Assembly (NCBI RefSeq): GCF_003589925.1
Contig: NZ_CP032382.1
Coordinates: 6,014,001-6,078,000, forward strand
Length of the DNA stretch: 64,000 nt
Source of the DNA: Chryseolinea soli
GTDB taxonomy: Bacteria; Bacteroidota; Bacteroidia; Cytophagales; Cyclobacteriaceae
Reading direction: 5' to 3'
How positions within the stretch are numbered: position 1 is the stretch's first letter; every line of letters starts with the position of its first letter. The translations under genes were made by a program, and so were the position numbers. Under the pieces are notes generated by a model. That model ran no database searches, was not told the origin of the DNA, and saw only the letters and a program-made list of their open reading frames with translations. This document shows, one piece after another, positions 1-64,000 of this stretch.

Positions 1-1574
1 CGTTTCAGGAAGGCGCCGTCAGCGCTCATTTGGTGTTCGCGGTAGATGCCCAATATCCTTCCGGCCTGGCCATCGATGGAAGGTTGTTCGTCATATTCGC
101 CGCGAAAGCCGATATGACCATCGTCGTGAAAGGCAACCCCTAAGTCTACACGCTCGCGCGTGTCGCGTTCCAGCGCGGGGAAGATGCGCGCCATGGCATG
201 CGCATATTGCCACACGTGATTGCACGTGCCGGGACAACTTCCCACACCTTCCCAGGCGTAGAACCTCCCGGATTGAAAACGGTGACAGGTGGTGGTGGCC
301 AGTGTTGAAATGTTGAGGAACGTGCGCTCCAGGAACCAATAAGGCAGCGTGCTTTCGCGATACCATGTGTCGCACCAGAGATTGGTTTGCGTAGAGAGCT
401 TTTCAAAGTGTTGGCGAATATAGTCCGCTACTTCCACAGAAGATTTGAAGCGGTTGGCATAATAACGACCGCCCTCTTTTTTCAGACTTTCAAAGGTGAG
501 GTTCGGATAATACCAGGCGATAACATAGTGCTGGGTTTTTGTTTCGCCGGCCTTCAGGGCAAAATCATTTCCTACGCTGGCAATGGATGCGTTGCCGTGT
601 TCGGTCTTGCTTTGTTCGCGATGATCGGCGGTGAAGAAGCCATCTGTAAATTCAAGTTTAGCCGCGGTGTTGATCCTTGTATTTTCGTTTAGAGAGGCCA
701 GGCAAAAATTGCCATAGTCATGGGCGCTCTTAAAGGGTTCATCCGCCCAATTGTAGCTGTCGGTATACTCCAGCACGGCCGAAAGTCCGTCCTTCGCAGA
801 AGCTTTGTTTACGCGGAAATACTGCTGATCGATGGCTGTGTATAAACACGATTTGTTCTCCAGCCACCCCGTGATACTGATCTTTACCGGGGTATTACTT
901 TTATTTTCGATCGAAAAACTGAGTATGGTGGCGGGCAGACCTGAATCATCTTCATCCAATGGGATAAAGGGTGAATAAGCTTTCAACACCACAGCCACCG
1001 GTAGAGCAGGATCGCTATAGCGGATGGTGGCCATCGGATAGGTGGCTTCGAAAGCAATCTCTTCCCAATCCTCCTGTTGCAGACGCTTGATCACGGTTTT
1101 TCCTTCGTACTCCAGGCGAATGGCAAAGCCCTGCTCCAGCGGACGCACGTCTTTCACGGGCTCCACATAGTTAGCCCCGTCAAACGGGCGCACGTAGTCA
1201 AAGTTGAATTGAATTTTTTCGTGCCAAGGGATATTCTTATAGACCACACCCGTTTGATTCTTGTTGAACACATCCCACAGCCAGAGCCGGCCATCGCCAC
1301 CCAGGTACACCATGCCGGTCTGGATGCCCCCCACGGGCATGCCGATGTAGGCGAGCTCGTTCCGGCTTTTCAAATAGGTGGTGGCCGTGCCGCGATCATA
1401 GAGCGACCTGATCCATTTGGCATCCAGCTTTTTTTCAAGTTGTGCGCCGGGATTCTCTTTCTTGCCGGGAGTGGTCGTTTCACCGAAATTGGCATAGGGC
1501 ACTGCCAGCATTCCCGCAGAGATCAAGCTGGATTGCTTTAGGAAACTTCTGCGTTTTATGAAATTGTTTTTCAT
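1..1574 (-). CDS. GH116-family glycosidase (GBA2-like), Tat-exported, 3' end outside window
   Basis: Reading the minus strand from the ATG at 1574 gives about 524 open codons running off the left edge, so the C-terminus is missing. The N-terminus KRRSFLKQ followed by a hydrophobic stretch is a twin-arginine signal, so the protein is probably exported folded. The next part, with IGMPVGGIQTGMVYLGG near residue 70, is typical of the beta-sandwich N-domain of bile-acid beta-glucosidase/glucosylceramidase (GH116). Further on, WEGVGSCPGTCNHVW matches the start of the (alpha/alpha)6 catalytic domain; the Glu is the likely nucleophile. The acid/base Asp would lie outside the window. The role is probably hydrolysis of beta-glucosides or beta-xylosides in the periplasm; the substrate is unknown. 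A promoter-like sequence lies just upstream (1614-1644). Confidence 0.85.
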   Translation of the reverse strand, partial: MKNNFIKRRSFLKQSSLISAGMLAVPYANFGETTTPGKKENPGAQLEKKLDAKWIRSLYDRGTATTYLKSRNELAYIGMPVGGIQTGMVYLGGDGRLWLWDVFNKNQTGVVYKNIPWHEKIQFNFDYVRPFDGANYVEPVKDVRPLEQGFAIRLEYEGKTVIKRLQQEDWEEIAFEATYPMATIRYSDPALPVAVVLKAYSPFIPLDEDDSGLPATILSFSIENKSNTPVKISITGWLENKSCLYTAIDQQYFRVNKASAKDGLSAVLEYTDSYNWADEPFKSAHDYGNFCLASLNENTRINTAAKLEFTDGFFTADHREQSKTEHGNASIASVGNDFALKAGETKTQHYVIAWYYPNLTFESLKKEGGRYYANRFKSSVEVADYIRQHFEKLSTQTNLWCDTWYRESTLPYWFLERTFLNISTLATTTCHRFQSGRFYAWEGVGSCPGTCNHVWQYAHAMARIFPALERDTRERVDLGVAFHDDGHIGFRGEYDEQPSIDGQAGRILGIYREHQMSADGAFLK

Positions 1575-1613
1575 GGGAGCGTGGTCGTTAAAACGTGTCT
1601 GGAGGTTGCTAGT

Positions 1614-1644
1614 CAAACTTAATGAAAAGCAGGAAGGAGTAAAA
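1614..1644 (-). promoter_or_regulatory. Bacteroidota-type promoter for the GH116 gene
   Basis: On the minus strand TTTT, 19 bases, then TAAGTTTG. This is one mismatch from the Bacteroidota consensus TTTG-N19-TAnnTTTG. It lies about 40 bases upstream of the ATG at 1574. Sequence match only. Confidence 0.45.
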
Positions 1645-1755
1645 ATAAAGCCTCCTCGTCCATGCGTGAAAGCTTGCCATTGGCCATTGCGAAAGCGCGG
1701 AAAAATTGATTTCGATGCGAGTGAATATTGTTCCCCCGGCAGTCCTGATCTGAAT

Positions 1756-2208
1756 TTAAGGTTTCACGGTCTTTAACATGTCGTGAACGGCTGTGAGGTC
1801 TTTGAGGGTTAAGTCGTAACCCATGCGGATATAGCGAATGGTGATCTCCGAGTCGATCTTAATGATGCACATCACGTCGTTGTGAACGACCAAGGCATAG
1901 CGATTGTTGGGAAGGGAGGAGAAGCCTCGGTTGAAGGTCTGAATGGCGGCAGAAGAGAAGCCGATGTCGATGTAGTTTTTCTTTACCACGGGGTCGTATA
2001 GGATGTCGGTGATATAGTCGACCTGGTCGAGGTTTAGGATAGGCTTCTTTGAAATGCATACTTTGGCACCCCCGATGAGCATGGCCACCTCATTTTCGCA
2101 GTGCACTCTTTTCGAAGAAGGGGAAAGCATGTACACACCCTCGTTGTGCTCCTGCACGTGGGGTGTCCAGAGCAGCAATATCCATAGATATGCGAGGGGC
2201 GAGATCAC
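1756..2208 (-). CDS. Small secreted protein, possibly SecD P1-head-like fold
   Basis: 150 residues from a GTG start, six bases after the stop of the upstream fucosidase gene, so probably cotranscribed with it. Residues 1-20 are hydrophobic and resemble an uncleaved or weak signal peptide. The body alternates short strands with two helices, ends with a conserved-looking IRMGYDLTLKDLTAVHDML segment, and resembles by eye the P1 head subdomain of SecD (also found in stand-alone Bacteroidota proteins). No catalytic motif is visible, and two cysteines occur in the mature part. It could equally be an unrelated alpha+beta domain; function unknown. Confidence 0.6.
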   Translation of the reverse strand: MISPLAYLWILLLWTPHVQEHNEGVYMLSPSSKRVHCENEVAMLIGGAKVCISKKPILNLDQVDYITDILYDPVVKKNYIDIGFSSAAIQTFNRGFSSLPNNRYALVVHNDVMCIIKIDSEITIRYIRMGYDLTLKDLTAVHDMLKTVKP

Positions 2209-2214
2209 AGGTAT

Positions 2215-3657
2215 TTAGTAAAGTTCTACATTCGAGATCAACGGGCAAGCCCGGGCGGCAGTTATGTTTACCCGTATTTTTTCCGCCTGCGCGGGATCTA
2301 ATTTCAAGATGCGTTTGTAACCGATCGTAGTTCCCTCCGCCAGCGGATGCCATGCGCCATCGTGAAAGCTTTCTACGGTAAAAGATTTCACGCGCTGGCC
2401 CAGCTTGATGTATTCCTGCAGCAGTATAAATTTAATCTCCTGCGATTTGTTCAACGCGATCTCGAACGTTCCGGTGGTTTTGTCGTCGTCGGTGGCCCAA
2501 TAGGTTTCCGGGTTTCCGTCGGTGGTGTTGGCGGCGGCGTATTGATCGGCCTGGCCGCGGTAGTCTTCGGCTTCGGCTGGAGCGTGCAGGATCAGGTTGG
2601 TCTTAAAGGCCGCGTCCAGCAGCGCGCGCCATCCCTGCAGTGCTTTGATGTCATTTTCATGGATCAGTCCGCGGCGGTCCGGGGGCACGTTCAGGAGCAG
2701 GGTGGAGCCTCGTCCCACGGAGGTCAGGTAAATTTCGAACAGGCGCTCCGGTGTTTTCACAAGCGAATCCTCTTCAGCGTGATAGAACCACCCCGGCCGG
2801 ATCGAAACATCCACTTCGGCGGGCACCCAATTTTTTCCTTCCGGGTCGCCTTCGTTCAGCAACTTCTCGATGCCCGCTTTGCCCGCAAACAAGGTGTCGG
2901 TGCTGATGGTGTTCCAGTTGGTCTCGCCGGCCAATCCTTTTTCGTTCCCTACCCAGCGGACACCGGGTCCGGCGTCGCTGAAAAAGAGAATGTTGGGCTC
3001 CATTTTACGCACCATGTCCAACGTGGTGGGCCAGTCATAATAAGTAGCGCCTTTGATCTTGCGCATTTCACGCTTGCCGCCATAGTAGCCATCGCCACCG
3101 TTGGCACCGTCAAACCACATTTCCACGACCGGGCCATACGCCGTAAAAAGTTCTTTCAACTGATTGCGATAATAGTCAACATAAGCCGGTGTGCCATAGT
3201 CGGCACGATTGCGGTCCCACGGCGATAAATAGATTCCAAATTTCAGGTCGTGCTTTTTGCAGGCCTCCGACACGGCCTTCACCACGTCGCCATGACCGCC
3301 TTGAAACGGGCTGTGTTTCACCGAGTGTTCGGTGTATTGGCTGGGCCATAAACAAAAGCCGTCGTGATGCTTGCAGGTGAGGATGGCGGTCTTGAATCCG
3401 GCATCTTTCAGTGTGGTAATCCACTGGTCGGCGTCGAACTGGGATGGATTGAAAATGGAAGGGCTTTCATCCCCATAACCCCACTCTTTGCCCGTAAAGG
3501 TATTCGTGGTAAAGTGAATGAACGCATTGGTTTCCATGGCATGCCATGCCAGCTGTGAGGCTGACGGCACCGGGCCGAAGGGTTGGGGTGGTGCCACCTC
3601 TTTGGAAGCACACGAAAACAAACAGAGCACTGGCAGAAATATCCCGACGGATCGCAT
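2215..3657 (-). CDS. Alpha-L-fucosidase, GH29, lipoprotein
   Basis: 480 residues. The N-terminus has a lipoprotein signal with lipobox LFSC (Cys16), placing the enzyme on the periplasmic or outer-membrane surface. The TIM-barrel core carries CKHHDGFCLWPS (about residues 95-106) and EMWFDGANG, in which Asp183 is the expected GH29 nucleophile. The length and FDGANGG motif fit the GH29-B type, which favours alpha-1,3/1,4-linked fucose with branching. The last 130 residues look like a beta-sandwich (F5/8 type C-like) carbohydrate-binding domain. It cleaves terminal fucose from glycans and sits with a GH116 enzyme and a DUF255 protein on the same strand, suggesting glycan use. The GH29 acid/base residue is not well conserved and cannot be assigned by eye. 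Confidence 0.92.
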   Translation of the reverse strand: MRSVGIFLPVLCLFSCASKEVAPPQPFGPVPSASQLAWHAMETNAFIHFTTNTFTGKEWGYGDESPSIFNPSQFDADQWITTLKDAGFKTAILTCKHHDGFCLWPSQYTEHSVKHSPFQGGHGDVVKAVSEACKKHDLKFGIYLSPWDRNRADYGTPAYVDYYRNQLKELFTAYGPVVEMWFDGANGGDGYYGGKREMRKIKGATYYDWPTTLDMVRKMEPNILFFSDAGPGVRWVGNEKGLAGETNWNTISTDTLFAGKAGIEKLLNEGDPEGKNWVPAEVDVSIRPGWFYHAEEDSLVKTPERLFEIYLTSVGRGSTLLLNVPPDRRGLIHENDIKALQGWRALLDAAFKTNLILHAPAEAEDYRGQADQYAAANTTDGNPETYWATDDDKTTGTFEIALNKSQEIKFILLQEYIKLGQRVKSFTVESFHDGAWHPLAEGTTIGYKRILKLDPAQAEKIRVNITAARACPLISNVELY

Positions 3658-3718
3658 AGGAAAACATTTTCCGTGAATATACAGAAATGCGTTTTACACG
3701 AAACACCCTCGCGCGTAT

Positions 3719-5737
3719 TTATTGGATTTGTGACAGCGCTTCTTCAACGGTGTGCACCGGCAGACGGCAAGTCTTGTTGTAACACACGTATAACGTTGGT
3801 CTATCCCCCAAGACGGGTTTGTCCTGCAACAGTGGAAGATTGCTTTTGTCTTCTGTTCCCTGCACCAAGGCAAAGGGCAAATACTGTTGCCCCCATTCCC
3901 GGCGCACGGCGCTCAAATCCTTGCCCGTCATAACGATCTCCGCCATCCCTTTCCGGACTTCGGTGTGTGCTATCGCCCACTGGGACATATAGTTCGGTTC
4001 CGACTTCACCAGATGCGACAGGCTCTCCGTCATGGCCACGGCCATCTGCTTCCAGCCGTCGTTATCCAAAAGCGTTCCGGCGTGAAAAAGGTTTTGCGCC
4101 ATGATGGCGTTGGAGGACGGGATAACGTTGTCGAAGATCTCCTTTTTACGGGAAAGCAGGGGCTCTGCCGTCAGCGAAGAATAATAAAAATACCCATCGG
4201 TGGCGTCATAGAATTGCGCCAGCGTGTAGCCAATCAGTGCGGCGGCGCGATGCAGCCATTCTTCCTCGAACGTGGCCTGGTATAGTTTCAATTGGGCCTG
4301 GATCACATACGCATAATCGTCGAGGAAGCCGGTGGTGACACTGTGCTTGCCTTTCCAGGAGCGATACAGGACATCGCCGTTTTGCAGGGCGGTCGTCAGA
4401 AAGGTCATGTTCTTTTGGGCAGCTTTCAAAAATCTGTCGTCGGCAAAAACGCGGTAGGCATCCACCAGGCCGCACACCGTCATGGCGTTCCAGGCGGTGA
4501 TCACCTTATCGTCCAGCCCAGGCCGGATCCGTTTGGCGCGCGCGGTGTGCAAGATCTTCTTGGCGCGGTCCAGGATAGCCTTCCAGGTTTCGGCGTCCAG
4601 GTTATGTATCTTCAGGAAGTCCGCTTCGGGTTTGTGGCGGGTCAGGATGTTGTTGCCATGTTCCCAGTTGCCTGCTGGTTTCAGGTCATAGTAGTCCGTC
4701 AGTAAAGGCTCATCCTTACCCAACAGATCCTGCCATTCTGCATTCGTCCACACATAGTATTGTCCCTCCACGCCTTCGCTGTCGGCATCCAGGGCGGAGT
4801 AGAAGCCACCCAGGGCGTGTGTCATTTCTTGTTGGAGCCAATCGAAGGTTTCATATACGGTTTCCTTGAACCGTTCGATCCGGGTCACGGCATATGCTTC
4901 GGAATAGAGGCTTAGAAGTTGTGCGTTGTCATAGAGCATTTTTTCAAAATGAGGGGCGAACCAATAAGGATCCACCGAATAACGCGCAAATCCACCGGCG
5001 AGCGTATCATAAATTCCTCCCGCCGCGGTGCGTTGCAACGTAATGACTACCTGCTGAAGCGCGGCCTCATCTTTGGTGATGTAATGATAGCGCAACAAAA
5101 AAAGCCAAACGGAGGGCATGATGAATTTTGGTGCACGGTCCATGCCACCCCACTGCGTGTCGAAATGCGCTTGGAGCTTTTTGAAAGCATCGGCGAGATC
5201 GGCGGTCAGTCCTTCGCCCTGGTAGGGTTGCTTGAAGCGCTGCACATCCGAACGAAGCAAATGCAACCGCAGCTCTTCGGCGGTGTCTTCGATCTGTGCG
5301 CGATTTACCTGGAAGGCTTTATGGATATTTTGCAGCACCTGCACCCAGGAGGACGGAGAAAAATACGTGCCGCCAAAAAAAGGTTTTTGCTCGGGGGTAA
5401 GAAACACATTCAGCGGCCACCCGCCGTTAACACCCAGGGCCTGAACGGCCTCCATATAAAGCTGGTCGATGTCGGGCCGTTCTTCGCGATCCACCTTGAT
5501 ACAAACAAACGCATCGTTCATCACCGCAGCGATGTTGTCGTGCTCAAACGATTCGCGCTCCATCACATGACACCAATGACACGACGAATAGCCGATGCTC
5601 ACCAGGATAGGCTTTCCTTCGCGTTGTGCTTTTTCCAGGGCCTCGGCTCCCCATTCATACCAATCCACCGGATTGTGGGCATGCTGCAGCAAATAAGGCG
5701 ATGTGGAATGGATCAGGCGGTTGGTTGATGGGGACAT
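3719..5737 (-). CDS. DUF255 thioredoxin-like protein (YyaL/SPATA20 family)
   Basis: 672 residues, the usual length for the family. The N-terminal part is a thioredoxin fold with [15 protein letters not shown] (Cys53 and Cys56 form a CxxC), followed by [10 protein letters not shown]. The remaining 500 residues are an (alpha/alpha)6-barrel like those of N-acylglucosamine epimerase-type enzymes, with the phrase [20 protein letters not shown]. The family is known to be conserved but lacks a settled biochemical role; a redox or carbohydrate-linked function has been suggested. No signal peptide, so cytoplasmic. It lies 12 bases after the GSCFA gene stop and is probably cotranscribed. Confidence 0.9.
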
Positions 5738-5749
5738 GTGGTTTATTAA

Positions 5750-6745
5750 TTATAGAAGTTGTGATTTTACAAAAGCGATCTCTTTTTCCAGCGGCACCGT
5801 GGCCTGCAACGCTTCCAATTTTTTTAAAGTGTCGTTTAGAAATCGCTGGTGTGCTTTGGACGACGTGTGAAACGGACGATGCACCAATGCGGCCCGGATG
5901 TCGTTCCATTGCTCGGCGAATTTTTTCAGGGCATCCGAAAAATAGCGGTGGCCAAAATGTTGCCAGATATAGTCTTCCGCCACCTCGGTGGGATGGATCA
6001 GGTCGGCCTTATAATAGCGGTAGTCGCGCAGGTCGTCGATCATCATCTCATAGGCGGGAAAGTAATCGACATTCGGATGCGTCGTGGAGAGCGTATGGCA
6101 GGCGGTTCGCAACACGGCCTTGCTCACGCTGTTCAGTTCCAGGGTATCTTTTACATGTCTGACGGGGCTCACCGTGAGGATGATCTTCAAATGGGGATTG
6201 AAGGTCATCAACTCCTGATACAGGGTATCAAACGAATCCACGATCTCCCGTTCCGATAGCAATACTTTTTCAAAATCCTGGCCGGGCATTTTATGACAGT
6301 TGGCCACGCGCTCGCCGGTGTCTTTTCTGATGTATGTCCAGGCGGTTCCATAGGTGAGGATCAGCCATTGCGTGTCTTTGAGGAAGTAATGGACCGATCC
6401 GATGACCTGTTTTAGCGTTTGCCGAAGTTTCTCGGGGTCCAGTGCAGAGATTTCTGAATGAAAGTCATAATTTAGGAAGACGTCGTGGTGTTGCAGAAAG
6501 GTTTGTGGCGGCGGCATTTCGTTGAAAAGAGCGTAGCGCAAAGCTTTGTGGATAGCGTGAGGGTTGTAGAGGACCCCAAAGGGATTGGCCATGACCGTCA
6601 TTTTGGAGGACAGCATGCGTTCGCCCATGCTGTGCGCAAAACACGAGCCCAAAGTCAAAATCTTGTCGTAAAGACCTATCTGAGGGGTCTTTGACGTCAT
6701 GCTAACGATTGTTCGAAAGTGATCCATAAAATTATGTTTCCGCAA
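5750..6745 (-). CDS. GSCFA domain protein
   Basis: 331 residues. The name-giving motif appears as TLGSCFAHSMGERM near residue 31, followed by NPFGVLYNP. This is an SGNH/GDSL-like hydrolase fold in which the Ser of GSCFA is the likely nucleophile; an Asp and His later in the protein (DLIHPTEVAEDYIW near residue 247) complete the pattern seen in SGNH enzymes. The substrate is not known; acyl or acetyl ester transfer on glycans is a family-level guess. No signal peptide is visible. First gene of a minus-strand run that continues with the DUF255 gene. Confidence 0.88.
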   Translation of the reverse strand: MRKHNFMDHFRTIVSMTSKTPQIGLYDKILTLGSCFAHSMGERMLSSKMTVMANPFGVLYNPHAIHKALRYALFNEMPPPQTFLQHHDVFLNYDFHSEISALDPEKLRQTLKQVIGSVHYFLKDTQWLILTYGTAWTYIRKDTGERVANCHKMPGQDFEKVLLSEREIVDSFDTLYQELMTFNPHLKIILTVSPVRHVKDTLELNSVSKAVLRTACHTLSTTHPNVDYFPAYEMMIDDLRDYRYYKADLIHPTEVAEDYIWQHFGHRYFSDALKKFAEQWNDIRAALVHRPFHTSSKAHQRFLNDTLKKLEALQATVPLEKEIAFVKSQLL

Positions 6746-6749
6746 ACAC

Positions 6750-6781
6750 TTGAAAATTTCGAGCTTTTTGTAATACTTTAG
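6750..6781 (+). promoter_or_regulatory. Candidate promoter of the nagB-like gene
   Basis: TTG, 21 bases, then TACTTTAG, about 36 bases before the ATG at 6818. The -7 box has one mismatch to TAnnTTTG and the spacing is slightly long. The same TACTTTAG box precedes the ATP-grasp gene at 12409-12416 (minus). Confidence 0.35.
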
Positions 6782-6817
6782 CCTTTGATAAGCAATTGAT
6801 CAAACCAAGTCAAAATT

Positions 6818-8722
6818 ATGAATAACGACCTTACGGCCTTTGAAAAAATTCCTGTAAAAATCTTTAGCACCTCCGAAGAAGGCTCTGTCCACGTAGCCCG
6901 CGAGATCGCTGCCCTCATCAAGTCGCGTCAAAAAGAGAACAAGCCTTGTGTGTTGGGGCTTGCCACGGGATCGACACCGACTCGCCTCTATGCCGAATTG
7001 ATCAAGATGCATCAGAAAGAAGGCCTGAGCTTCAAAAATGTTTACACGTTCAACCTGGACGAATACTATCCCATGCCGCCCGATGCCCTGCAAAGCTATG
7101 TGCGGTTCATGCGCGAGCATTTGTTCGACCACATCGACATCCCCAAAAAGAACATTCACATCCCCGATGGCACACTCGCCAAAGACGATGTCCAGGATTT
7201 CTGCAAAAGCTATGAAGAAAAGATCGACCGCCTCGGCGGACTCGACATCCAAATATTGGGGATCGGCCGTACGGGCCACATCGGTTTTAACGAACCCGGT
7301 TCTTCCGAAAAATCCCTGACCCGCCTGGTGACCCTCGACCAGGTTACCCGCATCGATGCGGCCAGCGATTTCTTTGGCGAGGAGAACGTTCCGCGCAAAG
7401 CCATCACCATGGGTGTAGGCTCGATCATGAAGGCCAACAAAGTGTACATGATGGCCTGGGGCGAAGGTAAATCGTCCGTGATCAAGAAGGCCGTAGAAGG
7501 TCCCGTCACCGATCAGATTCCTTCCTCGTTCCTGCAACGTCACCGAGACTGTACCGTGGTGCTGGACGACGCCGCATCTTCGGCGCTGACCCGCATCAAA
7601 ACGCCTTGGATCCTGGACAGCGTTGCCTGGAACGAAAAGCTTATTCGCAAGGCCGTAGTGTGGCTCTGTCAGAAAGTGAGCAAACCCGTTCTGAAGCTCA
7701 CCAACCACGACTACATGGAACACGGCATGGGCGACATCATCACCGAATTCGGCTCCGCCTATAAAGTGAACATCAAGGTATTCAACTTCCTCCAACATAC
7801 CATCACCGGCTGGCCGGGTGGAAAGCCCAACGCAGACGATACCAACCGTCCTGAACGCGCCAAGCCGTTCCCCAAACGCGTGGTCCTCTTCTCGCCACAC
7901 CCCGACGATGATGTGATCTCCATGGGCGGAACGTTCATCCGCCTGGTAGACCAAGGACACGAAGTGCACGTGGCCTACCAAACTTCCGGCAACATCGCCG
8001 TGTTCGACGACGACGCCATCCGCTTTGCCGACTTCGTGCGCGATTTCAATGACCAGTTCGGCCTGAGCAAAGCCGACGGTGCGCGCTTCTACAAGAAAGT
8101 GGTGCAGTCCCTCCAGAAGAAAGGACCCGGCCAATTGGACAGCCCCGAGGTGTTGAAGATCAAAGGCCTGATCAGAAGGGGAGAAGCCAAAGCAGGCGGC
8201 CGCTACGTGGGCATCCCCGACGAACAAATGCACTTCCTGGACATGCCGTTCTACGAAACGGGTGCCGTGAAAAAGAAACCCCTCGGTGAAGAAGATATCA
8301 AAGTGGTCATGGAAATATTGGAGCGCGTGAAACCCCACCAGGTCTACGCCGCCGGCGACTTGTCCGACCCGCACGGAACGCACCGCGTGTGTCTCGCCGC
8401 CATCTTTGAAGCGTTGAGAAGATTGAAGAAAAAACCGTGGGCAAAAGATTGCTGGGTATGGTTATACCGCGGCGCATGGCAAGAGTGGGACATCGACCAA
8501 ATCGAAATGGCCGTACCCCTCAGCCCCGACGAACTGATGCGCAAACGCCGCGCAGTCTTCAAACACCAATCCCAAAAAGACAGCGCCATGTTCCCCGGCA
8601 GCGACAAACGCGAATTCTGGATGCGGGCTGAAGACAGAAATCACGCGACCGCGAATGCGTATAATGACTTAGGGCTCGCCGAATATGAAGCCATGGAAGC
8701 GTTTGTGCGATACAAATTCTGA
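6818..8722 (+). CDS. NagB-like glucosamine-6-phosphate deaminase fused to a PIG-L deacetylase
   Basis: 634 residues, about twice the length of ordinary NagB. Residues 1-300 are a NagB isomerase/deaminase domain: GLATGSTPTRLY (47-58, phosphate loop), FNLDEYY (79-85, with the catalytic Asp equivalent) and GIGRTGHIGFNEPGS (148-162, His154 and Glu159). At the position of E. coli Asp141, two residues before the His, there is Thr152. Residues 350-634 are a PIG-L/LmbE zinc N-acetylglucosamine deacetylase domain with SPHPDDD at 359-365. The fusion implies successive deacetylation and deamination of an amino sugar such as GlcNAc-6-phosphate, feeding glycolysis. Cytoplasmic and monocistronic, with a strong terminator after it. 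Fusions of this kind occur in other Bacteroidota; the order of the two activities here is inferred. Confidence 0.9.
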   Translation: MNNDLTAFEKIPVKIFSTSEEGSVHVAREIAALIKSRQKENKPCVLGLATGSTPTRLYAELIKMHQKEGLSFKNVYTFNLDEYYPMPPDALQSYVRFMREHLFDHIDIPKKNIHIPDGTLAKDDVQDFCKSYEEKIDRLGGLDIQILGIGRTGHIGFNEPGSSEKSLTRLVTLDQVTRIDAASDFFGEENVPRKAITMGVGSIMKANKVYMMAWGEGKSSVIKKAVEGPVTDQIPSSFLQRHRDCTVVLDDAASSALTRIKTPWILDSVAWNEKLIRKAVVWLCQKVSKPVLKLTNHDYMEHGMGDIITEFGSAYKVNIKVFNFLQHTITGWPGGKPNADDTNRPERAKPFPKRVVLFSPHPDDDVISMGGTFIRLVDQGHEVHVAYQTSGNIAVFDDDAIRFADFVRDFNDQFGLSKADGARFYKKVVQSLQKKGPGQLDSPEVLKIKGLIRRGEAKAGGRYVGIPDEQMHFLDMPFYETGAVKKKPLGEEDIKVVMEILERVKPHQVYAAGDLSDPHGTHRVCLAAIFEALRRLKKKPWAKDCWVWLYRGAWQEWDIDQIEMAVPLSPDELMRKRRAVFKHQSQKDSAMFPGSDKREFWMRAEDRNHATANAYNDLGLAEYEAMEAFVRYKF

Positions 8723-8730
8723 GAGGCGGA

Positions 8731-8790
8731 GTTCAGGAGCCAGAATCCAGGAGCCAGGAGCCCGAATTTTCTGAGCTCTGATTCCAGGAG
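8731..8790 (+). repeat. GGAGCCAG-type intergenic repeat, left arm
   Basis: Tandem variants of CAGGAGCCAGAATCCAGGAG. The reverse complement recurs at 8941-8993, so the two copies flank the nagB terminator in inverted orientation. Same family as the repeats at 21098, 25655, 28064 and 47360. Confidence 0.8.
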
Positions 8791-8830
8791 AAACGCTGGT
8801 AGCCAGACTTTGCAACCGCGAAATAGAAAA

Positions 8831-8865
8831 GCCGGGGATATCGATTATCCCCGGCTTCTTTTTTT
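8831..8865 (+). terminator. Rho-independent terminator after the nagB-like gene
   Basis: Perfect 10-bp stem GCCGGGGATA / TATCCCCGGC with a 5-base loop, followed by CTTCTTTTTTT. Lies 108 bases past the stop. Confidence 0.9.
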
Positions 8866-8940
8866 ATCCATAAAAAGGAAATCAAAAACTCAACCCAAAC
8901 TGCGCCACTAAATTCTACCTACTACTGAATTCTAAAAATG

Positions 8941-8993
8941 CTGACTCCTGAATTTACTCCTGGCTCCCGGCTCCTGGATTCTGGCTCCTGATC
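8941..8993 (-). repeat. GGAGCCAG-type intergenic repeat, right arm
   Basis: Contains CTCCTGGCTCCCGGCTCCTG and GATTCTGGCTCCTGA, the reverse complement of the copy at 8731-8790. It ends at the stop codon of the transglutaminase gene. Confidence 0.8.
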
Positions 8994-9942
8994 ATTGCTG
9001 CATCTGCATCTCCTGATGTCTCCGAAACGAGTTCCTCGCCACCGACGTAAGCGTCTCCTTCTGATTGACTTCGATTTCACCGTCGGCAGTTTGTCCATCC
9101 TCGTAGGCCACCGTGACGATCACCTCCAGGGTGTGGTTTGATGAGCCTCGATAGGTTCCTTTGACCGGGGAGCAGTCGGAAAAATTTTTTCCTACGGCGA
9201 GCTTCACGTGGGTGTCGTTCACCACCAGGTTGTTGGTGGGGTCCAGCCCAAGCCAGCCGTAGAAAGGGATGTAGGCTTCCACCCAGGCGTGGGTGGCTCC
9301 TTCGCCGCGCATGCCGTTTTTCTTGGGACAGATGTAGCCGCTCACATAGCGCGCGGGAATGTCGATGAGGCGCAACATCACCAGGAGGAAGTGGGCAAAG
9401 TCCTGGCAAACGCCGGAGCGCAGTTTCCATACTTCGTCCAATGTGGTCTCCACGGTCGTGATGCCTTTTTTGTAGGCGAATGTACTGTACACATATTCGC
9501 AGAAATATTTGGCCGACACCAGCGGGGAGCAATTCTTGCAGCGCTCTTCTTCGATGATCTGGTTCACTTCGGGCAACGCATCAAAACGTTCTTGTTTCAG
9601 AAAGTCGATCAGGTCGGGTTGGTATTTCAGCTTGGCCAGTTCTTCCCACTGGAGGTCCTGCGGGATGTTGTCTTCGGGTAGCGGCCGGGGTGAGAGGGCG
9701 ACCACAATGCGGGAGTCGATGACCAGTTCCGGGTGTGGACGCGCGTGCGTAAAAGTGCCTACGCTATTGCCGTAATAATCGCGGTACACATCCACCACGG
9801 GATTGCCGGTGATGAGGAGCGTCTGCTCGATCACATCCTGGTAATCGTCCTGGATGGGGTAGAGCATGACCTGGTTGGCGCTGTCGCGCACGAGGCCTTC
9901 GTAAGTATATTTGGTGATGTGGCGTATTTTGAATTTAGACAT
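8992..9942 (-). CDS. Transglutaminase-like cysteine protease-fold protein
   Basis: 316 residues without a signal peptide. The N-terminal third is the bacterial transglutaminase N-domain. The core has Cys179 in RSGVCQDFAHF, His218 in GATHAWVEAY and Asp234 in LDPTNN, a complete Cys-His-Asp triad. Third gene of an operon with the alpha-E and circularly permuted ATP-grasp genes. This trio is widely conserved, and comparative genomics predicts peptide-bond chemistry: amide formation by the ATP-grasp and hydrolysis or transfer by the transglutaminase. No substrate is established. CNC near residue 135 adds two further cysteines. Confidence 0.92.
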   Translation of the reverse strand: MSKFKIRHITKYTYEGLVRDSANQVMLYPIQDDYQDVIEQTLLITGNPVVDVYRDYYGNSVGTFTHARPHPELVIDSRIVVALSPRPLPEDNIPQDLQWEELAKLKYQPDLIDFLKQERFDALPEVNQIIEEERCKNCSPLVSAKYFCEYVYSTFAYKKGITTVETTLDEVWKLRSGVCQDFAHFLLVMLRLIDIPARYVSGYICPKKNGMRGEGATHAWVEAYIPFYGWLGLDPTNNLVVNDTHVKLAVGKNFSDCSPVKGTYRGSSNHTLEVIVTVAYEDGQTADGEIEVNQKETLTSVARNSFRRHQEMQMQQ

Positions 9943-9959
9943 GGTCGTTGGGCGTTAGA

Positions 9960-10895
9960 TCAACTGTAGGCGAAATAATACTTGTTGAGGGAGCTTCCAA
10001 TATCGTCAATTTCGGTGGTGATCTCGGTTAAATAATCGTGAAGTCCGATCAGGGAAACACTCTCCACACTGGAATACTGCACTTTGCTGCGCAGCTTGCC
10101 GATCATGAATTGCACCTTGGCAAAACCTTCTGTGTTTTGTTCGCTTCGCAAGCGTTCGAAATAGCGGTTCAATTGGTTTAAGGAATACAGCACCGACCGC
10201 GGGAAGTCAACGTTGAACAACACCTGGTCAATGATGTTCCGCGCTTCAAAACCGGATTGGTAGCGCTTCAGATATAACGAATAACCGGAGATCGACATCA
10301 ACAGATATTTCCAATAGGCCGTGTCGGTTGGCTTATCGACTTCGTTCGAAAAATTGCTCAGCTTCACATCGAGAATATCGGCCGATTGAATGGCCCGCTC
10401 CATGTACTTGCCCACGTTCATAAAACAAAGTCCTTCGCCGCGGAACATGGTGATGTCGCTCACGCCGAAATAGATCATGCATTCTTTGATCAGGGCGTCG
10501 AGCACGGTCACGGGGTCTTCGTATTGCAGGGCGTACTTCAGTCGTTCCTCCCGCACAACATGATAGAATTCGTTGAGGCATTTCCACAATTCCGTTGTGA
10601 TATTATCTTGTACACCGCGCGCATTTTCGCGGGCAATGGTCACCATGTTGAAAACAGAGTTGGGATTCTCGCGGTCCAGCACGATGTATTGCAGGATTTT
10701 ACGACTGTTGTTATTGATGGCCGCAGCACCTTCGTCGTCCAGGTTTCCAAAGATCCTCAGCACGGGTTCCCAGCTAAAGTCTTCGGGACTGTCCTGTGAA
10801 GAAGCATAGTTTATTTTTAGCATCCGGAGAATGCTATCGGTGCGTTCCATATAACGCGACATCCAGTATAGTGAATCAGCAACTCGGCTCAGCAT
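9960..10895 (-). CDS. Alpha-E domain protein (DUF403)
   Basis: 311 residues, all predicted helix, starting with the family signature LSRVADSLYWMSRYMERTDS. Known to co-occur with circularly permuted ATP-grasp and transglutaminase proteins; no catalytic residues are recognised, so it may be a scaffold. Located between its two partners, with short gaps (38 bases upstream, 17 downstream), consistent with one transcript. Confidence 0.93.
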   Translation of the reverse strand: MLSRVADSLYWMSRYMERTDSILRMLKINYASSQDSPEDFSWEPVLRIFGNLDDEGAAAINNNSRKILQYIVLDRENPNSVFNMVTIARENARGVQDNITTELWKCLNEFYHVVREERLKYALQYEDPVTVLDALIKECMIYFGVSDITMFRGEGLCFMNVGKYMERAIQSADILDVKLSNFSNEVDKPTDTAYWKYLLMSISGYSLYLKRYQSGFEARNIIDQVLFNVDFPRSVLYSLNQLNRYFERLRSEQNTEGFAKVQFMIGKLRSKVQYSSVESVSLIGLHDYLTEITTEIDDIGSSLNKYYFAYS

Positions 10896-10933
10896 GGTCG
10901 TTCGATCGTTCTTAAGTTAGTCATTGTCCTGAT

Positions 10934-12382
10934 TTATTTGGCCAGCACCCAGGTGTCCTTGCTGCCACCGCCTTGCGAAGAATTCACCACCAACGATCCT
11001 TCTTTCAACGCCACACGCGTTAATCCTCCCGGCACGATCTCGATGCCCTGGGGACCACACAACGCGAAGGGTCGCAGATCGATGCGGCGGGGCTGGGCTT
11101 TGCCGTTGATGTAGCAAGGTGCATTCGACAGACTAATGACCGGCTGCGCAATGAACTGGCGTGGCGCTTTCAGGATCTCTTTCTTGTAGTCCTCAATCTC
11201 CGCTTCCGAAGCAGCGTGTCCCATCAACATGCCATAGCCCCCGGACTCGTTTGTCTTCTTCACCACCATTTTGTGAATGTTCTTCAGCACATGCTCGCGC
11301 TCGTCGGGCTTGCCCAATTGGTAGGTGGGAATGTTCTTGAGGATAGGCTCTTCGTTGAGGTAGTAGCGGATCATTTCCGGTACGTACACATAGACAGCTT
11401 TATCATCGGCCACACCGTTGCCCACCGCGTTCACGATGGCCACATTTCCTTTGCGATAGGCCGACAGAATTCCGGATACGCCCAGCACACTGGTGGGGTT
11501 GAACACAAGGGGATCGAGGTAGTCATCATCCACCCGCCGGTAGATCACATCCACCTGGCGCAGACCCGATGTGGTCTTCATGTATACCTTGTGATTTTCT
11601 ACCACGAGGTCGCGCCCTTCCACCAACTCTATACCCATGAGGCGGGCCAGCGTGGTGTGTTCGAAATAGGCGGAGTTATAGATCCCCGGCGTGAGCAGCA
11701 CCACGGTGGGAGAGGAGACCTGGCCATGGCTGAGGGCCATGAGATTGTTGTATAAGATGTTGGGATACTGCGTCACCGGACGCACATAGTTTTGCGGAAT
11801 AAGATCCGGGAAGATGCGTTTGGTGATCTCCCGGTTCTCGATCATGTAGGACACACCGGAAGGTGTTCGCAAGTTGTCTTCCAACACGTAGAAGGTGCCG
11901 TCATGATCGCGGATCAGGTCTATGCCGGCGATGTGCACATAGATGTCGTGGGGAACGTTCACGCCCTGCATCTCGCGGAGATAGTGTGGACACGAGTAAA
12001 TCAGGTCGATGGGCACGATCCCGTCTTTAAGACTGAATTGTTCGTGGTATACGTCCTTTAGAAAGAGGTTGAGGGCGCGCAACCGTTGCTTGATGCCCCG
12101 CTCGATCAGGTCCCACTCGGAGGCCGTAATGATGCGTGGGATGATGTCGAAGGGAAAGATCTTCTCGATGCCTTCGCCGCTGGAGTAGACCGTGAAGGTG
12201 ATGCCCTGGCTCATGAACAGCCCCCGGGCCAGTTCTTCCTTTTTACTGAGCTCATCGGCGGGGATACTGGAAAGGGAGTTGAAGACATTCTGATAGTGGG
12301 TGCGGACCCGATCCTCATCGTACATTTCATCCCAGGTATTGCCAATCAGCGGGTACTTATGAAAGAGGTCGGTCGCGCTCAT
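10934..12382 (-). CDS. Circularly permuted type 2 ATP-grasp protein
   Basis: 482 residues, the normal length. Typical segments include LEDNLRTPSGVSYMIENRE (about residues 167-185), KKTNESGGYGMLMG, and the family ending PGGLTRVALKEG with SSQGGGSKDTWVL. It is predicted to form an amide or peptide bond using ATP. First gene of the ATP-grasp, alpha-E, transglutaminase operon. Upstream, TACTTTAG at 12409-12416 (minus) is a one-mismatch match to the Bacteroidota -7 box. Cytoplasmic; substrate unknown. Confidence 0.93.
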   Translation of the reverse strand: MSATDLFHKYPLIGNTWDEMYDEDRVRTHYQNVFNSLSSIPADELSKKEELARGLFMSQGITFTVYSSGEGIEKIFPFDIIPRIITASEWDLIERGIKQRLRALNLFLKDVYHEQFSLKDGIVPIDLIYSCPHYLREMQGVNVPHDIYVHIAGIDLIRDHDGTFYVLEDNLRTPSGVSYMIENREITKRIFPDLIPQNYVRPVTQYPNILYNNLMALSHGQVSSPTVVLLTPGIYNSAYFEHTTLARLMGIELVEGRDLVVENHKVYMKTTSGLRQVDVIYRRVDDDYLDPLVFNPTSVLGVSGILSAYRKGNVAIVNAVGNGVADDKAVYVYVPEMIRYYLNEEPILKNIPTYQLGKPDEREHVLKNIHKMVVKKTNESGGYGMLMGHAASEAEIEDYKKEILKAPRQFIAQPVISLSNAPCYINGKAQPRRIDLRPFALCGPQGIEIVPGGLTRVALKEGSLVVNSSQGGGSKDTWVLAK

Positions 12383-12540
12383 GCGTAGGTCGTTAGGTTA
12401 GGTTTGAACTAAAGTACCAACCGGAATTGCAATTTTGGAGAAAAGGGATTATAAATATTTACGCAAACGAGTGATCCAAAAGAAATCTTTAAAAACGGGG
12501 TCAAAAAACACCCTTCCTTGAGAAAAAATGGAATGGAAAT

Positions 12541-12574
12541 AAAAAAGCCGCCTCATTTCTGGGGCGGCTTTTTT
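12541..12574 (-). terminator. Bidirectional terminator after rplI
   Basis: GCCGCC / GGCGGC stem with a 10-base loop, flanked by six A on one side and six T on the other, so it can act on either strand. Lies 20 bases past the rplI stop and separates it from the ATP-grasp promoter. Confidence 0.85.
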
Positions 12575-12593
12575 GAAGAATAGCAGTGATCGA

Positions 12594-13037
12594 TTACTCG
12601 GCTACCACTTTCACCTGGATGTCGTGCTTCACTTCTTTGTGAAGGTCAAGCGTGGCAGTGTATGTGCCAAGTTGCTTGGGAGTCTCTTTCAGGTGAACTT
12701 TCTTGCGGTCGATATCAAAGCCTTTGGCTTTCAATACGTCGGCAATCTGGAGGGCCGTTACGGCGCCGAAGATCTTTCCGCTTTCGCCGGCTTTGGTTCC
12801 CACCTCGATGGTGAGGTCGCCAACTTTAGCGGCCAATGCTTCTGCATCTTGCTTGATCTTGGCAGCCTTGTGGGCAGCCTGGCGCACGTTTTCGCTGATC
12901 AGTCTTTTATTCGAGTCGTTGGCGATAAGGGCGAAACCATTGGGGATCAGGTAGTTATTACCGTATCCAGCTTTCACCTTCACGATGTCGTTCTTATAGC
13001 CAAGTCCTGTTACGTCTTGTTTCAAAATTACTTCCAT
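12594..13037 (-). CDS. rplI: 50S ribosomal protein L9
   Basis: 147 residues, standard length. N-terminal signature MEVILKQDVTGLGYKNDIVKVKAGYGNNYLIPNGFA matches L9, followed by the long connecting helix and the C-terminal rRNA-binding domain. Last gene of the conserved rpsF-rpsR-rplI operon, 25 bases after rpsR, with a hairpin terminator behind it. Confidence 0.98.
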   Translation of the reverse strand: MEVILKQDVTGLGYKNDIVKVKAGYGNNYLIPNGFALIANDSNKRLISENVRQAAHKAAKIKQDAEALAAKVGDLTIEVGTKAGESGKIFGAVTALQIADVLKAKGFDIDRKKVHLKETPKQLGTYTATLDLHKEVKHDIQVKVVAE

Positions 13038-13062
13038 GTCGTTTTCTTTAAAGGTTCAACGA

Positions 13063-13314
13063 TTATTTCAACGAATCACCAACATACGGCAGGAGAGACA
13101 GGTGACGGGCGCGTTTTACGGCTTGTGCCACTTTCTTCTGGAACTTCAGGCTGGTGCCGGTCAGTCTCCGGGGAAGGATCTTGCCTTGTTCGTTGATAAA
13201 CTTCAGGAGGAAGTCAGGATCCTTGTAGTCAATGTACTTGATCCCATTCTTTTTGAAGCGGCAGTATTTCGGTTTGATCTCTGCTCGCTTGATCGGTTCG
13301 TTCATCAATGTCAT
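13063..13314 (-). CDS. rpsR: 30S ribosomal protein S18
   Basis: 83 residues. The [20 protein letters not shown] and [20 protein letters not shown] segments are diagnostic of S18. It lacks the zinc-binding cysteine cluster seen in some S18 paralogues (single Cys). Its start overlaps the rpsF stop by four bases, so translation is probably coupled; S6 and S18 form a heterodimer in the small subunit. Confidence 0.98.
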
Positions 13315-13691
13315 CGCGTAGTCTCCTCAGCTTTTTTTACGGGTTTCTTGTTCTCCTTGTTCTTGAATTCGCCCTTGCGGCGGCGTTCGTTGTACACCAC
13401 GGCATGCTTGTCCAGCACCGTCGTTAAAAAGCGCATTACCGATTCGTCCCGTCTGTACTCCGTTTCCAGAGAATTGATAGCGGTGGAAGGTGCCGAGAAT
13501 TCGATGAGGTTGTAAAAGCCGGTTGACTTCTTGTTGATAGGATACGCTAACTTACGAAGGCCCCATTGCTCGTTATTGAGAATTTCGGCGTTAGCTTTCT
13601 TCAACACTTTCACGAATTTTTCGACAGTATCCTTTGCCTGTTCATCAGACAAAACGGGATTTAAAATGAATACCGTCTCGTAATTGTTCAT
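13311..13691 (-). CDS. rpsF: 30S ribosomal protein S6
   Basis: 126 residues. [15 protein letters not shown] and [19 protein letters not shown] are typical S6. A basic, disordered C-terminal tail ([16 protein letters not shown]) extends beyond the ferredoxin-like core, as is common in Bacteroidota. First gene of the operon; a TACTTTTG -7 box lies 27 bases upstream. Confidence 0.98.
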
Positions 13692-13717
13692 GTTTACTGT
13701 TTTAGTTTTTGAGGTTG

Positions 13718-13725
13718 CAAAAGTA
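13718..13725 (-). promoter_or_regulatory. -7 box of the rpsF operon
   Basis: TACTTTTG on the minus strand, an exact TAnnTTTG match, 26 bases before the rpsF ATG. No clear TTTG at -33. Confidence 0.5.
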
Positions 13726-13823
13726 GGAAAAACAACCTGATTTTAAAACCCTCCGCTTAAAATTGATGAGGAAATCGCCCGATAAACCACTTCCGGGCAG
13801 GCGAAAGGGTTATTTTGGGAATA

Positions 13824-13854
13824 TTTGACGATTTGGGAAATAGTCTTATATTCG
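13824..13854 (+). promoter_or_regulatory. Promoter of the small membrane-protein pair
   Basis: TTTG, exactly 19 bases, then TATATTCG (one mismatch). The predicted start is about 35 bases before the TTG start codon at 13894. Confidence 0.55.
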
Positions 13855-13893
13855 TGTGTCCCTCGCAATTTTAAGACTTTTAACACCTGAGTC

Positions 13894-14136
13894 TTGCGTT
13901 TAAGCGATCAGCAAAAGGAACAGATACGGTTCAATACCGAGATGATCAAATTGCTTGTTGTGTTACTTTTCGGAACAGTTGGCGGAGTGATTTCGTTTAT
14001 ACTGAAGGGTATTCACACCGGCAAGGACGTCCTCTTTACCGCGGCGGGTATTTTGGTCGCAACAGTCTGTATAGTAATTGGTTATAGACAATTTAGTGCC
14101 ACCCAAAAAATTATCAATGATGGAAATCCAGAGTGA
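13894..14136 (+). CDS. Small two-helix membrane protein
   Basis: 80 residues from a TTG codon; no upstream ATG is in frame. Two hydrophobic segments, roughly residues 19-37 (LLVVLLFGTVGGVISFIL) and 46-63, suggest two transmembrane helices with the N-terminus probably inside. No recognised family. A good promoter match precedes it and it overlaps the next small membrane gene by 20 bases, so the two are likely a unit. A start at the later in-frame ATG (13942) is possible but would cut close to the first helix. Confidence 0.6.
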   Translation: MRLSDQQKEQIRFNTEMIKLLVVLLFGTVGGVISFILKGIHTGKDVLFTAAGILVATVCIVIGYRQFSATQKIINDGNPE

Positions 14137-14329
14137 ACTCATAACGAACATTTTCACGGTGGCCGTCGGGCTCATTCTCCTGGCGATCATCGGCCTTTTG
14201 GTTGCCCTTCTTGTTCATACGGTGCGCATGGAAAAGGCATTAGATGAAAGCATTGCCAGGAAGAAGGCCGGTCAGGGGCAACCGTCAATCCACAAGGGAG
14301 CGCCGCCCCTGTTCATAAAGCATTCCTAA
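14117..14329 (+). CDS. Small single-helix membrane protein
   Basis: About 70 residues. Two adjacent in-frame ATGs at 14117 and 14120 are preferred over an upstream TTG because they give a short polar N-terminus (MMEIQSELITN) before one transmembrane helix (about residues 13-35), followed by a basic cytoplasmic tail. Overlaps the end of the preceding small membrane gene by 20 bases. No family recognised; possibly a partner of the upstream two-helix protein. Confidence 0.55.
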   Translation: MMEIQSELITNIFTVAVGLILLAIIGLLVALLVHTVRMEKALDESIARKKAGQGQPSIHKGAPPLFIKHS

Positions 14330-14489
14330 GTTTTCCCGATCTCAGGGAATACCCCAATCCAGCGACAACGATCTTTTTACCGCCTATCTGGCCAACGCAC
14401 ACCGTTCGTAAAATCATCGGCAATCCTTGTTCTCTCGGTCACACTTCCTCATTCAAAAGAGTATATTTCGCGATTCAAACGATTGAACT

Positions 14490-14497
14490 TATTTTTG
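14490..14497 (+). promoter_or_regulatory. -7 box of the DUF1549/DUF1553 operon
   Basis: TATTTTTG, exact TAnnTTTG, only seven bases before the ATG at 14505, implying a leader of at most a few bases. The -33 region holds TTTCG rather than TTTG. Confidence 0.45.
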
Positions 14498-14504
14498 TTC
14501 TGGA

Positions 14505-17231
14505 ATGACACGGCATGGTAGGATAATATTGGTATTGCTTTTTTTGCCGGCGGCCCTTTTTATGACGGCATGCCGCGAGAAAAAAGTAGACTTCAGCGCG
14601 CAGGTAAAGCCCATTCTGAACAAGCACTGCATCAGCTGTCATGGAGGGGTGAAGCGAAACGCCAACTTTAGTTTGTTGTTCCGCAGTGAAGCCCTCGATA
14701 CAGCAGAGTCGGGCAAGACACCCATCATCCCCGGTCATCCCGAGCAAAGCGAATTTGTCCGGCGCATCACGTCGAACGATCCTGAAGTGCGGATGCCCTA
14801 CAAAGAGCATCCCCTGAGCAAGGAAGACATCGAAACGCTGAAGCAGTGGATCAAAGAAGGGGCGGAGTGGGGCGATCATTGGGCCTACATTCCACCGAAA
14901 GCCACAGAAGTACCCAACCTGGAAGAAGCACAATCCGGATTTAGCGTAGACGTTGAAACGTGGGCTAAAAATGAAGTGGATCATTTCGTGCTCGACAAAC
15001 TTGAAAAAGAAAAGCTGTCACCTTCACCGGAAGCCGATAAGGCTACTTTGATCCGGAGAGTTTACTTCGATCTCACCGGCTTGCCCCCGACACCAGAACA
15101 AGCATCACGATTCATAAAAGACACAAGCCCGAAGGCCTATGAAACCGTGGTGGATGAACTCCTGGCATCGCCCCACTTTGGTGAGAAGTGGGCATCGTGG
15201 TGGTTGGACATGGCCCGCTATTCCGACACCAAGGGGTATGAGCGCGATGTGGGCCGTACCATCTGGCGTTACCGCGATTGGGTGATCAACGCCTTCAACA
15301 AAGACATGCCTTTCGATCAGTTCACCATCGAGCAATTGGCCGGTGACCTGCTTCCTCATCCCACCGACGATCAGTTGATCGCCACCGCCTTCCATCGCAA
15401 CACGATGAACAATGATGAGGGTGGAACAGAAGATGAAGAGTTTCGTGTGGCCGCGCTGATCGACCGGGTGAGCACCACCTGGCAAGTGTGGCAGAGCACC
15501 ACCATGGCCTGCGTTCAATGTCATACCCATCCCTACGATCCGTTCCTGCACGACGAGTATTACAAATCATTAGCGTTCTTCAACAATTCGCGCGACGAAG
15601 ACACCGAAGGCGAGCATCCCAACCTGAGGACCTACACGCCGGAGGATCAACAAAAGCTGGAAACCATCCGCGCCTGGGTGAAGACCCACGCGGGTCCTGA
15701 AAAGGAGACAGAGACCACGCGTTTCCTCAAAACGCTGGAACCCAAATATCATCCCCACGACTTCGATCAGTTTGTCGATGGCGAACTCATCGACACCAAA
15801 TGGCTCGGCATCCGCCCCGGTGGCAGCGCACGCCTGAAACAGATCCCGATGGATGGAAAGAAAAACCTCATCTTCAACTATTGGGCAGACGCCGAAGGCG
15901 GATCATTCGCGATCCACCAGGACAAGCTCGACGGTCCCGTGATCGCATCGTACACGCTAAAGAAAACAGCCTCAGGAGTTCGTCAGGCTGTTTTGTTGCC
16001 ACTGCATGCGACACCGGGCAAACATGATTTGTATTTTGTATTTCACAATCCGAAGATCAAGCCTTCGCAGTCGGTGTGCGCCATCGAGTGGTTTGCGTTC
16101 CGCGATGAACTTCCCGGATCCGCTGAAATGCAGAGTACCTTTATGCATTTGCTCAATACCCAGGTCGACAACACGCCGATCATGATCGAGAACAATGCCG
16201 AACAACACCGGCAGACCCACGTATTCGAACGCGGCAATTGGCTGGTGAAAGGCAAAGAAGTGAAACCGGATGTGCCGACGGCATTGAATCCCTTCCCAAA
16301 AGATCAACCGTACAACCGTCTCGGCTTTGCGCATTGGCTGTTGGAAAAACAGAATCCACTTACGGCGCGCACCATGGTGAACCGCTTCTGGGAGCAGATC
16401 TTTGGTGCGGGCATCGTAGAAACGCTGGAAGATTTTGGTACGCAAAGTGCTGCGCCAACGCACCAGGAATTGTTGGACTGGATGGCCCTCCGGTTTATGA
16501 ACGAAGACCAGTGGAGCATGAAGAAGCTCATCAAAACGATGGTGATGTCGGCGACCTACCGGCAAGAATCACGGCTCACGCCCGAACTGCTGGAGAAGGA
16601 TCCCGGCAACCGCTGGCTGGCGCGTGGCCCGCGCGTTAGATTGTCGTCGGAAGAAGTGCGCGACCAGGCGTTGTTTGCCGGGGGGATGCTGAGCAAGAAG
16701 ATGTTTGGCAAAAGCGTGATGCCCTATCAGCCCGATGGTATCTGGAGTTCGGTGTGGAGTGGAGAATACTGGAAGGAAAGCGAGGGCGAAGACCAGTATC
16801 GTCGCTCGGTTTATACCTACATCAAACGGACCAGTCCTTATCCGTCGATGATGATGTTCGATGGCTCCAGCCGTGAGGTATGTGTGATCCGGCGGATCCG
16901 GACCAACACGCCACTGCAGGCTTTGGTTACCCTGAACGACTCTTCCTATGTGGTTGCTGCGCGGGGTCTTGCGTTGCGCATGATGAAGGACCGTACCGAT
17001 CCGAAAGACCAGATCAAAGCCGGGTATCGCATGATCCTGGTGAAGGATATGCCCGGGCAAAAGCTCGCGATCATGAACAGACTTTATGATGAGGCTTTAA
17101 AGGAGTATCTTAAGAACAAAGACGCGGCCCGGAAACTGGCGGCCACGGCCAACGATTCGCCACAGCTAGCCGCCATGACCGTGGTGGCAAACGCCATGCT
17201 GAACCTCGATGAAGTATTAACGAAAGAATGA
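14505..17231 (+). CDS. Planctomycete-type cytochrome c / DUF1549 / DUF1553 lipoprotein
   Basis: 908 residues. A lipoprotein signal ends at Cys23 (lipobox MTAC). Residues 28-120 are a planctomycete-type cytochrome c domain with CISCH (haem-binding CxxCH at 42-46) and a downstream Met-rich stretch. DUF1549 follows (about 145-370, starting near LIRRVYFDLTGLPPTPEQA), containing a second CxxCH, CVQCH. The middle (about 405-545) looks like a CBM6-type beta-sandwich, and DUF1553 occupies roughly 600-860. First gene of a four-gene operon; the next gene overlaps its stop by four bases. Such proteins are abundant in Planctomycetes and are linked to periplasmic oxidation of sugars, but the reaction is not established. 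Confidence 0.93.
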   Translation: MTRHGRIILVLLFLPAALFMTACREKKVDFSAQVKPILNKHCISCHGGVKRNANFSLLFRSEALDTAESGKTPIIPGHPEQSEFVRRITSNDPEVRMPYKEHPLSKEDIETLKQWIKEGAEWGDHWAYIPPKATEVPNLEEAQSGFSVDVETWAKNEVDHFVLDKLEKEKLSPSPEADKATLIRRVYFDLTGLPPTPEQASRFIKDTSPKAYETVVDELLASPHFGEKWASWWLDMARYSDTKGYERDVGRTIWRYRDWVINAFNKDMPFDQFTIEQLAGDLLPHPTDDQLIATAFHRNTMNNDEGGTEDEEFRVAALIDRVSTTWQVWQSTTMACVQCHTHPYDPFLHDEYYKSLAFFNNSRDEDTEGEHPNLRTYTPEDQQKLETIRAWVKTHAGPEKETETTRFLKTLEPKYHPHDFDQFVDGELIDTKWLGIRPGGSARLKQIPMDGKKNLIFNYWADAEGGSFAIHQDKLDGPVIASYTLKKTASGVRQAVLLPLHATPGKHDLYFVFHNPKIKPSQSVCAIEWFAFRDELPGSAEMQSTFMHLLNTQVDNTPIMIENNAEQHRQTHVFERGNWLVKGKEVKPDVPTALNPFPKDQPYNRLGFAHWLLEKQNPLTARTMVNRFWEQIFGAGIVETLEDFGTQSAAPTHQELLDWMALRFMNEDQWSMKKLIKTMVMSATYRQESRLTPELLEKDPGNRWLARGPRVRLSSEEVRDQALFAGGMLSKKMFGKSVMPYQPDGIWSSVWSGEYWKESEGEDQYRRSVYTYIKRTSPYPSMMMFDGSSREVCVIRRIRTNTPLQALVTLNDSSYVVAARGLALRMMKDRTDPKDQIKAGYRMILVKDMPGQKLAIMNRLYDEALKEYLKNKDAARKLAATANDSPQLAAMTVVANAMLNLDEVLTKE

Positions 17232-18712
17232 AAATGGCCAACCTTCCTTTTGATATCGAACAACTGAAAAATATTTCCCGGCGGCATTTCCTCTGGGAGA
17301 GTGCCGCGGGGTTAGGTGCTGCAGCCTTGGGCACGTTCCTCGCGGGATGTGATGCCCGGAATGCGATACCCAAAAATCTGGCGAGTGCAACTGATCCCAT
17401 GTTGCCCAAGCCTTCGCATTTCCCCGGCAAGGCAAAGCGTGTCATCTATCTTCACATGGCAGGAGCCCCGTCGCAGTTGGAATTGTTTGACTTCAAACCG
17501 GAATTGCAAAAGCTTCACAACCAGCTTTGCCCGCCGTCGCTCCTCGAGGGAAAACGCTTTGCCTTTATTCGCGGCACACCCAAGATGTTGGGACCTCAGG
17601 CCGACTTCAAACAGCGCGGCCAATCAGGCGCCTACGTGTCAGAACATTTGCCGCACTTCGCGAAGATGGCGGATGAGGTGTCCTTTTTGAAAGGCGTCTA
17701 TACCGATCAGTTCAATCATGCCCCCGCACAATTATTTGTACACACGGGCTCTCCGCGTTTGGGCCGGCCCAGCATTGGTTCGTGGGTGACGTATGGGTTA
17801 GGATCGGAGAACAACAACCTGCCCGGCTTCGTCGTGCTCACCTCGGGTGGCAAGACGCCTGACGCCGGCAAGAGTGTGTGGGGAAGCGGCTTCCTGCCGT
17901 CGGTCTATCAGGGAGTGCAGTGTCGCTCGGAGGGTGATCCTGTGCTGTTTCTCAGCGACCCGGAAGGGGTGGACCGCAACCTGAAGAAGAAGACCATCGA
18001 TGCGATCAACGACGTGAACCGACAGCACTTTCAGGAATATAATGATCCGGAAACGCTTACCCGGATTGCACAGTATGAAATGGCCTTCCGCATGCAGGTG
18101 TCAGTTCCTGAGGTCATGAACATCAATTCTGAACCTGAGTATATACATCAATTGTACGGAACGACCCCCGGGAAGGCGTCTTTTGCCAACAACTGTCTGC
18201 TGGCCCGCAAGCTGGTGGAACAGGATGTGCGCTTTGTGCAACTCTTCGATTGGGGGTGGGACAGCCACGGCACCGACGAAAATCTGGCCATCGACATCGG
18301 CTTCCGCAACAAATGCCGGGAGATCGACCGCGCCATGACCGCCCTGTTGCTCGACCTGAAGCAACGCGGCCTCCTGGAGGAAACGCTGGTCGTGTGGGGT
18401 GGCGAATTTGGAAGAACCCCCATGCAAGAGAACCGCGAGAACAAGAACAACCCATTCCTGGGACGCGACCATCACGTGGAAGCGTTCACCATGTGGATGG
18501 CGGGCGGCGGCATCAAGCAAGGCATGACGTGGGGGGAAACCGATGAGATCGGATATTATCCCATCAACGGCAAGGTCTCTGTACACGATGTGCAGGCCAC
18601 CATACTCAATCAATTGGGCATGGATCATGAAAAGCTGACGTATCACTTCCAGGGAAGACCCTTCCGGCTCACCGATGTGGCGGGTAAAGTCATCTCCGAA
18701 ATCATTGCCTGA
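17228..18712 (+). CDS. DUF1501 protein, Tat-exported
   Basis: 494 residues. Near residue 18, RRHFLWESAAGLG is a twin-arginine signal, and a Cys at LAGCDAR could be a lipobox. The body has the alkaline-phosphatase/sulfatase-like fold typical of DUF1501, with HMAGAPSQLELFDFKP, GVYTDQFNHAPAQLFVHTG and VVWGGEFGRTP. The usual sulfatase Cys/Ser formylglycine motif is absent, as is normal for DUF1501. Starts within the last codons of the DUF1553 gene (ATGA overlap), so the two are translationally coupled and probably work together on the same periplasmic substrate. Confidence 0.93.
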   Translation: MKMANLPFDIEQLKNISRRHFLWESAAGLGAAALGTFLAGCDARNAIPKNLASATDPMLPKPSHFPGKAKRVIYLHMAGAPSQLELFDFKPELQKLHNQLCPPSLLEGKRFAFIRGTPKMLGPQADFKQRGQSGAYVSEHLPHFAKMADEVSFLKGVYTDQFNHAPAQLFVHTGSPRLGRPSIGSWVTYGLGSENNNLPGFVVLTSGGKTPDAGKSVWGSGFLPSVYQGVQCRSEGDPVLFLSDPEGVDRNLKKKTIDAINDVNRQHFQEYNDPETLTRIAQYEMAFRMQVSVPEVMNINSEPEYIHQLYGTTPGKASFANNCLLARKLVEQDVRFVQLFDWGWDSHGTDENLAIDIGFRNKCREIDRAMTALLLDLKQRGLLEETLVVWGGEFGRTPMQENRENKNNPFLGRDHHVEAFTMWMAGGGIKQGMTWGETDEIGYYPINGKVSVHDVQATILNQLGMDHEKLTYHFQGRPFRLTDVAGKVISEIIA

Positions 18713-18739
18713 ACCGAATTGTATTAGCCTTATTATAAA

Positions 18740-19660
18740 ATGTCCATAACACGTCGTAATTTTCTAGCGCTCAGCGCATTATCCGGAACAACCCTAGCTA
18801 TGAATCCTTTAGAAAGCTTGTCTAAACCTTTTGCTCACCACACGGCGGCAGCCGGTTTTGAATTGTTGATCTTCGCCACCAACTGGGGCTATACCGGCAG
18901 TTGGGACGAGTTTTGTGCCGCCATAAAAAAGGAAGGCTACGACGGTGCCGAAGCCTGGTATCCGCTGGATGCTACGGAGCGCAAAAGCTTTCTCGATGCG
19001 TTTCACAAACACAACCTGAAATATGGCTTTCTCGTGGGCGGATCGGAGGCTGACTACCAGAAACATTTCCAGCAATTCAAAACGTCCCTGGAGCCCGCCG
19101 CGCTGGCCAATCCCGTCTACATCAATTGCCATTCAGGACGCGATCACTTTTCGTTCGAACAAAACAAGACCTTCATCGACCTCACCACCGAGGTGAGCGA
19201 GCGCACGAAGGTGCCCATTTATCACGAGACGCACCGCTCGCGCATTTTATATGCTGCACCGGTGGCCCGGCAGTACATGGAGAAGATCGCGCCACTGCGC
19301 ATCACGCTCGACATTTCGCATTGGTGCAATGTGCACGAATCGTTTCTCGTGGACCAGACGGAGACTGTAGCCCTGGCGTTGAGTCGCACGGGTCACATCC
19401 ATGCGCGCATTGGGCATGCCGAAGGGCCGCAGGTGAACGACCCGCGTGCGCCGGAGTGGAAGGACGCCGTGGACGCGCACTTTGCGTGGTGGGATAAGGT
19501 CGTGGAGGCGAAGCGCAAGGAGGGCAAACGCCTCACGATGCTCACGGAATTCGGTCCCATCGACTATATGCCGGCCGTGCCTTATACGCGCCAGGCCCTG
19601 GCCAATCAATGGGAGATCAATGTCCACATGTTGAAAACACTTCGCGCCCGCTACGCCTGA
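18740..19660 (+). CDS. Tat-exported TIM-barrel protein (sugar phosphate isomerase/epimerase family)
   Basis: 306 residues. N-terminus SITRRNFLALSALSGTTLAM is a twin-arginine signal. The body is an AP endonuclease family 2/xylose isomerase-like TIM barrel with HSGRDHFSF, HETHRSRI and DISHWCNVHES, giving His and Glu residues suited to metal binding. An exported member of this family beside DUF1553 and DUF1501 proteins suggests a step in periplasmic sugar conversion; substrate unknown. 27 bases after the DUF1501 gene and overlapping the next start by one base. Confidence 0.88.
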   Translation: MSITRRNFLALSALSGTTLAMNPLESLSKPFAHHTAAAGFELLIFATNWGYTGSWDEFCAAIKKEGYDGAEAWYPLDATERKSFLDAFHKHNLKYGFLVGGSEADYQKHFQQFKTSLEPAALANPVYINCHSGRDHFSFEQNKTFIDLTTEVSERTKVPIYHETHRSRILYAAPVARQYMEKIAPLRITLDISHWCNVHESFLVDQTETVALALSRTGHIHARIGHAEGPQVNDPRAPEWKDAVDAHFAWWDKVVEAKRKEGKRLTMLTEFGPIDYMPAVPYTRQALANQWEINVHMLKTLRARYA

Positions 19661-21081
19661 TGCTTTGGTTGACTCAAATTTTTGGAAGGCTTCACCCCAT
19701 CCTTGTCCACCTGCCCATCGGCATTTTGTTTCTGGGTTTTCTGTTCGAGTGCCTGGGGTTTTACCCGGGCTATAAAGGTCTGCGAAGGGCGGTGCAGCCC
19801 ACGATCGTGTTGGGTACGGTGTCGGCCATTTTTTCGGCGCTGAGCGGCTATTTTCTTTCCCGCGAAGGCGGCTACGACGACCGGCTGATCGTGTTGCATC
19901 AAAACTTTGGCATTGCTACGGCGGTGTTTGCCACGGTGCTTTGTTTTGCACGGCAGAGCATCATCACCCGTTTCCCCGAAAAGAAAAAGCGAAAACGCAT
20001 CCGCATCCTGCTGTTCCTGCCCCTGATCATGCTGGTCACCGTCACGGGACATTTGGGAGGCTCGCTCACGCACGGTGAGGACTTCCTCTTGCCGCCACCC
20101 GCAGCGAATGGCGACGATGCCACGCCCGCGGTAAAGATCAAATCCATCGAAGCCGCCGACAGTGCTGTGCTCTACGGCGATGTGATAGAGCCCATCCTCG
20201 AAGCGAAGTGCTACAGTTGTCACAGCGCTGCCAAACAGAAGGGACAATTGCGTCTGGATTCGGAAGAGTTTATCCGCAAGGGAGGCAAACACGGCGTGGT
20301 GGTGAAGACCGGAGTAGCCGACTCCAGTCTGCTGTATCGCCGGCTCATGCTTCCGCTGGAGGATGAAAAGCACATGCCCCCCAATGAGAAATCACAACTC
20401 ACTTCGTCCGAGATCGCGCTGGTGCAAGCCTGGATCGAGGAGGGCGCCAGTTTTGACAAACGCATCCAAGCCTTCCGTCAAGTGGCGCGGATCAAAGGAT
20501 TTATTTCGTCACTCATAGCACCGTCGCACAGCAACGACGACATCCCCACAGAAGAGGTTTCGCCTCCCGACGAAAAAGCCGTGAGCGCGTTGACCGCGAA
20601 GGGCATCCTGGTGGTGCCCGTAAGCGAAGGAAACCATTATCTTTCGGTGAGCTACGTCAATGACCGCAAAGTCAGTGACGCCGACCTCCGGGATCTACTT
20701 CCCCTGACAAAGCAGATCGTCTGGCTGAACCTCGGCCGGACAAAAATTACAAACGAAGGATTGAAAACGATCGCCCAACTCACAAGCCTCCGCCAACTTC
20801 ACCTGGAATACACAGCGATCGACGATGCCGGAGTGAAAGCGCTGGCGTCACTCGAACAACTGCGACTGCTCAATCTCGTCGGCACAAACCTCCACGACGA
20901 GGGACTGACTCACATCGCGTCCCTAAAAAATCTGAAGAAGCTTTTTATTTACAAAACCGCCGTCACGTCAGCGGCCATCGAACAGTATTCTCAAAAAGCA
21001 AAAAGCGTTACGGTGGATACGGGAAGCTATCAATTGCCGGTGTTGTCTTCGGATTCGGTTGTTTATAAGCGCAAGAGTTAG
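19660..21081 (+). CDS. DUF2231 membrane protein with cytochrome c domain and leucine-rich repeats
   Basis: 473 residues. The start is taken at the ATG overlapping the previous TGA, because the longer reading has no signal-like sequence. Domains: DUF2231 with four transmembrane helices and the HPILVHLPIG motif (residues 12-21), often associated with haem or quinone redox; a planctomycete-type cytochrome domain with CYSCH (184-188); then about five leucine-rich repeats (about 355-455) such as LVWLNLGRTKI-type units. The LRR part ends near the C-terminus. Final gene of the operon; probably a membrane redox or electron-transfer partner of the DUF1553 protein. Confidence 0.88.
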   Translation: MLWLTQIFGRLHPILVHLPIGILFLGFLFECLGFYPGYKGLRRAVQPTIVLGTVSAIFSALSGYFLSREGGYDDRLIVLHQNFGIATAVFATVLCFARQSIITRFPEKKKRKRIRILLFLPLIMLVTVTGHLGGSLTHGEDFLLPPPAANGDDATPAVKIKSIEAADSAVLYGDVIEPILEAKCYSCHSAAKQKGQLRLDSEEFIRKGGKHGVVVKTGVADSSLLYRRLMLPLEDEKHMPPNEKSQLTSSEIALVQAWIEEGASFDKRIQAFRQVARIKGFISSLIAPSHSNDDIPTEEVSPPDEKAVSALTAKGILVVPVSEGNHYLSVSYVNDRKVSDADLRDLLPLTKQIVWLNLGRTKITNEGLKTIAQLTSLRQLHLEYTAIDDAGVKALASLEQLRLLNLVGTNLHDEGLTHIASLKNLKKLFIYKTAVTSAAIEQYSQKAKSVTVDTGSYQLPVLSSDSVVYKRKS

Positions 21082-21097
21082 AGAAAATTTTCAAAAG

Positions 21098-21242
21098 TCA
21101 GAATCCAGGAACCGGGAGTTTAGCACCCAGCATTCAGTAACAAATTAGCCGTTCTTGTTAAAAATCTTAAGTAGCAGTCTCTGACTCCTGTCTACCGAAG
21201 GCCAAGCCCTACAGGCTCCTGGATTCTGGCTCCTGGCTCCTG
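21098..21242. repeat. GGAGCCAG-type inverted repeat pair
   Basis: Left copy at 21098-21120 (CAGAATCCAGGAACCGGGAG) and inverted right copy at 21213-21242 (GGCTCCTGGATTCTGGCTCC). About 90 bases of non-coding DNA lie between. Same family as the copies near 8.7, 25.7, 28.1 and 47.4 kb. Confidence 0.75.
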
Positions 21243-21348
21243 TACAGCCATGCAACTTATCGCTCCCAAAATCCATCTTTACACAAAGACAATTTAGCTT
21301 ACACCGATAGGGATAGATTTATAAATTTTAGTTTAATTACCGTTTATT

Positions 21349-22407
21349 ATGGGCTATATTATTAGTGGAATTCAGCAGGTTGGGATCGGTGTTCAGGACG
21401 CCGATGCGGCCTGGGCATGGTACAGGAAACATTTTGGGATGGATGTCCCGGTTTTTAAAGACAGTGCCACGGCGTCGTTGATGACGCGTTACACAGGTGA
21501 CCGGGCCGAGGACCGCTATGCCATTCTGGCCATGAACATGCAAGGTGGCGGCGGTTTCGAGATCTGGCAATTTACCAGCCGCACTCCCCGCGAACCTGAA
21601 GTGGAGCATTTTCTCGGCGACACGGGCGTCTTTGCCGTGAAACTGAAGACCCAGGATATCGCTACGGCCTATCGCACGTTGAAAGCCAGTGGTGTGCACA
21701 TCCTCAACAGCGTGCAACAGTCACCCGACGGTCGGATGCACTTCTATGTGAAGGATCCTTTCAACAATCTGTTCGAGATCACGGAAAGCAAAAGCTGGTT
21801 CAAGAAGGCCAAAGCGATCACCGGCGGCGTGGCCGGCTGTGTGATCGGGGTGACGGATATCGACAAGGCATTGAAGCTTTATCGCGATGTTCTTGGCTAC
21901 ACCGAGGTGCTTTATGACGGGCAAAAGAAATTCGAAGATTTTGAAGGCGTGCCCGGGGGTGAGAATGAATTCAGGAGGGTGATCCTTCGCTCGAATAAAA
22001 ACCGGATGGGCGCTTTTTGCAGGCTTTTGGGGGAGACCGAATTGGAATTGGTGGAAGTCAAGAACCGCGCGCCCCAAAAGATATTTCACGATCGTTATTG
22101 GGGTGACCTGGGCTACATCCACATCTGCTTTGACATCAATGGCATGGAACAACTTGCCGACCGCTGTCAGCAAGCCAATTTCAGCTTCACGGTCGACAGT
22201 CGCGACTCGTTCGACATGGGCAAAGCGGCCGGCCATTTCTCTTACTGTGAAGATCCCGACGGCACACTCATCGAATTTGTCGAGACGCACAAAATACCCA
22301 TCGTCGAAAAAATAGGATGGTATCTCAACATCCGTCATCGCGATCCGGGCAAGCCTTTGCCGGACTGGATGCTGGGCATGCTGGCGCTGAACCGGGTGAA
22401 GGATTAA
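21349..22407 (+). CDS. Double VOC (glyoxalase/dioxygenase-like) protein
   Basis: 352 residues with two vicinal-oxygen-chelate modules. Module one (about 1-145) starts ISGIQQVGIGVQDADAAWAWYRKHFGMD; module two (about 155-330) starts GGVAGCVIGVTDIDKALKLYRDVLGY. Candidate metal ligands are His257 in YIHICFDI and Glu in DGTLIEFVE, while the first module has Glu in NLFEITES but a Gln/Val where a His would be expected. Resembles extradiol dioxygenase/HPPD-type folds, but the reaction cannot be assigned. Cytoplasmic, apparently monocistronic. Confidence 0.85.
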   Translation: MGYIISGIQQVGIGVQDADAAWAWYRKHFGMDVPVFKDSATASLMTRYTGDRAEDRYAILAMNMQGGGGFEIWQFTSRTPREPEVEHFLGDTGVFAVKLKTQDIATAYRTLKASGVHILNSVQQSPDGRMHFYVKDPFNNLFEITESKSWFKKAKAITGGVAGCVIGVTDIDKALKLYRDVLGYTEVLYDGQKKFEDFEGVPGGENEFRRVILRSNKNRMGAFCRLLGETELELVEVKNRAPQKIFHDRYWGDLGYIHICFDINGMEQLADRCQQANFSFTVDSRDSFDMGKAAGHFSYCEDPDGTLIEFVETHKIPIVEKIGWYLNIRHRDPGKPLPDWMLGMLALNRVKD

Positions 22408-22441
22408 CACCCGGTCAGGCAAAATCAGAAATCGTTTCTCT

Positions 22442-23365
22442 CTATTTTACGGTGAATTGTCCGCTGCCCATCAGGTAGTCGTCGGTGTATACTTCGAGCT
22501 TGTAGGTGCCGGAGGCATATTCCGATCCTTTGTCATAGAGGAAGGAAAGCTTTTGTTTGGTGTTGTCGAAGAGCACGTCCTGTGACTCGGTGTAGAACTC
22601 TTCCTTGCCGTTGAACAGGAAAGTTCCGGAGCCGCGGGCCACGTCAAAAAGCACCTGGCCGTTCTCGTCCACGATGCGGATCATGATCTTCTTGCCTTCG
22701 ATGGGAGCTACTTTGTTTTCGGCGATGTTGAACTCGACTTTCAGCTTCCCAACCTGGCGGCTTTTGAAAGGTGACTCGCGCTCTTTGCCGCGATCGGACA
22801 AGGCGACGATGCGCACATTTTCAACTTTCAACTGCGACGCTATCGCGACTTTATCGGCCAGTTCATCTTTGGTTTGGCTGAGGCGGTTTATCGAATCGCC
22901 CAATTGGTTCTTTTCGGTTTTGAGCGATGTGTTTTCGGTGAGCAATTCTTTGTTGACAGACTTCAGCTTGGTGATCTCCTCGTCCTTGATCTTCAACAGC
23001 GTTTCATATCCTTCCACTTTGTCTTTGAGGGCCTTGATCTCTTTGCCGGTGGCACGCTTGGAGCGTTTCAGTTCGGCTTCCACTTCGCCTTTGGCTTTTA
23101 ACAAATCAGACACGTCGCCGCCCAGCTTTTGCACCTCGGCGATCTTGGTGTCCAACTCGGCTTTGATCTCGCTCATGCGTTGCATGGTAGTGGCGAGCTC
23201 TTGTTCGGTAGAAGTGAGGTCGGTTTTGATCTCTTGCCTTTCTTGCGAGTCGAGGTAGATCTTTATGCCTTGCACGACGATCACCAGGGAAAGGAGGGCG
23301 ATGATGATGGCGTTCTTATTACTTTTCTTCGGAGCCTCAACAGGCTCTGGATTGAATTCGCTCAT
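22442..23365 (-). CDS. Membrane-anchored coiled-coil protein
   Basis: 307 residues from the ATG at 23365; nine extra residues upstream are possible but would lie in the promoter. One transmembrane helix (about residues 18-36, AIIIALLSLVIVVQGIKIYL) is followed by about 150 residues of coiled coil and a C-terminal beta-rich domain (about 185-307) with the sequence VGKLKVEFNIAENK. The orientation is probably N-in, with the coiled coil in the periplasm. Common in Bacteroidota without a known function; a structural or envelope role is plausible. Confidence 0.75.
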   Translation of the reverse strand: MSEFNPEPVEAPKKSNKNAIIIALLSLVIVVQGIKIYLDSQERQEIKTDLTSTEQELATTMQRMSEIKAELDTKIAEVQKLGGDVSDLLKAKGEVEAELKRSKRATGKEIKALKDKVEGYETLLKIKDEEITKLKSVNKELLTENTSLKTEKNQLGDSINRLSQTKDELADKVAIASQLKVENVRIVALSDRGKERESPFKSRQVGKLKVEFNIAENKVAPIEGKKIMIRIVDENGQVLFDVARGSGTFLFNGKEEFYTESQDVLFDNTKQKLSFLYDKGSEYASGTYKLEVYTDDYLMGSGQFTVK

Positions 23366-23389
23366 GGCTGTGGATAATATGAATGATGG

Positions 23390-23421
23390 CAAAAATAGGA
23401 CTTCTCCCCATGCAATTCAAT
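23390..23421 (-). promoter_or_regulatory. Promoter of the coiled-coil protein gene
   Basis: On the minus strand TTG, 20 bases, TATTTTTG (exact -7 box), 24 bases before the ATG. A perfect DnaA-box 9-mer (TTATCCACA, minus) lies at 23369-23377 in the leader; one such 9-mer per about 130 kb is expected by chance, so it may mean nothing. Confidence 0.55.
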
Positions 23422-23423
23422 GG

Positions 23424-24209
23424 CTAATACTGTAAAACAACGTGTTGTTTGTTCAGCGATGGGTCGAAGAACACCAGTCCACACCGGAACAGGTCGGCGG
23501 TGGCATAGACCAGGGGGTGTCGCTGGATGGCTTTCCAGGCGGCGGCCATGTCGGCCGAGTGGTGGATGTCGTCGATGACCATGACGCTGCGGGGATGCAT
23601 TTTCATGGCCAATGCTTCGAAGTATTGCTGGGTTGGGATGAGGCGGTGGTTGGCATCCAGGAGGGCGAAGTCGATCGATTTCACGTCCTCCAGGAAGCGC
23701 GGCAGGGTGTGATCGATATTGCCGCGCACGAGTTGGATGTCCCGGGTACCGGCAGCGTCGAAGTTGGCTTGAGCAATGTCGGCAATGGCGCTCACGCCCT
23801 CGAACGTGTGGACGGTTCCTTCATTGAACCGGGCCAGGTATAGCGTGTTGATCCCAAAGGAGGTGCCCAGTTCGACCACCTCATGGCAGTGGAAAGCTTT
23901 GATGATGCGCGCATACAACTTCGAATATTTGACCGGACTGGTGCTGGTGCGGGCAATGTCGCGAATCGATCTTTGATGACCGGAGAGCACCGAAGAGGCG
24001 GCGCCCAGATCTGCCGCGGCGATAGCGCGACGGTCGGCCAGGAGGGTTTGCCGGATCTTCTCAGCCGTCTGAAAATCGGCATCCACTTTTTTGGGACGGA
24101 CAACTTGTGTATAGAAGTCGTAAAAAAAGGGGGAGTGCAGCGAGTGCTCGCCAACGGCATCCAGCCAATAGGTGAAATACGATTGAAGTTGGAAGAAAGC
24201 GTTTGTCAC
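23424..24209 (-). CDS. Class I SAM-dependent methyltransferase
   Basis: 261 residues from a GTG that directly follows the apaG stop codon (TGA-GTG), so translation is probably coupled. The SAM-binding motif is VVELGTSFGINTLYLAR (111-127), followed by the acidic end of strand 2 (HTFEGV) and DFALLDANHR at motif IV, which resembles the O-methyltransferase (catechol/caffeoyl-CoA) group. The substrate is unknown. Present downstream of apaG in an apparent two-gene operon. Confidence 0.85.
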   Translation of the reverse strand: MTNAFFQLQSYFTYWLDAVGEHSLHSPFFYDFYTQVVRPKKVDADFQTAEKIRQTLLADRRAIAAADLGAASSVLSGHQRSIRDIARTSTSPVKYSKLYARIIKAFHCHEVVELGTSFGINTLYLARFNEGTVHTFEGVSAIADIAQANFDAAGTRDIQLVRGNIDHTLPRFLEDVKSIDFALLDANHRLIPTQQYFEALAMKMHPRSVMVIDDIHHSADMAAAWKAIQRHPLVYATADLFRCGLVFFDPSLNKQHVVLQY

Positions 24210-24596
24210 TCAGTTGAGTCGGAGAGGGGCAACCATGGTGAACTCGGGAATATTCACCTGCATGGTGGTACCATCCACGACGCGCTCCATCAGGTAGGTG
24301 CCTACCATTTTGCCAATGCCCGATTTGAGGTTGCAGCCGGAAACATATTGGTGTGCCTGGCCGGGTTCGAGCACGGGTTGCTGGCCTACCACACCTTCAC
24401 CTTCCACTTCGCGTTGGGTGAACCCGGCATCAAAAATATGCCAGTGTCTGCGGAGGAGTTGGATGGTGTATTCGCTGTGGTTTTCGATGGTAATGCGGTA
24501 GGTAAACACATAGTGGTATTGGCTCGGGCTGGAATACGCCGGCTGGTATTCCGTCTCGACACTTACCTTGATACCTTGGGTGATTTCCGTTACCAT
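24210..24596 (-). CDS. apaG: ApaG protein
   Basis: 128 residues, the family length, from the ATG at 24596; a longer upstream reading is low-complexity and overlaps the promoter. Signature segments are TYRITIENHSEYTIQLLRRHW and GYLMER/YVSGCNLKSGIGKMVGTY, all in the fibronectin-III-like ApaG fold. Its role is linked to Co/Mg tolerance and Ap4A levels in enterics, but no enzymatic activity is settled. Exact -7 box six bases upstream suggests a leaderless message. Confidence 0.95.
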   Translation of the reverse strand: MVTEITQGIKVSVETEYQPAYSSPSQYHYVFTYRITIENHSEYTIQLLRRHWHIFDAGFTQREVEGEGVVGQQPVLEPGQAHQYVSGCNLKSGIGKMVGTYLMERVVDGTTMQVNIPEFTMVAPLRLN

Positions 24597-24602
24597 ACGG
24601 TT

Positions 24603-24610
24603 CAAAAATA
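24603..24610 (-). promoter_or_regulatory. -7 box of apaG
   Basis: TATTTTTG on the minus strand, six bases before the apaG ATG. No TTTG at the -33 position. Confidence 0.45.
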
Positions 24611-24721
24611 TTAATTTTTTACAATTCCCGTCACGAAGGTTTTTATTTCCTATCAAAATACTGGAAATCAGCCGATTAAATATCAATTTTTCACGATTAA
24701 TTTTCCTTCCCCGCACCGCTT

Positions 24722-24752
24722 TTTGCGCTTTTGGCGAATGCCATTAGTTTTG
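24722..24752 (+). promoter_or_regulatory. Consensus promoter of ung
   Basis: TTTG, exactly 19 bases, TAGTTTTG: a complete match to the Bacteroidota consensus. The -7 box ends five bases before the ung ATG, so the transcript would start at or within a few bases of the start codon. Confidence 0.7.
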
Positions 24753-24757
24753 AATCT

Positions 24758-25420
24758 ATGGATGTCAAAATTGCACCAAGCTGGAAAAGCAAGCTCGTTC
24801 CCGAATTTGAGAAACCGTATTTCCAGCAACTCATTGAATTTGTAAAACAGGAATACAAAACACAGACCGTCTATCCGCCGGGCAAAGAAATATTCCGCTC
24901 GTTCGACTGCAGCGACTTCGACAATGTCCGCGTGGTCATCATCGGGCAAGATCCTTATCACGGTCCCGGCCAGGCTAACGGTCTCTGCTTCTCTGTCCGC
25001 GACGGCGTGCGTATGCCCCCCTCGTTGGTCAACATCTTCAAAGAGATAAAACAAGATCTGGGCAAACCCATTCCTGCTTCGGGCGACCTGGAGCGTTGGG
25101 CCGTTCAGGGCGTGCTGCTTCTCAATGCCACCCTGACCGTGCGCGCCGCTTCACCGGGCTCACATCAAAACAAAGGATGGGAGATCTTTACCGACGCGGT
25201 CATCAAAAAGATATCCGACGAAAAAGAAAACGTCGTGTTCCTCCTCTGGGGTGCCTATGCCCAAAAGAAAGGCGAGATCATCGATCGGAACAAACACCTT
25301 GTTTTGATGTCGGCCCATCCGTCGCCCTTCTCGGCTGACCGGGGGTTCTTTGGGAATAAGCATTTTAGTAAGGCAAATGAGTATTTAAAGCGGAAGGGGA
25401 TAAAGGAGATTGAGTGGTAG
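24758..25420 (+). CDS. ung: Uracil-DNA glycosylase, family 1
   Basis: 220 residues from the ATG at 24758 (nine more codons upstream overlap the promoter). The catalytic water-activating motif GQDPYHGPGQANGLCFSV and the DNA-intercalation loop HPSPFSADRGFFG are intact, as is LLLNATLTVR. Excises uracil from DNA in base-excision repair. Monocistronic, divergent from apaG. Confidence 0.98.
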   Translation: MDVKIAPSWKSKLVPEFEKPYFQQLIEFVKQEYKTQTVYPPGKEIFRSFDCSDFDNVRVVIIGQDPYHGPGQANGLCFSVRDGVRMPPSLVNIFKEIKQDLGKPIPASGDLERWAVQGVLLLNATLTVRAASPGSHQNKGWEIFTDAVIKKISDEKENVVFLLWGAYAQKKGEIIDRNKHLVLMSAHPSPFSADRGFFGNKHFSKANEYLKRKGIKEIEW

Positions 25421-25477
25421 GTTTACGAGTAATAGTTGTGGCGCGTATGGTAGCTGGTTTTGTTTGTGTGCTGAGGC

Positions 25478-25509
25478 AAAAAACTTTGTTGGTGGGGACA
25501 CCAACAAAG
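25478..25509 (-). terminator. Rho-independent terminator, lepB side
   Basis: Perfect 11-bp stem CTTTGTTGGTG / CACCAACAAAG with a GGGA loop. On the minus strand it is followed by TTTTTT, so it can end lepB transcripts about 210 bases past the stop. Confidence 0.75.
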
Positions 25510-25654
25510 GGGCTATGGCCGGAAACGTATTGGGCAAAGCATCAATAAGGGCGGATGGCCCAAACTTGTGGGTGAAAAAGGAATGAACATCGCGAACTCT
25601 TGGCTCTACAAACTTCCTGTCCCTTGTTCTGTTAGATTGTCGCTTAGCAAAAAA

Positions 25655-25695
25655 GCCAGGAGCCGCGAGAATTTTGAATTTCTCCCGGCTCCTGG
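25655..25695. repeat. GGAGCCAG-type hairpin between ung and lepB
   Basis: Inverted repeat with 17-base arms, GCCAGGAGCCGCGAGAA against its reverse complement, one mismatch and a 7-base loop. It sits between convergent genes; a further arm (GATTCTCGCTCCTGAA) follows to 25716. Shares its core with the other intergenic repeats of the window. Confidence 0.85.
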
Positions 25696-25719
25696 CTTCT
25701 GATTCTCGCTCCTGAATAC

Positions 25720-27192
25720 TTACCGTATCAGATTAAAGAACCTGCTCCACCGGATCTTGTGCAGGAAGTCTGCATTTCGATCGATCGAGAGCCAGATGAA
25801 AAATGCTTTTCCGACGATGTGGTCTTCGGGTACAAAGCCCCAGAAGCGGGAGTCGAGGGAGTTGTGGCGGTTGTCGCCCATCATGAAGTAATAGTCTTGT
25901 TTGAAAGTGTATTCGGTCACTTCCTTGCCGTCGATGTAGAGGCGGCCGTTTTCGATCTTGACGTCCTTGTTGTGGTCATACATTTTGATGGTGGGGCCGT
26001 AGAAGGCGAGGGTCGAATCGTTGATGGAAATGGTACCGCCTTTCTTGGGAACCCATACCGGGCCGAAGTTGTCGGTCACCCAATGTGAATATTTCTTTTC
26101 AGACGTGCCGGCCGCGCCGTCGTAATAGCGGGAGTAGGGGATCTGTCCGTCTACTTCATTTCTGTTTTCGATCACCACCGATTTGATGTAGGACAACTTC
26201 CGGAGTGCGTCAGCCCTTTCCTTGGTGAGGAACATGAGGTAATAGAACTTGCCATTCTGCTGGCTGGGCCCCTGGACATCTTCGGTGCCGAGGTCGAGCG
26301 CGCGCAGGTTGCGATCGTTGATGCGGTTGTCGGACATCACCACATAGCTATACTGCATTTCGGGGGGATTCGGCAAGGGTTCGCCATTGGTGTACACTTG
26401 CTTGTCCTGGATGAACAACGTATCGCCGGGCACGGCCACGCAGCGTTTGATGTAGTTCGTTTTGAGATCGACCGGGTAGTCAACGTTCTCGTTAAGCTCG
26501 CGCGGAGGGATGTTGAAGACCACCACGTCGCCACGCTTCACGTGTGTGAGGCCGGGCAATCTGTATTGCGGCAGCTTGATCCATTCCACATATGAAGGAA
26601 TGTTGGTGAACCAGATCTTCTGGTGGGTCAGCGGAACCTGCAGGGGTGTGGTGGTGGTCCGCGTGCCGTAATGGAATTTGCTCACGAAGAGAAAGTCGCC
26701 TACCAGCAGGGAGTTCTCCATCGAAGGCGTTGGAATGGTGTAGGCCTCCATGATGAGCCAGCGGATGAGCGTGGCGGCGATCACGGCAAAGCCGATGGCT
26801 TCGGTCCATTCCTGACGAACCGATTTTTTGCCTTCTTCTATCTTCGGAGGTGTATAAACGACCTCTTTCTTGAAGCCCAGGTAGGGGAAGTAGAGGAAGG
26901 GGAAGATGGCCGCCGCGATGTATTCCGGAAGGGTATTCTTGCCATAGCACTTTACAAAATCGATGACGAGACCGATCATAATGACCTGACCAATGACGGG
27001 GATGAAAAGATAGAAGATCCATGACCAGGGACGGCCGGCGAGTCTCAGGATGACCACCAGGTTATAGACGGGAACAAGCCCCTTCCAGCCGGCCTCGCCT
27101 GCCTTTTCGAACATCTTGTAAAGGCCAATAAAAGTGGGAATTAAAAAGAAGAGGGTGCCAATGAGTAGTGCTAAACCTCGAGAATCTTCCAT
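25720..27192 (-). CDS. lepB: Signal peptidase I (large Bacteroidota form)
   Basis: 490 residues from MEDSRGLALL; 24 further residues upstream look non-coding. The N-terminal third has three hydrophobic segments (DUF5684-like) and another helix (GFAVIAATLIRWLIM), anchoring it in the inner membrane. Catalytic Ser is in IPTPSMENSLLVGDFL, and the general-base Lys is in YIKRCVAVPGDTL; the GDNRHNSLDSRFWGFV box closes the catalytic core. A long insertion between these motifs is normal for this phylum. Cleaves Sec and Tat signal peptides. Downstream of dapB in the parA-to-lepB gene run; a perfect palindrome lies just upstream (27233-27248). Confidence 0.96.
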   Translation of the reverse strand: MEDSRGLALLIGTLFFLIPTFIGLYKMFEKAGEAGWKGLVPVYNLVVILRLAGRPWSWIFYLFIPVIGQVIMIGLVIDFVKCYGKNTLPEYIAAAIFPFLYFPYLGFKKEVVYTPPKIEEGKKSVRQEWTEAIGFAVIAATLIRWLIMEAYTIPTPSMENSLLVGDFLFVSKFHYGTRTTTTPLQVPLTHQKIWFTNIPSYVEWIKLPQYRLPGLTHVKRGDVVVFNIPPRELNENVDYPVDLKTNYIKRCVAVPGDTLFIQDKQVYTNGEPLPNPPEMQYSYVVMSDNRINDRNLRALDLGTEDVQGPSQQNGKFYYLMFLTKERADALRKLSYIKSVVIENRNEVDGQIPYSRYYDGAAGTSEKKYSHWVTDNFGPVWVPKKGGTISINDSTLAFYGPTIKMYDHNKDVKIENGRLYIDGKEVTEYTFKQDYYFMMGDNRHNSLDSRFWGFVPEDHIVGKAFFIWLSIDRNADFLHKIRWSRFFNLIR

Positions 27193-27232
27193 CAGTTTGA
27201 ATTTAAAGCCTGCAAATAAAATGAAAATAATT

Positions 27233-27248
27233 GACCTATGAATAGGTC
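27233..27248. promoter_or_regulatory. Palindrome upstream of lepB
   Basis: GACCTAT-GA-ATAGGTC, seven-base arms with a two-base centre, in the 106-base dapB-lepB gap, about 40 bases before the lepB ATG. Possible operator; nothing else identifies a binding protein. Confidence 0.35.
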
Positions 27249-27298
27249 GCCAGGACGGCGCCATAATTTCAGGCGACGGACGGGCTTATTTTGAAAAA

Positions 27299-28006
27299 TC
27301 AGAATTTAAGGAAATCGTCCATGCCCAGCACTCCTTTTTTGTCTTTTGCCCACTCGGCCACCATCACGGCGCCCAGGGCAAAACCCTCGCGGGAGTGTGC
27401 GATATGCTTGATCTCGATATCGTCGATGGCAGATTCGTACTTCACCACGTGCGTTCCCGGCACCTGGTCGATGCGGAACGATTCGATGAAGAGGTCACCT
27501 CTGTTGGTGCTTTCCTTGTTCACCCATTTTCGCTTGCGCTCAACGTTCTTCAGCACACCCTCGGCCAGGGTAATAGCCGTGCCACTCGGGGCGTCTCGCT
27601 TTTCGGTGTGGTGCACTTCGTCCATGCGGACGTCATACTGCGGAAAGCCGTTCATGATGCGGGCCAGGAATTCGTTTACCTTAAAGAAGATGTTCACCCC
27701 CAGGCTGTAGTTGGAGGCATAAAAGAAGGTGCCATCCTGCTGTTTGCAAAGGCTCTCCACTTCAGCCCGGCGCTCAAGCCACCCGGTGGTGCCACAAACA
27801 ACCGGAAGCTGCCGTGACAGACATTTGCGAATATTGTCGAACGCCGCATCGGGATGCGAGAATTCGATGGCGACGTCGGCTTTAGTGGTGTCGAATTCGT
27901 GGCGGTTGTCTACATCGATCTTGGCCGCGATCTCGTGGCCACGTTCCAGGGCAATGCGCTCGATGATCTTACCCATTTTCCCATAGCCCAGCAGGATGAT
28001 TTTCAT
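27299..28006 (-). CDS. dapB: 4-hydroxy-tetrahydrodipicolinate reductase
   Basis: 235 residues. NAD(P)-binding loop LLGYGKMGKIIE at residues 4-15 and catalytic motif HHTEKRDAPSGTA (about 131-143) are diagnostic. It carries out the second committed step of diaminopimelate/lysine synthesis, needed for peptidoglycan. Cytoplasmic. It is transcribed toward lepB, as often seen in this phylum. Confidence 0.97.
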   Translation of the reverse strand: MKIILLGYGKMGKIIERIALERGHEIAAKIDVDNRHEFDTTKADVAIEFSHPDAAFDNIRKCLSRQLPVVCGTTGWLERRAEVESLCKQQDGTFFYASNYSLGVNIFFKVNEFLARIMNGFPQYDVRMDEVHHTEKRDAPSGTAITLAEGVLKNVERKRKWVNKESTNRGDLFIESFRIDQVPGTHVVKYESAIDDIEIKHIAHSREGFALGAVMVAEWAKDKKGVLGMDDFLKF

Positions 28007-28027
28007 ACGTTAAAAAATAGATTCAGG

Positions 28028-28058
28028 CAAAAATGCATTTTTTATTGGATTGGGCAAT
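28028..28058 (-). promoter_or_regulatory. Candidate dapB promoter
   Basis: ATTG, 19 bases, CATTTTTG on the minus strand, about 21 bases before the ATG. One mismatch in each box. Confidence 0.4.
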
Positions 28059-28063
28059 CGAAA

Positions 28064-28362
28064 TCAGGAGCCAGGAGCCAGAATTGGGCAATCGGTATTC
28101 AGTAGCCAGTAGTCAGTAGCCAGGAATCAGTTAATCGGTAGGTCTGCGACCTAGAAGTGAGAATTGGGTAGTCGTTGGGGTTCAGATAAGACAAAGAATA
28201 GGCGAGGTGGGAATACTATGGCAAAGTAATACGGAGCTACAAAAGCTGACATCTTGCTACGGAGAAGAATACTTTCAAGAAAAAGGCAATTTCGGCTGGC
28301 TACTGACTACTGGCTACTGGCTACTGAATGCCGAGAAAAAGATTCCGGCTCCTGGCCGCTCC
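28064..28362. repeat. Large compound inverted repeat in the dapB-DUF5683 gap
   Basis: The 361-base gap between dapB and the DUF5683 gene holds no gene. CAGGAGCCAGGAGCCAG lies at 28064-28080, then CAGTAGCCAGTAGTCAGTAG at 28100-28119. Around 28294-28332 the inverse appears (GGCTACTGACTACTGGCTAC, with one extra GGCTACT unit), and GGCTCCTGGCCGCTCC at 28347-28362. The outer and inner arms are nested inverted repeats around a 170-base centre with no other recognisable content. Confidence 0.85.
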
Positions 28363-28367
28363 TTACA

Positions 28368-28967
28368 CTAGAATTTAACCAGTAACGTAACCCCTGACGT
28401 TCGCCCAATCAGGGCATTTTGCTCCACCGACGGGTGCCAAGTGACTTTCAAAGAGGGATTGAGATCAAATTCCTTGAGATGGGCATCGACGAGCGCGTCG
28501 ACCATTTGAAGAATATAGACCCCTCCGGCGATGACGATCATGAAGTCGCGTTGGCGGCGGTATTGGTCTACCACGTTGCGATAGGTGGAGGTGGTGTAGA
28601 CGTCGCCGGGGTAGATTTCGCTGTCGCCATCGTAGCCATGGTCGAGGTTAAAGAAGAGTTTGTTCTTATACTTGATATAGCCTTCCTGATAGAAGTTGAT
28701 GGCGTAACCGAGGGCAATGAAGCCCCCATAGACCAGCGGAAGTTTCCAGTATTTCTTGTTGTAGATCTGTCCAAGGCCCGGGACAACCGCGGCATAGAGC
28801 AAAGCCTTGCGTGGGTTGTAGCGGGCGGCGTAGGTCTTGAGCATCACGGTGTCCTGGCTTTCGACAATAAGGCTATCGCTCTCGTGGTCGACTGCCAAGG
28901 AATCTTGGGCCATAGTTTTGGTGAGGGCCAGGCATGCCAGGACTAGGAGGACGAGGTATTTCTTCAT
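28368..28967 (-). CDS. DUF5683 protein, predicted membrane protein
   Basis: 199 residues. A signal peptide (residues 1-20, ending TMA-QD) is followed by an acidic linker and the DUF5683 core with KALLYAAVVPGLGQIYNKKYWKLPLVYGGFIALGYAINFY, giving two hydrophobic segments. Conserved next to parAB and dapB in Bacteroidota, function unknown. The short gap to parB (21 bases) suggests cotranscription with parAB, while the repeat block downstream separates it from dapB. Confidence 0.85.
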   Translation of the reverse strand: MKKYLVLLVLACLALTKTMAQDSLAVDHESDSLIVESQDTVMLKTYAARYNPRKALLYAAVVPGLGQIYNKKYWKLPLVYGGFIALGYAINFYQEGYIKYKNKLFFNLDHGYDGDSEIYPGDVYTTSTYRNVVDQYRRQRDFMIVIAGGVYILQMVDALVDAHLKEFDLNPSLKVTWHPSVEQNALIGRTSGVTLLVKF

Positions 28968-28988
28968 TTCACGCTTTGGATGCGCAAG

Positions 28989-29939
28989 TTAGGAATACAT
29001 CTTGAGGATGTCCAATATCCGGTTCAGATCCTCCACGGAGAGGAAGGGAATGCGGATATCGCCTTTCTTGCCATCGCTCTTCACAACAACTCGAGTGCCA
29101 AAGTGTGACGACAGGCGGGTCTGGAGCTGCGCTATTTCGCGTGAAGCCGGGGCAGACGCCGCGGATTCGGACGGAGCGGATTTGGTGGAGGTCTTCTGCG
29201 AGAGGTCGCGGACGAGCTCTTCCACCTTGCGCACCGACAGGTCTTCGTTGACGGCCTGCTTGAAGATGTAGAGTTGCTGGTCGGCATTCTCCACATTGAT
29301 GATGGCGCGCGCATGACCCATCGACAGCTTGTTGTCGCGCACGGCGATCTGGATGTCGGGGGGAAGTTTGAGCAGGCGCAGGTAGTTGGTGACGGTGGTG
29401 CGGTTCTTGCCAACGCGCTCGCCGAGCTCTTCCTGTTTCAGGCTACACTCTGTCATCAGCCGCTGATAGCTGAGGGCGATTTCTATGGCGTTGAGGTTTT
29501 CGCGCTGGATGTTTTCGATGAGGGCCATCTCCAGCATTTGCTGGTCGTTGGCCGAGCGGATATAGGCCGGGATGGATTCGAGGCCTGCCAGTTTGGAGGC
29601 CTGAAAGCGACGCTCACCCGAAATCAACTGGTATTGGTGGTCGGACAGGCGTCGTACCGTGATGGGTTGGATGATGCCGTGGACCGTGATGGATTCGGCC
29701 AGTTCCAACAAGGCTTCCTGGTCGAAGTGCGTGCGGGGTTGGAAGGGGTTCACTTCAATCTCCGCCACGGGTATTTCCGTCATGCCGCTGGTGGGGATGG
29801 CCGGTGCTGCCTGGGTGGCGCGCGCTGTTTCGGGCGCTTCCAGGTTCACGGGGATGCTATCGACCTCCAGCCGTTCGTCTGTGGGGCTGTCGCTCAGCAA
29901 AGCGCTTAAGCCCCTTCCTAATGCTTTCTTTTTGCTCAT
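28989..29939 (-). CDS. parB: Chromosome-partitioning protein ParB
   Basis: 316 residues. [17 protein letters not shown] is the typical chromosomal ParB N-terminus. The ParB/CTPase N-domain contains [14 protein letters not shown] and [14 protein letters not shown], followed by HTH (about 190-215) and the C-terminal dimer domain (about 270-316). Binds parS and spreads as a CTP-dependent clamp. Starts in the parA stop (ATGA overlap). Confidence 0.97.
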
Positions 29940-30709
29940 TTCGACATTCCGTTTTTATCCAGCACCTCGTGTGCCAGATTGAGGTAGCTAATGGCTCCTT
30001 TGCTTTCGGCATCGTGAACGATGACGGGCAACCCAAAGCTGGGCGACTCGCTAAGCTTCACGTTGCGAGGGATGATGGTTTTAAACGTCATTTTCGAAAA
30101 ATGTGTTCTCACCTCTTCCACTACCTGGTTGCCCAGGCTGGTACGCGAATCATATAACGTCAATAAGATACCTTCTATTTCAAGCCGCGGGTTCAGGCGC
30201 GTCTGGATGATCTTGATCGTGTTCAGCAACTTGCCCAATCCTTCGAGCGCGAAGTACTCGCACTGTACGGGAATGATGACCGAGTCGGCGGCCGTCAACG
30301 CGTTGATGGTGATGAGACCCAGGGACGGTGAGCAGTCGATGATGATGAAGTCGTATTCATCTTTCACTTTGCCCAGGGCGTCGCGCATCTTTTCCTCGCG
30401 GCGTTCGATGCTGACCATTTCCACCTCGGCACCGACCAGGTCGATGTGGGAGGGAAGCACGTCCAGGAATTTGAGGTCGTTCTTTACGATGGCGTCTTTT
30501 GGATTTACACCATCGACCATACACTCATAAATGCCCTGGCTGATGTCCTTCGGGTTCAGGCCGAGACCTGAAGTTGAATTGGCCTGCGGGTCGGCATCCA
30601 CCAGCAATGTTTTACATTCCAGTACTGCCAGACTTGCCGCGAGATTGATAGCCGAAGTGGTTTTACCGACTCCCCCTTTTTGATTTGCTATCGCAATGAT
30701 TTTTCCCAT
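29936..30709 (-). CDS. parA: Chromosome-partitioning ATPase ParA
   Basis: 257 residues. Deviant Walker [17 protein letters not shown] (9-24), Walker A' region [16 protein letters not shown] and IIDCSPSLG are intact. No N-terminal HTH, so it is the Soj-like chromosomal type. It drives origin segregation with ParB. First gene of the unit; its leader carries a -7 box and a terminator-like hairpin. Confidence 0.97.
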
Positions 30710-30727
30710 TTACTTTTGTTGACGGTT

Positions 30728-30763
30728 TAAAAAATAAAAAATCCGGTCTGAGGGAAAGGCCGG
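30728..30763 (-). terminator. Terminator-like hairpin in the parA leader
   Basis: On the minus strand, CCGGCCT / AGACCGG stem (one mismatch) with a 7-base loop, followed by ATTTTTTATTTTTT. It lies between the predicted parA promoter and the parA ATG, so it could attenuate parAB expression. Confidence 0.5.
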
Positions 30764-30767
30764 GCTG

Positions 30768-30775
30768 CAAATATA
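30768..30775 (-). promoter_or_regulatory. -7 box of parAB
   Basis: TATATTTG on the minus strand, exact match, 58 bases before the parA ATG. No TTTG at the right distance upstream. Confidence 0.45.
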
Positions 30776-30793
30776 TGCGAAAACTCAAGCGAT

Positions 30794-30823
30794 CGTGGAA
30801 CGTCGTGGAACAGGTTATCCACA
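30794..30823 (+). promoter_or_regulatory. CGTGGAAC direct repeats and DnaA box upstream of parAB
   Basis: CGTGGAAC occurs at 30794-30801 and 30804-30811, ten bases apart. CGTGGAACA equals one half of the TGTTCCACGTGGAACA form of parS, but no full palindrome is present. TTATCCACA at 30815-30823 is a perfect DnaA box. Confidence 0.45.
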
Positions 30824-31126
30824 ATCGGTGCACAAATCGTGCGGTTTTTCGGGGATAAAATGGGGGTTTTAGTGTGAGGTGAACTGCGATTCATGTGTAT
30901 AGGGGTCTGGTTATGAGGGTGCTAAGTTTGTTCATCTCTTGCTGACAAAACTTGGCGGGTGCGACGCTGAACCAAGCGCGCTCCAAAGACGCAAGACAAC
31001 GGCGATGGTGGTTTCGCGTCAGTCTTGAACACTAACCTTCGCTTGATGTTCAGCACGGAAACCTGTGCGCAAAACCTGGACATTTCCGTCGAACGCGACT
31101 ATCTTCGTTGGCAACTTTCTCCATGT

Positions 31127-31525
31127 ATGCGCAAAACGCTGACCTACGGTCTGACTCATTTGGCTGTGACGGTGGCTGACCTTGGCCGCACCAAGAACTT
31201 TTATTGCGCGGTGTTTGACATGGAGGTGATGTATGATGATCCCGGGTTTCTTCAGCTCACGACTCCGGGTTGCCATGATATTTTGGTCTTTGAGCCCGGG
31301 CCGGCGAAGAAAGCTGGCTCGGTGGGAGGTATCGCGCATTATGGTTTTCGGTTGCGGGAGGCGGATGAGATGGGGAAGATGCGTGATAAAATTCTTAAGG
31401 CCGGCGGTGTGATTCAGGATGAAGGGGAATTTGTGCCGGGGTCGCCTTATATTTTTTTTAAAGATCCGGATGGGTATGTGGTGGAGGTTTGGTTTGAGAT
31501 GTTGGGTGAGAGGGATGGTGATTAG
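31127..31525 (+). CDS. VOC (glyoxalase-fold) family protein
   Basis: 132 residues from the ATG at 31127; the longer upstream reading is not protein-like. One VOC module: LTHLAVTVADLGRTKNFYCAVFDMEVMYDDP at the start and YIFFKDPDGYVVEVWFE near the end, with His12, His66 region (GGIAHYGF) and Glu near residue 122 as possible metal ligands. Reaction unknown. Divergent from parA with a long upstream region. Confidence 0.85.
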   Translation: MRKTLTYGLTHLAVTVADLGRTKNFYCAVFDMEVMYDDPGFLQLTTPGCHDILVFEPGPAKKAGSVGGIAHYGFRLREADEMGKMRDKILKAGGVIQDEGEFVPGSPYIFFKDPDGYVVEVWFEMLGERDGD

Positions 31526-31613
31526 GCTGACGAAACGGTATGGTGGGAAACTGATGTCTGTTGGCGATGCATCAACAAGGGCGAGGGTGTTGGTGTAGAA
31601 ACGGAAAGGGCGG

Positions 31614-32066
31614 TTACTTGCTTTTGATCGGGCCGGATTGAAGTTGCATGTACTTAGATACGGTATTGTAGCCGTACACGGCACTGTAGGTGTAGCCAGC
31701 GTTGGTTTTGAAATAGACGGTGAGCAACATAAATTTCTTTACGCCCGCCAATCGGGCCTCGAACGAATGCTTGTCGATGATGTCAACCGGTGTCTTGTTG
31801 TCTTAATCACGGCGCTCAAGACCGACGACACCCGAGTAGGTATTGTTCTCCCAGACAATCCATGCCTCCTGGAAGGGAGCACTTTCGCTGGTTGTGGTGC
31901 CGGTTATTTTCACATCGATGGCGATCGTATCGCCCCGTGGGATAACGCTGAGGTTTTCGGCGGTGAGGGATTGCAATTGGGGGAAGAGGTTGTGAGGGGC
32001 TTCATCTTCGGAGGTGCACCCGGTAGCCACAACAAGAAGTGCGAAAAATAAAATGGCCTGTTTCAT
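31614..32066 (-). pseudogene. Small lipoprotein gene interrupted by an in-frame stop
   Basis: From the ATG at 32066, 87 residues read MKQAILFFALLVVATGCTSE (lipoprotein signal, lipobox ATGC) and end at a TAA at 31803-31805. The same frame then continues for 62 protein-like codons (KTPVDIIDKHSFEARLAGVK...) to a stop at 31614-31616. The natural gene would be about 150 codons. A Tyr codon changed to TAA would explain it. The upstream barrel gene, after frame correction, ends on an ATGA overlap with this start, so they were an operon. If the stop is real the product is truncated; sequencing error is an alternative. Confidence 0.7.
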
Positions 32067-33330
32067 AGTCTCTGTTTTAAGCCAAAGGTGGCCACCCATT
32101 CCGTGAGCGTAAAGTTATCGAAAGTTTGGGTATCGATCGAGCCGGCGCGGTAAGTGTTGGCGAGTGTGTAGCCGGGGTTTTTCTGGTATCGGAGATCGAC
32201 AAACAATTCCGTTCGCTCAAGACCTTGAGGTCAAGGCCTACGCCAGTCCAATAGCCCTGTACGAAATTGGAGGTGATCTTGTATTGAAAATTCTCCACCG
32301 GAATGTAACCGTCTCCTTGCGTGCCGTTTTTCCACGTATACATATTTCGACTGAATGTTCCGCTGGGGGTGAGGCCGAGCGTTAAACCGGCGTCGACATA
32401 GAAGCCGACAGTGCTGTGTGTGAAGAAGTATTGCACGCCTACTGGCGCCTTGACGCCCGTGAAAGACGTAGACATTTCATAATATTCCTTTGCGGGATTG
32501 TTGTTGGGATCGTTGAAAATAGAACTATAGACACGGGTGTATTGTCCCTTGAATGCATAGCGATAGTAGTCGACGTCGGCCCGCAATTTCCATTTGTCTA
32601 CACCAAACAAATCAATCGAAAACGTGGCGCCTCCAAAGGCAAAGTTGCCGGGATTTAAATCCACCCCCGAAAAAAATGAGGTTTGAAGTTTTGCCTGCCC
32701 TACGCCGCCGTGAAGGCCTACCTCAATTACATTTTTCCTCGAGGCTTTTTGCAGCGTTGTCGATTTGCAATCGGCATAATCGATGAAACTCTCTTTTAGA
32801 GGCTTAATAACGATCCTGATGGCAAGCGGGGTATAATCTACATCAGAACAGTCCTTGAACATTTCGTGGAGACGGCTGAGATAGAGCTTAGACCGGCGGC
32901 GATATATGTTCCCACTGACTTCCGACCGTTCATTTTTATCGTATAGCTCGCAAATGGTTTTGTCCTTCTCGCCATAGAAATAGTGGCCGCCTCTATAGAG
33001 CGATACGTAACCCTTCAGCAAGACCTTCGCAAGTGATTTATCCTGCTCTGGGCCCTTCAAGTGTCTGGCAACAAAATGCGCTTCATTTAAGAAATTGACT
33101 TCCTCCAAGTCATTAACATTTAGTCTGCGTACAGTTCCGCCGCTTTTGAAACGAATGATACGTGTTGTGTACAAATTTGCCTTGTAGCTGATTTTCCCTG
33201 TGAGTGTGTCACCATCGCTGGTGATTATCGTGCCAGGCCTGAAATCTTGTGCGCCCGCGGAAACAACGGCGAGGAGGAGAACAAGGAAAACGAGAAAGGA
33301 GGTTTTTCTAAAACGTGTAAAGAAGATCAT
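32063..33330 (-). pseudogene. Outer-membrane beta-barrel protein with a frameshift
   Basis: The uninterrupted reading (32077-33330, 417 residues) has a signal peptide (residues 1-27, ending SAGAQ), a soluble N-domain starting DFRPGTIITSDGDTLTGKI, and from about residue 200 alternating barrel-like strands. After GLDLKV near 32221 the sequence turns non-protein-like. Skipping one base gives LERTELFVDLRYQKN, then NFTLTEWVATFGLKQRL, a normal barrel ending, with stop at 32063-32065 overlapping the next gene's ATG. A single-base deletion near 32221 is therefore very likely, either genuine or a sequencing error. Function unknown. Confidence 0.75.
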
Positions 33331-33389
33331 GAATCAAGGAGAGCTATCTAGCAGAATAAGAATAGGTTAACTGTTGCAATGGAGCACAA

Positions 33390-33422
33390 ATAAAGTAATT
33401 CTAAAAGTCAATATTACAAAAA
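33390..33422 (-). promoter_or_regulatory. Candidate promoter of the beta-barrel gene
   Basis: On the minus strand TTTTTG, 19 bases, TACTTTAT, about 60 bases before the ATG at 33330. Perfect -33 and spacing, two mismatches in the -7 box. Confidence 0.4.
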
Positions 33423-33467
33423 TATTGTGTCGCGCTAAGCTTTCAGTTAGAGTTGCTTTTAACAAAC

Positions 33468-33475
33468 TATATTTG
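33468..33475 (+). promoter_or_regulatory. -7 box of the 33496 gene
   Basis: TATATTTG, exact match, 20 bases before the ATG at 33496. It makes the upstream GTG at 33478 an unlikely start, since transcription would begin near 33480. Confidence 0.45.
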
Positions 33476-33495
33476 AAGTGCTTCATCAGGAACCA

Positions 33496-34539
33496 ATGCG
33501 ACATCGAGCGACACGCCGTAGAGATAGGTTTTTCTTTTTGCATTCCTTACTGGCATGTGTTGTCGTTTTTCAATTGGCTTCTTGCAGCCAGCCAAGACCA
33601 TCCGTTTCTTTCTACTATTGGAAAACAGTCTTTGATCTCTCGCCGGAGGAGCACGCCGTGCTAAGCGCCAATAACGTTAAGCGGCTGTATGTGCGTTATT
33701 TTGATGTGGAGCTGTCAGCAGGAAAGGCAACGCCAAGATCGCCGGTCAAATTTGCCAGTAAGCCAGACGGGTGGGAACTCGTGCCAGTGATTTATGTAAA
33801 GAATGAGGTGATGCTATCCAACACGCTGGATATAGCTGACTTGGCGAAAAAAGTAATGACCCTGGTGGGCTCGATCAATGCGCACGAAGGTCTTGCAGCC
33901 GCTTCCGAGATCCAGGTGGATTGCGACTGGTCGCTGGATAGCAAGGAGACCTATTTCAAATTTATTGAAGCGTTAAAAGCTGCCGGTGTCAAGACCATTT
34001 CGGCTACCATAAGGCTGCACCAGGTGAAGTATGTGAAGACTACCGGCATGCCACCGGCGGACCGGGGGGTGTTGATGTTCTATAATATGGGGCATATCGC
34101 TGCCGATTCGTCGAACTCTATTTACGAGCGCGCCACGGCTGCGCGTTATACCCAAAGCCTCCATCAATACCCGCTGAAGCTGGATGTGGCGTTGCCCATT
34201 TTCTCGTGGGGGTTGCACATCCGGGGCAACAAGGTGATCGGTCTTTTAAATAAAGTCGACGACAACGTCTTTCTTCGCGATCCGAACTTCAAAATGAAAG
34301 CGGCGCCATTTTTTGAAGTGACTCACAATGTGCTTAAACTTGACCATTATTTTGAACAGGGCGACCGCATAAAAATTGAGACGGTGACTACGACCGACCT
34401 CAGCGAAATGGCCAGCGACCTGTCGGGAGACCTGCCCGGAAGACCGGGCGAGATCATTTTTTACGACCTGGACAATTTTAATCTGAAACACTACCGTCAT
34501 GAAGACGACTTCTACGAAAAAATTAGCAGCGCTTTTTAG
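33496..34539 (+). CDS. Lipoprotein of unknown function, TIM-barrel-like
   Basis: 347 residues from the ATG at 33496, chosen because the promoter lies just upstream. A basic N-terminus leads into a lipoprotein signal, ACVVVFQLASC, with Cys about residue 30. The mature part alternates beta strands and helices; IQVDCDWSLDSKETYFKFIEALKAAG and VLMFYNMGHIA resemble the strand-loop pieces of a glycosidase-type TIM barrel, but no family or catalytic pair can be named. Its last 41 bases overlap the next gene in another frame, so the two are coupled. Confidence 0.75.
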   Translation: MRHRATRRRDRFFFLHSLLACVVVFQLASCSQPRPSVSFYYWKTVFDLSPEEHAVLSANNVKRLYVRYFDVELSAGKATPRSPVKFASKPDGWELVPVIYVKNEVMLSNTLDIADLAKKVMTLVGSINAHEGLAAASEIQVDCDWSLDSKETYFKFIEALKAAGVKTISATIRLHQVKYVKTTGMPPADRGVLMFYNMGHIAADSSNSIYERATAARYTQSLHQYPLKLDVALPIFSWGLHIRGNKVIGLLNKVDDNVFLRDPNFKMKAAPFFEVTHNVLKLDHYFEQGDRIKIETVTTTDLSEMASDLSGDLPGRPGEIIFYDLDNFNLKHYRHEDDFYEKISSAF

Positions 34540-36736
34540 CCTGGCTGCACTGACCCTCTACGGCATCGTGATCGCTTGCGCCGATATGGACTGGGGTTAT
34601 GACTACGATTCGAGTTTTACCCCGGAGGTCTATGTTGACGCATCGTATGCGCCACTCTTTTTTGCTCCCCGCGACGTGTTCTATGACATCGTCTTTGAAG
34701 ACAAGTACACCACGCGATTTAATGATGCGCTGGTGGCCGAGTGGATCACCTATTTAAAGGGAAGCACGCTGACGGACGTTCAGATCCGGGAAATGTTGCT
34801 CAATGATGACGCGAAAGCAGGCATCACCGACGCTTACAACGCCATTCAGGAAAAACAACCTTTGCCGGCAAACCTTGCGGCATTGGCCTCCAATGAAAAA
34901 GTGAAGACCTTTGTCGAATTTCTCTACCACGCCAAGGTCATCGAAGCCGCCAGCACCACCTCCATCGACTCCTGGAACTATGAAGAGCACAAATTCAATC
35001 CGGCCAATGCCGTTACCACGGCACAGATGGAGAAGCTGTTTGTGCAGACTGCCGATCCCTTTCTGAAAAACCGCTATTGGTTCCAAGCCATGAAGGGATA
35101 CTTCTACGGACCCGACAAACAGAAGGTCGTGGCATTCTTTGAAAAAACAAAGGCATCGGTGCCACGGAATACGCTTTACTACAGAGGGTTGAGTTATGTG
35201 GCCGGCGCTTACTACAGCCGCAAGGATTATGCGACCTCCAACTATTTGTACAGCGTCGTGTTCGATCAGTGCCCGGCACTGCGAACCGTTACGGCCTACA
35301 ACTTTCATCCACAGGAACAAAAGGATTTTGATGCCTCCCTGACCCTGGCCAAAACACCCACCGAGAAGGCGGCGCTCTGGGCGTTGCTCGGCTATTATGC
35401 CGATGAGAAAACGGCCATCAAGGAGATCTACAAATTGAACCCCGCCAGCCCACACCTGGATTTTCTCCTCACGCGCCTGGTGAACAAAGCGGAGGTGAAG
35501 TTGAATGAAACGACCTTCACAACCGCCGCAGAATATCGCCGCGTGCTGAAAGAACGATCGGACAAAGACGCCTTGCAAGTGGTGACTACCGTGGCCCTTG
35601 AAGGAAAGACCACAAAACCCTATTTGTGGCACCTGGCTGCCGGGTACCTCAACGTGCTGGCCGATAACCATGCCGTGGCCACCACCTTTTTTGACAAGGC
35701 CGAAAAGACCAGCCCCAAGACCGATCTGGCAAAACAGCAACTGCAATTGCTGAAATTGATCAACGCACTGAGTGGGATCGATCGACTGGATGCGCAAACG
35801 GAAGGGGTCTTGTTGCCCGATCTAAACTGGCTCTATAACACCCTTCCCAAAGGACAGCAAACGGCGTTTCGCTATCACCATGCCGCCGAGTGGAGCAAGC
35901 GCTATGTCTCGTCGCTCTACCAAAGTCAACAGAACACGGTAATGGCCGAGCTGTTCAATCGCCAGGAGAAATTCTATCAGACACCGGCAAACCTGGAAAC
36001 CATGAAAGCTTTTCTGCAGAAGCCAGGGAAGACCGCGTGGGAGCAGCTTGCTGTGGGACTGTATCCGATCACGCTGTCGGACGTCTTTGAATACCAGGCT
36101 GTGACGAGCGCCTACGCAGGAAAGATGGATGCGGCGATCGCGTTTATGGAGCAATCACCAAACAGCAAGGATACCCAGTTGCTCGGCAATCCTTTCAATG
36201 GCAAGATCAAAGACTGTCACGACTGTGATCATGAGGCCACACAGAAAGTGAAATACACCAAGCTTTCCTTTTTAAAGAAGATGAAGGAGATGCTGACGTT
36301 TGTCGAGATAAATCAAGACGTTTATAACAACAGCTTGCTGGTGGCCAATGGTTTTTACAACATGACCTACTTTGGCAATGCGCGTGTTTTCTACTATGGG
36401 GCGATCATGAATCAATACGGCAACTACATCGATCCTGCTTATCAATCGCAGCTCCTCGGTTGTGCGTCTGCCCGGCAATATTATCAGAAGGCCTTCGCAG
36501 CCGCTACCACGCCGGAACAAAAAGCCAAGTGCGTGTATATGCTTGCCAAATGCGATCGTAATGATTTTTACACGAACCGTTATCACGCGAAGCAGGATTT
36601 CTACGGCGACACGGACGTGGATTTTAAGGCGTGGGATGGATTTAAAAAACTGAAAGGAGAGTATGCGGGGACGAGTTATTATAAGGAGGTGATCAAGGAG
36701 TGTGGGTATTTCAGAAAGTATTTGGGGATGGAGTAA
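34499..36736 (+). CDS. Large secreted helical-repeat protein
   Basis: 745 residues. The N-terminal hydrophobic segment (about 8-26, ALFSLAALTLYGIVIACAD) contains a Cys and may be a lipoprotein signal. The rest is nearly all helical, with many Tyr/Ala-rich TPR-like pairs (e.g. GYLNVLADNHAVATTFFDKAEK) and a CHDCDH cluster near residue 575 that could bind metal. No enzyme motif is visible. It overlaps the upstream lipoprotein gene by 41 bases; the pair seems to be a Bacteroidota-specific unit of unknown function, perhaps envelope-attached. Confidence 0.8.
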   Translation: MKTTSTKKLAALFSLAALTLYGIVIACADMDWGYDYDSSFTPEVYVDASYAPLFFAPRDVFYDIVFEDKYTTRFNDALVAEWITYLKGSTLTDVQIREMLLNDDAKAGITDAYNAIQEKQPLPANLAALASNEKVKTFVEFLYHAKVIEAASTTSIDSWNYEEHKFNPANAVTTAQMEKLFVQTADPFLKNRYWFQAMKGYFYGPDKQKVVAFFEKTKASVPRNTLYYRGLSYVAGAYYSRKDYATSNYLYSVVFDQCPALRTVTAYNFHPQEQKDFDASLTLAKTPTEKAALWALLGYYADEKTAIKEIYKLNPASPHLDFLLTRLVNKAEVKLNETTFTTAAEYRRVLKERSDKDALQVVTTVALEGKTTKPYLWHLAAGYLNVLADNHAVATTFFDKAEKTSPKTDLAKQQLQLLKLINALSGIDRLDAQTEGVLLPDLNWLYNTLPKGQQTAFRYHHAAEWSKRYVSSLYQSQQNTVMAELFNRQEKFYQTPANLETMKAFLQKPGKTAWEQLAVGLYPITLSDVFEYQAVTSAYAGKMDAAIAFMEQSPNSKDTQLLGNPFNGKIKDCHDCDHEATQKVKYTKLSFLKKMKEMLTFVEINQDVYNNSLLVANGFYNMTYFGNARVFYYGAIMNQYGNYIDPAYQSQLLGCASARQYYQKAFAAATTPEQKAKCVYMLAKCDRNDFYTNRYHAKQDFYGDTDVDFKAWDGFKKLKGEYAGTSYYKEVIKECGYFRKYLGME

Positions 36737-36771
36737 TCGGCGCAGACCATGACACTCGCGGGGCAATTCTT

Positions 36772-37323
36772 GTGATAAATTTTGAGAACATTCTTTACCT
36801 CCAGCAAGGCTCAAGTGTCCAGCAACGAGCTTATACCGTCCTGACCTCGCACAACGTATTCACTATTCTAAAAAGTTTTGAACCTATTCTCACCGGCACT
36901 ATTCCCATCGGTGTAAATGTTGAAGATAGCGATCTGGATATTGCGTGTTGTTGGTATGACATCAGAGCGTTCATCGATTGTGTCACCGAAAACTTCTCAT
37001 CCCATTCGGGATTTTCCCTGCGCGAGGTCATACTCAAAGGCAGGCCCACTGTGATTGCCAATTTCAGATTGGATGATTTCGACATAGAGATCTTTGGTCA
37101 AAACCGACCTGTGAAAGACCAGGAATCGTTCCGGCACATGATGGTGGAGTATGCTCTGTTGCAGGAGCATGGTGAGACGTTGCGACAGCAGGTGATCGCG
37201 TTGAAAAGATCAGGGATGAAAACGGAGCCGGCATTTGCACAATTGTTGGGATTGACGGGAGATCCATATTTGGCCTTGCTCAAGCTAGACAAAGGTCAGG
37301 ACCCAAATTTATTCCGCGGTTAG
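36772..37323 (+). CDS. DUF4269 nucleotidyltransferase-fold protein
   Basis: 183 residues from a GTG at 36772, preferred because family members begin close to this INFENILYLQQGS-type sequence; an earlier GTG inside the previous gene would add 24 residues. The core contains TIPIGVNVEDSDLDIACC, a nucleotidyltransferase-like GS...DxD pattern (SDLDI), and HMMVEYALLQEHGETLRQQVIALKRSG. Family function unknown, possibly a nucleotidyl transferase or antitoxin-like. 36 bases after the helical-repeat gene. Confidence 0.8.
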   Translation: MINFENILYLQQGSSVQQRAYTVLTSHNVFTILKSFEPILTGTIPIGVNVEDSDLDIACCWYDIRAFIDCVTENFSSHSGFSLREVILKGRPTVIANFRLDDFDIEIFGQNRPVKDQESFRHMMVEYALLQEHGETLRQQVIALKRSGMKTEPAFAQLLGLTGDPYLALLKLDKGQDPNLFRG

Positions 37324-37520
37324 CGCATCCGTGATTTGAAATATTTTTTGCTGTATGAAATGTCATTATAGCCCTGCTATTCACGTCCACGTCAGGATAA
37401 CTACTTAGTACGGTACGCAGCGATGCAAAAGCAACGATAACCTTACATGTAACTGACACATCCGTAGGAGATCCCGGTTATGTTTAACACTTTTGCGGCT
37501 GTTAGCTATACCTGTACCGT

Positions 37521-39599
37521 ATGAGATTTGTGTTTGCGGCTGTCCTGTTGGCAGCCGGTTGTGTTCCAGTGTTGGGACAAGATTTTGATGCCTACAAAAC
37601 CTTGATGCCCCAAGGTCCCGTTCCAAAAGATTTTACAGAGCGCACTGCCGACAAAGTGGCCACGGAGGTAACTACCGTGACCGGAAAGAACGCGCGTCAA
37701 AAAAAGATCAAGAAGAAGTTCGTGCTCGAGAGCACGTTCAGCATCGACGACTTCCTGGCCAGCGGCAGCGTGTTGTTCAACGACGAGGTGTCGCTCTACC
37801 TTGACCAGGTGTTGCAAGAGATCCTGAAGCCTTATCCTGATCTAAAAAAGAAGATCCGCGTGTACGCCGTCAAATCCACGTCGGTCAATGCGTTCACGAC
37901 CAACAATGGGTTGATCTTTGTGAACCTCGGCTTGCTGGCGCGGCTGGAGAATGAGGCGCAATTGGCCTTTGTGTTGTCGCACGAAGTGGTGCACTATCAG
38001 AAGAAACACGTCATCAATGCATATGTGACCAAACTCGAGATCCAGCGGGGGCACGGCGACTATCGAAAGCTCTCGGTCAGTGAAAAAGGTTTCGCCAAAA
38101 GCACGTATTCAAAAGAGCTCGAGTCCGAAGCCGACCTCGACGGTGGCTCCATCTACCTGAAAAGCAACTATATCAAAGATTCCATCGACCGGGTTTTCGA
38201 CGTGCTGAAACTGGCCGACTTCCCGTTGTTCTGGGGCAAGTTCCAGAAAGAACGCTTCGAATCGGGACGTTATGTCTTCCCCGATTCGGTCACGCTCGCC
38301 AACGTGAAAGCTATTGCCGTCGACGAGAACTATGACGATAGCGAGAGCAGTCACCCGAACATAAAAAAACGGCGCGAAGCTGTGCGCAAGAAATTTAAGA
38401 ACAGCAGCGGCGGCGATGACTACCGTGTCTCGGAATCGAAATTTCAGCTGGCCCGCAAGATTGCCCGCTACGAACTGTGTCGTCAGTTTCTTTTGGAGCA
38501 CCGCTATGCCGAGTCGCTGGCGCTTGCCATGAGCCTGCAAGATGAAAACGCCCGCTCTTCCTATCTGAGAGAAACGATAGCCAAAGCCTATTACGGCTTG
38601 GCCCTGAAACACCTTGACGACAAGTTAAAACTGGACACCACCGAGTGGGTAGGCGAAACCTCGCGCGTGGCAACCTTCCTGAAACAACAATCGCCTTACG
38701 AATTGAGTGTGCTGGCGCTGCGTCAACTCTACTTGTGCCAGGAAGCTGCTCCGGCCAACGTCGAGATATCGTTGATGCTGAAAGATCTGATGCGAACCTT
38801 TGGCAGGGAAAACGATGGACTCGCCAAAAATTTCCTGCGCACGGCTACGGCCGCATCCGCGGCGGATCTGAAATATCCTTACACGCAATACGCCTTTCTG
38901 GACTTCAAAGAGCCCACCAAATTCTTCGACCTGCTGGACAAGTACTCCGTGCCGGAAAAGGAACCTGTCATAAAAAAGAAGAGAAGGAAAAAGAGCGCCA
39001 GGGCAACGCCATTGAAAGTTCAGAAGATCGTGGTCGTGAACCCGATCTATAGAAAAGTGGACACCCGCAAGCGGCAAAAGGTGCGGCACGTGGAGTCGGA
39101 AGAGGTGCTGGTGAACATCAACGAAAAGATCAACGCAGCTGCCGGCAAGCTCGACCTGGCCACCGACATCATTAACCCGAACACCATGACCTCGGGGCAG
39201 GTAGCGCAAATGCAAAGCAACACCATTCTCAACGATTGGCTCGACGAACGCATGCGTTCGGATGGATCGGTCAGTCCGATCTACAACGAAATGTTGCAGC
39301 TCACGGAAAAGCACAAAACCGAACACTTTATGTGGATGGGGGGTCTCACCGTGCAGCGCACCCATCATATGAAAGCACTCTATGTGGCTGCCGGTGTTTT
39401 GGTGCCCTCGTTTGCTCCGTTTGCCGCCATCCACGTCTTTGTGCCAAAATCAGAGACCCTATACTTTGCGCTCGTATTCAACGTCCGCACACAAGAGATG
39501 GAATTGCTGGATATGCGACCGATGGCCCTTCGCGACAACAAGGCATTGCTGCAATCGAATATCTATTACACGTTATTGAAACTTAAGAAACAGAAATGA
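37521..39599 (+). CDS. M48 family metalloprotease, exported
   Basis: 692 residues. Signal peptide residues 1-20; LLAAGC offers a lipobox at Cys14, and VLG-QD a Sec cleavage site. The M48 zinc motif is HEVVH (154-158), and the third ligand is probably Glu203 in ELESEADLDG. The next 300 residues are helical repeats, then a basic stretch KKKRRKKSARATPLKVQK (about residue 485), and a C-terminal domain. It is a likely periplasmic quality-control or processing protease (BepA-like). First of three overlapping or adjacent genes; the next encodes a putative outer-membrane protein that may be a partner. Confidence 0.85.
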   Translation: MRFVFAAVLLAAGCVPVLGQDFDAYKTLMPQGPVPKDFTERTADKVATEVTTVTGKNARQKKIKKKFVLESTFSIDDFLASGSVLFNDEVSLYLDQVLQEILKPYPDLKKKIRVYAVKSTSVNAFTTNNGLIFVNLGLLARLENEAQLAFVLSHEVVHYQKKHVINAYVTKLEIQRGHGDYRKLSVSEKGFAKSTYSKELESEADLDGGSIYLKSNYIKDSIDRVFDVLKLADFPLFWGKFQKERFESGRYVFPDSVTLANVKAIAVDENYDDSESSHPNIKKRREAVRKKFKNSSGGDDYRVSESKFQLARKIARYELCRQFLLEHRYAESLALAMSLQDENARSSYLRETIAKAYYGLALKHLDDKLKLDTTEWVGETSRVATFLKQQSPYELSVLALRQLYLCQEAAPANVEISLMLKDLMRTFGRENDGLAKNFLRTATAASAADLKYPYTQYAFLDFKEPTKFFDLLDKYSVPEKEPVIKKKRRKKSARATPLKVQKIVVVNPIYRKVDTRKRQKVRHVESEEVLVNINEKINAAAGKLDLATDIINPNTMTSGQVAQMQSNTILNDWLDERMRSDGSVSPIYNEMLQLTEKHKTEHFMWMGGLTVQRTHHMKALYVAAGVLVPSFAPFAAIHVFVPKSETLYFALVFNVRTQEMELLDMRPMALRDNKALLQSNIYYTLLKLKKQK

Positions 39600-40321
39600 G
39601 AAATTGTTGTACGACAGCCTTGTTGCTGCTATTGTTTTTCGGCGTGGCGAAGGCCCAGGTGCCGGGGTATATGGGCCGGCGCTTCACCATTTTTTTAGAG
39701 GCTAATCCAACGCCTGCGTTTTTGGTGTCCAACGCGAACAACGCCGCCATCTGGGATATCGGCGCGAAAAAAGTGAGTCGCTTTGCTTTCAACTTCCGGC
39801 CACAAGTGAGTCTCGAGTATTTGCTCGGGCGCGACTTTAGCCTGGGCTTTTCGTACGGACGGATCCAGATCGGCACCGACCGGGAATATGAGAAGGTCGA
39901 GGATGGCCCCAGGTTCAAGGACTACGACGTGTTGAGGGGACAAACCGCGGGCATCCATTTTAAATTCTACGACTTCAAACGATCATCGTCCCTCGCGCCG
40001 ATCGGGTATTATCGGACCATATCGCTTTACGTCACGCAAACCAATACCTACGACACCAAGAAGTCGACGGTGAAGCAATTTAAAAACGACTTTGTCTATC
40101 CCGTGATCAGCTTTTCCGGAGGGCGCCAGACCATGCTGGCCAAGGGCCTGATCCTGAAAACCGGTGTTGAACTTGGATACTGTGCTGTGCCGATGAACTG
40201 GTTTGTCGAGTCAGGCAACGAACAAACCGTGCAGGAATATGCCGGCTACCAGGTGCACGAAAATCTGTTCCTGCATTATCTCTTCAACATCAACGTAGCC
40301 CTGGGCTACACACCTTTTTAA
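39596..40321 (+). CDS. Putative outer-membrane beta-barrel protein
   Basis: 241 residues. Signal peptide MRNCCTTALLLLLFFGVAKAQ. The remainder consists of alternating amphipathic strands, such as SLEYLLGRDFSLGFSYGRIQIG, and ends in VALGYTPF with a terminal Phe, typical of BAM-inserted barrels. It overlaps the M48 gene stop by four bases (ATGA), so expression is coupled. No specific family recognised. Confidence 0.75.
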   Translation: MRNCCTTALLLLLFFGVAKAQVPGYMGRRFTIFLEANPTPAFLVSNANNAAIWDIGAKKVSRFAFNFRPQVSLEYLLGRDFSLGFSYGRIQIGTDREYEKVEDGPRFKDYDVLRGQTAGIHFKFYDFKRSSSLAPIGYYRTISLYVTQTNTYDTKKSTVKQFKNDFVYPVISFSGGRQTMLAKGLILKTGVELGYCAVPMNWFVESGNEQTVQEYAGYQVHENLFLHYLFNINVALGYTPF

Positions 40322-40327
40322 AACGCC

Positions 40328-40897
40328 ATGAAAAGATTTATACTTTATTTCTTTTGTGCAGCACAGCTTTTATGCTCCTGTTATGAAACGGACCAGAACA
40401 ATCCCCTGGTGGTGGGCACGTGCATGGACAGGATCAAGAACCAAAATGAAGAGGGCGTCGACTGTGGCGGCGTTTGCGACAAATGCGAGGTCATTGCACC
40501 GCTTGTGGTGCCTTGTGAAGCCCAGTTGAAAGAAAACCATATCACGATCAATGGTGTCGATTATGCACTGACAAAGGCGAACTACATTACGGAACAGTCC
40601 GATTTCTTCGAGATCACCATTACTTTAGCGGAGAATAACCAGACCATCAACATACAGCTCTACGACAAACTCCCCAAAGTAAGCAAGGTCTACAGACTCA
40701 GAACTTGGCCGTATATAGCGGTTGGGGAAGCCTGCATCATCTACGAATCGTCCCTTGCCACAGGGGATAGCGTGCAAGGAGAATTATACCTGAACTATCT
40801 TGACGGCAAGCCTTACGTTGAGATTTGTGGGGTAACGCTCATGAACTTCTGGAGCGATGACACGGTGGTTTCCGCAAAGATCCGCTGTGTGAACTAA
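40328..40897 (+). CDS. Small lipoprotein with Cys-rich DCGG motif
   Basis: 189 residues. Lipoprotein signal with LCSC lipobox (Cys about 18). Next comes CMDRIKNQNEEGVDCGGVCDKC, a recurring Bacteroidota extracytoplasmic motif (C-D-G-x-x-N-x-x-E-x-G-V-D-C-G-G). The rest is beta-rich with two more cysteines near the end. Function unknown; last gene of the M48 operon, six bases after the barrel gene. Confidence 0.75.
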   Translation: MKRFILYFFCAAQLLCSCYETDQNNPLVVGTCMDRIKNQNEEGVDCGGVCDKCEVIAPLVVPCEAQLKENHITINGVDYALTKANYITEQSDFFEITITLAENNQTINIQLYDKLPKVSKVYRLRTWPYIAVGEACIIYESSLATGDSVQGELYLNYLDGKPYVEICGVTLMNFWSDDTVVSAKIRCVN

Positions 40898-40956
40898 GCA
40901 GGGCCGGCGGCAGAAAAGCGCCTGGCAGCATCACCTTCCATTTTGTCTGTTTCTGA

Positions 40957-43596
40957 TTATTCGCTCTTTAGTGATTTCGTAGGGTTTGCCAACGCTGCTT
41001 TCATGGCCTGCAGGCTCACCGTGATAAGGGCGATTCCTGTTACAAACAGTCCCGCGGAAAGAAAAGTCACCGGGGTTAGCTCTACCCGGTATGCAAAATT
41101 CCTGAGCCAGCTATCAACAGCGTACCAGACCAAGGGAGTGGCGATAACTAAGCCAATGAGCACTAGTTTGATGATGCCGCCGGAAATTGTGCCAATGATC
41201 TGCGTCACGGAAGCGCCCAACACTTTCCGGATGCCGATTTCTTTTGTTCGGCTTTCTGTGTTTAATGCTGTGAGTCCGAACAATCCGATACAGGAAATAA
41301 AAATGGCAAGGCAGGCGGCTATGGTGATGATCTGTTTCCACTTGTTTTCAGCCTGGTAGTAGTTCCGGTTCAAGTCATCTTTGAATGCGTATTGGAAGGC
41401 GTCGTGAGGAAACATTTTTAGGAACAGACCTTCCATCGCATGGAGGGTTTCGGGAACGTGATCCGGGGCTATACGGACGAGAAACTTTCCCAGCGGTAGT
41501 TTGGGTTCATAGGTGAGAATCTCCGGTTTGATCCTTTCTTTTAGCGATTCACTGTGAAAATCCTTTACCACACCGACAACAGTCATCTTCTTATCTCCCC
41601 AATCCGGAAGGCTCATGTAGTCGATAGTTTTGCCGATAGCATTGGTCCAGCCCGCTTCGTTTACAAAGGTCTGATTGACAAGTACAGAATAGATGGAGTC
41701 GCCCGGAAATGCTTTTGAGAAATTGCGTCCTTCTGCCAGCGCTACACGCAGTGTTGGAATAAAATCTTCATCCACGTGCGTATATGTGGCAGTGATTTCA
41801 TTTTCATTCGCTTTTGTTAACCCTCCAAAGTGCCCGACATTCCGGGGGGCAATCAACTCCACGCCGGGCAAGCGTGAGAATTCATTCTTCAACGTGCGCG
41901 TCAGGGCTTTGTCCATGATGGCGCGGTTGATCGTTACTTCAACGAGATTCTTATCGTTGTAGCCCAGATCTTTCTGCGTCAGGAAATCGAATTGCGCGTA
42001 CAGGAAAAAGGTGGCGATGATCAGAAAAGTTGCCAGCGCAAACTGGATCACCACCAGGCTCTTCGATAGGTAGTTTTTGCCGGAATACTGCACGCGGTTG
42101 TACAATGCTTTTGCTGGATTGAACCCGGATAAAACCAAAGCAGGATAGAACCCCGTAGCCAACCCGATAATAACATACAGCCCGATGCCGCCCGTCACAA
42201 GATTCAAATCCAAAAGATAGGTCAGGCTTAATTGTTTATTCGACAATTCATTAAAAACCGGCAACACCAGGAGCGCGATGGCGAGCGCAATAACGAAAGC
42301 AATAAAGCACAGCGCAAATGATTCGCTCAGAAATTGCCGGATCAACTGAACGCGAAGCCCACCGATGACTTTGCGTATCCCAATCTCACGACTGCGCCGC
42401 AGTGATTGGGCGATGGCCAGGTTGATGAAATTGATACAGGCGATCAGTAAAATAAATACGGCTATGCCCGACAAAATATAACTGTAGATCGGATCGCTGC
42501 TCTCCGGCGTTCCCTGGTATTCGGTGTTGAGGTGCATGTGTGCGAAAGGCTGAAGTCCCCAGAGCGTTTTGTTGTCATACCCCTGGCGTTTCATTTCATC
42601 GATCTCCATTTTTGCCTGGGTCTGATAAACAGCACGCATTTTTGCGATGACCGCAACCGGGTCAGCCTGCGGGCCGAGAACAAAGTAGGTGGGGAACGAA
42701 ACCCAATGCCAGCCCTTGTCGGGATGGATCTCCGCGAGATAGTTGAAGGGCAGCAGCATGGTGAACTTGAGGGTGGAGTTCTGCGGTGGGTCTTTGGATA
42801 TTCCCGAAACCTGGAAAGGCTCGAAACGACCATCGATTTGTATCGACAACCTTTGCCCGATGGCGTCGGTTGTTCCGAAATATTTTAATGCGGCGGTTTC
42901 GGTCAGCACCAGGGAATGAATATCGGAGAGGACTTTCTCCGGGTTACCCGATATAAGCCGGAAAGAAAAAATTGTAAAGAATTTCTCATCCACCCACTGA
43001 ACGTTTTCAGTAAGAATTTCTGTGCCGTTCATGATGGTTACTTGTGCTGGCTTCACGCGGACAAAATCTTCGATCTCGGAGATCTCCTGTTTGAATGCAG
43101 GCCCCTGGACCATTGCGGCGCTCGCGAATTTTTCATCTTTTTTATTTTTCTCGATTCGCGTGCAGGTGAGTTGATAAATCTGGTCGATCCGCTGGTGGAA
43201 CTTGTCATAGCTGGTCTCATCCTTTGTGTACAAAGCGATGAGCATGCAACACGCAAGACCCAGGCTGAGTCCGGCAATATTGATGATGGAAAATGTCTTC
43301 TGTCTGGACAGGTTGCGAAAGGCGACCGTGAAATAATGGCTTCGCATTTGACTTCCCCCGGTGGGCCATCCCTGTGTTTCCGTTTTGCGCTTGATGGCAA
43401 AGGGCTTAAAAAATCCAATGACATTCCGAACATATTCGCGACGTGCCCTTCGTTCTCCAAAAAACTTGACGTTGTGATCGAACTCCTCCTGCATGTCTCC
43501 CAGGATTTCGTCGGCTAAATGTGGGGCGCAGTACCATTTTACAAATTTTTCAGCCCAACGGGGTGGATGCGGTTTCGGGGAATTATTAGTATTCAT
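40957..43596 (-). CDS. MacB/FtsX-type ABC transporter permease with prefix domain
   Basis: 879 residues. Residues 1-75 are a permease-prefix domain (WAEKFVKWYCAPHLADEILGDMQEEF) found in PadR-linked permeases. Two MacB-type halves follow, each with one helix before a large periplasmic domain and three helices after (first helix about residue 101, FSIINIAGLSLGLACCMLIAL; final helices near 720-870). No ATPase gene is next to it, so the ATPase must be encoded elsewhere. Probably exports a lipophilic compound or peptide. Second gene after padR, 15 bases away. Confidence 0.93.
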   Translation of the reverse strand: MNTNNSPKPHPPRWAEKFVKWYCAPHLADEILGDMQEEFDHNVKFFGERRARREYVRNVIGFFKPFAIKRKTETQGWPTGGSQMRSHYFTVAFRNLSRQKTFSIINIAGLSLGLACCMLIALYTKDETSYDKFHQRIDQIYQLTCTRIEKNKKDEKFASAAMVQGPAFKQEISEIEDFVRVKPAQVTIMNGTEILTENVQWVDEKFFTIFSFRLISGNPEKVLSDIHSLVLTETAALKYFGTTDAIGQRLSIQIDGRFEPFQVSGISKDPPQNSTLKFTMLLPFNYLAEIHPDKGWHWVSFPTYFVLGPQADPVAVIAKMRAVYQTQAKMEIDEMKRQGYDNKTLWGLQPFAHMHLNTEYQGTPESSDPIYSYILSGIAVFILLIACINFINLAIAQSLRRSREIGIRKVIGGLRVQLIRQFLSESFALCFIAFVIALAIALLVLPVFNELSNKQLSLTYLLDLNLVTGGIGLYVIIGLATGFYPALVLSGFNPAKALYNRVQYSGKNYLSKSLVVIQFALATFLIIATFFLYAQFDFLTQKDLGYNDKNLVEVTINRAIMDKALTRTLKNEFSRLPGVELIAPRNVGHFGGLTKANENEITATYTHVDEDFIPTLRVALAEGRNFSKAFPGDSIYSVLVNQTFVNEAGWTNAIGKTIDYMSLPDWGDKKMTVVGVVKDFHSESLKERIKPEILTYEPKLPLGKFLVRIAPDHVPETLHAMEGLFLKMFPHDAFQYAFKDDLNRNYYQAENKWKQIITIAACLAIFISCIGLFGLTALNTESRTKEIGIRKVLGASVTQIIGTISGGIIKLVLIGLVIATPLVWYAVDSWLRNFAYRVELTPVTFLSAGLFVTGIALITVSLQAMKAALANPTKSLKSE

Positions 43597-43611
43597 GGAT
43601 CAGGGTTGTTT

Positions 43612-43932
43612 TTAAATTTTGCCCGGGATGAGTTCCCACAACTGATTGCGGGTGGATTTGATCTCTCGCAGCGTTTGGCGACCATATGCGGTGATCGTGA
43701 AGATCCGTCGGCGACGGCCGCCGCGTTCCGGGGTGGGTTCGCTCATTTTTGAACGGACCATGCCTTTGTCTTCCAGGCGCTGCAGGGAGGCGTGGACCTG
43801 ATTGAGGCGCACGGTTCGCTTTGTTTGGTGGGTGATTTCCTGGTTTACGGAGAAGCCATAGGCATCGCCGTCGATCATGGCGACCACTAATAAAACTAAT
43901 TCTTCGAACTCTCCCAGGTAGTGTCGCTTCAT
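43612..43932 (-). CDS. PadR-family transcriptional regulator
   Basis: 106 residues. Begins MKRHYLGEFEELVLLVVAMIDGDAYGFSVNQEI, the PadR winged-helix start, and contains VNQVHASLQRLEDKGMV followed by the beta wing GGRRRRIFTITAYGRQTL. Short C-terminal part, as in the small PadR class. It probably represses its own unit and the downstream permease. An inverted repeat AGGGTATT-N20-AATACCCT begins five bases upstream of its ATG. Confidence 0.95.
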   Translation of the reverse strand: MKRHYLGEFEELVLLVVAMIDGDAYGFSVNQEITHQTKRTVRLNQVHASLQRLEDKGMVRSKMSEPTPERGGRRRRIFTITAYGRQTLREIKSTRNQLWELIPGKI

Positions 43933-43937
43933 TATGG

Positions 43938-43973
43938 AGGGTATTATTTCTATTTTTGCTGAACAAATACCCT
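43938..43973. promoter_or_regulatory. Inverted repeat, likely PadR operator
   Basis: AGGGTATT at 43938-43945 and AATACCCT at 43966-43973, perfect eight-base arms, 20-base spacer, immediately upstream of the padR ATG. The core GGTATT also occurs in the other padR region (58346-58413). Confidence 0.55.
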
Positions 43974-44110
43974 GCCAAAGGCCCGGTCCATTTTTTAGGC
44001 AGGGGAGACCTGATGTTTGACAACTTAAGTTAGCGATCGTCCGGTATAGGACAAAGTTGTGCGGTTAGGGGATATGAGGCTTGGCCTTGAGTGACTTCGA
44101 AAAAGAAATG

Positions 44111-44198
44111 TTGAACCGCAAAGACGCTAAAGGCCCTCCTTCGCTAAAGCTACGACGGGCAAGTCGGCGGGCAAGCAGCAAAGTTAACACAAAGAGAT
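44111..44198. repeat. Low-complexity intergenic block
   Basis: AACCGCAAAGACGCTAAAGG, then TTCGCTAAAGCTACGACGGG and CAAAGTTAACACAAAGAGAT. It resembles recurrent intergenic words seen in other genomes; only one copy is in this window, so the family assignment is a guess. Confidence 0.3.
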
Positions 44199-44284
44199 GT
44201 CGGAAGTCGTAAACCGCCTGATGATTGACGCAGTCAGCCCCGGCGTTAGAATCTTTAAAGATGTAGGTTTGCGGTGCGTCGTGC

Positions 44285-44313
44285 TTGATTATAGAACGCG
44301 GCCCTTACATTTG
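44285..44313 (+). promoter_or_regulatory. Promoter of the 44331 esterase gene
   Basis: TTG, 18 bases, TACATTTG (exact -7 box), 17 bases before the ATG. Confidence 0.55.
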
Positions 44314-44330
44314 ACTCACAGACCAAACGA

Positions 44331-45209
44331 ATGAAAAAATATATATTTTGCCTTATGTTATTATCGGCAATGGCGAATGCCCAGCAAAAGGAAATCCAGC
44401 TATACAAAGGGTCGGCACCGGGCTCTGAAAGTTGGACTTGGAAGGAAGGGATCAATGACAAGAATAGCCTGAAGGTGATGACCGTTTACAATGTAGTCCA
44501 TCCCACGCTGACGGTTCTTTTGCCGGATCCGGCCGTTGCCAATGGGACGTCAATGATCGTTTGCCCCGGCGGGGGATTTCATTTTCTGGCCATCAACCAT
44601 GAAGGCCATACCGTAGCGAAGGCGTTGACGAAAATGGGGATCACAGTTTTTATTTTGAAGTACAGAACCGTTCACATTTTTAGCGACAACCCCTTTGATG
44701 ACATGCTCGCGGCCGAGGACCCCAAAGCGTGGGATGCTGAGGCGGAGCCGATCATCCCCTTGGCCATCGCCGATGGAAGAGAAGCGATCGCCTATGTGAG
44801 GAAACACGCCACAGAATACAAACTGGCCTCCGACCGCATCGGCATCATGGGATTTTCGGCAGGGGGGATGGTAGCCGCTTCAACGGCCTTTAAATACACT
44901 CCGGACAATCGCCCTGATTTTGTGGCTCCTGTCTATGCCGACATGGCCGAGTCACGACAGTCACCGCTACAGCCGGATGCGCCACCGTTATTCCTGGTAT
45001 GTGCTACAGATGATGACTTTGGATTTGCCCCACATGCCGTAAGCCTTTACAATAAATGGTATGCCGCGAAGCGCCCGGTCGAGATACACCTCTTTGGCAA
45101 AGGTGGTCACGGGTTCGGGGTGGGCAATGCCGCCAACACGACCTATGGATGGATTGACCAGTTTGGGAGGTGGTTGACAACGGAAGGGCTGATGAAAGCC
45201 AAACCGTGA
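44331..45209 (+). CDS. Exported alpha/beta-hydrolase, esterase-type
   Basis: 292 residues with signal peptide MKKYIFCLMLLSAMANAQ. Oxyanion-hole segment IVCPGGGFHFLAINHEG (HGG-like), nucleophile Ser in IMGFSAGGMVAAST, Asp in LVCATDDDFGF and His in GKGGHGFG complete the catalytic triad. It resembles the xylan/acetyl-esterase (COG0657) group, which removes acetyl groups from plant polysaccharides. Periplasmic; substrate not fixed. Convergent with the next gene, seven bases between stops. Confidence 0.9.
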   Translation: MKKYIFCLMLLSAMANAQQKEIQLYKGSAPGSESWTWKEGINDKNSLKVMTVYNVVHPTLTVLLPDPAVANGTSMIVCPGGGFHFLAINHEGHTVAKALTKMGITVFILKYRTVHIFSDNPFDDMLAAEDPKAWDAEAEPIIPLAIADGREAIAYVRKHATEYKLASDRIGIMGFSAGGMVAASTAFKYTPDNRPDFVAPVYADMAESRQSPLQPDAPPLFLVCATDDDFGFAPHAVSLYNKWYAAKRPVEIHLFGKGGHGFGVGNAANTTYGWIDQFGRWLTTEGLMKAKP

Positions 45210-45216
45210 CGGGTAT

Positions 45217-46365
45217 TTATCTTAGAACTCTCCCGACCCCAAACTGATTGCCTGTCTCTACAGCTTTTTTGCCATCAAAGTGTATTTCCACCACCTTTTC
45301 ACTCATCACGGGATTGCCTTTTTCATCTTTCAATGTTGTCAGCGTCTTTCGCGTCTTCACGTCGATGATCTCGCCGGTGGAAGGGTAGGCGTGTTTGCCG
45401 TCCAGGCTGAAGGTGATCCAGCCGGGCTGATCCCTCACTTCGAGACTGGCTACCTGTTTGGGCGGCATGACGGTATTATCGAAGATGTGCAGTCGCTGGT
45501 TGAAGGCGTCGCAGAGCCATACTTCTTTTTCATCGGGTGTCAGTCCGATACCATGGCTGGGGCAGCCGTGGCGTTTTACGGGACCTTTTTGAAAACCCTG
45601 TACCTCGACGTGATAAAGTTTACTTCCGGTGGTCATGTCACCGATCTCAAAGCCGAGCAATTCGTTGACGTTGACGTAGCAGCGGGTTTGTGAACCGTTG
45701 ATGGTGAACGGGCGGACGCTATTGGCAAAGGGACCCACTTGCTTGATCATGGCGTGCGTGCGGGTATCGGCTACGCCGAGTGTCGGTGTGCGCAGACCTG
45801 CCAGATAGACCTTGGTACCGTCGGGGCCATACAGCGTGTTATGGGCGCCTGAGTTTGTTGTGATCTGCTTGATCACATCTCCCGTTTCTGCATCCACCAC
45901 ATTCCAATGCTCCTTTTCCAGGGTGGGGAGATAAATGATCTTTCCGTCGGGGGAGATGGCAAGGCGATCGCAGCCGCCTTCATATTTTTTCTCCCACACC
46001 ACGTTCTCCGTGGCGAGGTCAATGCGTTGCAGGGCCTCGAGGGTAGTGATGTAAATGCTGTTGGTCGCAAGACTTACGGCAACACCTTTGACATTGGAGG
46101 GCGTTCCATCTGCTTTGAGCCCACCGGTGGGAATGCGTTTCACGAGCCGGTAGTTATCGCCTTTGTCATAGACCAGAATGCCATGTCCTCCATATTCGAG
46201 ATAGTCCCGGATGCCGGGGACGGCGACGTACAAGTATTGACTTGCTTTGGCAGAAGCCTTGGACGGTAGCGTGGTCCTTTGAGTCACCGGTGACCACGAT
46301 GCCGCCACCACGAAAATTATTCCGAGGAGGACCACGGAGAGGGAGGTTCTGTATTTCGAATTCAT
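45217..46365 (-). CDS. YncE-like beta-propeller protein, exported
   Basis: 382 residues from the ATG at 46365. Signal or anchor segment residues 9-28. Repeating blades with phrases such as LYVAVPGIRDY, AVSLATNSIYITTLEALQRID, ISPDGKIIYLPTLEKEHWNVVDAETGDVI and GPDGTKVYLAGL point to a seven-bladed lactonase/YncE-type propeller. No enzyme residues are evident; likely periplasmic binding or lactonase. A TAACTTTAG sequence five bases upstream of the ATG may be the -7 box. Confidence 0.85.
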   Translation of the reverse strand: MNSKYRTSLSVVLLGIIFVVAASWSPVTQRTTLPSKASAKASQYLYVAVPGIRDYLEYGGHGILVYDKGDNYRLVKRIPTGGLKADGTPSNVKGVAVSLATNSIYITTLEALQRIDLATENVVWEKKYEGGCDRLAISPDGKIIYLPTLEKEHWNVVDAETGDVIKQITTNSGAHNTLYGPDGTKVYLAGLRTPTLGVADTRTHAMIKQVGPFANSVRPFTINGSQTRCYVNVNELLGFEIGDMTTGSKLYHVEVQGFQKGPVKRHGCPSHGIGLTPDEKEVWLCDAFNQRLHIFDNTVMPPKQVASLEVRDQPGWITFSLDGKHAYPSTGEIIDVKTRKTLTTLKDEKGNPVMSEKVVEIHFDGKKAVETGNQFGVGRVLR

Positions 46366-46495
46366 GATACTAAAGTTATGCACTAACCCCGCATGGCCTC
46401 CCGGTTTTTGATGAACGGGATTTTTCTAAACCGGCGATCGCAATCAACCCCTTTTATTGCCGCATTCGCACCCCTCGTATTCGAAGACGGTAAGG

Positions 46496-46503
46496 TAGGT
46501 TTG
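46496..46503 (+). promoter_or_regulatory. -7 box of the 46521 hydrolase
   Basis: TAGGTTTG, exact TAnnTTTG, 17 bases before the ATG. No -33 TTTG at a suitable distance. Confidence 0.4.
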
Positions 46504-46520
46504 TATAAAGAAACCACGCC

Positions 46521-47309
46521 ATGAAAAAAGTCATCTCAAAGGATGGTACCGCTATCGCCTATGATCAAACCGGATCGGGACCACCCGTCATCCTGGTGGA
46601 TGGTGCCTTCTGCAGCCGGACCTTCGGCCCCATGCCCAAACTCGCCCCGCTGCTGGCACCCCATTTCACCGCGATCGCCTACGACCGAAGAGGCAGGGGT
46701 GATAGCGGTGACACGCCGCCCTATGCTGTGCAGCGAGAGATCGAAGACCTGGAAGCGCTGATCAACGCCGCAGGTGGATCGGCATTCGTGCTGGGCATAT
46801 CGTCCGGGGCTGTGCTCGCGCTTCGTGCCGCTGCCGCCGGTCTCAACATAAAAAAGCTGGTGCTCTATGAGCCACCCTTTGTGGTGGATAGAACAACCGG
46901 GCATCAGCCACCGGCCGATCACACCGCGCGTCTCACAAAACTGATCGCGTCGGACCAAAGAGGCGAGGCCGTGAAATATTACCTGGTCAGTATCATCGGC
47001 ATGCCCTCGATTTTTTTTTACGTGATGCGTTTGTTGCCCATGTGGTCAAAAATGAAAGCGATCGCGCCCTCGCTTCCTTACGACTCTGCCGTGATGGGAG
47101 ACTTTGGTTTTCCTGCGGAGCTTCTATCGTCCATTCAAACGCCGACGCTGGTGAGTGGTGGGGAGAAAAGCCCGGAACTGCTTCGCGTCGCTGTGGAAGC
47201 TGTTTCCAAGGCTATGCCGAATGCCCAGCGGCGAATGCTGGCGGGGCAGACGCATAATGTGGCGGCGAAAGTTTTGGCTCCGGTGGTGGTGGAATTTTTA
47301 AAGGGTTGA
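46521..47309 (+). CDS. Alpha/beta-hydrolase, cytoplasmic
   Basis: 262 residues, no signal peptide. KDGTAIAYDQTGSGPPVILVDGAF at the N-terminus, nucleophile Ser in LGISSGAVLALRAAA (about residue 95), and a late His in LAGQTHNVAAKVLAP. The HG of the oxyanion hole is replaced by DG. Resembles small esterase/epoxide-hydrolase-like proteins; substrate unknown. The beta-propeller gene diverges from it. Confidence 0.88.
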   Translation: MKKVISKDGTAIAYDQTGSGPPVILVDGAFCSRTFGPMPKLAPLLAPHFTAIAYDRRGRGDSGDTPPYAVQREIEDLEALINAAGGSAFVLGISSGAVLALRAAAAGLNIKKLVLYEPPFVVDRTTGHQPPADHTARLTKLIASDQRGEAVKYYLVSIIGMPSIFFYVMRLLPMWSKMKAIAPSLPYDSAVMGDFGFPAELLSSIQTPTLVSGGEKSPELLRVAVEAVSKAMPNAQRRMLAGQTHNVAAKVLAPVVVEFLKG

Positions 47310-47359
47310 GCTTTGATCGTGGGACTGCGAGGCTGGGAGTTGTGTGGCTTTGGGAAATT

Positions 47360-47409
47360 AGGAGCCAGGAGCCAGTAGTTAGGAATCGGTATTCAGTGGC
47401 CTGTAGTCA
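47360..47409. repeat. GGAGCCAG-type intergenic repeat
   Basis: GGAGCCAGGAGCCAGTAGTT followed by GGTATTCAGTGGCCTGTAGTC. It combines the two motif types (GGAGCCAG and CAGTAGCC-like) seen in the large repeat at 28064-28362. Confidence 0.7.
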
Positions 47410-47527
47410 TTTCTATTTTTTGCTTTCTTCGGTCTGTTGTTTGCGGGCTTGGGTGTTTGCTGTGTTAAATTAGTTATTTTGGGAGGGTTGAGGGTTGTGG
47501 TATCCTTGGCCAGGGTTTAACTAATTT

Positions 47528-48766
47528 ATGAATGCGATGATCAGGAGAAATTTTTTGAGGCAGGTTTCATTTTTGACGGGTGCGGGATTTGCTGACTTGA
47601 AGGGGATCGCACCTGGTGAAAAAAATAAAAATGATCGGGAGCTTTGGTTGGAGACGTTGGTGCGGGTTGCTGCGCCGGTTCTTACTGCGGTTAGCGAGAA
47701 TCAGTTGAAACTTCGTATGCCGGTGGAAGCTCAACCCAGTGCTGTGGCCGATCGAAAGAAAGTGACCTATCTTGAAGCTTTGGGGCGGACGATCGCGGGT
47801 ATAGCGCCTTGGTTGGAGCTTTCGGAGGGGAGTGGTGCCGAGGTGGAATTGAGAAAGAAGTATGTTGCGCTTTCTATTGCTGCCATCAAAAATGCGGTAA
47901 CGCCTACCGCTGCAGACTATATGAATTTTACGGAGGGCGCGCAGCCGCTTGTCGATGCGGCCTTCCTGGCGCATGGCTTGCTTCGTGCGCCGAAAGCACT
48001 TTGGGGTAACCTGGATGCGACAACACGAGATCATGTCTTCACCGCCCTTCGCTCTACCCGGGTGATCAAACCGTTCAATAGCAACTGGTTATTATTTGCC
48101 GCCATCGTGGAAGCTGCGTTGCTTAAATTTTCGGGCGAGTGTGAAATGAGTAAGATCGAGTACGGCGTCGAGCAACACCAACTGTGGTACAAAGGCGATG
48201 GTGTATATGGCGACGGCCCGGATTTGCATTTTGATTATTACAACAGCTACGTCATTCATCCGATGTTGCTGGACATTACCAAGACCGTGGTGGAAGCGAC
48301 GGGGAAGATGACGGACCTGTCGGCGTTGTTTATAAAACGGTCCAAGCGTTATGCGGAGATCCAGGAGCGATTGATCTCGCCAGAAGGAACCTTTCCGCCG
48401 GTGGGAAGATCCATCGCTTATCGCTGCGGCGCCTTCCAACTGCTGGCCCAGATGGCCTTGCAAAAACAGCTTCCGGAAAGCTTGAAACCAGCACAAGTGC
48501 GGAGTGCTTTAACGGCGGTGATCAAACGAACCTTGCTGGCTCCCCAGACCTTTGATGACCAGGGATGGCTGACGATTGGTTTCGCAGGACATCAGCCCGG
48601 AGTGGGAGAGACTTATATTTCTACGGGAAGTCTTTACTTGTGCACTGTGGCGTTTCTGCCCTTGGGGCTTGGGCCGGACGACGAGTTTTGGAAAGGGGAG
48701 GCGATGGATTGGACAAGCCGGAAGGCTTTTGCGGGGAAGGAGTTTCGGATTGATAAAGCAATATGA
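47528..48766 (+). CDS. DUF2264 protein, Tat-type signal
   Basis: 412 residues. MIRRNFLRQVSFLTGAGF is a twin-arginine signal. The body is an (alpha/alpha)-barrel with PVLTAVSENQLKLRMPVEA, YVALSIAAIKNAVTP, GDGVYGDGPDLHFDYYNSYVIHPM and APQTFDDQGWLTIGFAGHQP, all matching DUF2264, related to unsaturated glucuronyl hydrolase and heparinase-like folds. Probably acts on oligosaccharides in the periplasm; substrate unknown. Codon use looks a little more G/T-rich at the start than in neighbours. Confidence 0.88.
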   Translation: MNAMIRRNFLRQVSFLTGAGFADLKGIAPGEKNKNDRELWLETLVRVAAPVLTAVSENQLKLRMPVEAQPSAVADRKKVTYLEALGRTIAGIAPWLELSEGSGAEVELRKKYVALSIAAIKNAVTPTAADYMNFTEGAQPLVDAAFLAHGLLRAPKALWGNLDATTRDHVFTALRSTRVIKPFNSNWLLFAAIVEAALLKFSGECEMSKIEYGVEQHQLWYKGDGVYGDGPDLHFDYYNSYVIHPMLLDITKTVVEATGKMTDLSALFIKRSKRYAEIQERLISPEGTFPPVGRSIAYRCGAFQLLAQMALQKQLPESLKPAQVRSALTAVIKRTLLAPQTFDDQGWLTIGFAGHQPGVGETYISTGSLYLCTVAFLPLGLGPDDEFWKGEAMDWTSRKAFAGKEFRIDKAI

Positions 48767-48940
48767 CGGCTTGCCTTGGCCGCTGCCGTGAAGGGAGACG
48801 CGTTCCGGGCGGGATATTACTTAGGGCTATCGTTGTTTAATTTCTCCAACCTATCGTTCATCCTGTCTATCAGATGGTTAAGACATTTTTACTGGGATAG
48901 TGTTTGAATATTCCGTAAAAAATCGAAACTACGCAAAAAG

Positions 48941-48950
48941 ACTGCGCAGT
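48941..48950. promoter_or_regulatory. Palindrome upstream of hen1
   Basis: ACTGCGCAGT, a perfect ten-base palindrome 79 bases before the hen1 ATG. Could be a regulator site; no promoter box can be assigned with confidence in this gap. Confidence 0.25.
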
Positions 48951-49028
48951 TAATGCTCACTTTTGACGGACATGAAAAGAAACGGTGAAGGTTTTTGAGA
49001 ACAACGTCAGGAGTAGAATAATTAAATC

Positions 49029-50426
49029 ATGCTTTTAAAAATATCAACGACACACCATCCCGCTACGGACCTCAGCTACTTGCTCCACAAACATCCGGAA
49101 AAGCTGCAAGCCATAGAACTGTCGAATGGCAAAGCACATGTTTTTTATCCGGAAGCCAGCGAGGCAAAATGCTCGGTCGCCCTGTTGTTGGATATTGATC
49201 CCATCGGTCTGGTCAGAAATTCGGGCAGGAATGGAGACGACTCATTTTCGTTGGGACACTATGTGAATGACAGGCCCTACGTGGCATCATCCTTTATGAG
49301 CGTAGCATTATCGAAGGCATTTTCAACCGCCATGAATGGAACTTGCAACAAGCGCCCGGAACTGGTTGATCAGGTCATGCCTTTTGAAATAGAGATCTCT
49401 GTTTTGCCGGCCCCCAAAGGGGGCGAGGTTTTGATCAGAAGACTTTTTGAACCGCTGGGCTATCGCATAGATCTGGAAAGACATTTGTTGGATAACAAAT
49501 TCACCACATGGGGAATGAGTAGATATTTTACGCTCAAACTCACAGGAACTTTCAAGTTGAAGGATTTGCTTTCGCATTTATATGTGCTGATCCCAGCACT
49601 CGACAATGAAAAGCACTATTGGGTGGGCCAGCATGAAGTAGAAAAACTCCTGGAAAAAGGTAAGGGCTGGCTGAAAGATCATCCTGAAAAAGAGCAAATC
49701 ACAACGCGCTATTTAAAAGGTATCGGTGGATTAACGCGCAATGCCCTCAATAGGCTACTGGAAGGCGATGAACAGGGTGAGCATAGCGAATCCGGCGACG
49801 AACAAATTGATACAGTCAAAGAAACTCTGCATTATAAACGACTGAAGGTTGTTTTGGAAGAGCTTGTCCGTTCAGACGCCAAGACCGTTGTTGACCTGGG
49901 ATGCGGCGAGGGGAAGCTCTTGAGAATGCTTTTGAAAGAAAAACAGTTTCAAAAGATCCTGGGTGTCGATGTTGCCTATCGGGAATTAGAAAAGGCCAAT
50001 GACCGTCTCCGCATTCAGGAGATGGCCCCGAAGCAGAAGGAGAGAATTGAATTAAGACAAGGGGCATTGACCTATCGCGACAAAAGACTTCAGGGGGTTG
50101 ATGCTGCCGCCATCGTGGAAGTCATCGAACACCTCGATCCTAATCGATTGACGGCCTTTGAACGGGTAGTCTTTGAATTTGCGCAACCCAAGATGGTCGT
50201 TCTCACCACACCAAACCGAGAGTACAACGCTCTTTTTGAGACCCTGGACGCAGGTCAAATGCGACACGCGGATCATCGTTTTGAATGGACGAGAAATGAG
50301 TTTGAATCGTGGGCTCATCGCGTGGCGGAAAGGAATGGGTACACGGTAGTGATCAAGCCAATCGGAGAAGAAGACGAAAAAGTTGGAGCCCCTTCTCAAA
50401 TGGCAGTTTTTCAATTAATAGTTTAA
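49029..50426 (+). CDS. hen1: Hen1 RNA 3'-terminal 2'-O-methyltransferase
   Basis: 465 residues, the length of bacterial Hen1. The N-terminal domain (about 1-235, starting LLKISTTHHPATDLSYLLHKHP) is the part that in characterised homologues activates the Pnkp ligase. The C-terminal methyltransferase has SAM motif VVDLGCGEGKLL (287-298) and the metal-binding set Glu364, Glu367 and His368 in VEVIEHLD plus His416 in RHADHRFEW, equivalent to the manganese ligands of Clostridium Hen1. It methylates the 2'-OH at the 3' end of a cleaved RNA before ligation, so that the repaired RNA cannot be cut again at that site. First gene of a three-gene operon, 12 bases before the exonuclease. Confidence 0.96.
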   Translation: MLLKISTTHHPATDLSYLLHKHPEKLQAIELSNGKAHVFYPEASEAKCSVALLLDIDPIGLVRNSGRNGDDSFSLGHYVNDRPYVASSFMSVALSKAFSTAMNGTCNKRPELVDQVMPFEIEISVLPAPKGGEVLIRRLFEPLGYRIDLERHLLDNKFTTWGMSRYFTLKLTGTFKLKDLLSHLYVLIPALDNEKHYWVGQHEVEKLLEKGKGWLKDHPEKEQITTRYLKGIGGLTRNALNRLLEGDEQGEHSESGDEQIDTVKETLHYKRLKVVLEELVRSDAKTVVDLGCGEGKLLRMLLKEKQFQKILGVDVAYRELEKANDRLRIQEMAPKQKERIELRQGALTYRDKRLQGVDAAAIVEVIEHLDPNRLTAFERVVFEFAQPKMVVLTTPNREYNALFETLDAGQMRHADHRFEWTRNEFESWAHRVAERNGYTVVIKPIGEEDEKVGAPSQMAVFQLIV

Positions 50427-50438
50427 AGAATACAATTT

Positions 50439-50969
50439 ATGAGTTACGTAGTAGTAGATGTTGAATCAGACGGACCTATTCCGAATAAATATTCAATGGT
50501 TTGCTTTGGAGCGGTCATCCTGGATCCGTCATTGACCAATACATTTTATGGAAAAGTGAAGCCCATCTCCCAGGAGTGGGAAGCAGAGGCGTTGGCGATA
50601 AGCGGTTTTACAAGAGCAGAGCACGAAGCTTTTGATGATCCGAAAATAGTGATGGATCGTTTCGCAGAATGGCTGAAGACACATGTAAAGGGAAGACCCA
50701 TTTTTATATCCGACAACCTGGCGTATGACTGGCAGTGGATAAACTATTATTTCCATTATTACGGAAATGGGAACCCCTTTGGCTTCAGTGGAAGGCGAAT
50801 TGGGGATCTGTATTGCGGGATGAAAATGGACACCGGGCTAAATCAGGAGTGGAAGAAAAAATACAGAAAAACCAACCACGACCACAACCCGGTTAACGAT
50901 GTCATCGGCAATGCAGAAGCATTATTAGAAATGAAAAAATTGGGATTGAAAATACCATCAAATGGTTAA
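50439..50969 (+). CDS. DEDDh 3'-5' exonuclease within the RNA-repair operon
   Basis: 176 residues. Acidic motif I is VVDVESDG (Asp7, Glu9), motif II DNLAYDWQW (Asn93, Asp97), motif III HNPVND (His149, Asp154), so all DEDDh residues are present. It resembles the RNase T/DnaQ exonuclease family (3'-5' exoribonuclease). The gene is 12 bases after hen1 and overlaps pnkp by eight bases, implying joint translation. A role in trimming 3' ends before repair is an inference from context; a DNA substrate cannot be excluded. Confidence 0.92.
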   Translation: MSYVVVDVESDGPIPNKYSMVCFGAVILDPSLTNTFYGKVKPISQEWEAEALAISGFTRAEHEAFDDPKIVMDRFAEWLKTHVKGRPIFISDNLAYDWQWINYYFHYYGNGNPFGFSGRRIGDLYCGMKMDTGLNQEWKKKYRKTNHDHNPVNDVIGNAEALLEMKKLGLKIPSNG

Positions 50970-53544
50970 TACCGAACTGAAAATACCAGAACTCTCTCTC
51001 GTTGTACTGATTGGAATTTCCGGTTCAGGCAAATCTTCTTTTGCTAAAAAGCATTTCCGGGAAACGGAGATCCTTTCATCCGATAAATGCAGAGGCATCG
51101 TGTCGGACGATGAAAATAACCAAGAAGCCACCGATGACGCCTTCGAACTACTGCACTACATCGCTGCGAAACGACTCAAGAACGGTTTGCTCACCGTGGT
51201 GGATGCAACCAACGTTCAGGCCGAGGCAAGGAAGCCGTTGGTTCAATTGGCGAAGGACTATCACTGCCTCCCGGTGGCTATAGTCCTGGATGTTCCGGAG
51301 AAAGTATGCGATGAGCGAAATAAAAACAGGCCTGACAGAAACTTCGGGAGCCACGTCACGCGACAACAGCGCGTTCAACTCAGACGATCCATCAAAAAAC
51401 TCAAGGGTGAGGGTTTTCGACACATCTTTGTGCTTGATTCTGTAGCAAAAATTGATGCGGTCGCTACCATAAACCGAGATAAGCTCTATAACGATAAGAA
51501 AGACATCAAAGGGCCCTTTGATATTATTGGTGACATTCATGGTTGCTTCACGGAATTGACAGAACTTCTGACCAACCTTGGATATGTGATAAACCCTGCC
51601 GATGAAAGCCAGGGAAATTTTGGCTTCAAAGTTGAGACACCAGAAGACAGGAAGGTCATTTTCCTGGGTGACCTGGTTGACAGGGGACCTGATTCTCCCT
51701 CCGTACTCAAGCTCGTGATGAGTATGGTAAACTCCGGCGCCGCTTATTGTGTTCCCGGGAACCACGACATGAAGTTGCAGAGGTACCTGAACGGGAACGA
51801 TGTTCAGCTGAAACACGGTCTCGCTTTAACCGTTGAGCAATTGAAAGGCGAAAGCGATCACTTCTTGAATCAAGTGAAAGACTTTCTTTATGGACTGGTG
51901 AGCCACTACGTATTTGATGGCGGCCGACTGGTTGTTGCCCATGCGGGCTTGAAAGAAGAAATGCACGGCAGGGGAAGCGGAGCCGTGCGATCGTTTTGCA
52001 TGTTTGGTGAAACGACTGGCGAAACCGATGAGTTCGGGTTGCCGGTCCGTTTCAATTGGGCATCAGAATACAGGGGAAAGGCAATGGTTGTCTATGGTCA
52101 TACACCCGTGCCGGTAGCACAGTGGTTGAACCGAACGATCGATATCGACACGGGTTGCGTATTCGGTGGCAAGCTAACAGCCTTACGGTATCCTGAAGAA
52201 GAACTTGTTTCTGTTGATGCAAAACAAGTATACATGGAGCCGGCCCGACCGCTCAACTGGAAAGCGAATGAACCACTCAACCAGCAGCACGAACACGACG
52301 ATGTATTGGATATCGACGATGTCACTGGCAAACGGATCATCAGTACACGGCTGAGAAACAATGTTACCGTGCGCGAGGAGAACTCCATTGCAGCATTGGA
52401 AGTGATGAGCCGCTTTGCGCTAAATCCAAAGTGGTTGATCTACCTGCCTCCAACCATGTCGCCTTCCGAGACAAGTGAATTGGACGGTTACCTCGAGCAT
52501 CCGATGGAAGCCTTCAAGTATTTCAAAAGCCAGGGGGTAGAAAAGGTCGTGTGCGAAGAAAAGCACATGGGCTCACGGGCGATCCTGGTCATTTGTAAGG
52601 ATGCGGAATCGGTTCGCAGCAGGTTTGGGATTGAGCATGAAGGTATCGGAGTCTGCTACACCCGAACGGGGAGAAATTTCTTTACCGACCCGGAACTGGA
52701 GATTCAATTTATGGATCGGATCAACAAAGCGTTGACAAAGGCAGACGTCTGGGAAAGATTCCAAACCGATTGGGTTTGTTTGGATGCAGAATTGATGCCC
52801 TGGTCTGCCAAAGCACAGGCCCTGTTGAAGGATCAATATGCTTCGGTGGGCGCGGCTGCTTCTGCTGCGTTATGTAACGTTGCTGATGTCTTAAACCAGA
52901 CCGCGAATAGAAATGTTGAAGGTGTTACGGAACTGTTGCAAAAGTACTCGACTAAAAAAGAGATGATTGCCGACTACACGAACGCCTACAGAAACTATTG
53001 CTGGCCGGTAAATGGAGTGGATGATTACAAGCTGGCCCCATTTCACCTGCTGGCGACGGAGGGCGCCGTACATGTTGATAAAGACCATGCCTGGCACATG
53101 CGCGAAATCGGCTTGATTTGCGAACAGGATTCTCAACTACTTTTGGCGACACCGCATAAGATCATTGACGTTAACAATGAAGCTGACGTTCATGAAGTAG
53201 TGAACTGGTGGACTGACCTGACTGAAAAAGGAGGAGAGGGTATGGTGGTAAAACCCTATGACTTTATTGCGAGCGGCAAGAAAGGGCTTGTTCAACCGGC
53301 CATCAAGTGCAGGGGCAAAGAATACCTTCGCATCATCTATGGACCGGAGTATTCGGCTTCTGAAAATATGATCCGGTTCAAGAGCAGGGGACTCTCTGGT
53401 AAAAGGTCCCTTGCCTTAAGGGAATTTGCTTTAGGTGTAGAATCATTAGAAAGGTTTGTAAGAAGAGAACCATTACGAAAAGTACATGAATGTGTATTCG
53501 GCGTGCTGGCTTTGGAAAGTGAGGAAATTGACCCGAGATTATAG
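50962..53544 (+). CDS. pnkp: Polynucleotide kinase-phosphatase-ligase
   Basis: 860 residues, matching the size of the bacterial enzyme. Kinase domain (1-170): P-loop GISGSGKSS (18-26), catalytic Asp41, and lid Arg residues near 119-126. Phosphatase (about 185-420): DIHGC (191-195), GDLVDRGPD (236-244), GNHD (266-269), His327 in VAHAG and GHTP (379-382), the binuclear metallophosphoesterase set. Adenylyltransferase/ligase (about 480-860): nucleophile Lys534 in EEKHMGSR, LDAELMPW (607-614), EGMVVKP (759-765) and Lys782. Thus it has kinase, 2',3'-cyclic phosphatase and ligase steps for sealing broken RNA. Its ATG sits inside the exonuclease stop region. The ligase is known to need Hen1. Confidence 0.97.
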   Translation: MVNTELKIPELSLVVLIGISGSGKSSFAKKHFRETEILSSDKCRGIVSDDENNQEATDDAFELLHYIAAKRLKNGLLTVVDATNVQAEARKPLVQLAKDYHCLPVAIVLDVPEKVCDERNKNRPDRNFGSHVTRQQRVQLRRSIKKLKGEGFRHIFVLDSVAKIDAVATINRDKLYNDKKDIKGPFDIIGDIHGCFTELTELLTNLGYVINPADESQGNFGFKVETPEDRKVIFLGDLVDRGPDSPSVLKLVMSMVNSGAAYCVPGNHDMKLQRYLNGNDVQLKHGLALTVEQLKGESDHFLNQVKDFLYGLVSHYVFDGGRLVVAHAGLKEEMHGRGSGAVRSFCMFGETTGETDEFGLPVRFNWASEYRGKAMVVYGHTPVPVAQWLNRTIDIDTGCVFGGKLTALRYPEEELVSVDAKQVYMEPARPLNWKANEPLNQQHEHDDVLDIDDVTGKRIISTRLRNNVTVREENSIAALEVMSRFALNPKWLIYLPPTMSPSETSELDGYLEHPMEAFKYFKSQGVEKVVCEEKHMGSRAILVICKDAESVRSRFGIEHEGIGVCYTRTGRNFFTDPELEIQFMDRINKALTKADVWERFQTDWVCLDAELMPWSAKAQALLKDQYASVGAAASAALCNVADVLNQTANRNVEGVTELLQKYSTKKEMIADYTNAYRNYCWPVNGVDDYKLAPFHLLATEGAVHVDKDHAWHMREIGLICEQDSQLLLATPHKIIDVNNEADVHEVVNWWTDLTEKGGEGMVVKPYDFIASGKKGLVQPAIKCRGKEYLRIIYGPEYSASENMIRFKSRGLSGKRSLALREFALGVESLERFVRREPLRKVHECVFGVLALESEEIDPRL

Positions 53545-53558
53545 AATTTCTCTATATA

Positions 53559-54410
53559 CTATTTCTTCTTCCTGGAAAGAGACAGATATCCCTCACTTGT
53601 CGTATCCTTTTCATCACTTATATTGAATTCACCCCTCAACGTGAGTTTCTTGTCCGTAAGTTCGTCGATGACATATTGATTGGACTCGACATCGGCCGTC
53701 AGCGTTAGCATCATAGCTCTCCGGCCTTCATCGACGACTTGCTCCAGCTTCCATTTGAAAGCCTGTTCCTCTTTATTTGTACAATTCTTTGCGGTTTGGC
53801 CGTACCACCAGGTACCTGTGCCATCGGCACGGAGTTCAATTTGCACATCCTTTCTGCACTTATCGTCGGTCCAAATGAGAAGATTGTAAGAGCCGCCAGA
53901 GCGTTTGTATTCTTCGGCGTTCACGCGTCGCATGAGATCATAGTCATAGTAGCCGACAATTCGGGTGCGTTCAGCCCCGATATCAATCGCTACATCACCC
54001 GGGAACAAGTAACCGATCGGGGTGATCGCGGTGAGGGGCACCATGACAATCCATCCGTTTCCCTGGATCCACGCAATTTGCCGCCGCTTTCCGAAATAGT
54101 CTTCCTGGGTTCTGCTAATGGCCACCGTTGCTTCCGCGCCATTTTCGTCGACCTTGAATTCTCTGGAGCTCTTGGTTTTCGTACTGATGTCCGTGACGCC
54201 TTTCACCTTGTAGCGAAGGACTTTACTGCCGAGGTGAACGATCAAACTATCTGCCGAAACAATGACTTCGGCTTGTTCGCGAATGGGGTTGGAATAAAAA
54301 TTTGGATACTTTTTGTAGTCAAACCAGCGGTTGTCTTTAAAGGACGTGGTTTGGGCTAATAATTGAATGGAAACAAAAAGGAGAAGAAGGGAGGCGAAAA
54401 TAGCGCGCAT
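53559..54410 (-). CDS. Secreted protein of unknown function
   Basis: 283 residues from the ATG at 54410; the upstream extension is not used because a signal peptide, MRAIFASLLLLFVSIQLLAQ, begins there. The mature protein is beta-rich with several charged strand pairs (KVLRYKVKGVTDISTKTKSS) and a C-terminal section, QIELRADGTGTWWYGQTAK to LTADVESNQYVIDELTDKKL, that resembles the lipocalin-like domains seen in Bacteroidota. No enzymatic motif. Convergent with pnkp, 14 bases between stops. Confidence 0.75.
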   Translation of the reverse strand: MRAIFASLLLLFVSIQLLAQTTSFKDNRWFDYKKYPNFYSNPIREQAEVIVSADSLIVHLGSKVLRYKVKGVTDISTKTKSSREFKVDENGAEATVAISRTQEDYFGKRRQIAWIQGNGWIVMVPLTAITPIGYLFPGDVAIDIGAERTRIVGYYDYDLMRRVNAEEYKRSGGSYNLLIWTDDKCRKDVQIELRADGTGTWWYGQTAKNCTNKEEQAFKWKLEQVVDEGRRAMMLTLTADVESNQYVIDELTDKKLTLRGEFNISDEKDTTSEGYLSLSRKKK

Positions 54411-54625
54411 AGGTACATCGTTGAATTTTCGAAATATAATAAAAACGAGGAACTCGAAAAATATCAATCCTTGACTGGGCTTCAATAAATATTAATATCA
54501 GCTCAGCGTTTGATAAAGTCATATTAAAAGGGCGGGATTAGGCCTGTCATTTGATATAGGAATGGGGCTGAGTTTACCCTTCAACCGCTCAACCAGGATA
54601 AGCTTCCGGTGACCACGTAATGTCC

Positions 54626-54655
54626 TTGCGCAGGTTTGAAATTTCCCTATCTTAC
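54626..54655 (+). promoter_or_regulatory. Candidate promoter of the M13 peptidase gene
   Basis: TTG, 19 bases, TATCTTAC (two mismatches), 23 bases before the ATG. Confidence 0.3.
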
Positions 54656-54678
54656 GCCTGAGACCTATTTTATAACCT

Positions 54679-56688
54679 ATGAAAAGAATTCTTTACTGCT
54701 CGCTAGTAGCACTTACCATTGTCTCTTGCAAAGAGCAAGAGGCTCCCCAAAAAAAATATGTAGATGCCGCCGGAATAGACGCATCCACAAAACCCGGCAA
54801 CAACTTCTTCCGCTACGTCAACGGAACGTGGTATGATACCGCGAAAATTGCCGCCGACCAGGTAGGCGTTGGCTCTTATAGCTTCTTAAACATCCCACAA
54901 AAACTTCTCCTCCAAAATATCTTAGAAGAGGCATCAAAAGCAACCGGTGCCGAGGGAAGCATTGAGCAGAAAGTTGGAGACTTCTATGCCTCCGGAATGG
55001 ACACGGTAGGCATTAACCAGCGTGGATTTGAACCCATCAAACCTATGCTGACCCGAATAGACGCTATCAAAGATCGATCGACCCTGATGAACTTTGTAGC
55101 CGACGAGCTGAAAGTAGGCGACTACTCCATCATTAGCTTTGATATCTCACCGGACAACGAAAACAGCAGCATCAACATTGCCCATTTCAGCCAGGCTGGT
55201 ATCGGCTTACCGGACCGGGACTATTATTTCAAAACCGACTCATCATCGCTTGCCATTCAAGATGCCTATAAAAAATATATCGCCACCTTGTTTCAATTGA
55301 CCGGCGACAGCGAGGCATCCAAGAATGCGGACATCGTTTATGACATCGAAAAACAACTGGCCACGTCGCACAAAACAAGGATCGAACGCAGGGATGTAAA
55401 AGCCAATTATCATAACCTCCCCGTGACAGGGATCAATAAGAAGCAGCCCAATATCGGGTGGGTTGATTTGCTCAAGAACCTGGGTCTGGATACCGACACC
55501 GTTGATATCGCGCAACCCGCATATTTCGAAAAATTGAATGCCATGCTCACCTCGGTTCCGATCGACCATTGGAAGATCTATTTAAAGGCAAGTTCGATGA
55601 CGTCGTATGATGACATATTGAGCAAACCTTTTGAAAAGGCGTCCTTTGAATATAACAAAGCGTTGTCCGGACAATCCACCGAAAAGCCACGCGCCCAAGT
55701 CATCGCCGACGCGGTCGACAGACAGTTGGGTTTCGCGCTGTCACAATTGTATGTGAAAAAATATTTCAACGAGGATGCGAAAAAGCGGGCACTGGAGCTG
55801 GTGAACAACCTGACAAAGGCATTCGAAAACAGGATCAATCAACTGGACTGGATGAGCGACAGCACCAAGCTAAAGGCGAAGGAAAAACTAAATGCCATTA
55901 CCAAGAAGATCGGCTATCCCGATGTATGGCGGGAGTATAAAGTCAAGATCGACAGAAGCAAATATTTTGAAAATGTAGTGGCGCTGAGACAGGATGAGTA
56001 TCAGTATCAAATTGGAAAATTAAATAAACCTCCTTACAAACAGGACTGGGAAACCACACCTCCCACGGTCACGGCCTATTACAATCCTTCCTTCAATGAG
56101 ATTGTTTTCCCGGCGGGGATCTTACAATATCCTTATTTTGATTTGTATGCCGACGATGCCATCAACTACGGCGGCATCGGCATGGTGATCGGCCATGAAC
56201 TGACGCACGCCTTTGACGACCAGGGCGCACAATTTGACAAGGATGGCAATGTGAAAAACTGGTGGACACCGGCGGACTACGAAAAGTTCAAGGCAAAGAC
56301 GCAACAGGTGATCGACTTATACAGCACCTTTACCGTGCTGGACAGTGTCCATGTTAAAGGCGGACTAACGGTGGGAGAAAACACGGCCGACAACGGCGGC
56401 GTTGCCATCGCCTACGACGCCTTTAAGCTGACCAAGCAGGGACAGGACACTACTAAAATTGACGGGTTCACACCGGATCAACGTTTCTTTTTATCCGTTG
56501 CCCGCATCTGGCGTGTAAAAACCCGGGACGAATTTCTGCGCACGTATATCAATACGAACCCCCATTCACCGGCCATGTGGCGCGTCAATGGACCGCTGAT
56601 GAATTTTGGTCCCTTTTATAAGGCCTTCAACGTGCAGCCTGGAGAAAAGAACTACAAGAGCGACAGCGAGCGGATAAAAATTTGGTAG
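54679..56688 (+). CDS. M13 metallopeptidase (neprilysin/PepO family), exported
   Basis: 669 residues. The N-terminus has a lipoprotein signal with LTIVSC (Cys about 17). The M13 N-domain begins KPGNNFFRYVNGTW. The catalytic part has AINYGGIGMVIGHELTHAFDDQGAQFD with HELTH (506-510), ENTADNGGVAIAYDAF (Glu third ligand) and NPHSPAMWRVNGPLMN, plus the terminal KIW, all typical. A periplasmic zinc endopeptidase acting on peptides. Monocistronic. Confidence 0.96.
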   Translation: MKRILYCSLVALTIVSCKEQEAPQKKYVDAAGIDASTKPGNNFFRYVNGTWYDTAKIAADQVGVGSYSFLNIPQKLLLQNILEEASKATGAEGSIEQKVGDFYASGMDTVGINQRGFEPIKPMLTRIDAIKDRSTLMNFVADELKVGDYSIISFDISPDNENSSINIAHFSQAGIGLPDRDYYFKTDSSSLAIQDAYKKYIATLFQLTGDSEASKNADIVYDIEKQLATSHKTRIERRDVKANYHNLPVTGINKKQPNIGWVDLLKNLGLDTDTVDIAQPAYFEKLNAMLTSVPIDHWKIYLKASSMTSYDDILSKPFEKASFEYNKALSGQSTEKPRAQVIADAVDRQLGFALSQLYVKKYFNEDAKKRALELVNNLTKAFENRINQLDWMSDSTKLKAKEKLNAITKKIGYPDVWREYKVKIDRSKYFENVVALRQDEYQYQIGKLNKPPYKQDWETTPPTVTAYYNPSFNEIVFPAGILQYPYFDLYADDAINYGGIGMVIGHELTHAFDDQGAQFDKDGNVKNWWTPADYEKFKAKTQQVIDLYSTFTVLDSVHVKGGLTVGENTADNGGVAIAYDAFKLTKQGQDTTKIDGFTPDQRFFLSVARIWRVKTRDEFLRTYINTNPHSPAMWRVNGPLMNFGPFYKAFNVQPGEKNYKSDSERIKIW

Positions 56689-56713
56689 GGACAAGCTCGT
56701 AATCACATGGAAG

Positions 56714-56757
56714 CCGGCTGGTGACCAAGGACTTTCGAAGTCTAGGTTGTCAGCCGG
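56714..56757. terminator. Two-part hairpin between convergent genes
   Basis: Outer CCGGCTG / CAGCCGG and inner GACTT-TCG-AAGTC arms, overlapping the end of the reductase gene. Terminator-like but without a clear T-tract. Confidence 0.4.
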
Positions 56758-57257
56758 TAATGCAATTGAACGGTGTGATCGTTCAGTTTCTTCACATCCA
56801 GCAATGACATTTTGGTTTCGTGATCAACATCTTTCAGCAACGGCAGGCCTGCACCAAACAATACTGGCTCCACGACCAGGATCAGTTCATTCACCAATCG
56901 TGCGTTCATGAACCCGCTCACGGTGGCCGTGCCGCCGATAATAACAGCTTCTGAATAACCCTGGCCTTCGAGCTGGGCAACAATGGCCTGAGGTGTTTTG
57001 TCTGTGAAAACTACATTTGACTGTGCGGGCCGAGCCGAGGTATCGTGCGTAAGCACAACCAGGGCTCCCTCATTTTTGAGCGGAAGATAATCGGGCGCGA
57101 GGATGTTGTAGGTTGTCTTTCCCATGATCACCGCTTTCGTTTGCTGGCTGATGTTCATAAATCCCTGGCCGTATTCTTGTGACAACCAGTCGGGCACGTT
57201 TCTCTGATTCGAGATCTTTCCATTGGCAGAAGCTGCCAGGTAAACGGTTATCTTCAT
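56742..57257 (-). CDS. RibD C-terminal / dihydrofolate reductase-fold protein
   Basis: 171 residues. KITVYLAASANGKISNQ at the start, QQTKAVIMGKTTYNIL and EAVIIGGTATVSGFMNARLVNELIL follow the RibD_C (DHFR-like, NADPH-binding) pattern. Probably a cytoplasmic NAD(P)H-dependent reductase; the physiological substrate is unknown. Not a true folA, as folate-binding residues are not conserved. Confidence 0.9.
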   Translation of the reverse strand: MKITVYLAASANGKISNQRNVPDWLSQEYGQGFMNISQQTKAVIMGKTTYNILAPDYLPLKNEGALVVLTHDTSARPAQSNVVFTDKTPQAIVAQLEGQGYSEAVIIGGTATVSGFMNARLVNELILVVEPVLFGAGLPLLKDVDHETKMSLLDVKKLNDHTVQLHYRLTT

Positions 57258-57442
57258 CGTTGTTTTTGTTTAGAAACTCTTTCACTCAAAAACGGCCTGG
57301 CCATCGTAAAAGTTGATGGTGTGATGCACTAACTAGGGGGCTGATCGCGGCAAAACAGAGGTGCGAATGCGGCGTGTAATGAAATCAAGCGTCTACAAAC
57401 TTCTGAAGCGTTAGTTCACCTGGGTAGACGTTGGTGGTGGGG

Positions 57443-57469
57443 AGATAGAGAAGATAGAGAAGATAGAGA
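57443..57469. repeat. Three tandem copies of AGATAGAGA
   Basis: Perfect 9-base unit repeated three times, directly beside the hairpin at 57471-57513. Confidence 0.9.
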
Positions 57470-57470
57470 A

Positions 57471-57513
57471 GCGTGGACAGGAACCCTTGGATTGGGATGC
57501 TCTCTGTCCACGC
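57471..57513 (-). terminator. Hairpin after the DinB gene
   Basis: GCGTGGACAG / CTGTCCACGC, perfect ten-base arms with a 23-base loop, 13 bases past the DinB stop. On the minus strand it is followed by a pyrimidine tract (the tandem repeat read as TCTCTATCT), so it may terminate transcription. Confidence 0.5.
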
Positions 57514-57526
57514 CAGTTCAATGGGA

Positions 57527-58054
57527 TTACTCGCTCCAAGGCGGCTTAATGCCATTCGTTCGGGCATAGGCAATCAATTGTCCCAGGTGTTCGTTCGAAT
57601 GTCCCAGCATGATCAGGATGGCCGTCATGTTGGTGTACTCCCCGGGAAAAGGGAACACAACCTTGTTGCCAAGCGCTGCGTCCTGGGTATTCTTGATGGC
57701 CGCAGTAGCCACTTCATACGAGCGTTTCAGTTCGGCAGCAATCGCTTCCTTTGTTTTCAGATCTTTCTCCAGCGTTTCCATGTTAACGCCATCGGGGATC
57801 TTTGCGCCCAGCTTGGAAGCAAAGAAATAGTTTGCCGAGATGATGTGTGCAAGTACTTGAGATACGTTGCGCACGCCGGCACTCGGAGACCAGGCGTACT
57901 TGTCAGCCGGAATGGCCTGTGCCAGTTGCATGACATGTCCGGAAACAAACGCGATGGATCCTGCGGATTCCTTCTGGAATTGACCTTGACAAAAGGCTTG
58001 CATCGAAAAGAATAGGGCTGCAATGGTGGCTGCAGTGGTGGTTAGTTTTTTCAT
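57527..58054 (-). CDS. DinB-superfamily protein with signal peptide
   Basis: 175 residues from MKKLTTTAATIAALFFSMQAFCQ, a clear Sec signal; an upstream extension is not supported. The mature four-helix bundle shows VLAHIISANYFFASKL and ILIMLGHSNEHLGQLIAYAR, in which His residues (His in AHII, SNEHLGQ) form the DinB metal-binding triad. An exported DinB protein is less common than a cytoplasmic one; may be a thiol-dependent metalloenzyme. Divergent from padR2 across a 347-base gap. Confidence 0.88.
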   Translation of the reverse strand: MKKLTTTAATIAALFFSMQAFCQGQFQKESAGSIAFVSGHVMQLAQAIPADKYAWSPSAGVRNVSQVLAHIISANYFFASKLGAKIPDGVNMETLEKDLKTKEAIAAELKRSYEVATAAIKNTQDAALGNKVVFPFPGEYTNMTAILIMLGHSNEHLGQLIAYARTNGIKPPWSE

Positions 58055-58401
58055 AATGCTTTTGGGTTTATGAATGGAAGTTAGGAAAGTTATTTTACTG
58101 ACCCGATCAGATTGTATTAAAATGTATGGACTCGCCTTTCGCCGGATTAGGAACAAACTGACGGTCAGCCAACTTGCGCTCGCGCCTTGCCCAATCTTCA
58201 TAGAAAGTTTTTTTAGTGAGGGTGTCGACTGATGTAACGAGCTGCCACTTGATCAACACAGTGTGAAGAAAACATGGAGTGACACCTCTTGGGGGGTAAC
58301 TAAACAGGGGAAGGGTTGCAACCTACAGAACGCCTTTTTCGTATACTTTGGTATTCTATGTATATAAAAATCAGAGTATAATTAATATATTGAATATCAA
58401 C
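58055..58401. other. Divergent intergenic region, no gene
   Basis: 347 bases between the DinB gene (minus) and the second padR (plus). Its right end is AT-rich with GTATAC and TATATA words and contains the left arm of the padR2 inverted repeat. The remainder shows nothing recognisable. Confidence 0.6.
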
Positions 58402-58413
58402 ATGATACCAAAG
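58346..58413. promoter_or_regulatory. Inverted repeat around the second padR start, likely operator
   Basis: CTTTGGTAT at 58346-58354 and ATACCAAAG at 58405-58413, perfect nine-base arms separated by 50 bases and enclosing the promoter region and the ATG. It shares GGTATT with the repeat upstream of the first padR. Confidence 0.5.
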
Positions 58414-58737
58414 AACCTCACCGCGGCATCCACCAAACTCATTATTCTGGGCATTCTCCGGCAAGGCAACAGCTATGGCTACCTGATCATCAAGAAAATC
58501 AAGGAGCTGTCGGGTGGTAAAATGAAATATTCGGATGGGATGCTTTATCCCGTGTTGCATAACCTGGAAAAGGAGGGACTCATTCAATCCGAATGGGTGA
58601 TGCAGGACGATGCGCGGCCGAGGAAGTACTATGCCATCACCGAGGATGGCAAAAAGGAACTCGTCGCAGAAAGAGAACATTGGGTGCATGTCAACTCGGT
58701 ACTGGAAGCCATCTGGCAATTGAAACCAACCAAATGA
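58402..58737 (+). CDS. PadR-family transcriptional regulator
   Basis: 111 residues from the ATG at 58402; 18 upstream codons are AT-rich and not protein-like. Contains STKLIILGILRQGNSYGYLIIKKI and MLYPVLHNLEKEGLI, the PadR winged helix, with wing RPRKYYAITEDGKKEL. It probably controls the downstream permease, whose start is seven bases after its stop. Inverted repeat arms CTTTGGTAT/ATACCAAAG bracket its start, suggesting autoregulation. Confidence 0.95.
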   Translation: MIPKNLTAASTKLIILGILRQGNSYGYLIIKKIKELSGGKMKYSDGMLYPVLHNLEKEGLIQSEWVMQDDARPRKYYAITEDGKKELVAEREHWVHVNSVLEAIWQLKPTK

Positions 58738-58744
58738 CCTCGCT

Positions 58745-61432
58745 ATGTTTGACCTTGAGAAGGCGATAGAACAATGGCTCAAGTCCTTTCGAAAGCACCA
58801 GGCTTTTGATCATGGGGCTATGCGTGAAATGGAACTGCACCTGCGCGATCACATCGAGGATCTGATTGCCGGCGGCCACAGCGAACAGGAGGCCTTTAAA
58901 CTTGCTGTAGCAGAATTTGGCGACATCAAGAGTGTGGCAGACGAGGACTTCCTGAATGTGAAACGAAAAACGACTTTGCGTTCCATCATCCATGCAGCGA
59001 TGATAAAGAACTATTATTTCACAGCCATCCGGCATTTTTTCAAACATCGGAATTACTTTTTGATCAACATCTCCGGGCTGACGATGGGGATGGCCTGTTT
59101 TATCATGATCGCCTTGTATGTAGCCAATGAGTTGAGCTATGACAGGTTCCATTCAAAGGCGAACCATATCTACCGGGTCAACACAAAGTTCACCAATCCA
59201 AACGGTTCGGGCGACCGGGCCGTGTGCCACTCGCCGCTGGCCAGAACGATGCTGAACACTTATCCCGAGGTGGAAAGTGCCACCCGCGTTTTGCGTATCG
59301 GCACGTTGCGTATCGGGACGCCGGATTCGGGGCGGGAGCATTATAGCGAGGACGGAATTCTTTACACGGATTCGACCTTTTTTGATGTCTTCGATTTTAA
59401 GCTGCTGAAAGGAAACCCGAAGACGGCGCTGGTGAAGCCGGCTTCGTTAGTGCTGACAGAAACCTATGCCAGAAAATATTTTGGCGATGAAGATCCCCTG
59501 GGCAAACAGATCACCGTCGAAGACGATGACCGCTTTTTTTATGTGGTGACCGGCGTCGTGGCGGATGTTCCGGCCAATTCGCACATCCAATTCGACATGC
59601 TGATTTCTCTGAGCACCAGCGAGCTTTGGAATAACGACAGTTGGATAGCCAGTACGGCGATGCATACCTATGTGATGCTGCGACCCGATGCCGATGCAAA
59701 AGCGTTGGAGAAGAAAATGCAGGATATGGTGTACAAATATCTGGGGCCGGAAATAGCGCACTATTCAGGTCTCACGATGGCGCAATGGGAGAAGGCGGGA
59801 GGCTATACCGGCTATTACCTGATCCCTTTGAAGGATATTCATCTTCACTCCACCAGTACAGAGGAACTGGAGCCCGGCGGCAGAATTTCCTACCTCATCA
59901 TTTATGCGTTGATTGCCCTCATCATCTTATTCATTGCCATCTTCAATTTTGTGAACATGGCAACGGCGCAGTCGGCCCTTCGAGCAAAAGAAGTCGGTGT
60001 AAGAAAGGTGGTAGGGTCTACGCGGGGTGGACTGATTTTTCAGTTCATCCTGGAGTCGGTCATTGTTTCGGCGTTCGCGGCGCTTGTGGCGGGTATTTTA
60101 GTGACGTGGCTCAGTCCCTTGTTCACCGGCTTGGTGGGCAAACAGCTTGCCTTCGGTATCGCTTCGCATTACGTGGGACTATTGTCACTGGTAGCGCTGG
60201 CCGTAATCGTCGGGCTTCTGGCGGGTTCCTATCCCGCGTTTGTACTTTCTTCCATTCTACCGATCGACGTGCTGAAGGGCACACTCCACAAAGGAACCAG
60301 AACGGGATGGGTGCGGAACTTTCTGATCGTGGTTCAGTTCACTGCATCGATGGTCATCATCATCGCTACGATGGTGGTGTATCAACAACTTGATTTCATG
60401 CTCACCCGGAACCTGGGGTTCAACAAGGACAACATTCTCGTGATCCAAAGACCCGATGTTTTGAAGGAAGGACAGGAGGCTTTCAAAAATGCCCTGCTGG
60501 CCAATCCTAACATCAGCGCGGTGGCGCATTCAAACACCCTTCCCGGAAAACTCTATCCCCAAAGGTCATATCGGCTAAAAGGCAATGCTGAAAGCTTTGT
60601 GTTCAAGTTCAATCACGTGAGCCATACGTTTCGGGAAGTGATGGGGTTGGAGATGGTGGCAGGCCGATTCTTTTCAAAAGAACACCGCATGGATTCCAGC
60701 GCAGTCGTCATCAACGAAGCAGCCGCGAAAGCCTTTGGGTTTGAGAACCCCATCGGCCAACAGTTGACCTCACCCTGGCACGGCGGTGACCTGGTGACTA
60801 TCATTGGTGTGGTGAAGGATTTTAATTTTGAGTCCCTTCATAACAAAATAGAACCCATCGCATTCGAACTCATGCCCGAAAATTCAAATCAGGGTGGCTT
60901 CATCACCGTCAGCATGAGCCGTGATGAGAACGTCCGGGAGACCGTTCAGTTTATCGAAAGCACGTGGGCACAACACTCCAACGAAAAGCTTTTCGAGGCT
61001 TTCTTCTTTGACAACGACTACGAAAAACTTTATCGATCCGAAATTGCCACGGGGAAAGTATTGCTCGTGTTTGCTTCGCTCTCCATCTTCATCGCTTGCC
61101 TGGGCCTCGTGGCGCTTCTTGCCTATACGGTCGCTATTCGGAAAAAAGAAATTGGTGTGCGCAAAATTCTGGGCGCGGGAATGGGGAGCTTGGTCAATCT
61201 GCTCTCCGCTGAGGTGGTGAAATTGATTGTGATTGCTGCTTTTGTGGCGTGGCCGCTGGCCTATATGGGTGCCCGATACTGGCTTCAGAATTTTGTTGAT
61301 CAAATCGAAATCAAACCTTGGTTGTATCTGTCGGCTACGGGTGTGGTGGTGCTGATTTGTGGGTTGGCGGTTAGCTTGCAAGTGATGAAGGCGGCAGGGG
61401 AGAATCCTGTGCATTCGCTTAGGCAGGAGTAA
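58745..61432 (+). CDS. MacB/FtsX-type ABC transporter permease with prefix domain
   Basis: 895 residues. Residues 1-75 form a prefix domain, EMELHLRDHIEDLIAGGHSEQEAFKLAVAEFG, of a type different from the permease at 40957-43596. Two FtsX/MacB halves follow; first helix near residue 100 (YFLINISGLTMGMACFIMIALYV), periplasmic domains, and helix triplets near 375-500 and 770-890. No ATPase is adjacent. Operon with padR2. Likely an efflux or lipoprotein/lipid transport component; cargo unknown. Confidence 0.93.
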   Translation: MFDLEKAIEQWLKSFRKHQAFDHGAMREMELHLRDHIEDLIAGGHSEQEAFKLAVAEFGDIKSVADEDFLNVKRKTTLRSIIHAAMIKNYYFTAIRHFFKHRNYFLINISGLTMGMACFIMIALYVANELSYDRFHSKANHIYRVNTKFTNPNGSGDRAVCHSPLARTMLNTYPEVESATRVLRIGTLRIGTPDSGREHYSEDGILYTDSTFFDVFDFKLLKGNPKTALVKPASLVLTETYARKYFGDEDPLGKQITVEDDDRFFYVVTGVVADVPANSHIQFDMLISLSTSELWNNDSWIASTAMHTYVMLRPDADAKALEKKMQDMVYKYLGPEIAHYSGLTMAQWEKAGGYTGYYLIPLKDIHLHSTSTEELEPGGRISYLIIYALIALIILFIAIFNFVNMATAQSALRAKEVGVRKVVGSTRGGLIFQFILESVIVSAFAALVAGILVTWLSPLFTGLVGKQLAFGIASHYVGLLSLVALAVIVGLLAGSYPAFVLSSILPIDVLKGTLHKGTRTGWVRNFLIVVQFTASMVIIIATMVVYQQLDFMLTRNLGFNKDNILVIQRPDVLKEGQEAFKNALLANPNISAVAHSNTLPGKLYPQRSYRLKGNAESFVFKFNHVSHTFREVMGLEMVAGRFFSKEHRMDSSAVVINEAAAKAFGFENPIGQQLTSPWHGGDLVTIIGVVKDFNFESLHNKIEPIAFELMPENSNQGGFITVSMSRDENVRETVQFIESTWAQHSNEKLFEAFFFDNDYEKLYRSEIATGKVLLVFASLSIFIACLGLVALLAYTVAIRKKEIGVRKILGAGMGSLVNLLSAEVVKLIVIAAFVAWPLAYMGARYWLQNFVDQIEIKPWLYLSATGVVVLICGLAVSLQVMKAAGENPVHSLRQE

Positions 61433-61641
61433 TTGGCGGTTAGCTTTTCAAGGCAAGGGAGGAAGAGCGGCCCTGCGTGTGGCACCTGACATACTTGTGG
61501 AGAGTTTAAGCTCAACGTTCGTTTTTGAACGTCCACGACCGCTGATGAACCGTTCCTCGATTGTTGGATGGAGGAGCGCTCGAAAAACAACGTTTTGTTT
61601 GGCAAGTTTTATGCCTCAAGGTTTCACAAAACGAGACCCTG

Positions 61642-62646
61642 ATGAAATCCATTGGAAAATTTATACTCCCGCTTGTCCTTGGGCTCTACACCATCTCCAG
61701 CCAAAGTCAAAGCCATCAAGACGCATTAAATAAAACCGGCACGTTACAACCCTTGCCTGCTTTGCAAGATTGGTTTCTTTCCACAGGAAATTGGCAAGAT
61801 GACCCACAGTTGTATGTTCGTGAATTTGGTACGGGGAAAGATACGGTCATTATGTTGCATGGCGGATGGGGTGGAGAACATAGCGAACTTCTGGATGCTG
61901 TAAATGAACTGTCACATCAGTATCATTTCATTTTTTACGACCAGCGGGGTTCACTGAGATCTCCTTTCCCGGACAGCCTCATTACATTCAATCAACACAT
62001 TGCAGACCTAGAACTCCTCAGAAAAGAATTGAAGATAAACAAACTTCATATCGTAGCGCATTCCATGGGTGCAGTTTTGGCGTGCGCCTATGCTTCGCAA
62101 TATTCACAGCATATAAAAAAGCTGACGTTATTGGCGCCTGCACCACTTAAAAACCCTTTACCAGAAGCGGATAAAGAGCTGCAACGCAAAGAGAATTCAG
62201 CTCAGCAGGCGTTCATGGAACGACCGGAGGTTATGCAGGAGATGAACAAGTACAATCTAAATAGAACAACTCCTGAACTTAGCTCTCTGGAAGCGACCAG
62301 TAAGTTTCGTATTCAATTCGCAAAGAGAATGCTGTATGACGTCAGCAAGTGGCCGTTGTTAATGGGTGGTAGAGCTTTGTTCAAAGGTCAGGTGTTTGAA
62401 CTGACGGCCCGAACCTATCCATCATCCGGGTGGGATTATTTTCAGCAGTTTAAACGTCAGGCGTATCCGGTCAGTATCATTATGGGCGATCATGATTTTT
62501 TAGATTTTGGTAATCACCTTACGAAGAAATGGGTCAGCGAAGTGCCCCGCATCAAACTGACGACCATTGAAAATGCCGGACATCTGATCTGGATCGATCA
62601 GCCGAAAGCATTTTCGAAAGAACTGCAGCAACATTTGCAGTTGTAG
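61642..62646 (+). CDS. Exported alpha/beta-hydrolase, proline iminopeptidase-like
   Basis: 334 residues from the ATG at 61642 (signal peptide MKSIGKFILPLVLGLYTISS); the longer 361-residue reading lacks a sensible N-terminus. Oxyanion loop MLHGGWGGEHSEL, nucleophile Ser in VAHSMGAVLACAYAS, Asp in IIMGDHDFLDFG and His in ENAGHLIW. The helical lid suits small-peptide or ester hydrolysis, resembling prolyl aminopeptidases (FYDQRGSLRSPFP). Periplasmic. Confidence 0.9.
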   Translation: MKSIGKFILPLVLGLYTISSQSQSHQDALNKTGTLQPLPALQDWFLSTGNWQDDPQLYVREFGTGKDTVIMLHGGWGGEHSELLDAVNELSHQYHFIFYDQRGSLRSPFPDSLITFNQHIADLELLRKELKINKLHIVAHSMGAVLACAYASQYSQHIKKLTLLAPAPLKNPLPEADKELQRKENSAQQAFMERPEVMQEMNKYNLNRTTPELSSLEATSKFRIQFAKRMLYDVSKWPLLMGGRALFKGQVFELTARTYPSSGWDYFQQFKRQAYPVSIIMGDHDFLDFGNHLTKKWVSEVPRIKLTTIENAGHLIWIDQPKAFSKELQQHLQL

Positions 62647-62758
62647 CTTGCCGGTTAGCCAAGAAGAGCAGTTGATCGTTTCGGTTAAGGCAGAATACAC
62701 CGGGCCGGGTGATCCTTCGAGGACAAACTTATCATAACTTGGTGTTTTGCACTTCCCC

Positions 62759-63637
62759 ATGAACATTTCCAAAATACAACCGGTCGGCCTGATCGTGGCT
62801 GTGATGCTTAGTGTCGGCTCATCGCCGACAACCGCTCAGCCGGTGACTTACCTTGTGGATAACACACACTCTTCGATCCAGTTTGCCGTGACGTTTATGA
62901 GCCTGACAGAAGTGTCGGGCCGGTTCGACCGGTTTTGCGGCAGCTTTGTGTTGAATGAGGCGGACATGCCAAAATCCAGGATCCTGCTTTTCATCGATGC
63001 TTCCAGCGTCAACACGGGCCTCGACATTCGCGATGGCGACTTGAGGAACGATTATTTCGAAGTAAAAAAATTCCCGATCATAGCCTTCAAGAGCAAATCG
63101 ATCCTCAAGTCCGGGGCGAAGCGATTTGAGGTGAAGGGAGATCTGGCCCTGCATGGCGTTGTTAAGGAGATGACCCTTCTGTTGGACATTTTGGGATCCG
63201 TGAATGGTGTGGATGGGAAAGAAATGGGATTGAAGTCGAAACCTTTTTCGCTCGCGCGGAAGGATTTCAATATCAGCCTGGGCAATACCGTTGGAGACAC
63301 GGTGACGGCAACGGCGCTGATCCGCGTGAGAACGTTTTACAAGGCGCGCGAAAATTTTCACAACCAGTTCCCCGCAGCGAGCGGCGCTTTGTCATTTCCA
63401 TTCGATGGGATCTACGCCGACGATAAATCAAATGCGCAGATCACGTTGACAAGCTACGCGGAAAATTTCTTTATCGCATTTGCCGATAAAGATTGGCGCT
63501 GGTTCAACCGGGTTTACCAGATCGGCGACAACCGGTTTAAACTGGAAAGCTTCAGCCATACGTTCGAGTTGACCCAGACCGGCCTTCGTTACATGAATCT
63601 TGACGAGAAGGAGGCAAAAATCTTTACCCGGAAATAG
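62759..63637 (+). CDS. YceI-domain protein with C-terminal extension
   Basis: 292 residues from the ATG at 62759; a TTG four codons earlier is not needed. Signal peptide ends TTAQ. YceI core (about residues 28-190): VTYLVDNTHSSIQFAV, SSVNTGLDIRDGDLRNDYFEV, and KPFSLARKDFNISLG, the lipocalin-like isoprenoid-binding fold. About 100 further residues (190-292) of beta-rich, uncharacterised sequence follow, ending FTRK. Periplasmic; role not known. A bidirectional terminator lies 69 bases downstream. Confidence 0.88.
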   Translation: MNISKIQPVGLIVAVMLSVGSSPTTAQPVTYLVDNTHSSIQFAVTFMSLTEVSGRFDRFCGSFVLNEADMPKSRILLFIDASSVNTGLDIRDGDLRNDYFEVKKFPIIAFKSKSILKSGAKRFEVKGDLALHGVVKEMTLLLDILGSVNGVDGKEMGLKSKPFSLARKDFNISLGNTVGDTVTATALIRVRTFYKARENFHNQFPAASGALSFPFDGIYADDKSNAQITLTSYAENFFIAFADKDWRWFNRVYQIGDNRFKLESFSHTFELTQTGLRYMNLDEKEAKIFTRK

Positions 63638-63706
63638 AGCCGGAAATCTTTTGGCGATTATTTCAGATCACTTTATCAGGAAGAAGGTGCCGGCAAGGCT
63701 GCAAAA

Positions 63707-63743
63707 AAAATCATCCGTTCAAAAAAACAGAACGGATGATTTT
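63707..63743. terminator. Bidirectional terminator
   Basis: AAAATCATCCGTT / AACGGATGATTTT, perfect 13-base arms with an 11-base loop, between the convergent YceI gene and the T9SS-cargo fragment. Confidence 0.9.
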
Positions 63744-63786
63744 TGTAACATGGGCTCCTATGCTGCAACGGCAATCAAAGTCTCTC

Positions 63787-64000
63787 TTACTTCAATACCA
63801 ACGTTTGGCGGTGTACACGTCCGTCGGGGCCCGCTACGTTAATGAAGTACAGGCCCTTTGGCGCCTGCGACAAGTCGGGTTGAATGATGACGGGTGCCGT
63901 CACGTCTTTTTGATAGATGGTTTTGCCAAAAAAGTCCGTGATCGTAAGTCGTGTCGACAGCTTGGCGCCATTGGTGCCGACCTCGATGCTCGGATTGCCC
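63787..64000 (-). CDS. C-terminal end of a type IX secretion cargo protein
   Basis: Minus-strand reading open from the right edge to TAA at 63787-63789, about 71 codons. It has the form of a type A sorting domain: NPSIEVGTNGAKLSTRLTIT, then DFFGKTIYQKDV, PDLSQAPKGLYFINV and HRQTLVLK at the end. This C-terminal signal directs proteins through the type IX system to the cell surface. The catalytic or binding part is outside the window. Confidence 0.85.
   Translation of the reverse strand, partial: GNPSIEVGTNGAKLSTRLTITDFFGKTIYQKDVTAPVIIQPDLSQAPKGLYFINVAGPDGRVHRQTLVLK

Follow-up and report, generated by a model that had tools for sequence, protein, structure and literature searches.

Pnkp heals both ends of RNA cut by ribotoxins and seals them with its ligase, which is activated by its partner Hen1; Hen1 also methylates the 3' end at its 2'-OH. 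An excerpt of PMC4411300 describes the natural substrates of the pair as unknown. The Pnkp1-Rnl-Hen1 complex of Capnocytophaga gingivalis (PDB 4xrp) has the same heal, methylate and seal chemistry, according to excerpts of that paper. Its ligase is a protein of its own, and its hen1 gene is remote from the genes of the other two components. Further RNA-repair operons contain RlaP, a predicted polymerase/nucleotidyltransferase that would rebuild RNA ends. Cap18, the CBASS 3'-5' exonuclease of Escherichia coli upec-117 (PDB 7t2s), belongs to a CBASS operon according to an excerpt of PMC9122588; excerpts of two other papers, the first a review, state that it degrades ssDNA or ssRNA (PMC10419184) and term it a DNA exonuclease (PMC11208441).

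Here we describe a locus of Chryseolinea soli within a window of 64,000 nucleotides, the whole stretch of DNA analysed, in which a Cap18-type exonuclease gene (exo) lies between hen1 and pnkp. The repair pair itself was already known, and the intervening exonuclease is the addition. We assign a probability of roughly 0.4 to the reading that an ordinary Hen1-Pnkp operon recruited a stand-alone Cap18-type exonuclease, which would trim RNA 3' ends and work with RlaP.

The putative hen1-exo-pnkp operon

The three open reading frames are co-directional, free of internal stops and placed, to the base, where the preliminary description had put them, including the gap and the overlap that separate and join them (Table 1). 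Hen1 and pnkp are 535 bases apart on the same strand with a single, co-directional and tightly packed gene between them, an arrangement typical of operons. Upstream, a DUF2264 gene ends 262 bases ahead of hen1, and the downstream neighbour of pnkp is a convergent lipocalin-like gene. The G+C content of exo is 42.7%, compared with 47.0% and 48.5% in its neighbours. Promoter-like sites (10, versus 6.4 in shuffles) and terminator-like sites (4 versus 5.5) are not far from the shuffled expectation, and neither tRNA genes nor Rfam families were found in the window.

Table 1 Features of the putative operon (window coordinates).
Feature	Coordinates	Strand	Description
hen1	49029..50426	+	465 aa; 3'-terminal RNA ribose 2'-O-methyltransferase
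Hen1 motif EVIEH	50118..50132	+	residue 364; common to Hen1 3jwh in alignment
Hen1 motif RHADHRF	at 50262	+	residue 412; common to Hen1 3jwh in alignment
gap, hen1 to exo	50427..50438	+	12 bases
exo	50439..50969	+	176 aa; Cap18-type DEDDh 3'-5' exonuclease
overlap, exo and pnkp	50962..50969	+	8 bases; exo stop codon within first codons of pnkp
pnkp	50962..53544	+	860 aa; single chain combining a kinase, a phosphatase and an RNA ligase domain

Hen1 matches TIGR04074 with 712.5 bits (cut-off 340), and its N-terminal ligase-activating domain Hen1_L (PF12623; residues 1-243, 367.6 bits, above its cut-off) is followed by the methyltransferase domain; PDB 4dqz and 3jwh are relatives of solved structure. 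The two Hen1 motifs in Table 1 are presumably the metal ligands. Pnkp matches TIGR04075 with 1446 bits (cut-off 750) and exceeds the cut-offs for PF16542 (PNKP_ligase, residues 477-855), PF13671 (AAA_33) and PF00149 (Metallophos), with solved relatives in PDB 4drf, 4j6o and 4gp6. Its motif letters comprise GISGSGKS (18), GDIHGC (190), FLGDLVDRG (234), GNHD (266), GHTP (379), EKHMGSR (533), EGMVVKP (759) and IKCRG (781). The earlier claims of an intact Hen1 and of a full Pnkp with kinase, phosphatase and ligase motifs are borne out by these matches, and the family models and solved homologues support the view of the two as a repair-and-methylation pair. Judged from their sequences, both proteins clearly belong to the RNA-repair pair already known as Hen1-Pnkp, and both core genes are ordinary. 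They resemble the described complex (TIGR04074/TIGR04075; domains of both partners in PDB 4drf and 4e6n) in being full-length proteins with all domains and motifs, encoded by neighbouring genes on the same strand, but differ from it in the extra DEDDh exonuclease gene between the two. With its ligase fused in the chain and hen1 close by, the operon is not of the Pnkp1-Rnl-Hen1 type.

The exonuclease matches Cap18 (PDB 7t2s) with an E-value of 1.3e-24 and 34% identity, the sole PDB sequence match up to E 0.1, and the same entry is the best Foldseek match to its fold (TM 0.81). It also matches PDLC00753 of PADLOC (E 5.2e-34) and reaches PF16473 at its cut-off, and the DEDDh residues D7, E9, D97, H149 and D154 are invariant across 13 aligned sequences, including that of the window. 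The predicted protein is of the Cap18 type with its catalytic residues intact. Although fold and DEDDh residues are common to both, the window exonuclease sits in a putative RNA-repair operon with no CBASS genes seen alongside: a Pfam scan of the operon proteins and nine neighbouring proteins found no CD-NTase, CD-NTase partner or other defence domain, and we therefore reject a role as CBASS effector at this locus. A scan of the genome contigs for the exonuclease returned three loci. One homologue from metagenome contigs (P0001) is 89% identical to the window protein and is the only one of 120 listed homologues with the same last two residues, -NG, which overlap pnkp in the window.

Gene order and a second linkage in g305

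We surveyed hen1-pnkp junctions in 87 regions, of which 75 loci were kept after one without Hen1 and 11 without Pnkp on the same strand were removed. The preliminary description had proposed a three-gene unit, to be regarded as refuted if its order were conserved nowhere else. Among the sampled genomes the exact order hen1-exo-pnkp recurs in none of the 74 other loci having both genes, which, read literally, is that refuting outcome. What stands of the proposal is a related exonuclease directly after pnkp in all four genomes examined of genus g305. In the closest operon (sister operon, genome G146) there is no exonuclease and hen1 itself overlaps pnkp by 8 bases, so the exonuclease gene probably entered the window operon by insertion. 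Such junctions are often occupied, since 29 of the 75 span at least 300 bases with other genes inside, 20 of these hold at least one opposite-strand gene, and in related genomes the same position is filled by other single genes, such as a DUF1016/YhcG nuclease. The exonuclease itself mostly stands alone: among 13 genomes of the order with both exo and Hen1, the two are adjacent in five and on different contigs in eight.

In g305, exo begins 19 bases after pnkp and lies behind an RlaP pair in all four genomes. In three of these clusters a gene is broken: G757 has a frameshift in exo, G801 has an apparent frameshift in pnkp, and G721 has lost the greater part of hen1 and pnkp. The dN/dS of the g305 exonuclease is low (0.07 and 0.10 in two pairs). 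A tree built from 40 proteins out of the 120 listed and from 20 viral loci out of 80, leaving out the broken G757 copy, separates the window and g305 linkages, a split forced by its starred branches. A 128-aa protein with no Pfam, PADLOC or NCBIfam match adjoins exo in g305 and lies one gene off it in G523; the copy in the window genome is unlinked (C1:1781285).

Relatives of the exonuclease are encoded in 199 stretches of viral contigs. A search of the phage collection with Hen1 gave nothing at E 1e-20, and neither hen1 nor pnkp was found at E 1e-4 in the fetched stretches of the 80 viral exo loci kept from the 199; we thus reject joint travel of the exonuclease and hen1-pnkp in phages. Among 81 viral exo loci (the 80 and one more phage record), RlaP occurs in two and at least three tRNA genes occur in 13, a count that misses loci with exactly one tRNA and three loci that were not parsed. 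By eye, no RNA-repair gene could be made out among the families that recur next to the viral copies. On plasmids, no annotated exonuclease was seen beside hen1 or pnkp in the eight records inspected out of 19 that bear Hen1, with an incomplete gene table.

Co-occurrence with RlaP

Across 291 genomes of the order, exo and RlaP occur together in 22 of 25 exo genomes versus 8.6 expected, and in 14 of 16 exo genera versus 7.2 expected. RlaP is likewise present in 10 of the 12 exo genomes that lack Hen1 (2.0 expected), and genomes with RlaP show no association between exo and Hen1 (12 with both, 13.9 expected). Permutation within genome-size classes gave p 0.001 for exo and RlaP, with shared ancestry corrected only roughly. 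An HSDR_N restriction-enzyme control showed little association for strong matches (odds ratio 1.8, p 0.17). Since that cut (approximately E 1e-15) was chosen after the matches were seen, we also give the result for all matches, which lies nearer significance (odds ratio 4.0, p 0.055); genome size matters. Of the 32 genomes of the order in which the exonuclease had a match, seven are left out of these counts (G743, G792, G794, G827, G848, G867 and G876); their matches show 26-32% identity, or 61% across only 36 residues.

RlaP lies within the fetched region of 25 of the 75 hen1-pnkp loci, including the sister operon, and plasmid P2 of Deinococcus gobiensis has two genes with a nucleotidyltransferase annotation between its hen1 and pnkp. 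The window operon resembles RlaP-containing operons in having a candidate accessory RNA-end enzyme beside hen1-pnkp, but here the added gene is the exonuclease. No RlaP gene was found beside the window hen1-pnkp; the genome's two RlaP matches (C1:1716580-1717700) lie outside the operon (C1:6063029-6067541), 4.35 Mb away.

Possible roles of the exonuclease

The recruitment reading is based on gene content, the intact active-site residues, the closest operon lacking an exonuclease, the separate g305 linkage and the co-occurrence with RlaP. The review excerpt that has Cap18 degrading ssDNA or ssRNA and the low dN/dS in g305 also favour it. Several results speak against it: the exact order was found in no other locus, exo mostly lies apart from hen1 and shows no tie to Hen1 among genomes with RlaP, three of the four g305 clusters are damaged, Cap18 has been termed a DNA exonuclease, and the looser HSDR_N control nears significance. 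The exonuclease possibly trims RNA ends, a role favoured because exo and RlaP co-occur by genome. It would resect a damaged or over-digested RNA 3' end ahead of methylation, RlaP nucleotidyltransferases would then rebuild the resected end, and methylation by Hen1 would halt further resection and shield the repaired joint.

A somewhat less probable reading, though one that we take seriously, is that the hen1-pnkp junction tolerates insertions and that an exonuclease gene often seen in viral contigs inserted there by chance, functionally unconnected to repair. The frequency of wide junctions and of opposite-strand genes in them, the other single genes at the same place, the 199 viral stretches, the lower G+C of exo and the decay of the g305 linkage in three of four genomes all fit such a chance arrival. 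It accounts poorly for the second, separate exo-pnkp linkage in g305 and for an exo-RlaP association that is absent from the strong HSDR_N control. We consider it unlikely that the exonuclease instead degrades RNA (or phage DNA) with 3' ends unmethylated by Hen1, leaving only those ends that enter repair and serving as a clearance or defence nuclease with no trimming step. PADLOC classes the exonuclease family as 'Effector', Cap18 itself sits in a CBASS operon, and the 3' ribose modified by Hen1 is what a 3'-5' exonuclease meets first, but the Pfam scan of the nine neighbouring proteins showed no CD-NTase or other defence domain, and across genomes the presence of exo follows that of RlaP, which is predicted to rebuild ends, more closely than that of Hen1. 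Moreover, a catalytic-dead Cap18 left phage protection unchanged in the one system tested, as stated in the PMC9122588 excerpt.

Taken more broadly, the recruitment reading could extend to a bacterial RNA-end resection pathway, in which RlaP polymerases and a Cap18-type exonuclease would act as one module, trimming and rebuilding RNA ends before Hen1-Pnkp methylates and seals them; we regard this extension as rather unlikely at present. The set of exo, RlaP, hen1 and pnkp occupies separate loci in the window genome and one gene cluster in g305, intact in one of four genomes. If such a pathway were to exist, RNAs with lost or damaged nucleotides at the cut would still be restorable. That a nuclease has been joined to hen1-pnkp at least twice and tracks RlaP, a predicted nucleotide-adding enzyme, suggests that the ends to be repaired are damaged or too short on arrival and must first be processed. 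It would also offer Cap18-type exonucleases a role outside CBASS.

Three genes of the predicted operon

Hen1 and Pnkp had been described from the sequence as intact, full proteins, and this reading holds: they score 712.5 and 1446 bits against curated equivalog cut-offs of 340 and 750, about twofold in each case, both contain the expected domains, which have relatives of solved structure, and the active-site motif letters are found in the protein sequences. Relative to the sister operon of genome G146, dN/dS is ~0.04 for hen1 and ~0.01 for pnkp, rough values since synonymous sites are saturated. The hen1–pnkp core is ordinary, and the exonuclease gene is the interesting addition.

Positions of the three genes in the window
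Gene	Position	Strand
hen1	49029-50426	same strand as exonuclease gene and pnkp
exonuclease gene	50439-50969	same strand as hen1 and pnkp
pnkp	50962-53544	same strand as hen1 and exonuclease gene

A PDB sequence search with the exonuclease, up to E 0.1, matched only 7t2s (E 1.3e-24), Cap18 from an E. coli CBASS operon, which the AlphaFold model (pLDDT 90.5) also resembles best (TM 0.81, 34% identity), with RNase T as the next structural match. The catalytic residues D7, E9, D97, H149 and D154 are invariant across 13 aligned exonucleases, including the window's copy. Cap18 degrades ssDNA or ssRNA according to a passage of the review PMC10419184, and is termed a DNA exonuclease in a passage of PMC11208441. 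Relatives of the exonuclease are common on viral contigs (54-75% identity in 80 kept of 199), and certain of these contigs span hundreds of kilobases.

Probable insertion of the exonuclease gene, and gene order

The Hen1 and Pnkp of G146 are 85.6% and 87.1% identical to those of the window; its hen1 and pnkp overlap by 8 bases with no exonuclease gene between them, and an RlaP pair lies ~0.9 kb downstream of pnkp. The eight-base overlap previously noted at the third gene is confirmed, as the exonuclease gene shares 8 bases with pnkp just as hen1 does in G146. The G+C content of the exonuclease gene is 42.7%, compared with 47.0% and 48.5% for its neighbours. A clean insertion of this gene that kept the coupling to pnkp would be the simplest account. 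Only P0001, a homologue 89% identical, shares the last two residues of the exonuclease among 120 homologues listed of 4566, and this may point to a single metagenomic sister that shares the gene arrangement.

Among the 245 genomes of the family sample, Hen1 occurs in 18, the exonuclease in five and both in three (the window's genome, G523 and G563), with adjacent genes in the window's genome only. Of the 291 genomes that make up the order sample, 69 encode Hen1, 25 a clear exonuclease (identity of at least 48%; seven weaker or short matches were left out) and 13 both; the genes are adjacent in five, the window's genome and four of genus g305, and on different contigs in the other eight. Gene order was compared across 87 regions surrounding hen1 or pnkp, one of them being the window; 86 contain Hen1 and 75 both genes on the same strand. 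The preliminary description proposed looking for the order hen1–exonuclease–pnkp elsewhere, and the window proved to be its sole occurrence among these 75 loci. Titles and abstract openings of the open-licence matches listed revealed no Hen1–Pnkp operon with an exonuclease, which is weak evidence of absence.

All four g305 genomes sampled encode the exonuclease, directly after pnkp at a distance of 19 bases, in the cluster order RlaP, RlaP, hen1, pnkp, exonuclease, 128-aa protein. The G768 cluster is intact, and the other three are damaged: the exonuclease gene is frameshifted in G757; pnkp of G801 is apparently frameshifted near its start (two tblastn pieces in different frames), with an open frame of just 784 residues; and G721 has lost most of hen1 and pnkp by deletion while its exonuclease is intact. 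The RlaP pair, exonuclease and small downstream gene of G721 are still open despite the deletion. A protein of 126-130 aa is encoded immediately downstream of the exonuclease in g305, and upstream of it in G523 with one gene between; it matched no Pfam or NCBIfam family, and the one copy compared with PADLOC matched nothing there either. In a maximum-likelihood exonuclease tree of 84 rows, the window copy groups with P0001, the G523 copy is one of those next closest to it, and the copies of g305 form a separate, fully supported branch; starred branches force two linkage changes, the bootstrap being not fully settled.

Insertions at the hen1–pnkp junction

According to PMC4411300, pnkp and hen1 are always in one operon, whereas here they are at least 300 bases apart in 29 of the 75 loci, 20 of which have at least one opposite-strand gene between; the distance is below 300 bases in 44, and two junctions are broken. 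Intervening genes (at least 100 residues) lie on the same strand only at nine junctions, on the opposite strand only at 13 and on both at seven. Eleven of the 86 hen1 regions have no same-strand pnkp, in several cases owing to a contig end or a partial hen1. In genus g7, hen1 and pnkp are often 0.6 to 5.4 kb apart; because of the intervening genes, at least one on the other strand, the pair need not be co-transcribed.

Same-strand inserts occur within the family to which the window's genome belongs. In G462, a same-strand DUF1016/YhcG PDDEXK nuclease (PADLOC PDC-S02; 5797-6798 of locus L076) overlaps both hen1 and pnkp, at the site filled by the exonuclease gene in the window. Small same-strand proteins at the junctions of G490, G543 and G441 match no family above cut-off and, judged by eye, have a hydrophobic N-terminal stretch and look membrane-anchored; that of G441 may be split across two frames. 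Two genes annotated as nucleotidyltransferases lie between hen1 and pnkp on Deinococcus gobiensis plasmid P2, and two so annotated follow pnkp on an Asticcacaulis plasmid. On Skermanella rosea plasmid pSR-1, a second set of genes annotated for RNA repair, an RtcB-family RNA ligase and prfH, is found a few genes from hen1–pnkp. Given these other inserts, insertion at the junction is not special in itself, and this is the main strength of the view that the exonuclease gene arrived by chance at a tolerant site and has no functional tie to repair.

The exonuclease and RlaP

Co-occurrence was assessed in the 291 order genomes, with shared ancestry not fully corrected. The exonuclease occurs with Hen1 in 13 genomes (5.9 expected, Fisher p 0.0012) and 10 genera (4.4 expected, p 0.0018). 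RlaP (PF10127), found in 100 of the 291 genomes, is present in 22 of the 25 exonuclease genomes (8.6 expected, p 1e-8, shared ancestry not fully corrected), in 14 of 16 exonuclease genera (116 genera in all; 7.2 expected, p 2e-4) and in 10 of the 12 exonuclease genomes lacking Hen1 (2.0 expected, p 3e-7); that of the window's genome is a pair at C1:1716580-1717700. Hen1 likewise goes with RlaP (63 of 69 Hen1 genomes). Since exonuclease and Hen1 are not associated among RlaP-bearing genomes (12 with both, 13.9 expected), RlaP explains their co-occurrence; of the three exonuclease genomes without RlaP, one encodes Hen1 (0.1 expected, p 0.09). Genome size too predicts the exonuclease. As a control, the restriction domain HSDR_N was searched in 80 genomes, 24 with and 56 without the exonuclease, giving odds ratios of 1.8 (p 0.17) for strong matches and 4.0 (p 0.055) for all matches; RlaP gave 14.8 (p 4e-6) in the same 80 genomes and 8.6 (p 7e-4) in the 62 of at least 3.4 Mb, and permutation within size classes gave p 0.001.

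In this family, as set out in PMC4411300, Pnkp heals the cut RNA, Hen1 methylates it and the Pnkp ligase, controlled by the Hen1 N-terminal domain, seals it. The exonuclease may trim the RNA 3' end, RlaP would rebuild it and, judging from 3' ribose chemistry, Hen1 methylation could act as the stop signal for the exonuclease. A passage of PMC7824862, citing Burroughs and Aravind 2016, predicts that, ahead of ligation, RlaP restores the nucleotides that RNA ends have lost. That the exonuclease tracks a nucleotide-adding enzyme is what a step of trimming and rebuilding would predict.
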